From IMG/VR virus record IMGVR_UViG_3300018080_000564, positions 1 to 25,029 of that record: 25,029 bases of DNA. One strand, written 5' to 3'. Of this stretch, positions 1 through 25,029 are shown piece after piece (within the stretch, counting starts at the first letter, position 1; each line of letters starts with the position of its first letter). This stretch comes from a virus. Below the pieces are notes generated by a model. The model was not told where the DNA came from and did not search any database. It saw only the letters and a list, made by a program, of their open reading frames with translations. The position numbers and the translations under genes were made by a program.

Positions 1-32
1 AGAAACATTCAAAAAAAAGGAAAGAACAATGA
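1..32 (+). CDS. 3' end of an upstream gene, probable paralogue of the next gene (partial)
   Basis: The frame beginning at base 3 reads KHSKKRKEQ and stops at TGA (30-32). The gene at 29-520 ends in KKHSKKRKAIKEK, and bases 1-24 match bases 480-503 with one mismatch. The window therefore appears to open inside the last codons of a second copy of that gene. Its stop overlaps the next start (ATGA), which suggests translational coupling. Only nine codons are visible, so the gene's length and the rest of its sequence cannot be judged. Confidence 0.6.
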   Translation, partial: KHSKKRKEQ

Positions 33-520
33 CTAAAATCTCAATCATCATCATGCTCATCTCAATCTCAGCCTTTTCTCAGGAAATTGGGATGAGCGAA
101 GAAAATTTCAATTACTCAGTAGGATCTGAACTCAGAAGCTCATATGAATCAGATGGGTATATTTCCAACACTTATGATAGCAATGGGACACTTTATACTT
201 TTGTGAATGGGAAGTTACACTCAAAGTATGACTATCATCATATTTATGACAATTCACCAAATTTCGATTACAACTATCATGATATTTATGACAATTCACC
301 AAAGTCTGGTTACAAGCACAAGGAACCATCCAATCGTCAGAAAGCCAAGTGGAATGCAACATATAAAAAACTTATGAACATAAAGAAAAAAAGGACAAAG
401 AGGACAAAGAGGAAAGACCAAAAGCTCACTGTTCAGCAGATGATTGAACGTGATAAGAAATTGGCGGAAGAGAGAGACAAGAAACATTCCAAAAAAAGGA
501 AAGCTATTAAGGAGAAATAG
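29..520 (+). CDS. Secreted Lys-rich protein with a YDNSP repeat, function unknown
   Basis: This is a 163-residue protein I do not recognise. Residues 1-18 look like a cleavable signal peptide: Lys3, a hydrophobic stretch of Ile, Met and Leu, then SAFSQ. The middle holds two copies, 14 residues apart, of a Tyr/His-rich unit (YHxIYDNSP). From about residue 108 the protein is extremely rich in Lys and Arg and probably helical or disordered. The start follows AAAGGAAAG and overlaps the stop of the partial gene before it. A rho-independent terminator follows at 582-615. It points toward, and lies on the opposite strand from, the phage late operon, so it could be a phage cargo gene or flanking host DNA. 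Being exported and strongly basic it could bind an anionic surface, but that is inference. Confidence 0.65.
   Translation: MTKISIIIMLISISAFSQEIGMSEENFNYSVGSELRSSYESDGYISNTYDSNGTLYTFVNGKLHSKYDYHHIYDNSPNFDYNYHDIYDNSPKSGYKHKEPSNRQKAKWNATYKKLMNIKKKRTKRTKRKDQKLTVQQMIERDKKLAEERDKKHSKKRKAIKEK
231..303 (+). repeat. 42-bp direct duplication inside the secreted-protein gene
   Basis: Bases 231-261 and 273-303 are the same 31-mer with one mismatch. The offset is 42 bp, so the frame is kept and the YHxIYDNSP unit is duplicated. The near identity at DNA level suggests a recent tandem duplication. Confidence 0.8.
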
Positions 521-581
521 GGGTGACGGGAAGTTAGAGAGAAGATTTCAAGTTCGGAATCGAACTCTCATCTAGGGGACT

Positions 582-615
582 GGCTGGTCGATTTTTTGTT
601 GATCAGCCTTTTTTT
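582..615 (+). terminator. Rho-independent terminator after the secreted-protein gene
   Basis: GGCTGGTC (582-589) pairs with GATCAGCC (601-608) through eight pairs, one of them G-T. The stem is followed at once by seven T (609-615). It ends the plus-strand transcript 62 bases after the stop codon of the preceding gene. Confidence 0.85.
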
Positions 616-665
616 GTGTATTGTTGTTATTTGCGCAGGATTCAAACTGGAATAGGAGGATCACA

Positions 666-806
666 ATGAAGAAGAAGACGAAGAAGTCTCTGTATAAATC
701 CCAAATTTCCTTATTCCATTTCATGATAAGAAAGACTCAGTACATTCACCCAAAGGGAGAACAGGGAAAAATGAATGCACTGAGCCAGATTAGTAATTTT
801 TACTAA
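666..806 (+). CDS. Possible small basic protein, 46 residues, unknown
   Basis: An ATG at 666 lies seven bases after AGGAGG. The reading frame gives 46 residues beginning MKKKTKKSLYKSQISLF; the first 11 residues are strongly basic and the rest has no recognisable domain. A longer frame opens at 621, but its start has no ribosome binding site, so 666 is preferred. It lies just after a plus-strand terminator and I see no clear promoter of its own. Much of it also forms a long hairpin (736-784) that could be the end of the opposing late operon, so conserved structure rather than protein may explain part of this sequence. It converges with the minus-strand gene at 812. Confidence 0.4.
   Translation: MKKKTKKSLYKSQISLFHFMIRKTQYIHPKGEQGKMNALSQISNFY
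736..784 (-). terminator. Long hairpin, candidate terminator of the late operon
   Basis: Read on the minus strand, CTCAGTGCATTCA pairs with TGAATGTACTGAG over 13 positions, with one G-U pair. On the plus strand that position is an A-C mismatch, so the RNA folds better from the minus strand. The bases after it on the minus strand are TCTTTCTT, which is T-rich but not an ideal tract. It lies 28 bases past the last minus-strand stop codon. Confidence 0.45.
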
Positions 807-811
807 AAAAG

Positions 812-1303
812 TTATTCACTTTGTATAGCTTCCCACAGTCGAATGTAAGATCCTGCCCCGATTTGTAAACCATTTGATCCAGTGAATTGTATTTCTGTTA
901 TTGTTGTTTCGCTATTATTGTAAACAAAACAAACTCTACCATAATCTGCTCCAAGACTTCCATTCTGCTGGAGAATCTGAATATATGTTGATGGTCTACC
1001 ATCCTCTATTGAGAAGTGACCACTCATTACGCAAATATCATCATATGCATAAGCAATTGAAGTTTCGTTTGAATAATTTGCTGTGTTTTGTGAAGTAATT
1101 AATCCAAGCCTATAATTTGATAACGTTGTATCTGAATTGTTATACCACCTAAAGAATGTAGCAGTGCTAACCAATTTAATTCCAGCTTGAAATTTATAAA
1201 CTGTATCTGCACTAATGCCTGTAAGAGTTCCAGTGGTTATTGTTGTTACTGCTGGAAACTGGTTAACAACCTCAACCAAATATTCTAAATTTCTACCACC
1301 CAT
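812..1303 (-). CDS. Receptor-binding-type domain protein, third copy of the tail repeat
   Basis: This 163-residue protein consists almost entirely of one beta-rich domain of about 150 residues. It resembles the two domains of the upstream gene: an early TTGTLTGISADTVYKF corresponds to SSGSISLTEGKTYMF, and the end TEIQFTGSNG...YIRLWE corresponds to TQLQFNGG...YLKIWE. Its ATG overlaps the upstream stop (TAATG), so it is probably translated by reinitiation. As the last gene of the tail region it is likely part of the fibre or receptor-binding tip. Its separation from the two-domain gene by one stop codon suggests it was once, or sometimes is, part of one longer protein. Fold and ligand cannot be read from the sequence. 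Confidence 0.6.
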   Translation of the reverse strand: MGGRNLEYLVEVVNQFPAVTTITTGTLTGISADTVYKFQAGIKLVSTATFFRWYNNSDTTLSNYRLGLITSQNTANYSNETSIAYAYDDICVMSGHFSIEDGRPSTYIQILQQNGSLGADYGRVCFVYNNSETTITEIQFTGSNGLQIGAGSYIRLWEAIQSE

Positions 1304-2388
1304 TATTCAAGCTCCCATATCGTCAAGAACGAACCATCAGCCACTTGTGATGCTGTATTACTTGTGATATCTAATTGTGTAAATGTACTTTCGTTATTAT
1401 TCCAATTTGCTCCAAAACGCATATGTACAGTCGTTGCCGCAGTTCTTTCAAGAGTAGTCGTTGATGTATAAGGAACTCCATTCAACAAACCACAATAACC
1501 ATATAAAACAGCAAATCCAGTACTTCCTACAACCGAATTGGTGGTAAGTATACCAGATGAATCAGATGATCCTCCAATATCTAGGTCTCCAAGACTGTAA
1601 TTTCCTGACGTTCCGTCTCCATTTATTCTAATTGAATATGTACCACCAGATGAATCTGGAGTTACCCCTACAGCGAACATATATGTTTTTCCCTCAGTTA
1701 GAGAAATACTTCCAGATGACAACGTAGTGACACTTGCCCCTGATACCGAGACAGAAGCAACTGGAGTAGATTGCATTTCCCATATTTTTAAATATGAGTT
1801 ATTCAAAATGGTATTTGCTCCACCATTGAATTGTAACTGTGTAAATGTACTCTCTGTCTCAAGCATCCCACCAAGGAATCTACCTCTATTATTGCTATCC
1901 TGTAGAGTTGCGGCTCCAACTATATATGGGTTTCCATTTTGCAAACCGCACATTCCTTGATATACAAAAACATCTCCAGAAGTTGTTCTCATAATTGGTG
2001 CTGTAGCACTAATACCACTCTGATAAGTACTGTCACTTTTTGCCTGAATGAAGCCATAATTGTAATTAGCCGCTGTTGTATTCCCGTTCATATAGAATGT
2101 TACAGTGTTTTGGCTTGTTGTGTTATATCGACAGGCACTAAACATATAAGGAGAACCTTCAGTAAGGGAAATTGCCCCTGAACTTAAAACTGAAGTAGAT
2201 CCTCCAGACTGAGTAACATCTACAATTGTCCTGGTAGCAGGAGGTCCAGAACTCGAACTAGATTCTGAAGTGAAACCTTCAGAACTTGAACTAGATTCAT
2301 CATCTCCACCACCCAAAGCTCTTTTTATGTAGCTACTGCAAGAAGATATGCCAATTACATATTGAGGAGAACTTCTGTGAGTAATCAT
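1303..2388 (-). CDS. Tail fibre-like protein with Ser-rich linker and two repeat domains
   Basis: This is a 361-residue protein. Residues 1-30 are a short N-terminal segment with one Cys and GGGDD. Residues 32-47 are a Ser-rich linker (SSSSSEGFTSESSSSS). Two homologous beta-rich domains follow, at about 56-206 and 212-361, each containing SSGxISLTEG near its start, a C-G-L-x-N-G-x-P-Y turn, and TFTQL...xIWE at its end. The layout, a short anchor, flexible linker and repeated distal domains, suits a tail appendage or receptor-binding protein. GGAGG lies six bases before the ATG. The next gene adds a third copy of the domain. Function is inferred from position and architecture; I know no named family for the domain. 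Confidence 0.65.
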   Translation of the reverse strand: MITHRSSPQYVIGISSCSSYIKRALGGGDDESSSSSEGFTSESSSSSGPPATRTIVDVTQSGGSTSVLSSGAISLTEGSPYMFSACRYNTTSQNTVTFYMNGNTTAANYNYGFIQAKSDSTYQSGISATAPIMRTTSGDVFVYQGMCGLQNGNPYIVGAATLQDSNNRGRFLGGMLETESTFTQLQFNGGANTILNNSYLKIWEMQSTPVASVSVSGASVTTLSSGSISLTEGKTYMFAVGVTPDSSGGTYSIRINGDGTSGNYSLGDLDIGGSSDSSGILTTNSVVGSTGFAVLYGYCGLLNGVPYTSTTTLERTAATTVHMRFGANWNNNESTFTQLDITSNTASQVADGSFLTIWELE

Positions 2389-2400
2389 AGTATACCTCCA

Positions 2401-2829
2401 CTACCTATTATCTTCAATAGCATCCAACTCTTCTTGTGTTTCGGCATTGTAAAGTGCTTCCAGTAGATCCAATTCGCCTTCCATGATTTGAAGGTAGCGA
2501 ACAGTTAAAGCATTGTCAAAGGCTACAAAAGCCTCCTCAGATGCTAACGACAGAATATGGCCATTAGAGCTTTTGAACCTTCTAGGGTAACTCAAGCCCT
2601 CCTGACGAGCTTTTGCGGCGTTATAGACGCTCAGGCGTTCCTCTGTCAGGGAATGCATGATACCAGAGTCTGCTGGATATTCCAAACCTTGTTGTAGAAG
2701 TTCCTGAGTCCTTTCCTCAATTTCTGCTTTTCTTACTGGAAGTGTTTTAACACGAGAGGCAATAAGAGCTTCCAATTCTGCCCCTGTGATTTCTTCTCGA
2801 CCATTAGGGCCGTACTTATATTCTGGCAT
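2401..2829 (-). CDS. Phage structural or assembly protein, DUF4376-like
   Basis: This is a 142-residue protein starting MPEYKYGPNGREE. AAGGAGG lies eight bases before this ATG; an upstream ATG in the same frame at 2934 lies inside the preceding gene and is rejected. The protein is acidic and helical, with a middle segment (SYPRRFKSSNGHILSLAS) and a C-terminal helix rich in Leu and Glu that ends in EELDAIEDNR. The spacing of these parts resembles small tail-fibre-associated proteins of the DUF4376 type, but I recognise this only weakly. It lies between two tail-protein genes, so a virion or tail-assembly role is likely. Confidence 0.6.
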   Translation of the reverse strand: MPEYKYGPNGREEITGAELEALIASRVKTLPVRKAEIEERTQELLQQGLEYPADSGIMHSLTEERLSVYNAAKARQEGLSYPRRFKSSNGHILSLASEEAFVAFDNALTVRYLQIMEGELDLLEALYNAETQEELDAIEDNR

Positions 2830-2851
2830 TTTTTTTGCCTCCTTATTTTGG

Positions 2852-3118
2852 TTAGTTAGATGCTTGCGAAACAACTGTTGCGCTTTCACCTGTTGCACAA
2901 ACCATATATACATCAGCTTTTGCAAGCTCATCAACTAATACCCAGCTATCTCCCTCTGCCAAGAAAATACCACCAGTAGTAGCATCTTCATTAAATGCGA
3001 TATATACATTATCTCCACTTGCATTCTGAAGAATTAACTGGTTTCTTGCGTAATATTTTGCGATTTGCACTGTGCTACCAGTACTGTCGTCGATTGAATA
3101 TGATCCTCTTAGACTCAT
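2852..3118 (-). CDS. Small beta-rich tail protein, paralogue of the 3805-4077 gene
   Basis: This 88-residue protein aligns along its whole length with the 90-residue product of 3805-4077. Shared features are DSTGxT near residue 13, I-x-K-x-Y-x-R-x-Q, an L-x-N turn, F at mid-protein, a G...G pair, D-x-Y-x-VC and GE...Q at the end. About a third of the residues look identical by eye. GAGAGG lies upstream of the ATG. Small beta domains of this kind occur near tail fibres, but the function is not known. The pair flanks the 3194-3793 gene. Confidence 0.65.
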   Translation of the reverse strand: MSLRGSYSIDDSTGSTVQIAKYYARNQLILQNASGDNVYIAFNEDATTGGIFLAEGDSWVLVDELAKADVYMVCATGESATVVSQASN

Positions 3119-3193
3119 TTTTCTAAACCTCTCTGGTTTTGGCTCCTGCTAAGGCAAGAGCAACATCTTGTTTTAATTATGTTATTTGTCAAA

Positions 3194-3793
3194 TCAAGCA
3201 TACTTGTCGGCATGCTCATACCACTCTAATCTGATTTGGACACCCTTCGCCCCGTCCGTACTTGTCCAAACAAAAGCATATGTCTCATTTGATTTCAAAA
3301 TTAACTCTGCTCTCCTAGCAGTAGTCTCTGACTCCCTTGTACCATACCACCTTTTGTCCGAAATTACAGTCCCACCAGCTAAACCAGTAGGGTCGATTAC
3401 GATATTATCCGCAAGAAACGCACCTGTTGCATCACCTTCCAAAATACTTGTATTTGTTGAGTCTCTTCGGCTGTTTTTTGGCGCTCTGTCTGTTCCAGTG
3501 TTAGTTGTCCATGTTGGTCCCTCAAGCAACTGTATATAACCAGATGATTCGTGGGACACTTCCCATATAATGTGTGGTAGCTTAGTTTGGTTACCAACTT
3601 TAAAAGCAATAACTAGTGAAGAAACTGGATCAGCATTTGCTTGAACTCGGAAAGTTGAACCAGAGTGTATTTCGTGGTGCGAATAGTCGATTGTCTGTAA
3701 AGTGTTAGTGGACCTATCGACCCCAAGATCAACTACATTATCACCAGCAATACCATTAATTATAAATTTACTGCCTGTTGTTAAATTTGACAT
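3194..3793 (-). CDS. Virion-associated protein with SHHEIHSGSTF motif, unknown
   Basis: This 199-residue protein is soluble and beta-rich. It contains SHHEIHSGSTF (residues 38-48) and ends LEWYEHADKYA. Proteins with this HEIHSG motif are, to my knowledge, common in uncharacterised phage structural regions; no activity is established. The start follows AAGGAG by seven bases. It sits between the two paralogous small beta proteins, which suggests the three act in one tail or surface substructure. A TTGACA box lies one base past its stop codon. Confidence 0.6.
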   Translation of the reverse strand: MSNLTTGSKFIINGIAGDNVVDLGVDRSTNTLQTIDYSHHEIHSGSTFRVQANADPVSSLVIAFKVGNQTKLPHIIWEVSHESSGYIQLLEGPTWTTNTGTDRAPKNSRRDSTNTSILEGDATGAFLADNIVIDPTGLAGGTVISDKRWYGTRESETTARRAELILKSNETYAFVWTSTDGAKGVQIRLEWYEHADKYA

Positions 3794-3804
3794 ATCTAAT
3801 CTCC

Positions 3805-4077
3805 TTAGGTTGATAACTGAGCATATATAGTCGATGTTTCACCAGAATCACAAACAAAATATATGTCAGATATCGCAAATGTACCATCCAATACGACTGC
3901 TTCTCCTGGTGACATAAAATATCCTAGATCATACACAGCTTCTGAATCGAAACCTAAAAAGACATCAGATCCACTATTTATATTCTTCAGTAGAACCTGC
4001 TGTCTGGAGTATAGCTTTGTGATACTTGCAGTATTGCCTGTTGAGTCAGTAACTGAGATTTTCTTTGCTAAAGACAT
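3805..4077 (-). CDS. Small beta-rich tail protein, paralogue of the 2852-3118 gene
   Basis: This 90-residue protein starts MSLAKKISVTDSTGNT and parallels the 88-residue product of 2852-3118 from end to end. It has the same Cys near the C-terminus (FVCDSGETSTIY against MVCATGESATVV). AAGGGAG precedes the ATG by five bases. There is no signal peptide and no membrane segment. It is probably a virion surface or tail component, by context only. Confidence 0.65.
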   Translation of the reverse strand: MSLAKKISVTDSTGNTASITKLYSRQQVLLKNINSGSDVFLGFDSEAVYDLGYFMSPGEAVVLDGTFAISDIYFVCDSGETSTIYAQLST

Positions 4078-4087
4078 AATGGCTCCC

Positions 4088-4393
4088 TTATTTTGATTTT
4101 TCCTTAAGCAAGATCTTCAAATCTGCTTTAATTTCTTGTAGATCCACCTTCAAGTGGTCTAACTGGTCAGTTAATACAGCTATCTGAGTCGGTAGATCCT
4201 CAGTTTTTTCAAGTTTCTTTTCAATTATTTCAATTTTAGATTGCATACCAACCACTTGCATCTTAGTCTCATAACCCTGGTTCATAGCAAATCCACTCAA
4301 ACCAACAGCTATTGTTAAGAGAGTGTTAAGTACATACTTAAGAAATTTGTTGTCTCCCATTGAGGTTGGATCTACGTTTTGGTTTTTCGTCAT
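4088..4393 (-). CDS. Membrane-anchored coiled-coil protein, possibly holin-like
   Basis: This 101-residue protein has a single membrane segment at about residues 17-37 (a hydrophobic run of Leu, Val, Ile and Ala), followed by a heptad-patterned coiled coil at about 45-98 rich in Lys, Glu, Leu and Ile. One membrane helix plus a coiled coil is seen in phage lysis-associated proteins such as the XhlA/hemolysin type, although in XhlA the membrane helix is C-terminal. It may be a holin accessory protein or another membrane-tethered phage protein. No endolysin is visible next to it, which weakens a lysis assignment. GAGG lies eight bases before the ATG. Confidence 0.55.
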   Translation of the reverse strand: MTKNQNVDPTSMGDNKFLKYVLNTLLTIAVGLSGFAMNQGYETKMQVVGMQSKIEIIEKKLEKTEDLPTQIAVLTDQLDHLKVDLQEIKADLKILLKEKSK

Positions 4394-4427
4394 TTTTATT
4401 TCCTCAAAAAACTTTCACTAATAGTAT

Positions 4428-4622
4428 TCATTTGTCAAGTCCTCTCTGAAGCCTCCGCTTCTGTCTCTCCTGACGTATTCTGATGCGCTCCTTGCGCTTC
4501 TGTATCCTCTGTTTTCTTTTAGAGAGCTTTTGAGGCTGTTTTGGAGCCTCTAGAACCTCATTCCTACGTTTAGCCAACTCTTTCTTAAACTTAGCTTTCT
4601 TGCTTTTGCATCGACAACCCAT
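4428..4622 (-). CDS. Small, extremely basic protein, unknown
   Basis: This 64-residue protein has more than a third Lys plus Arg, with Cys3 and Cys5 at the N-terminus (MGCRCKSKK). Its ATG directly follows the upstream stop (TAAATG) and has no strong ribosome binding site, so it is probably translated by coupling to the 4623-5474 gene. The charge suggests binding to nucleic acid or to an acidic partner. The acidic, Ser-rich protein made immediately before it is an obvious candidate, but this is speculation. I know no family for it. Confidence 0.55.
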   Translation of the reverse strand: MGCRCKSKKAKFKKELAKRRNEVLEAPKQPQKLSKRKQRIQKRKERIRIRQERQKRRLQRGLDK

Positions 4623-5474
4623 TTAGCATGTTCCCCAGTTCTCCGTAGTCGCATAGCTCATAAGTGAAGCTTTCCAACCACCTTCTACTGCCTGCCACTT
4701 AATTGTGACATTACCATAATCAACTCCAGCAGTTATTGTAACATTAGTAAACTGGTTAATTGAAATATACGTTAATTTGAACATATCAGAAGCGTCGATT
4801 CCACCAACTACTGTTCCTGATGATATCGTACCAGCTTTATTCAAAATTGTATGATTCAACCATGGGTTCCAAGACCCATAAGTGTTTTTCACTTTAATTT
4901 CCTGTTTGGCCCCTGTAGATCCACGGAGGTCCAAAGTATTGCTTAGTGAATAAAACCTCCAGTATTCATTTGCACCAGCATCATCATAACTCATTGGACA
5001 GTAAATTTTACTCTCACCATTCTTCCAAGTTGATCCAAGGAATGCGTATTCAGTGGAGCTAGGTCCACTCCAACAAACTGTTACCTTAATCTGAGGATTA
5101 GTATTACCATCACAATTAACTCTCTCAAAAGGTTCACTTGAAGATGAGGATGACTCTCCATCTGAGCTTGAGGAGCTTTCTGAGTAACCTTCTGAGCTTG
5201 AACTAGACTCTGAGAAGTCTCCAGATGACGATGATGATGAGCTAGATGAGTTCGGAGCACTAGAACTAGAGCTAGAGTCCTTAGAACTGGATGATGATTC
5301 CCCAAATGAACTGGATGATGACTCCTGTAAACATGTAGTACAATCAGGATATACTCCTTGTACTTCACTAGGGTCAGTATTTACTGGGTCAGTCGTCTTC
5401 CCAATATGCTCATAACATACACCGTCGATTTGTATAACCGCTCCTTGAAATTCTCTTAATATTTTATCTGCCAT
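4623..5474 (-). CDS. Ser-rich adhesin-like tail protein, copy 3
   Basis: This 283-residue protein has three parts. Residues 1-48 are a small domain (MADKILREFQGAVIQIDGVCYEHIG ... DPSEVQGVYPDCTTC described in parts: VDG/IDG-x-C-Y, then DPSE and a C-x-x-C). Residues 51-113 are Ser runs broken by FGE, KD, APN, GDF and EGY. Residues 120-283 are a beta-rich domain beginning CDGNTNPQIKVTV and containing F-L-G-x-x-W-x-N-G-E-S-K-I-x-C-P and a final YGNVTIKW. Both end domains match the 5485-6462 protein closely. The Ser tract probably acts as a flexible linker and could be glycosylated. The role as a tail-tip or surface-binding protein is inferred from position after the baseplate genes. Confidence 0.65.
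   Translation of the reverse strand: MADKILREFQGAVIQIDGVCYEHIGKTTDPVNTDPSEVQGVYPDCTTCLQESSSSSFGESSSSSKDSSSSSSAPNSSSSSSSSSGDFSESSSSSEGYSESSSSSDGESSSSSSEPFERVNCDGNTNPQIKVTVCWSGPSSTEYAFLGSTWKNGESKIYCPMSYDDAGANEYWRFYSLSNTLDLRGSTGAKQEIKVKNTYGSWNPWLNHTILNKAGTISSGTVVGGIDASDMFKLTYISINQFTNVTITAGVDYGNVTIKWQAVEGGWKASLMSYATTENWGTC
5136..5324 (-). repeat. Ser-rich tract in the third adhesin-like gene
   Basis: This stretch encodes residues 51-113, mostly Ser in runs of 5-9 separated by short Gly/Glu/Asp units. The Ser codons are mixed (TCA, TCT, TCC, AGT, AGC), so it is not a simple homopolymer of one codon. Confidence 0.8.
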
Positions 5475-5484
5475 AATTCACTCT

Positions 5485-6462
5485 CTACGGACAAGCCGCT
5501 GTTGTTGTTCCACCAGTATAGGTTAGACCAGTTGCTTTCCAGTTCGACCAAGTTTCGTCACCAGAAGCCTGACCAGCAATAGGACTCCACTTAATAGTTA
5601 CATTGCCAAAATTTCCACCAGTATTGAAAGTACAATAACCAAATTGAGTCATATTAATTGAATTCCCAGTGCTTAGTCCTCCAGCACTAACGTCCTTCGA
5701 AACTGTGTTACTATTGTAACTAGTGTAATTTTGACTTACTGAGTGGTTCTTAAAAATCAAAAGGTTAGCATAATTACCAGTCGAAACATGAGTGTCTATA
5801 CCTACACCCTGTCTACCGCCATTACTGTTTGCATGGAGATACATATCGTATGATGCTGTTGCACTATAGACTTTTTGCCAGAACTCTTCTTGTGTGTCAG
5901 TTCCAAGTGTCCCACCAGAACCATCTCGATAAGTATCTGGACAAACTATCTTGCTCTCACCATTGCTCCAATCACCACCCATGAATGGGTAACTAGTTCC
6001 ACTACCTGTCCAGCAAATAGTTATCTTACATCTTGGGAAAGTGTTTCCAGAACAATTGAGCTTATCAAGTTCATTTCCACCTGAGCTTGAAGAACTCTCA
6101 CTAAAGCCTTCAGAAGAACTGGATGATGACTCACTAAAACCTTCTGAACTTGAAGACTCACTAACACCACCTGAAGATGAACTTTCGCTAAACCCTCCAG
6201 AAGATGATGATTCTGAGTTTCCTCCAGAAGATGAACTTTCACTATTTCCTCCAGAAGAACTAGATTCAGAGAATCCTCCAGAACTTGATGAGCCAGAGCT
6301 GGAACTGGAAACAACTGCGCATTCTTCACAGTCTGAAAAGACTCCCTCTATTTCACTAGGGTCTGTAGTAACTGGTTCTTTTACAAGTCCGATATAATAG
6401 TAACACTTTCCATCGACCCGAACAACATCGCCTTCGTAATTTGAAAATACTATATCAGCCAT
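5485..6462 (-). CDS. Ser-rich adhesin-like tail protein, copy 2
   Basis: This 325-residue protein has an N-terminal domain (1-50) homologous to that of the 4623-5474 protein, with VDGKCYYYIG, DPSEIEGV and the C-x-x-C in DCEEC. A tract at 52-129 is built of the nine-residue unit SESSSSGG followed by F, N or V. The C-terminal domain (about 137-325) begins CSGNTFPRCKITIC and shares FMGGDWSNGESKIVCP and FGNVTIKW with its paralogue. The ATG overlaps the upstream stop by one base (TAATG) and uses a GGAGG inside the upstream gene's last codons, so expression is coupled. It is likely a tail-tip or capsid surface protein; the binding target is unknown. Confidence 0.65.
   Translation of the reverse strand: MADIVFSNYEGDVVRVDGKCYYYIGLVKEPVTTDPSEIEGVFSDCEECAVVSSSSSGSSSSGGFSESSSSGGNSESSSSGGNSESSSSGGFSESSSSGGVSESSSSEGFSESSSSSSEGFSESSSSSGGNELDKLNCSGNTFPRCKITICWTGSGTSYPFMGGDWSNGESKIVCPDTYRDGSGGTLGTDTQEEFWQKVYSATASYDMYLHANSNGGRQGVGIDTHVSTGNYANLLIFKNHSVSQNYTSYNSNTVSKDVSAGGLSTGNSINMTQFGYCTFNTGGNFGNVTIKWSPIAGQASGDETWSNWKATGLTYTGGTTTAACP
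6076..6309 (-). repeat. 27-bp minisatellite encoding SESSSSGG-x units
   Basis: The stretch encodes about eight units of nine residues; most differ only at the last residue (F, N or V). Some neighbouring units also match closely at DNA level. It could change length by slippage or recombination, which would alter linker length without a frameshift. Confidence 0.8.
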
Positions 6463-7511
6463 TATGGACCTCCCCAGCTACCAGAGCCTCTTTCCCACTT
6501 AACAGTGAGTCCATTGTCACATGTCATTTGTCCAAATAACTCATCAGGTACATCACCAGGGTCACTCGTTACATCGAAAGTGGTCGGATTAATATTATAA
6601 GTGCTTAAATTGGAAGTTGAACGTTGGAAGAACTCTCTAGTGTCAGTGAATTTGTTTCTTGACCACTGTCCATAAGAACTCCATCCAGCTATCCCCGCTC
6701 CTACTCTAGCTCTACCGACTTGGTCAGTTTGTGAAACTGTTGCTCTTAGATATAAGAAGTCAGTACCAGCAGAACTAGGTGCTCTCCACCATTCGTTGTA
6801 TGTGAAAGTATTGTATGTATCATAGGAGTATCTACTAGTACATACCGCTTGCGTTACTCCGTTAGTGAAATCACAACCAAGGAAAGTAAAGTAATCTACT
6901 CCACTAGCAGTACCCGTTCTGTTGCTTGCGTTGATACCAGTAATAGTGACATGGACTCTAGGATTGGTATTGCCAGAGCAGTCTGGACATTCTAATACTC
7001 CAGGGTCAGTGCTCGAAGAGCTTGAATCAACAACTTCAGAACTTGATGATTCCGATACAGAAGATGAACTTTCACTATAGTCATCGGAAGAACTGGAATC
7101 AGATGTCGATGAATCAGATTCTGAAGTGCTAGATTCCGAATATCCCCCAGAGGAACTGCTGTCAGACTGCGATGATGATGATATACCCTCAGAGGTACTG
7201 CTGGATTCAGAGTTACCATCAGATGAGCTAGAACTGCTCTCACACAGTACATAACCATGATTCTCTTGAGAGGATGAGGATGACTCAGAAGTAAATCCAC
7301 CAGAAGAGCTAGATTCACTATTTCCTTCTGATGAAGATGATGATGAAATCAAACACTGAGCATAACGTTCATGGAGTTCAGTTGAAGAAGATGATGATAA
7401 TCCAAAAGAAGACGAAGAACTTGACGATTCATCACAAGTATAGGTTAAGTGTCCAGGTGTATTGTGTAACAAATGCCCAGTACTTGAATCATATTTTAGA
7501 TGATCCGCCAT
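6462..7511 (-). CDS. Ser-rich adhesin-like tail protein, copy 1
   Basis: This 349-residue protein has a short N-terminus (1-27) unlike the other two copies. A long Ser-rich region (29-167) is interrupted by small islands containing Cys (TELHERYAQCLI and QENHGYVLC). The C-terminal domain begins CPDCSGNTNPRVHVTI and carries FLGCDFTNG in place of the F-x-G-x-x-W-x-N-G of its paralogues, and it ends in LTVKWERGSGSWGGP. It is the most divergent of three tandem paralogues. GGGAG lies nine bases before the ATG. Long Ser-rich stalks separating a base from a distal domain resemble bacterial Ser-rich adhesins in layout, but I see no cell-wall anchor or signal peptide. A virion role is inferred. Confidence 0.65.
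   Translation of the reverse strand: MADHLKYDSSTGHLLHNTPGHLTYTCDESSSSSSSFGLSSSSSTELHERYAQCLISSSSSSEGNSESSSSGGFTSESSSSSQENHGYVLCESSSSSSDGNSESSSTSEGISSSSQSDSSSSGGYSESSTSESDSSTSDSSSSDDYSESSSSVSESSSSEVVDSSSSSTDPGVLECPDCSGNTNPRVHVTITGINASNRTGTASGVDYFTFLGCDFTNGVTQAVCTSRYSYDTYNTFTYNEWWRAPSSAGTDFLYLRATVSQTDQVGRARVGAGIAGWSSYGQWSRNKFTDTREFFQRSTSNLSTYNINPTTFDVTSDPGDVPDELFGQMTCDNGLTVKWERGSGSWGGP
7011..7427 (-). repeat. Long Ser-rich tract in the first adhesin-like gene
   Basis: This stretch encodes residues 29-167, with Ser runs separated by EGN, GGF, DGN, EGI, GGY, DDY and two Cys-containing islands. Codon choice for Ser is mixed. Confidence 0.8.
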
Positions 7512-7530
7512 TAACTAGTTCTCCCTTTAA

Positions 7531-8592
7531 TTAGCAAGGCTCAGCCGCATCAACTTCCGACCTTACTTCACTACTTATTGAAATTAAATTCCCTAAATTA
7601 TCGAAGTGAAAGTCTCTGAAATATGCGTAAATCTTCTTATCTCCAGTGTGATAATAACTTGTTCCAGTCTGTAAAGTGACTTTTACGGCTTCTGTGGAGT
7701 CTCTATTCCAACCTGAGTCAGTATATGCGGCCTCTTGATGCTCTCCAGTATAAGTGAAGTCAGTATAAGAGCAAGTCGAACCATCATCAGCCATTAAGTC
7801 GTTAAAATATTGGTCTGCGTGGATATCTCCAGTATGCCAGACAGTTATCAAGTTGTCTGTTTCAACTGAAACAAGTGGAACCTTAATTTTACGTTCTGAA
7901 CAAGAGGTATCTTCAACCTCAGTAGGTCTAGAGGTTGCTGAGTCCATTCCATCAACAGTGAATGTTCTATTTATTACATCAAGAGTTATTTCACAGTAGA
8001 TCCACAGAGGGTTAACAAGATTAAATATTGTCTCTGAGGCTGTTTCTGAAAGGTTAATGCCATAAACATCTCCTTCATGCATTCTGAGCTTCTGAACGCC
8101 ACCATCGTCTATTAGTTGGTGAGAGAATGACTCTGGAAATACTTGGTTAGCTGGCATACAATACCACCTAAGATTACCATCCTCATCTGACATCTGAAAA
8201 GTCATTACGATTGTGTCATTAGGAATTCTTTGAAGAACGGTATCACCATCATAATATGGAGCAGTTAGTGAAGACAAGTCGATGATTGGTTCATAATAAT
8301 CTTCTTCAGAAGTAGAAGAACTAGTCTCTAAACCCCAATAAATAGGAGAATCCGCATCTTGCCAGTCCGCATTACTATCAAATACAACTTGAATACCAAC
8401 ATATGAAGCTTCCTCAGGATAGTCAGGCCAGTCAGAACCAGTGTATTTCCCGATGATCCTCGCAAAGAATGGGTAGAAATGTTCTTCTCCTTGGTGAAAC
8501 TCTAAATGAAGCCTTTTGTTTGAAAATTCACTATCTTCAAGTAAATTTCTAAGTTTCTGAATACTCTGGTCTGTTAGTGCATTCTTTCCCAT
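7531..8592 (-). CDS. Tail/baseplate protein, unknown family
   Basis: This 353-residue soluble protein lies just after the probable distal tail gene and just before the Ser-rich adhesins in transcription order. It starts MGKNALTDQSIQKLRNLLED, continues with beta-rich sequence, and carries a minor Ser tag (TSSSTSEEDYY) at about residues 90-100 that resembles the tags on other virion proteins here. AAAGGGAG lies upstream of the ATG. I do not recognise a domain. Position between distal tail and fibre genes suggests a baseplate or tail-tip component. Confidence 0.6.
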   Translation of the reverse strand: MGKNALTDQSIQKLRNLLEDSEFSNKRLHLEFHQGEEHFYPFFARIIGKYTGSDWPDYPEEASYVGIQVVFDSNADWQDADSPIYWGLETSSSTSEEDYYEPIIDLSSLTAPYYDGDTVLQRIPNDTIVMTFQMSDEDGNLRWYCMPANQVFPESFSHQLIDDGGVQKLRMHEGDVYGINLSETASETIFNLVNPLWIYCEITLDVINRTFTVDGMDSATSRPTEVEDTSCSERKIKVPLVSVETDNLITVWHTGDIHADQYFNDLMADDGSTCSYTDFTYTGEHQEAAYTDSGWNRDSTEAVKVTLQTGTSYYHTGDKKIYAYFRDFHFDNLGNLISISSEVRSEVDAAEPC

Positions 8593-8607
8593 AATTTTCT
8601 CCCTTTA

Positions 8608-9555
8608 TTAGAATGTTGTTGGAAGTCCCAAAACATCATAGTCACTTGCCGCTTGTAAACCAAACAACATCCAACGAGAATTCGCTATTCTTGTAGCAGG
8701 GTCATTACCTGCAACTGGATCACCTGCTCCATCAAGTGGTACTGGCTGGTTAGGTAAAGCACCATTCTTCCAACGAATTACTTTTCCATTTGCTCTCTGC
8801 CATCCAGCATCCAATATCTTAGCTAAGTGAGAATGAGGGTCCCAGAGGATTTGGAAGTTAGTGTCATAATACTCTTCACCATTGTTCTCAGTCTTTGTTA
8901 CTCGAATATCCTCAATATAGAATTCATATTTGTCACCATCCAATCCAGCTATAGTAACAGAATCGTCATTACAGACAGTCACATAACTCTGAAGCTCTTT
9001 TATATTTGAAATAGTGCCAATGTCTGTTATGTTAGCGAAGTTCTTTTGCAGGTTGATCCTCACTTTATTAAGATATTGTGGTGGAGTTGGGTCGAATGGG
9101 TATCCAGCAGAATTGAAGACAAGTCTGTTTGCCGCAGTGTCGATAAATTTACCAGCAGGTAATCCACTGTCGATACCAGCAGTAGCTGTTCTTGAATATT
9201 GTGGAAACTGCTGAACAACAGCAGATGAGAATGTAATATTCCAAGGTCTTGAAGTTGGTAAGCCATACCAAAACTTGTCGCTTTCATAATCACATCTGAT
9301 TTGATAGAATTTCAGTTCCTTCTCTGCTTCGAATACTTCGACTGTATGCTCAAACAGTATCAAGTCCGTACTTGTACCCGAATAAGCTGATCCAACGTCA
9401 GGAAGACCCGCTGTAACAGCGTCAGAGACCAATGAATCTAGGTCAGTATAACTGGTATTGGAATAAACAAAATAAGCTTTTACACCAGTTTGCTGACCAT
9501 TTACGTCATTTACATATTCTCTCTGAAAATTTTGTTGTAAAAAGGTGATAGCCAT
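8608..9555 (-). CDS. Probable distal tail or baseplate protein
   Basis: This 315-residue protein is encoded directly after the tape measure gene, the usual position of the distal tail protein. AAGGAG lies five bases before the ATG. The sequence is beta-rich with no membrane segment. It contains a Trp-rich patch (FWYGLPTSRPW) near residue 100 and a C-terminal LDAGWQRANGKVIRWKN. I see no clear sequence match to the Dit family, so the call rests on gene order. An alternative is a tail-tip hub protein. Confidence 0.55.
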   Translation of the reverse strand: MAITFLQQNFQREYVNDVNGQQTGVKAYFVYSNTSYTDLDSLVSDAVTAGLPDVGSAYSGTSTDLILFEHTVEVFEAEKELKFYQIRCDYESDKFWYGLPTSRPWNITFSSAVVQQFPQYSRTATAGIDSGLPAGKFIDTAANRLVFNSAGYPFDPTPPQYLNKVRINLQKNFANITDIGTISNIKELQSYVTVCNDDSVTIAGLDGDKYEFYIEDIRVTKTENNGEEYYDTNFQILWDPHSHLAKILDAGWQRANGKVIRWKNGALPNQPVPLDGAGDPVAGNDPATRIANSRWMLFGLQAASDYDVLGLPTTF

Positions 9556-9564
9556 ATTTACTCC

Positions 9565-11604
9565 TTAAATGTTTGCTAATTGGATGTCAGTTTTCACTCC
9601 ATTCTTCTGGAGCTTACGCATGATCATCTCAATATTTTTAGTGTTTTTCTCAATTGCTTTTTGAGGATTTTGGGCAGGTGGTTTCTGTACCAGAGACTTA
9701 TGAGCCTCTAATGAACCTTTCTTCATAGCAGGTGCTAACCAGTGTGCTCTTTCTCTATTTTCTGCTTGACGTTCCTCTCTACGATTCCTCTTCAATTCCT
9801 TCCTTTCCTTCAGAAGCTCTTTAAGTGTCTTAGAGAGACCAGAAACCCTTTCCTTTTTTTCCATTTTTCTAATTGTTGGCCCCACATCTCCAAATCCAAT
9901 TGTTCCAAAATCAGAGGATGGTCTAGAAGGCAACCTATTAAACTCTCTTGTGAGTTCCCTTTGTTCTTTAAGTTCACGTTCTCTCTTGATTCTCTTTGAT
10001 TTCTCAAGAGTACGATTAAGAATCACATCAAGGTCTTCTCCACCATAAACAATGTTTTGGCTTTGCTCGAAGATCCTCTTGCGCCTGATTTTCTTATTGG
10101 CCTTTGTCTTTCTCATTGACTCACGTTGTTGTTGAGAAAGTCCCTTATTCTCAACGTTCTCTTGGAAAATTAAGTCCCTCATTTGACCACCAGTTAGAAT
10201 ATTTAAAAAGTGGTCTTGAACTGCTGTGCCAAATTTCTTAACATTTTGAGCAGTTTCACTTTTTGCGATAGGTTTGATTACTTCATTGTTAAAATCAGAC
10301 ATCAAACCTGTTAGTAATCCGATTGAAGCACCAATGCCATCAAACAATTTCTCAAATGCAATACCAATAAGTGGAATGTTCTCAAGAACCTCTTTAAAAG
10401 TATTGACAAGAGACTGGTCCATACCCATGTCTTTTGCTTCTTTGTTTAGAGCGGCTAAACCAGCGAAGATAGCAACTAAACCAGCCAATGCCAGAGTAAC
10501 TGGACCACCAGACATGATTAAATTACCAAGCTTAGTGAACATCGAAGCTAAATTACCAACACCAACCTTTAATCCAGCCATAACTGTAGCAAGTCTACTC
10601 ATTTCTGCTGGGAGGATCACAGAGACATTCTTAGATATTTGCTTAGTCATGAATTTTGGAGCTATTTTCCCTGCCGCTTTTTCCAATCCTCTTGCCGCTA
10701 ATATACTCCCTATAATTCCACCTGCACCCACTCCTCCTGCGGCTACAGCCCTTCCTCCAGGTGTTTGTACAAATTGTTTGAAGTTTTTAAGAGACTGAGT
10801 GAGTTGTTCAATAATGTTCTTAAGTGCATCAGCAAAACCAGTTTCCTTAAGTGTAATTGCGATAGCTCCACCAAGTTCTTCCTTGAAGTCACCCCAAGCA
10901 TTCTTCATTTGACTCATTTGACCACCAAAGGTCTTAGCCATGGCTTCAGAGGCTCCACCAAACTCACCTTCCAATTCTTTTAGAATGACTGCCTGAGCTT
11001 GAGCTATGTTGTTTCCCTCCATAAAGGACTTAATCATGTCCTTTTGTACCTGCGTGAAGGAAACTCCAACCCTAGATAGGGCTGTAATGCCCTTTACAGG
11101 GTCGTTAAGGGCCTTTCCAACCTGAATCGCACCTGACTTCAGGTCTTGATCCAAGACGGCTGACATGTCTAATATGGCCTTCTGTGCTCTTTGGAAGTTA
11201 ACGCCGTTGATTTGTTTGAAAGTTGCAAGAAGAGCCTGCATGTTGATGATAGTCTCATCACCAAAGGTTGTGATTTGTTGTAAGTCTCTAGCTTGTTCTT
11301 GAAGTTGTTTTGAAGTGAATCCTGCGGCTCTTCCAGTCGCCTTAAGTACTGCGTTCAGTTTCGCAACTGCTTTTTGTTGTTTATTGAATGCTTCAAGTGA
11401 CTCTTTAGCAAAATCAAAAGCTTTCTTTACTGCTACAACAGAAGCACCAATCGCCGCAAAGGTTGCAACGCCTGATTTTTTCACTTTATCAAAGCCTTTA
11501 GGCATCTTGCCAAGACTCTTGGACGATTGGTTAAGCTTCTTGTTGAAGTCTCTGTCGTCTATAGAGAGAATGGTAACCACTCTTCCAGCTATTACGGTAG
11601 GCAT
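9565..11604 (-). CDS. Tape measure protein
   Basis: This 679-residue protein is the longest in the window. It lies after the tail assembly chaperone pair, as tape measure genes do. It has a helical N-terminal region (about 1-270) with repeated Ala, Lys, Gln and Asp, including SKQLQEQARDLQ and a segment (AILDMSAVLDQDLKSGAIQ) typical of the TMP_2/TP901 type. Hydrophobic Gly/Ala-rich segments lie at about 275-300 and 365-390, and the C-terminal region is strongly basic (KANKKIRRKRIF, KRNRREERQAENRER). It determines tail length by spanning the tail lumen. The usual rule of roughly 0.15 nm per residue would give a tail near 100 nm. GAGAGG precedes the ATG by seven bases. Confidence 0.9.
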   Translation of the reverse strand: MPTVIAGRVVTILSIDDRDFNKKLNQSSKSLGKMPKGFDKVKKSGVATFAAIGASVVAVKKAFDFAKESLEAFNKQQKAVAKLNAVLKATGRAAGFTSKQLQEQARDLQQITTFGDETIINMQALLATFKQINGVNFQRAQKAILDMSAVLDQDLKSGAIQVGKALNDPVKGITALSRVGVSFTQVQKDMIKSFMEGNNIAQAQAVILKELEGEFGGASEAMAKTFGGQMSQMKNAWGDFKEELGGAIAITLKETGFADALKNIIEQLTQSLKNFKQFVQTPGGRAVAAGGVGAGGIIGSILAARGLEKAAGKIAPKFMTKQISKNVSVILPAEMSRLATVMAGLKVGVGNLASMFTKLGNLIMSGGPVTLALAGLVAIFAGLAALNKEAKDMGMDQSLVNTFKEVLENIPLIGIAFEKLFDGIGASIGLLTGLMSDFNNEVIKPIAKSETAQNVKKFGTAVQDHFLNILTGGQMRDLIFQENVENKGLSQQQRESMRKTKANKKIRRKRIFEQSQNIVYGGEDLDVILNRTLEKSKRIKRERELKEQRELTREFNRLPSRPSSDFGTIGFGDVGPTIRKMEKKERVSGLSKTLKELLKERKELKRNRREERQAENRERAHWLAPAMKKGSLEAHKSLVQKPPAQNPQKAIEKNTKNIEMIMRKLQKNGVKTDIQLANI

Positions 11605-11657
11605 GTGTATACCTCTCTGATTCTCATGATTATCTTAAATATGGGTAAATGTCAATG

Positions 11658-12049
11658 TTAGTCACCAACATTCACTCCACTCTTCTTCAGTTCCTTATTT
11701 AGATCCTCAATCATCTGCTTATGTTTTTTACTATTTCCGCCCATAGCCGCAGAAATACCAACTATAGCACTCAATTGTTTCTTCTTTAAAGCTATCTCAT
11801 CCACTTCTTGGAATTTCAGGATACAATTCTCCAGTGAAATTGGTTTTGGGTGTTTAGCAAAAGCAGAAAGTATCGTATATATAGCTTGACAAACTGTGGC
11901 AAACTGGTAATCAAAACGCTTTTCACCACGAGGTTCAGATTGGATATAATATTTCCACAAAAAAATCTCGCTGGCTTCCATTTGGTCTATCTCAGCAAGA
12001 GACTTTCCAAGCATGCATGCCAGCGAGAGCTTCCAGCTATCTTCTGTTA
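11658..12049 (-). CDS. Frameshift-encoded part of the tail assembly chaperone (gpT-like)
   Basis: The open frame starts right after the A9 run that ends the 12047-12376 gene and is reached by a -1 shift. The fusion then reads KKK-ITEDSWKLSLACMLGKSLAEIDQMEA and continues to residue 118 of the frame counted from the first ATG (12014). The segment SLACMLGKSLAEIDQM...FLWKYYI resembles the gpT-type (DUF4035-like) extension of tail assembly chaperones. The later part contains a Lys-rich helix ending KKSGVNVGD. It has no convincing ribosome binding site of its own, which supports translation by frameshifting. In lambda the G and G-T products act together on the tape measure protein before tail tube assembly. 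Confidence 0.75.
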
Positions 12050-12376
12050 TTTTTTTTTGATATCGTCTTCAGTGTTTGAATAAACCAACTTGAAGAACTG
12101 TTCTACCACCATGGCACAGAATCTAACTGGTAATTTTTCAATGTCTTCTTCCTCAATGACTTTTTCGTTGTTTTTATCAAAAGTGAAATTCAGAAGAATG
12201 TATTTGGCTGTTTCGAAGATGACTTTAGCTTCATCTACATCTTCACCTTCTTCAAACTTCTTTGAGTGCTCTTGAAACTCATTGAGTTCTTTCCAATTGA
12301 GCTTCTTCAACCACAATTCCACTTCATCAACAACAACTTTTGTCGTCTGAATCCCAATAAGGTCTTTGATCAACAT
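12047..12376 (-). CDS. Tail assembly chaperone (gpG-like)
   Basis: This 109-residue, helical, acidic protein lies between the tail tube and tape measure genes. It ends DDIKKK at a run of nine A directly followed by TAA. The long form is made by a -1 slip there. GGGAG precedes the ATG. Sequence similarity to named chaperones is weak, as is usual for this family, so the identification rests on position, size and the frameshift. Confidence 0.8.
   Translation of the reverse strand: MLIKDLIGIQTTKVVVDEVELWLKKLNWKELNEFQEHSKKFEEGEDVDEAKVIFETAKYILLNFTFDKNNEKVIEEEDIEKLPVRFCAMVVEQFFKLVYSNTEDDIKKK
12050..12058 (-). promoter_or_regulatory. Programmed -1 frameshift site (A9 slippery run)
   Basis: On the minus strand the sequence ATC AAA AAA AAA TAA ends the short chaperone. 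It contains the canonical slippery heptamer A AAA AAA. A -1 slip joins a frame that stays open to 11658. No strong downstream pseudoknot was identified by eye. Confidence 0.75.
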
Positions 12377-12411
12377 AACTGTATCTCCCTTTGTTAGTTA
12401 GTTAGTTAAAA

Positions 12412-12837
12412 TTACGAATAACTGGGCGGTGTCTCAACAAATGAACCGTTCTGATTCGTTACCATAATCGTACCAGTTGCTTCCCATACGTCTTCGCCAA
12501 AACTTGCTTCATTTGGCACGAATGAAGATAAGAATCCCCAAACAGTGTCAGTTCCATAAGTTCCTGCGCCAATTCCACTATAATCAAATGTGATAGCTTG
12601 GTTAGTGTTGATTTCTGCGATAATTCCTGCCATATCTGATGGTACAAACTTAGCAGTGAAAGAAATATCAGGAACTCTCTTCAACGTGGTTGGCAAACCA
12701 GTTGTATGAGTGTTATTTGCAAGAACAGTTGCATCCAACATTCCAAGACTTTCTACACCAGGAGCACCTACAGAAACTAAATTCAAGGTACAAGACCCAA
12801 CAGTCACGTTGATACCTAAAGCATTAATTACTTCCAT
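12412..12837 (-). CDS. Major tail (tube) protein
   Basis: This 141-residue protein has beta-rich sequence with few charges (MEVINALGINVTVGSCTLNLVSVG described by its start MEVINALGINV). Gene order places it as the tube: it follows the tail terminator and precedes the frameshifted chaperone. A central stretch (VPDISFTAKFVPSDMAGII) fits the conserved beta strands of tube proteins. It lacks the Ser-rich tag found on the neighbouring tail terminator. AAGAGG lies upstream of the ATG. The intergenic stretch before it carries a 15-bp palindrome and a TTGACA box. Confidence 0.8.
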   Translation of the reverse strand: MEVINALGINVTVGSCTLNLVSVGAPGVESLGMLDATVLANNTHTTGLPTTLKRVPDISFTAKFVPSDMAGIIAEINTNQAITFDYSGIGAGTYGTDTVWGFLSSFVPNEASFGEDVWEATGTIMVTNQNGSFVETPPSYS

Positions 12838-12860
12838 TATATTACCTCTTTTGTAAGGTT

Positions 12861-12875
12861 TTACTTATTAAGTAA
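12861..12875. promoter_or_regulatory. Palindrome TTACTTATTAAGTAA beside a TTGACA box
   Basis: This is a perfect 15-bp palindrome with one central base. One base to its right is TGTCAA, the minus-strand TTGACA (12877-12882). The same ACTTA-W-TAAGT core next to TTGACA occurs before the portal gene (20343-20353 and 20360-20365). It may be a repressor or regulator operator overlapping a promoter, but no -10 fits here. Confidence 0.4.
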
Positions 12876-12898
12876 GTGTCAAATCGTCTTTGACCATA

Positions 12899-13435
12899 CT
12901 AAACTGAAGACGAACTGGAGCTATAGTCCTCAGATGAGGAAGATGACGAATCACCTTCTGAACTAGTGCTAGAACTCGTCTCGGCTTCTCCAGTTTCATC
13001 AACAAATCTAATTGAAGAAAAATTTGCAGTGAAGATTGCTCTGTTATGAGAGTCTCTAGCTATGTTATTTGGTAAGTTGTTCAACCAAGATGTCACTGTA
13101 TGATTACTTCCATCAACAGTTACGTCTCTTCCTCTCTTTTCCAGTGAGGATCTAATTGAACTCATTACACTATGACCAGCAGTGTAAGAATTATTTCTAA
13201 CTCTGACTTGGTAATTTCCTATTTCGCCACTTCTGTAGTTTGTATTATTTGATGTATTGACAGTTGTATCTGCTAATCCACCAGTATCATAAATGGTGAT
13301 TGTATTATCTCCGATACTTTGAGTCGAAGACCTGTCTGGCTCTTTCCCTACAAAAATACTGGTTCCGAAAGTGCCTAAGCCATCAGCTTCGAGTATTTTA
13401 GCAATAAGGAATGGTATTGGTGTATCATAACTCAT
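12899..13435 (-). CDS. Tail terminator protein with Ser-rich C-terminal tag
   Basis: This 178-residue protein is placed by gene order between the gp10-like protein and the tail tube, the position of tail terminators in siphoviruses. Residues 1-150 are an alpha/beta domain with GNYQVRVRNNSYTAG in the middle, as in tail terminator/minor capsid families that read YQxRVR. Residues 153-177 are almost all Ser, with TSSEGD and EDY inserts. The ATG overlaps the stop of the gp10-like gene by four bases (ATGA), implying coupled translation. The Ser tail is unusual for a tail terminator, which must fit within the head-tail interface, so the tag must either be displayed outward or be disordered. Confidence 0.75.
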   Translation of the reverse strand: MSYDTPIPFLIAKILEADGLGTFGTSIFVGKEPDRSSTQSIGDNTITIYDTGGLADTTVNTSNNTNYRSGEIGNYQVRVRNNSYTAGHSVMSSIRSSLEKRGRDVTVDGSNHTVTSWLNNLPNNIARDSHNRAIFTANFSSIRFVDETGEAETSSSTSSEGDSSSSSSEDYSSSSSSV

Positions 13436-13782
13436 TTGATTTTTCCTATTTTTTCGGCAACCTTCTTAAATACAGTGTTCGCTTTCTCATATGTAGCAAC
13501 TTCTAAAAACTTGGCTTGACCACCATTAGGGTGAGAGTTCTCAAGATCTTCGTGAACATAAAGTGAGTAGTCCTGATTATAACGAATTTTGAATTCATCT
13601 TCACCTGACCTGATTATGTCAGTCTCCTTAATCATCCTACCAGTTTCTCTAGGTGCAAGTCTCTTTGAATAATCAAGAATCTCAACTGCACCTTCCTTGG
13701 TTCCCATTTCAGCTTGAAGATTTGCGTCCTTAGCATATTGCTTAAAGAACTTTTGAACTTCATTTACTCCATTTACACTCAC
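13432..13782 (-). CDS. HK97 gp10-like tail completion protein
   Basis: This 116-residue protein carries the hallmarks of the HK97 gp10 family: an N-terminal helix with VQKFFKQYAK, the segment SKRLAPRETGRMIK (the family's APxxTGxL-type motif), YSLYVHEDLENSHPNGGQAKFL and a C-terminal Lys-rich helix. It acts in tail-to-head joining. The start codon is GTG at 13782, two bases after the upstream stop, with GGGGG as the likely ribosome binding site. Confidence 0.85.
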   Translation of the reverse strand: MSVNGVNEVQKFFKQYAKDANLQAEMGTKEGAVEILDYSKRLAPRETGRMIKETDIIRSGEDEFKIRYNQDYSLYVHEDLENSHPNGGQAKFLEVATYEKANTVFKKVAEKIGKIK

Positions 13783-13783
13783 G

Positions 13784-14119
13784 TTAGTCCCCCAAGATAT
13801 TTTTATAAACCACTATCGAACCATTAGGAGTTTGACTCCTTTGATTTCTTCTAAGTCTATAAGCACCTTCTTGATCTTGCGGATTCGCTTCAGTTGAAGT
13901 CCCTCGATATAAGAAACTGTTTTGCACTAATGGAGTGGAAGAATAAACAACAGCATCAGAAATGAATTCTTCACCTTGTTCATCTTGAAAATTATCAACA
14001 ACGTCCTGCCAACGAACTAAAATCTGAGAAGGAGTGCTATAAGATAAGTTGCCATAACCGTCATTCGATGATGGAACCCATAATGTTGCTGTTTCTGTGA
14101 GTAAACTGTTAAAACTCAT
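13784..14119 (-). CDS. Head closure protein (SPP1 gp16-like)
   Basis: This 111-residue, mostly beta protein has features of the head-tail connector stopper family: an N-terminal TATLWVPSSNDGYGNLSYS, a RWQDV motif, the FISDAVVYSS strand, and a C-terminal IVVYKN. The family plugs the portal channel after DNA packaging and forms the surface to which the tail docks. AAGGAG lies five bases before the ATG. A 9-bp hairpin separates it from the connector gene. Confidence 0.8.
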   Translation of the reverse strand: MSFNSLLTETATLWVPSSNDGYGNLSYSTPSQILVRWQDVVDNFQDEQGEEFISDAVVYSSTPLVQNSFLYRGTSTEANPQDQEGAYRLRRNQRSQTPNGSIVVYKNILGD

Positions 14120-14133
14120 ATTTTCTCCTTATG

Positions 14134-14163
14134 TTGTCCCCTGAGTGTCAAGTGAGGGGACAA
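14134..14163 (-). promoter_or_regulatory. Intercistronic 9-bp perfect hairpin
   Basis: TTGTCCCCT (14134-14142) and AGGGGACAA (14155-14163) are exact reverse complements around a 12-base loop. The loop contains a minus-strand TTGACA. No T tract follows, so it is more likely an RNA stability or processing element than a terminator. It lies between the connector and head closure genes. Confidence 0.6.
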
Positions 14164-14171
14164 GATTTTTA

Positions 14172-14984
14172 TTAAATTGTGTACCTTTTGTAGGAATCGA
14201 GAACTGCATAACTCTCAACCGAAATATTCGAACTTAGAGTTTCTTCAGATGCGGTATAAAGTGTATAACTGTAATCACCAACTTTCTCTGATTTGATATT
14301 TCCAGAAATAGTCGATGCTCTATTGTTATATGCCGATATCGTGATTTTGATTGTTGCGTGTTTTAGATCCGCAGGAAATGAAGCAGTAGCATAGCCTCCC
14401 TTATAAATTACGACACCTTCATTACAACTTACAGTGGTCTCATGAACATATACACCCTTTTGGGCTGAGTCCATGTAGTCATTAGCTCCAACCACTTGAA
14501 TCAAATTGGAACTGTTGATGTTTGCTAAATATGAACCAGGATACAAAGTACGTCCATATGTGTTATTAACACTGGATGAAAGACTTGCACTCCATCCAGA
14601 TTCTGCTGTAATTGCACTAACAACTCCATTTAGATCCAAAGCAGTAATGTCTATGTCTGTTTTTGTGTAAGTGTTAATTAAAGAAAGGGTGCTGATAGTG
14701 TCATTAATTCTAATACTTGATAATGCATTTGGAGGGGTTACCTCAAGAACATCTTCTCTACCATAAAGACTGGTATAAATGTATTGAAGAGGATTATCTA
14801 AAAAGTAAGTATTATCAACTACACTAACTCTTTGAGCATAATCAGCTTCAGTGAAAGTGGTATCGCAGTAATTCTCAATATGTTTGCATACTGCGTCTAT
14901 GATGTCTGAAAGGACTGCTTCCTCTGATGGAGTGTATGTAACTCCAGTATAAGCCGAAACGTCATTTACTGTAATCCAAGACAT
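14172..14984 (-). CDS. Head-tail connector protein (gp6-like adaptor)
   Basis: This 270-residue protein has an N-terminal helical region typical of the gp6/adaptor family (SEEAVLSDIIDAVCKHIENYCDTTF) and a C-terminal piece (PADLKHATIKITISAYNNRAS ... KSEKVGDYSYTLY) that matches the family's usual ending. The central 100 residues are a beta-rich insertion, which makes it longer than the compact adaptors of about 100 residues. It forms the ring under the portal. AGAGG lies six bases before the ATG. It is the first gene after the strong terminator following the capsid genes. Confidence 0.8.
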   Translation of the reverse strand: MSWITVNDVSAYTGVTYTPSEEAVLSDIIDAVCKHIENYCDTTFTEADYAQRVSVVDNTYFLDNPLQYIYTSLYGREDVLEVTPPNALSSIRINDTISTLSLINTYTKTDIDITALDLNGVVSAITAESGWSASLSSSVNNTYGRTLYPGSYLANINSSNLIQVVGANDYMDSAQKGVYVHETTVSCNEGVVIYKGGYATASFPADLKHATIKITISAYNNRASTISGNIKSEKVGDYSYTLYTASEETLSSNISVESYAVLDSYKRYTI

Positions 14985-15013
14985 GATTTGCCTCTTGTTG
15001 TTTTTTATATCTT

Positions 15014-15059
15014 CCTAATATAGTATACTTGACAAAATAAAACCATATGTTATATTAGG
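15014..15059. promoter_or_regulatory. 9-bp inverted repeat framing a plus-strand promoter-like sequence
   Basis: CCTAATATA (15014-15022) and TATATTAGG (15051-15059) are exact inverted repeats. Between and over them, on the plus strand, TTGACA (15029-15034) is spaced 16 bases from TATATT (15051-15056). That promoter would read back toward the capsid terminator, antisense to the operon. On the minus strand I found no convincing -35/-10 pair for the tail genes. Confidence 0.4.
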
Positions 15060-15103
15060 TTAGGTACAGACTGAGGAAAAACCTCAATCATGTGTAAAGT
15101 CAA

Positions 15104-15136
15104 TAAAAAAAGGGAAGTAGATTTCTCTACTTCCCT
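15104..15136 (-). terminator. Strong rho-independent terminator after the capsid genes
   Basis: On the minus strand AGGGAAGTAGA, a GAAA loop and TCTACTTCCCT form an 11-bp perfect stem followed by seven T (15110-15104). It lies 18 bases past the stop codon of the second capsid gene. Transcripts from the terminase side should largely end here, so the tail genes need readthrough, antitermination or their own promoter. Confidence 0.9.
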
Positions 15137-15153
15137 CTATAGTCAATGTAAGC

Positions 15154-16395
15154 TTATGCGCTTGAGCTTGAGGATTCGTTTTCAGATCCACGAGGTGCGA
15201 TAGTAATAAAGTCAGCCGTAACTGTACCACCATCAACTGTGATTTTCTGAGAACAAACTTTTCCACCAACTTTTGCAGTGAACTTGTAAGCAACTTCGTC
15301 GTTCAAGAAACGAACATGTGAAGAAGTAGCAAGCTTCAAACCACCCTTAGAGGCGATTCTGTAACCATCCTGCATATTTGCGAGAATTACGTCCCCATCT
15401 TCACCCAAAGTTGGGCAGTGGTTGGAAACATAAATAGGAAGACCCAAAAGGGTTCCATAAGGGCTTCCACCCATGTCCTTGCTAGGCGACATCCACAGTC
15501 TGTTCCCTGCACTATCTTCTAGATTTCTGAGAGCGGCCCACGCTTCGCGTCCGCAGATGAAAACGGACTTGTTCAAGTCCTTAGCGGCAACCATCATATT
15601 GTCGATGTCTTCAACGTCGATGTTAGGAGTTGCAGTACTCTTAGGAGTAATCTGAACAGTTCCAGCACTTCCGATAATACCAGTAAAAGCGGTATCACCG
15701 TTGATAATTCCCGCCTCGAATTTCTTGCTGAATTCGACGGGGGCTTGATTCAAAATCTCCGAAACGAGCAATCCAGTATCAGCAAGGGCTTCTTCACTAG
15801 CGTAGAACATGTAAGTTGCTTTAACGAGTGAAATGCTGTACTGAGTAACAGTAGGCTGTTTAACGTCGATACTAGCACTTTCGTTCTCATAATTAACGAC
15901 AGTGCTTGAACTGTTCATAGCTGTTACGGTATTGTACTTATAGACATTGTCGGTGCCATTAAGAACAACCTGTCTAGCAAGCTGAGCAATACCACTATCG
16001 CCAAGCAAATCAACGTCGATTTGAGGGTCAGTGAGTTCAGTAGTAGCGTATCCACCCTGTGAGTCTGTTCCTACGGTAATTGCCTTCTCTTCGACCAATT
16101 TTTCAACTGACTTAGTGGCAACAGCCTTCAGGAATTCACCAAAGGAAACACCTTTCTTTTCAGCATTCGCTTTTGGAGCGAACTGAGAGAATGACTCTCT
16201 GATAGCTTCTTGAATGCCCTTCGTATCGACAGCGACAATAACGTCATTGTCTTCTTCAACATGAGCTTCAATTTTGCCATCTTCGACCAATGACTTAGCG
16301 TCATTTTCATCGAGTTCAACAAGGTCACCCTTATTGTAGATTTCACTGTTAAGTGCAAACTGCTTCTTAACAATATAAGTATATTTAACTTCCAT
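15154..16395 (-). CDS. Major capsid protein, HK97 fold, second copy
   Basis: This 413-residue protein is paralogous to the gene just upstream (16577-17893), with about half of the residues identical by eye in the core. Residues 1-90 form a delta-like region (MEVKYTYIVKKQFAL, IYNKGDLVELDENDA) that would serve as scaffold and be removed by the prohead protease. The HK97-type core contains EKAITVGTDSQGGYATTELTD, NGDTAFTGIIGSAGT and a GTLLGLPIYVSNHCP segment. The C-terminus ends in a short Ser tag (ENESSSSSA). AGAGG lies upstream of the ATG. It is expected in the capsid lattice, possibly in a different role (for example pentamers) from the first copy. Confidence 0.88.
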   Translation of the reverse strand: MEVKYTYIVKKQFALNSEIYNKGDLVELDENDAKSLVEDGKIEAHVEEDNDVIVAVDTKGIQEAIRESFSQFAPKANAEKKGVSFGEFLKAVATKSVEKLVEEKAITVGTDSQGGYATTELTDPQIDVDLLGDSGIAQLARQVVLNGTDNVYKYNTVTAMNSSSTVVNYENESASIDVKQPTVTQYSISLVKATYMFYASEEALADTGLLVSEILNQAPVEFSKKFEAGIINGDTAFTGIIGSAGTVQITPKSTATPNIDVEDIDNMMVAAKDLNKSVFICGREAWAALRNLEDSAGNRLWMSPSKDMGGSPYGTLLGLPIYVSNHCPTLGEDGDVILANMQDGYRIASKGGLKLATSSHVRFLNDEVAYKFTAKVGGKVCSQKITVDGGTVTADFITIAPRGSENESSSSSA

Positions 16396-16450
16396 TTTGT
16401 AAACCTCTATGTTTATCTTAGGTTTTTCTTTTTGTGGTGTTCTGGATGTT

Positions 16451-16484
16451 TAGGGGTTGCCTACTTTCCGATTTCCACTTCTTA
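16451..16484 (-). promoter_or_regulatory. Leader element shared by both capsid genes (copy 2)
   Basis: The minus-strand leader of the second capsid gene contains GAAGTGGAAATC, GGAAAGTAGGCAACCCCTA in order. The leader of the first gene has the same arrangement (17941-17974). The core AGGCAACCCCTA is identical. It lies 56 bases before the start codon and may be a regulator binding site or leftover of the gene duplication. Confidence 0.6.
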
Positions 16485-16526
16485 ATTATTTTTAATTGTC
16501 AAATGAAGGGGAGGTTTACTGCCCTA

Positions 16527-16552
16527 AATTGGGGTTAGATCTAACCCCAATT
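16527..16552. promoter_or_regulatory. 26-bp perfect palindrome between the two capsid genes
   Basis: Each arm is AATTGGGGTTAGA (16527-16539) and its exact complement (16540-16552). No T tract follows on the minus strand. It lies 25 bases past the first capsid gene's stop. As RNA it would form a long hairpin with a very small loop, suited to stabilising or attenuating; as DNA it could be a dimer operator. Confidence 0.7.
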
Positions 16553-16576
16553 CTCCCCTAAATTTAACTTAATTCA

Positions 16577-17893
16577 CTACGCAGAACTAGAACTTTCTGA
16601 ATAATCTTCTGAGCTAGAACTGGATGTCGAGTCTGAGCTAGATGAGCTAGAGCTAGATGAGCTAGAGTCTACTGAACTAGATGAGCTAGATGAGCTAGAT
16701 CCAAATTCAGCATCGCCTCTATCAGCCAAGACAACAAAGTCAGCAAGTGTTTCTGAATCAGAAGTAGTTAACTTAACTGAGCAAGGCTTTCCACCTAATC
16801 TCCAAGTCATCTTCAACGTTTCCTCGTCATTCAAGTAACGGTAATGAGTGCTAGATGCAACTTTCATACCCTTGGATGCGATTCTGTAACGGTTAGGTGA
16901 GCAGAGGATGAGGTCTCCTACCTGGCCTACCTGAGGTGAAGCATTGGATACCAATACTGGGATACCTCTGAGACGACCAAAACGAGTTCCGTCCATTTCC
17001 CACATCTTATCTCCCTCTTCATTCTTGAGGTAAATAAGTTGCTCAAATGCACTTCTGGAACATACCCAAACAGCAGTTCTCATATTCTTGATAGCGGCCA
17101 TCATCTTGTCGATATTTTCACTCTGAATTGTTGAGTCAGTCTGAGAAGTTTCAGGACTAACAACCAAAGTTGCACTACTACCTACGATACCAGTAAAAGC
17201 ACTATCGCCATTAATCATACCGTTTTCAATAAGCTTCTCTACCTCTTCAGGTAATTGAGCTACGATTTCTTGTACCAAGCTTGCCGTATCTTCTGCGGCT
17301 TCAGAACTCACATACATTGCGAAAGTTGCCTTAATAAGTGAGATTTCAAACTGAACAAGTCTAGGTTGTTTAACAGAAATTGCTCCTGACTCAGCTACAT
17401 AACTAATTACAGTTCCGCCAGTGTCGAGTGAATCCAATAAATTGAATTTATAGGTATTGTTCGTACCACTCAATGTAATTGTAGTAGCTAACTGAGCCAA
17501 TCCACTGGATGCAATTAGATCAACGTCTACGTCACTGTCAGTGAGAGAAGTTGCACAGAAGCCGCCTTGAGCGTCTGTTCCTACCGTTATTGCTTTCTGT
17601 TCTACTAATTTATCAACACTATTGGTTGAAATAGCTTTCAAGAATTCAGGGAAAGTGGCTTTCTCTTCGTTCTTTGGAGCATATTTATCCAAACTGTTTC
17701 TAAGGACATCTTCGATACCTTTAGTGTCGATTACCTGGTTGTGGATTTCTTTCTCAAGATGAGGTAAAATCCTACCCTTCTGAATATGAGATTCAGCATC
17801 TTGATGAGTGAGTTCCAAAATATCTCCTTTTTGGTAAATTTCTTCACCAATCGCAAACATTTTTTGCGCTTCATAAGTGTACTTAATTTTCAT
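16577..17893 (-). CDS. Major capsid protein, HK97 fold, first copy, Ser-rich C-terminal tail
   Basis: This 438-residue protein has a delta-like N-terminus (about 1-85: MKIKYTYEAQKMFAI, EIYQKGDILELTHQDAE), then an HK97-type core with EQKAITVGTDAQGGF, NGDSAFTGIVGSSATL, FGRLRGIPVLVSNASP and IASKGMKVASSTHYRYL. The last 40 or so residues are nearly all Ser, with VD, DST and EDYSE breaks. GTTTAAAAATG with AAAGG upstream sets the start. It shares its 5' leader motif with the second copy. The tail sits at the C-terminus, which in HK97-type capsids tends to be surface-exposed, so the Ser tag may coat the capsid; that is inference. Confidence 0.9.
   Translation of the reverse strand: MKIKYTYEAQKMFAIGEEIYQKGDILELTHQDAESHIQKGRILPHLEKEIHNQVIDTKGIEDVLRNSLDKYAPKNEEKATFPEFLKAISTNSVDKLVEQKAITVGTDAQGGFCATSLTDSDVDVDLIASSGLAQLATTITLSGTNNTYKFNLLDSLDTGGTVISYVAESGAISVKQPRLVQFEISLIKATFAMYVSSEAAEDTASLVQEIVAQLPEEVEKLIENGMINGDSAFTGIVGSSATLVVSPETSQTDSTIQSENIDKMMAAIKNMRTAVWVCSRSAFEQLIYLKNEEGDKMWEMDGTRFGRLRGIPVLVSNASPQVGQVGDLILCSPNRYRIASKGMKVASSTHYRYLNDEETLKMTWRLGGKPCSVKLTTSDSETLADFVVLADRGDAEFGSSSSSSSSSVDSSSSSSSSSSSDSTSSSSSEDYSESSSSA
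16580..16700 (-). repeat. Ser-rich tail-coding repeat of the first capsid gene
   Basis: The 3' end of the gene is built largely from the repeated 9-mer GAGCTAGAT and its variants on the plus strand, which encode Ser runs on the minus strand. The short repeat makes copy-number change likely without frameshift. Confidence 0.75.
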
Positions 17894-17940
17894 TTTTAAA
17901 CCTTTTTGGTTTTCATCTCATTCGTGGGGTATTTGGGGTG

Positions 17941-17974
17941 TAGGGGTTGCCTATTCCATATTTACCACTTCTTG
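17941..17974 (-). promoter_or_regulatory. Leader element shared by both capsid genes (copy 1)
   Basis: This minus-strand sequence in the leader of the first capsid gene contains GAAGTGGTAAATATGGAA followed by TAGGCAACCCCTA. It aligns with 16451-16484 over about 34 bases. It lies 48 bases before the start codon. Confidence 0.6.
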
Positions 17975-17993
17975 AGTAGTTATCTTCTTCTTT

Positions 17994-18020
17994 CATTGGA
18001 GTGTATCATACTCCCCAATG
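17994..18020 (-). promoter_or_regulatory. Hairpin spanning the prohead protease stop codon
   Basis: On the plus strand CATTGGAGT and ACTCC-CC-AATG pair around GTATCAT, with a two-base bulge. The minus-strand stop codon TGA (18008-18006) lies in the loop. No T tract follows, so it is probably not a terminator. Confidence 0.5.
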
Positions 18021-19061
18021 CAAAATCTTCCTTAATTCGAGTTGCATCTTCTTCTTTCTTTCCTCTTCAGTGGAAAGTCTCTTGATAGTAGGTGCTCTCT
18101 TTACTATCCTAATGTCAATCTGCTTATCTTCTTTCACTTCAACAAAGTCAGTCTCTTCTTCAACCTCTTCCTCAAAGAAAAGCTCCTCAACTTCCTCTAT
18201 AGGCTCTTCTTTAGGCTCTTCTTTAGTCTCTATGGCTTTAGGTTCGTCTTCTGCCATTACTTCCTCTATAGCCTCTTCAATAGCATCTTGAGCCTCTTCT
18301 TGAGCCTCTTCTTGAGCCTCTTCTTGAGCCTCTTCATTGAAGATAGTTTCTTCAAGTGGAATCCAACCATCTTCGTCAGTAGGTTCTTCCGTAATACTCT
18401 TCCACTCTTCCAACTTTACTTCAGGGTTTTCTTTCTTCAGTGACTTAATTTCTTCGATAACTGCATGCTCATTGGCAGGCAGAGTTACCACTGAGTATTC
18501 TACAAGAAGTGACTTTGTGATAATTCTATTAACATCAGCAACATTAGTGACATTGAACCTATCTGGATACATATTAGCAAGTTTCTGCAATACTTCTGCG
18601 AATCCACGATCCTGCTTAGTAATTGCCTCAAGTGTAATAAATCCAACTGAATGGGTCCTAAGTACCTTATCAACTAATAATTGGTGGATTTTCTGAGCTT
18701 CTGGAGTCTTCCCATAACGAGTTTTAGCCAGGATATCAACGTCATTCACTTTTATTTTCTCGGCTCTACCAATTGGATTATCAAGTGAATGGTTAAAGAG
18801 AACAACAGGGTTCTTTTTGTAACGTTCAAGTGAGATACCAGCGGGGATCACAATATCTCCATCGGAATCAACGTCTAAAGTTGTAATTTTTCCAATACTG
18901 TACTGGTTATCATCATGAGGTACAGGATTCTCATATTCATCATCATAGAACACCTGTTTTCTTTCAATAACTTTCCCCTCAATCTGATTCCACTCTTTGT
19001 CAGTGAAGTCAAGACCAAGCTTCTTCAAGTGTATTCTATTCGCTTTAATTTTATTCTTCAT
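18006..19061 (-). CDS. Prohead protease with long acidic C-terminal extension
   Basis: This 351-residue protein has an S78/HK97-type protease domain in residues 1-205: DSDGDIVIPAGISLERY, the catalytic His91 in LFNHSLDNPIG, and Ser138 in RTHSVGFI. The rest (about 206-351) is rich in Glu, with four EEAQ units (243-258), further EEP and EEV blocks, then a basic KRAPTIKRLSTEEERKKK end. Usual HK97-type proteases have about 200-230 residues, so the tail is an addition of some 130 residues. It may act as scaffold or as an interaction region with the capsid delta domain. AGAGG lies before the ATG, and the start overlaps the portal stop by 11 bases. Confidence 0.88.
   Translation of the reverse strand: MKNKIKANRIHLKKLGLDFTDKEWNQIEGKVIERKQVFYDDEYENPVPHDDNQYSIGKITTLDVDSDGDIVIPAGISLERYKKNPVVLFNHSLDNPIGRAEKIKVNDVDILAKTRYGKTPEAQKIHQLLVDKVLRTHSVGFITLEAITKQDRGFAEVLQKLANMYPDRFNVTNVADVNRIITKSLLVEYSVVTLPANEHAVIEEIKSLKKENPEVKLEEWKSITEEPTDEDGWIPLEETIFNEEAQEEAQEEAQEEAQDAIEEAIEEVMAEDEPKAIETKEEPKEEPIEEVEELFFEEEVEEETDFVEVKEDKQIDIRIVKRAPTIKRLSTEEERKKKMQLELRKILHWGV
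18288..18335 (-). repeat. 12-bp tandem repeat encoding EEAQ units
   Basis: AGCCTCTTCTTG on the plus strand is repeated in tandem about four times (18291-18302, 18303-18314, 18315-18326, then a partial copy). The units encode four EEAQ repeats in the acidic tail of the protease. Confidence 0.8.
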
Positions 19062-20322
19062 TTGACACCTCTTTAGGTTCAGATTGTTTAGGCTTCATAA
19101 GCTCATCAGCTTCTGGTGATTCAATTCTGGAATAACCATATGCAGTTCTTAACTCATTCAAACTAAGTGCTCCAGAATTAGCCAGGAATTCAGTTTCTTT
19201 TTGCTTCTGGTCAATATCAACTGGAGCGTCTTTGTGCAATATAACAAACACTTCTTTACCGTCAATACTGTTAGGTTTGATAAGTTGGTTGGTCAGTGTT
19301 TGTGCGATTAGTTTGAGTCTAGGCTTTAGAGTGTTTTGATGATAATTTACTTGAGCGGCTACCATATTACTCCTATTCACATTTTCAGTAAGAATGAGTG
19401 CTGGATTAATACCAAAACAACTGAAGATTTGGTTTTGAGAATATTTCCTACCCTCTAACCACTGCATCTCCTTAGGTGAAATACCTAAGATATCATATTC
19501 CATGTCCTTGCCTAGTACCAAAGTTTTTCCACTACGTCCAACACTTGAGAACTTACGATTCCAATAGCCTTCAACAGCTTCTCTGTCTTTCTCTCTAATT
19601 TGAGATTCTTGCATTTTGAGAACACCAGTAGGTACTCCCATATTTCTGTTAATAGCTTGTTCGTAGATATCTGCACTCTCAATGAGTCCATTAGCTGTTG
19701 CACATGCTTGTAATGGAGAAATACCATAGTGCTGAGTGTTATCTGGGTCGAAAAACTTGAAGTGAATGACATCTTGTTTATTCAATTGGTGTTGATATTT
19801 ACCATTCAAGTATTTACCATAGCCATAATAGTCGATTTCACCATAACCATCTTGAACAATGGTAACTGCTTGTGAGTATAGTACAGTTAGCTCAATTGGG
19901 ATACCATTAGGTGCTCTGGATATATATACGTAGCTATCCCCAGTCAACTCTAAGTAGGTTTGGATTTTGTAAAGGAAAGAGTAGAATGAATCATCCTCAT
20001 TTGGTTTAGCAAGTAGGTCGAGAATAGGGTGACTCATTACTTCACTTGCGTTAGTTTCTATGTTCATTGACTTCAACTCTTTCTGATTTACCTTTCTCAC
20101 TCTTGTTTGAGGATTTTGTTTAGTGGTAAATAACCTAAAGTTTGCGTCTGCAACGTTTTGTGCATTATAGTTTGAGCAAGTATAAATCCAACCTCTGTAT
20201 TTTTGAGTGGAAGTACTATCAGAGTATGGGGAACCTATCTCAGGTCGTACAATTTCGCAAAGCTTTCTGACCACTGTTGCGTCATTCACACTCTTCTTTT
20301 TGAGAAAATCAAAAATCTTCAT
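19051..20322 (-). CDS. Portal protein, HK97 family
   Basis: This 423-residue protein starts MKIFDFLKKK at 20322. A GAGG lies six bases before that ATG; the earlier ATG at 20334 itself overlaps the ribosome binding site and is rejected. Family features include the N-terminal KYRGWIYTCSNYNAQNVAD, a central SPLQACATANGL, and the CFGINPALILTENVNRSNM region, then a Leu-rich helix ending LTNQLIKP. The protein forms the dodecameric ring through which DNA is packaged. It follows the large terminase gene and overlaps the protease gene by 11 bases. Confidence 0.92.
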   Translation of the reverse strand: MKIFDFLKKKSVNDATVVRKLCEIVRPEIGSPYSDSTSTQKYRGWIYTCSNYNAQNVADANFRLFTTKQNPQTRVRKVNQKELKSMNIETNASEVMSHPILDLLAKPNEDDSFYSFLYKIQTYLELTGDSYVYISRAPNGIPIELTVLYSQAVTIVQDGYGEIDYYGYGKYLNGKYQHQLNKQDVIHFKFFDPDNTQHYGISPLQACATANGLIESADIYEQAINRNMGVPTGVLKMQESQIREKDREAVEGYWNRKFSSVGRSGKTLVLGKDMEYDILGISPKEMQWLEGRKYSQNQIFSCFGINPALILTENVNRSNMVAAQVNYHQNTLKPRLKLIAQTLTNQLIKPNSIDGKEVFVILHKDAPVDIDQKQKETEFLANSGALSLNELRTAYGYSRIESPEADELMKPKQSEPKEVSNEE

Positions 20323-20336
20323 GTAATACCTCATTT

Positions 20337-20365
20337 ATTATTACTTAATAAGTGTTTTGTGTCAA
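20337..20365 (-). promoter_or_regulatory. Promoter-like sequence with palindrome before the portal gene
   Basis: TTGACA (20365-20360) directly follows the terminase stop codon and is 17 bases from AATAAT (20342-20337). The spacer holds ACTTA-A-TAAGT (20343-20353). Start-site rules would place +1 inside the portal ribosome binding site, which argues against a normal promoter. Confidence 0.3.
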
Positions 20366-21628
20366 CTACGTCAAAGCATAGTCATCTGGATTAACGAAGT
20401 TAACTTCATTTTTTAGGTACTGTATCGCATATACCATTGCGTCAAGTGCGTTAGGCGAATCACCAACACCTGAATAGGTTACCATTTGGTCCTCTAAATC
20501 AGAAAAGTTTCCACAGTGTTTGACCAATTTATTTTTATAGAGTCCAGCTACTGGCTCTGCACGTAAAAGCTTGCCTTTAGTGGCTCTGACTCCGCTTATA
20601 TACACAGAAGGATCGTGATTGTTTATCAGGTTACTTACCCAATCAGCCCCTTGATTTGTTTCAAATATTAGTTTTGCACAGTTATACTCATGATAGAGTT
20701 CTGCCACTTCCTGTGCGATAACATTAATATCCTCTTTCTTTTCATAACACCTTAGGATATGATAATCATCATAGAGTTTTGCGGCTACACATATTCCATG
20801 AGCGTCAGATTTCTTTTTATTAGTGACAGCAGGATCAAAGGCAACAACTATATAGTCATATTCATCTAATTCGAGTGGTTCTGCTCTTTGGATATCATCT
20901 TGTTCCCATAGTGCTCCATGTATTTCGTCATAAAATGTTTTTCCGCCACACATCAGCTTACTTCGTCTATCTCCAGCATTCATTAGAGTGGAGATATATT
21001 CTTCATGGTCGATATGCTTGTTATCTTCAGTTAGGAATTCAAGTAATCCACATTTCTGATTATGTTTTGCTTTAGTTTCTGGGTTCACTTCATCAACGAA
21101 GAAGTGTTTTAACCAACTTGTTTTAGGTGCCCAGTTAGCCGCTGTTATTATTTTGATTCGATAATCAACACCAACAGGTTGTGGAGTTCTTGTTAGAAGA
21201 AGTCCTATATACTCATAATCAACTAAATGAGCTTCATCTACGAATATTGTGGCCCATTGGGTACTGAGGATCTTATTTCGGCGTGTTTTATCGTCTAAGC
21301 CTTTTATTACGATCCTCGAACCATTATGGAATGTTATCTCATATGTTGATTTATTGAGAGAGAAGCCTTCTACAAACGGAAGAGCAGGAAAGAAGTTGGA
21401 TATAACCTCTGGTATTGTGATTTTCCAGATACCATCTACTGCTGATTGAAGAGTGTTACGAAATACAGCATGATTAGTATTTGGATATAGGATAGCTCGT
21501 TTGAAAAGCAAATACATAATGGCAATCGTCTTACCACTTCTCCCCTGTCCAATGAGACAAGTGTATTTGTTATATTCAACTAATTTGAGGGCAGATTTCT
21601 GCTTGTCTGAAAGTGTCCAGGTCTTCAT
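20366..21628 (-). CDS. Terminase large subunit (ATPase and nuclease)
   Basis: This 420-residue protein has Walker A GQGRSGKT (27-34), Walker B TIFVDEAH (Asp131, Glu132), and an RNase H-type nuclease with AFDPAV (Asp265), FETNQGADW (Glu323) and ALDAMVYA (Asp396). These are the ATPase motor and the DNA-cutting domain of the packaging machine. Length is usual for the family. AAGGGG lies just before the ATG. The gene follows the small terminase gene by 31 bases. Confidence 0.95.
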   Translation of the reverse strand: MKTWTLSDKQKSALKLVEYNKYTCLIGQGRSGKTIAIMYLLFKRAILYPNTNHAVFRNTLQSAVDGIWKITIPEVISNFFPALPFVEGFSLNKSTYEITFHNGSRIVIKGLDDKTRRNKILSTQWATIFVDEAHLVDYEYIGLLLTRTPQPVGVDYRIKIITAANWAPKTSWLKHFFVDEVNPETKAKHNQKCGLLEFLTEDNKHIDHEEYISTLMNAGDRRSKLMCGGKTFYDEIHGALWEQDDIQRAEPLELDEYDYIVVAFDPAVTNKKKSDAHGICVAAKLYDDYHILRCYEKKEDINVIAQEVAELYHEYNCAKLIFETNQGADWVSNLINNHDPSVYISGVRATKGKLLRAEPVAGLYKNKLVKHCGNFSDLEDQMVTYSGVGDSPNALDAMVYAIQYLKNEVNFVNPDDYALT

Positions 21629-21659
21629 AAACCCCTTCTCGTTTTAATATTTCAATATA

Positions 21660-22016
21660 TTAAGACTCTGCTGAGTCTATCATCTTATCGAGTAGGTTAA
21701 TGAGTTGTGATTGAACGTCCTCTCCCTGTTGTTCCTTAAATGGGCTTCTAGGAGAATGTTTGAGGATAAATTCACTAACTCTTGCGGCAACATTTTGGTC
21801 ATGAGAATTCATTAATTCTATTAGTCTATGCTGTGCTTTATCACATAGCTCATCTGCTATTTTATTGAACTCCTCCAGTACATCTGGGTATTTGTGAACG
21901 AATTTCTTAGCAGTTACCGAGGATCTAACTTTCAATAATTTAGCAACGGAAGTATATGTACCGTCTGAATCAAGTACCGCTTCCTTTATTTGCGTTTTAG
22001 AAAATTTGTAGGCCAT
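21660..22016 (-). CDS. Terminase small subunit
   Basis: This 118-residue protein has an N-terminal helix-turn-helix (SVAKLLKVRSSVTAKKFVHKYP, about residues 23-44) and a helical oligomerisation region with DQNVAARVSEFILKHSPRSPF. The protein recognises the packaging site and recruits the large subunit. AGAGGTG lies before the ATG. The gene is the first of the late operon after the structured RNA block. Confidence 0.85.
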   Translation of the reverse strand: MAYKFSKTQIKEAVLDSDGTYTSVAKLLKVRSSVTAKKFVHKYPDVLEEFNKIADELCDKAQHRLIELMNSHDQNVAARVSEFILKHSPRSPFKEQQGEDVQSQLINLLDKMIDSAES

Positions 22017-22066
22017 AATACACCTCTAGTTGTTTTTTCTTACCTATAGGGGATTTGTCAAGAAGG

Positions 22067-22111
22067 AAAAAAGGCGAGCCTAGTAAGTGTGCATGCATCC
22101 TAGACTCGCCT
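22067..22111 (-). terminator. Rho-independent terminator before the terminase genes
   Basis: On the minus strand AGGCGAG-T-CTAG and CTAG-G-CTCGCCT form a 12-position stem with one mismatch and a 16-base loop, directly followed by five more T. It ends the transcript of the upstream genes and of the structured RNA. Confidence 0.85.
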
Positions 22112-22293
22112 ATATGTCAAGCAAAGGAGTAAAATGGCAAACCTAAACCAAGGTTTCTCAACCGAAGGTTTCGGCCCTTTGCTAGTTGAGAGGAAATGTC
22201 GAAACCTCTCAATATGTCGGGTTATGAGTGCTAACTTGGAGTGCCCGACATTTGTAGCTCATACCAAAACATAACCAATAGGAGCTTTGAGCT
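22067..22293 (-). ncRNA. Candidate structured RNA with own promoter and terminator
   Basis: About 227 nt lie between a near-consensus promoter and a terminator, with no convincing coding frame. Perfect stems in RNA order: 22297-22288/22261-22252 (10 bp, the first few bases lie before the likely +1), 22251-22244/22221-22214 (8 bp), 22212-22205/22193-22186 (8 bp), then 22182-22176/22127-22121 (7 bp) enclosing two small hairpins, 22174-22170/22166-22162 and 22156-22151/22144-22139, then the terminator. The first two stems abut, so they can stack. Their loops are complementary (TTATG/CATAA). It could be a processive antitermination leader like HK022 put or the lambda 6S region, a packaging RNA or site, or a trans-acting RNA. 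I do not match it to a known RNA family. Confidence 0.6.
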
Positions 22294-22299
22294 ACAACT

Positions 22300-22329
22300 A
22301 TTATAACTTGAAAATCTGATATTTTCCAA
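22300..22329 (-). promoter_or_regulatory. Near-consensus promoter of the structured RNA (candidate late promoter)
   Basis: On the minus strand TTGGAA (22329-22324) is 18 bases from a perfect TATAAT (22305-22300). The stop codon TAA of the upstream helix-turn-helix gene lies within TATAAT. The predicted start is near the A at 22293, at the first hairpin. Confidence 0.65.
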
Positions 22330-22795
22330 TTATTTTCTTTCTCTGTACCGCTTTTTTTACTGTTTCGTAATTTAGATCCTGCTCTGTACTCCACTCCTTA
22401 AGAGTATCATAGTATTGTAGTTTTTGTGTTTCGATATTTAGGATCATCCACTTTTTTGATTTACATTCTGGAACTAGTGACTTCACTTTATTCTTTTGTG
22501 TCCTCATAATATGATACAGGTCTGGATAGCTGTATCTGATTTTTTCCCTCCATATTCTTATAATCTCATGAGATGTATGACATTGGTGACCTACTTCTCT
22601 AAGTGTCATTCCCGCCATTAAGCACATATATGCCTGTAGTCTTCTCATGTCTCCCTTTGAAGACTCTATGAGTCTTGATATGATTAATCTGACATCACCA
22701 TTTTCTTGTTCTTGTTTTTCTTCGTCGTTGTAAATATTTGGTTCATAGTATGACTGAGTCAGTGCGTATTTATAGTACTCACTCTCCTCTGCCAT
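22301..22795 (-). CDS. Helix-turn-helix protein with NUMOD-like tail, possible late regulator
   Basis: This 164-residue protein starts MAEESEYYKY; longer upstream starts at 22858 or 22849 overlap the neighbouring small gene and have weak ribosome binding sites. The middle holds a helix-turn-helix (RLQAYMCLMAGMTLREVGHQ, then CHTSHEIIRIWREKIR). The C-terminal 50 residues (WMILNIETQKLQYYDTLKEWS, then NYETVKKAVQRKKIIGKYQIF) resemble the NUMOD1-type DNA-binding modules of homing nucleases. Two DNA-binding parts without a nuclease motif suggest a transcription or DNA regulator. Its stop codon is part of the -10 of the next promoter, so it is the gene directly before the presumed late control region, as Q is in lambda. 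The link is positional only. Confidence 0.6.
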   Translation of the reverse strand: MAEESEYYKYALTQSYYEPNIYNDEEKQEQENGDVRLIISRLIESSKGDMRRLQAYMCLMAGMTLREVGHQCHTSHEIIRIWREKIRYSYPDLYHIMRTQKNKVKSLVPECKSKKWMILNIETQKLQYYDTLKEWSTEQDLNYETVKKAVQRKKIIGKYQIFKL

Positions 22796-22955
22796 TCTTC
22801 GTTTCCATTTTTGTAAGAAAATTAGGTGTATTTTTGAATGGAGTTTCATCCAAACCAAGTAAAAACCTATATCTCCTGTTCTCCTCCATTAGTTTGTCGC
22901 ACTGTTCTTTAATGAGTGCTAAATCCTCACTTATTTGTTTTACTAGTTCTGACAC
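22779..22955 (-). CDS. Small coiled-coil protein with GTG start, 58 residues
   Basis: The frame reads MSELVKQISEDLALIKEQC and then KLMEENRRYRFLLGLDE, with GTG at 22955 and GGAGG nine bases upstream. The first 30 residues have a heptad pattern. The stop TGA lies 14 bases inside the start of the next gene, and the 5' end overlaps the preceding gene by 29 bases. I do not recognise it. The ribosome binding site and amphipathic pattern make it more likely than chance. Confidence 0.5.
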   Translation of the reverse strand: MSELVKQISEDLALIKEQCDKLMEENRRYRFLLGLDETPFKNTPNFLTKMETKNGRGE

Positions 22956-23166
22956 GACCTATCTCCTCCCATTTTAGATTTGTATGACTCCAATCATCTC
23001 CTTTTGTGATTTGAACGAGTCTACTTTTTTCACTTCTTACTTTTTTGATTGACCATTTTGTGAAAGAGTGGTGATTGACATCCCAATATGCAGATGTATT
23101 CTTCTTCCCTTTGATTTTCTTTTTCCACTCTTTAAATATGAGTTCTTTTTTCTCTTCTAACGTCAT
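22927..23166 (-). CDS. Small basic protein, possibly HNH-related fragment
   Basis: This 79-residue protein starts MTLEEKKELIFKEWKKK at 23166, nine bases after AAGGAGG; an ATG at 23250 lies inside the previous gene without a site. It contains WDVNHHSF and ends with DDWSHTNLKWEEIGRVR, where the N-x-x-W spacing recalls the C-terminal part of phage HNH endonucleases. The usual catalytic D-H/N-N set is not complete, so it may be a DNA-binding relic or an unrelated basic protein. Confidence 0.55.
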   Translation of the reverse strand: MTLEEKKELIFKEWKKKIKGKKNTSAYWDVNHHSFTKWSIKKVRSEKSRLVQITKGDDWSHTNLKWEEIGRVRTSKTNK

Positions 23167-23206
23167 ATTACATAACCTCCTTGGTGTTTGATTTGGCTCT
23201 GCCAAA

Positions 23207-23503
23207 TTAAGACTCCATAACCTCAACTTCTCCGACTCCTTGTTCTTCACACTGCTCTCTGAGTCGTTCTAATTGTTTTTTGAGCAGTTCGTTTGCGATA
23301 TTCACTAATGGTTGAGCGAATTCTGGTTGATAGTGTCTGACATCTACATCATATGAGACTTTCAGTTGATAAAATACGTCAGTTTCTTGTATGAAGTCGT
23401 ATACAGCTATTCCAGTCTCTTGGTCGAATGAGGCTCTATTGACTGTTATATTTAGTTTCTGAGCCTCTGTGCGTAGTTTGCGGGTAATATGTGATGTTCT
23501 CAT
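23207..23503 (-). CDS. Unknown phage protein, 98 residues
   Basis: This protein begins MRTSHITRKLRTEAQKLN and has a central beta-like region (VYDFIQETDVFYQLKVSYDVDVRHYQ) described by its Tyr and Asp content, then an amphipathic helix ending EQCEEQGVGEVEVMES. AAAGGAG precedes the ATG. I know no family. It lies in a run of small unannotated genes before the late region. Confidence 0.6.
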   Translation of the reverse strand: MRTSHITRKLRTEAQKLNITVNRASFDQETGIAVYDFIQETDVFYQLKVSYDVDVRHYQPEFAQPLVNIANELLKKQLERLREQCEEQGVGEVEVMES

Positions 23504-23530
23504 TTTGTACTCCTTTCGGTATTTCCGAGG

Positions 23531-23869
23531 TTACACTCCCTGTATTTCCTGTTTCAGGATTTCTCTCATATACTCTTCTCGTTCTTTGTCCAGATCAAAG
23601 TTTTTCACTTCTTCGTGGAAATCATGCTCTGGAATCATGATATAATGTATTGGTGGTTTGTCGATAACTCTCTTAATTAGATCCACAGCTTTATTAGCTT
23701 CTTGAGGTTCTTGAGGTTGTTGATTCATTAATTGTAGTTTGAGATTGTGGATTTCCTCGTTAGCTTCATCCAGGTCTCTCATAAGTTCGTTAATGAGTGC
23801 CTGTTTCTCATATAATTGGTCATACAGTTCCTCATTCTCTTCGAGTAATTGTCTCACTCTTTTAGCCAT
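23531..23869 (-). CDS. Coiled-coil protein, unknown
   Basis: This 112-residue protein has heptad-patterned Leu, Ile, Glu and Asp from about residue 6 to 48 (QLLEENEELYDQLYEKQ as the start), a Gln/Pro-rich hinge (NQQPQEPQEANK), and a C-terminal acidic helix ending REILKQEIQGV. AGGAGAGG lies before the ATG. It is likely an oligomeric accessory protein; no function can be read from the sequence. Confidence 0.6.
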   Translation of the reverse strand: MAKRVRQLLEENEELYDQLYEKQALINELMRDLDEANEEIHNLKLQLMNQQPQEPQEANKAVDLIKRVIDKPPIHYIMIPEHDFHEEVKNFDLDKEREEYMREILKQEIQGV

Positions 23870-23886
23870 TAGTGTTCCTCTCCTTT

Positions 23887-24324
23887 TTAGAAAAATTCGT
23901 TAATTATATTACTTTCGATTGTTTCATTTTTTATCACCAATTCCAGTTCCATGGTGTCTCCACAATCATACATTGAGGACATTATATATCCACAGAATGT
24001 AATTATATCGTCATCCAACATTATGGAGAAAGTAACAAGAGCGCCTCTAACGAACATAACCGACTCCCTCATTGAGTTCTTTTTCAGTTTAATCTCCACA
24101 ATAACTCTTGTTTGCTCATATCCAGAGTGAATATTGTGAGTATGCATTGTAGTTGTCACATTTATTGTTCGATAGTTTACCAAATCGTAAATTTCGTCAG
24201 CTATTCTTATCTGATTATTGTATAGGGTGTCTCCTCGGAAGATGATTCCTATATTATTGTGAACAACTGTAGGTCCGATTATAGGTTCGATATGAGTAGT
24301 TATGTCTAGGATAGCTGATTTCAT
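23887..24324 (-). CDS. Beta-rich protein, unknown
   Basis: This 145-residue protein starts MKSAILDITTHIEP at 24324, nine bases after GGAGG; the ATG six codons earlier lies before that site. The start overlaps the stop of the preceding gene (ATGA), which confirms the choice. The sequence alternates hydrophobic and polar residues, with many Ile, Thr and Val. No domain recognised. Confidence 0.6.
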   Translation of the reverse strand: MKSAILDITTHIEPIIGPTVVHNNIGIIFRGDTLYNNQIRIADEIYDLVNYRTINVTTTMHTHNIHSGYEQTRVIVEIKLKKNSMRESVMFVRGALVTFSIMLDDDIITFCGYIMSSMYDCGDTMELELVIKNETIESNIINEFF

Positions 24325-24860
24325 TTTAGATCCTCCATACATTGCAGTCTTTTTATGATTTCGTCACTGTATTTGTATTTTCTCAGGTGATCTACGAACC
24401 AGAAGGCTAGGATATCGTCATTGACATCATCTACTCTATCTGGTGGAGTTCTGGTGATATCTACTACATATACTCCTTTTTGGAATGTTCTATGAGTAGT
24501 TGTTTTATTTGTGGTATGAACAAAGAAGATATAGAACCTATTACCACCTTGGTATGCGAGTTCTTTATATTCTTGATAATGGTGGTAATCATATCCTGTT
24601 TGGATAATTCCATTCCAATCTACCCACTTTTTCTTTTGCTTACTATCTACGTGATATGTACGTCCTCCACGTTTTACTTCGAAGTCTGGAATAGAATATT
24701 GACTTGTTTTTGAGAAATACTTTGGTGAGTTTGGTAACATACCTAATTGAAACATAGGTTTTACCAATACATCCTCTTTCTCGATTAATACATCAAACAA
24801 CACTCTTTCTACCTCCAGACCTTTATTGAAACTGTTAGTGAATTCCTTATGGCTCGACAT
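24321..24860 (-). CDS. PD-(D/E)xK-like nuclease
   Basis: This 179-residue protein has a GLEVERVLF helix with Glu16, then IPDF (Asp59), then YHVDSKQKKKW with Asp72 and Lys74. This gives the E...PD...DxK spacing of restriction-like nucleases such as phage Holliday-junction or recombination nucleases. A Tyr-rich helix (GYDYHHYQEYKELA) follows. The exact function cannot be told. GGAG lies eight bases before the ATG and falls in one arm of a hairpin (24869-24892). It overlaps the 48-residue frame upstream by 52 bases. Confidence 0.55.
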   Translation of the reverse strand: MSSHKEFTNSFNKGLEVERVLFDVLIEKEDVLVKPMFQLGMLPNSPKYFSKTSQYSIPDFEVKRGGRTYHVDSKQKKKWVDWNGIIQTGYDYHHYQEYKELAYQGGNRFYIFFVHTTNKTTTHRTFQKGVYVVDITRTPPDRVDDVNDDILAFWFVDHLRKYKYSDEIIKRLQCMEDLK

Positions 24861-24955
24861 TTTCCGTTCTCCACTTTTTGATTACAGTGGAGTAGTTCTG
24901 AAAAAGTTGTGAGAATTCCTTTATTGTTTTCTAGTTTTCCTCTTTTTTTATTCAT
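24809..24955 (-). CDS. Possible small basic protein, 48 residues
   Basis: The frame starts at ATG 24955 with GGAG ten bases upstream and begins MNKKRGKLENNKGIL. It ends at TAG inside the nuclease gene, in another frame. The basic N-terminus and ribosome binding site support it, but the 52-base overlap weakens it. Upstream, a 15-codon frame (MAHKVTPIVEINENE, 24995-24948) ends by overlapping its start and may couple its translation. Confidence 0.35.
   Translation of the reverse strand: MNKKRGKLENNKGILTTFSELLHCNQKVENGKCRAIRNSLTVSIKVWR
24869..24892 (-). promoter_or_regulatory. Hairpin covering the nuclease gene's ribosome binding site
   Basis: CTCCAC and GTGGAG pair over six bases around a 12-base loop. 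In the minus-strand RNA the 3' arm contains the GGAG of the 24860 start, so folding could block translation. Confidence 0.5.
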
Positions 24956-24965
24956 TTTCGTTAAT

Positions 24966-24979
24966 CTCCACTATTGGAG
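24966..24979 (-). promoter_or_regulatory. Hairpin covering the ribosome binding site of the 48-residue frame
   Basis: CTCCA and TGGAG pair over five bases around CTAT. In the RNA the GGAG of the 24955 start is in the 3' arm, and its flanks match those of the 24869-24892 hairpin. Confidence 0.45.
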
Positions 24980-25006
24980 TTACTTTATGAGCCATTTTTG
25001 ACGAAT

Positions 25007-25029
25007 AAGAGGTTTTAAGAGGTTTTAAG
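25007..25029 (-). repeat. 10-bp tandem repeat at the window edge
   Basis: AAGAGGTTTT occurs twice in tandem and begins a third time at the last base of the window, so the array may continue outside. It could be operator or origin-type repeats upstream of the gene block; too little is visible to say. Confidence 0.55.

Follow-up and report, generated by a model that had tools for sequence, protein, structure and literature searches.

In phage lambda the Q gene is followed by the promoter pR', a leader of about 200 nt (the 6S RNA), the terminator tR' and the late genes. The put RNA of phage HK022 contacts the beta' zinc-binding domain of RNA polymerase, and cos and pac packaging sites frequently adjoin the small terminase gene (terS). 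In the Q system a direct-repeat element bound by Q lies between the -35 and -10 of the promoter, and a -10-like pause sequence follows shortly after transcription begins (PMC6606751); HK022 put elements are about 70 nt long, form two stem-loops in early transcripts and act without a protein (PMC9378689).

The DNA analysed here (the window) is the entire 25,029-base IMG/VR record IMGVR_UViG_3300018080_000564, from an uncultured virus of bacteria; it is probably a partial genome. Its G+C content is 38.6%, and its minus strand carries nearly all of the genes. On that strand the order is TTGGAA-18-TATAAT, about 230 nt with five hairpins (the fifth being an intrinsic terminator), a terS candidate, the large terminase gene (terL) and the portal gene; genes for a protease, two capsid proteins and the tail lie farther 3', and small genes without family matches lie 5' of the locus. 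A first-pass annotation had described a regulator-like gene, a promoter, a structured RNA, a terminator and late genes in that order, and they are indeed so arranged, in the same layout as lambda Q-pR'-tR'. The features of the locus, all on the minus strand, are as follows:

22301-22858, minus: upstream ORF, 185 aa from TTG 22858 (ATG at 22849 and 22795), candidate small DNA-binding protein (ORF call)
22300-22329, minus: putative sigma70-type promoter TTGGAA-18-TATAAT, 10/12 hexamer match (consensus match only)
22252-22297, minus: hairpin H1, 10-bp perfect stem, arms 22297-22288/22261-22252 (folding, inverted repeats)
22214-22251, minus: hairpin H2, 8-bp perfect stem, arms 22251-22244/22221-22214 (folding, inverted repeats)
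22186-22212, minus: hairpin H3, 8-bp perfect stem and 11-nt loop, arms 22212-22205/22193-22186 (folding, inverted repeats)
22120-22183, minus: hairpin H4, 8-bp outer stem AGCAAAGG/CCUUUGCU enclosing two hairpins, arms 22183-22176/22127-22120 (folding)
22120-22140, minus: anti-start-site UUGCCAUUUUACUCCUUUGCU, 3' side of H4, predicted to pair with the Shine-Dalgarno and AUG of terS upon read-through (folding)
22115-22120, minus: second TTGACA, in the linker between H4 and the terminator (hexamer enrichment)
22067-22111, minus: intrinsic terminator, 12-bp stem, 16-nt loop with the palindrome UGCAUGCA, U6 (sequence, folding)
22056-22061, minus: TTGACA, 3' of the terminator and 45 nt ahead of terS (hexamer enrichment)
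22022-22027, minus: Shine-Dalgarno AGAGGT of terS (sequence)
21660-22016, minus: candidate terS, 118 aa (position and size)
20366-21628, minus: large terminase TerL (Pfam Terminase_6C and Terminase_3, PHROG 979)
19051-20334, minus: portal protein (Pfam Phage_portal)

Both terminase subunits had been placed 3' of the terminator; by its Pfam and PHROG matches TerL is certain, and terS is a candidate by position and size alone, its protein giving no family match in Pfam, NCBIfam and PHROG searches. The helix-turn-helix assignment of the upstream protein survives on a weak PHROG match (E 0.045) and a low-confidence AF2 model (pLDDT 56, with a helical core). The protein has no match in Pfam, NCBIfam and PDB sequences; a Foldseek search with that model gave no match below E 0.7, and divergence from the Q family beyond detection is possible. 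Farther upstream, ORF 24321-24860 contains PDFEVKR...HVDSKQKKKW, a PD...K-like pattern that hints at a nuclease, and has no family match.

The promoter match is where it had been described, at 22329-22300 on the minus strand (-35 TTGGAA at 22329-22324, an 18-nt spacer, -10 TATAAT at 22305-22300), and the stop codon of the upstream gene (TAA, 22303-22301) does lie inside the -10 hexamer. Taken alone the match is weak, as comparable ones are no commoner in the window (44) than in shuffles (40), and it gains some weight because it is placed directly 5' of the first hairpin. The elements expected of a sigma70-type transcription unit are thus all found in the sequence: 10/12 hexamer positions with an 18-nt spacer at one end, and a 12-bp stem with U6 at the other. 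The terminator stem (arms 22111-22100/22083-22072) has one G-U pair and is followed by T6 at 22072-22067; the hairpin has a calculated energy of -20.3 kcal/mol and ends about 45-50 nt before the terS start. The 8-nt palindrome UGCAUGCA in its loop (22084-22099) could permit dimer (kissing) contacts. A second, very strong terminator (15109-15138, 13-bp stem and T7) lies 3' of the second capsid gene, within the late operon; when folds across the window are compared with shuffles, this one stands out as the most stable (z -8.2).

The RNA between promoter and terminator had been described as about 227 nt rich in perfect stems, and it contains four perfect stems of 8-10 bp ahead of the 12-bp terminator stem. 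The minimum free energy of 22055-22296 is -78.5, compared with -57.8 +/- 4.2 for shuffles (0/200 shuffles as low); the resulting z of -4.9 (-3.9 with the terminator left out) by itself overstates the case, because coding-strand DNA of this phage already has a tendency to fold (mean z -0.8, sd 1.5). The count of inverted repeats is a better statistic: 10 perfect ones of at least 7 bp are present, and 300 shuffles gave a mean of 0.77 and a maximum of 4. When 620 windows taken from the record were ranked by repeat density, the top four all lay over this locus. The plus strand folds equally well (-80.3 vs -78.5 for the minus strand) because nearly all pairs are Watson-Crick, and so the minus strand was chosen not by fold energy but by the promoter, the terminator U-run, the single G-U pair of the terminator and the gene direction.

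Folding of successively longer prefixes of the RNA shows the five hairpins arising in order and staying stable up to the terminator, with no lasting co-transcriptional rearrangement ahead of it. The H1 and H2 loops are mutually complementary (GGUUAUG/CAUAACC) and could pair, and the H3 loop is complementary to portions of H2 and H4. A type III toxin-antitoxin locus (repeat RNA, terminator, toxin) was ruled out; tandem repeats are absent and the next gene is terS. From the computed anatomy of the unit we infer transcription and termination here, and consider it likely that a structured, terminated RNA is made at this locus.

What might such an RNA do to the gene that follows it? In the predicted terminated RNA, CCUUUGCU, which adjoins UUGCCAUUUUACUCC, closes hairpin 4. 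When the read-through leader is folded, H4 opens at about 285 nt and its 3' side moves to the Shine-Dalgarno and AUG of terS, a pairing with a predicted probability of about 0.98; this masked fold is 2.9 kcal/mol better than the fold in which H4 is held closed, and the probability that the Shine-Dalgarno is unpaired is 0.15, vs 0.42 when the leader begins 3' of the terminator. The mirrored start-site pattern AAGGAG-N3-7-ATG occurs once on the plus strand of the window, at this locus, and the anti-start-site is present in only 1.3% of RNA shuffles (a statistic chosen after the fold was seen). Fourteen of 100 shuffled leaders hide the Shine-Dalgarno equally well, so the masking is only moderately unusual, and the anti-start-site segment pairs better with three other gene starts (9555, 5474 and 6462). 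Because masking is not rare in shuffles and other starts are better partners, roles in cis and in trans are both possible.

The reading that we tentatively place first, at less than even odds, is a cis-acting leader of the packaging operon that would keep terS off through termination and start masking, as follows. The promoter overlapping the 3' end of the upstream gene would make a structured RNA of about 228 nt, whose default 3' end would be the intrinsic terminator 45 nt before terS. The halt of transcription there would be a first layer of repression; a second would act upon read-through, when the 3' side of H4 would change partner and, if the predicted swap takes place in vivo, cover the start codon of terS together with its Shine-Dalgarno. 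Under this scheme, late expression would depend either on a factor that modifies polymerase or translation or on a late promoter 3' of the terminator. The complete promoter-hairpins-terminator unit, in gene direction and immediately 5' of terS, supports such a leader, as do the excess of stems over shuffles, the ordered formation of the hairpins and the predicted change of partner. Against it, the masking is only moderately unusual and other starts are better partners, the terminator stem has no competing antiterminator hairpin (neither inverted repeats nor prefix folding gave an upstream sequence whose pairing would relieve it), and the downstream TTGACA could start terS.

A near-equal rival of the cis leader, possible though a little less probable, is an independent noncoding RNA that ends at the terminator and acts in trans, either as an antisense of ribosome-binding sites through the anti-start-site or by binding protein, with terS and the late genes on their own late promoters marked by TTGACA. 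The unit does close with a strong terminator, and of all segments of the RNA the one around 22143-22120 binds translation starts best: 5/33 starts fall below the 1% control level, the best being that of the tail gene starting at 9555 (-21.7 kcal/mol), although an anti-Shine-Dalgarno of any kind pairs with many starts and these scores leave out target accessibility. TTGACA is the most enriched intergenic hexamer of the coding strand, with 8/11 copies in the 7.8% of the sequence that is intergenic (Fisher p 1e-7); these copies all precede late genes and none precedes the upstream genes. On the minus strand it stands at 22120, 22061, 20365, 16502, 14151, 12882, 11655, 4438 and 3192, often no more than 20 nt past a stop codon and beside a hairpin. 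Two copies flank the terminator of the locus, one of them between it and terS, and TTGACT at 15146 and 15103 flanks the strong terminator 15138-15109. No consistent -10 was found after the TTGACA sites, and by eye no -10-like hexamer is seen at the usual spacing after the copy between terminator and terS. The sites are therefore not callable as promoters; TTGACA is possibly a late-promoter or RNA element, and terS may be transcribed from its own late promoter 3' of the terminator, an option absent from the earlier read-through model.

That model, a late switch with controlled read-through into the structural genes, keeps its support from the layout and loses it elsewhere: no antiterminator, Q family member or close Q-site signature was found, and read-through is predicted to hide the terS start. 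Read-through control is accordingly possible and is not favoured over an independent RNA. Its more specific form, in which the upstream protein or the RNA makes polymerase ignore this and later terminators as in Q- or put-type late antitermination, is unlikely. The lambda gene order fits it, as does the strong terminator 15138-15109, whose position within the late operon processive antitermination would account for, and a terminated leader does lie, by sequence and folding, between the putative late promoter and the late genes. But there is no Q-family match, the promoter gave no direct repeat reaching 5/6 when scanned at periods of 8, 10 and 11, and the first 40 nt past the -10 contain no NANNAT; the best -10-like hexamer of the initial transcribed region is TATGTT, 26 nt after the -10. 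Nor does a put element, with its length of about 70 nt and two stem-loops, resemble this RNA, and read-through would mask terS. More doubtful still, in our view, is a switch of a kind not seen before that has no relation to Q or put: one arm of the five-hairpin RNA would close its own hairpin in the terminated RNA or cover the terS start in the read-through RNA, and loop-loop contacts and the upstream protein might exert control. The locus is a good candidate for an orphan RNA of known kind rather than a demonstrated new switch.

A DNA-level element, either a cos/pac packaging site or a cluster of operators whose inverted repeats are read in double-stranded DNA, is improbable. The locus adjoins terS, its stems are nearly all perfect Watson-Crick and both strands fold alike, but the promoter and U-run suit an RNA made from one strand, and the stems differ in sequence among themselves and so are not repeated sites of one protein. 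Least probable of all, indeed very improbable, is a small plus-strand gene (22134-22274) whose start signal, read on the minus strand, is the anti-start-site UUGCCAUUUUACUCC: its perfect Shine-Dalgarno (AAAGGAG-TAAA-ATG) and 46 open codons occur together in only 0.08% of shuffles, but we do not take it as a gene because its codon use matches out-of-frame DNA (score -0.13, equal to the out-of-frame mean of -0.13 and 3.6 sd under in-frame fragments), and it has no plus-strand promoter match nearby upstream and no family match.

Relatives of the locus were sought through both RNA and proteins. The region has no Rfam match up to E 5. Searches with the RNA, by blastn in phages and plasmids and by single 17-mers (one in IMG/VR, the other in GTDB genomes), returned unrelated short exact matches and no relative of the RNA in IMG/VR, GTDB genomes, GenBank phages or plasmids. 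TerL, portal, the two capsid proteins, the tape measure and the upstream protein have no close relative in IMG/VR; TerL was also searched against GTDB genomes, and a TerL profile collected 80 loci. The protein searches gave only very distant TerLs and portals, none accompanied by the RNA, the upstream protein or this TerS; none of the three is present at the locus of the best TerL relative, which shares 35% identity. A gap of at least 150 nt lies upstream of terS in 36/63 distant-relative loci, and repeat density comparable to that found here occurs in one of the 63 (L023). The L023 gap (712-977) is AT-rich, has a z of -5.0 and lies about 1.6 kb before terL; it is composed of GTAATAAT-type repeats (GTAATAAT/TTATTAC) and is unrelated in sequence. 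Covariation evidence for the RNA is lacking because no relative turned up in these collections.

Elsewhere in the record, two HK97-type major capsid genes that are 48% identical lie in tandem (16577-17893 and 15154-16395). By eye, their leaders (17894-18005 and 16396-16576) have in common the stretch AAGAAGTGG...TAGGCAACCCCTA...AACC...GGTTT ahead of the start, perhaps a regulatory element of the capsid genes. In the tail region (4623-7511) there are three similar proteins with long serine-rich (SSSSE-type) stretches.

If real, the locus would be a compact control point that times production of the phage packaging machinery, and a plan like that of lambda, with a leader and terminator ahead of the late genes, would recur in a phage where neither Q nor put is recognisable. 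The RNA would also exemplify structured phage RNAs that are invisible to comparative methods because they have no sequenced relatives.

How does this RNA compare with the described systems? With lambda pR'-tR' it has in common the order of regulator gene, promoter, RNA of about 200 nt, intrinsic terminator and late genes; it differs from the Q system in that no Q homolog, Q-binding repeat or early -10-like pause site was detected, and it adds the predicted masking of a start site. Stem-loops early in a phage transcript and upstream of a terminator are shared with HK022 put, whereas here four hairpins extend over about 180 nt and are followed by their own terminator; this distinction is one of size and layout. 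As far as tested, then, the RNA lies outside the put and Q groups. Leader attenuators and riboregulators that hide ribosome-binding sites likewise combine a terminator before the first gene with an alternative pairing over its start site, but this RNA has no terminator/antiterminator pair and no known ligand domain in Rfam. The phi29 packaging RNA is also a phage-encoded structured RNA adjoining packaging genes; the TerL encoded here, however, is of the Terminase_3/Terminase_6C type and not a phi29-type packaging ATPase, and its neighbouring RNA is without an Rfam match.
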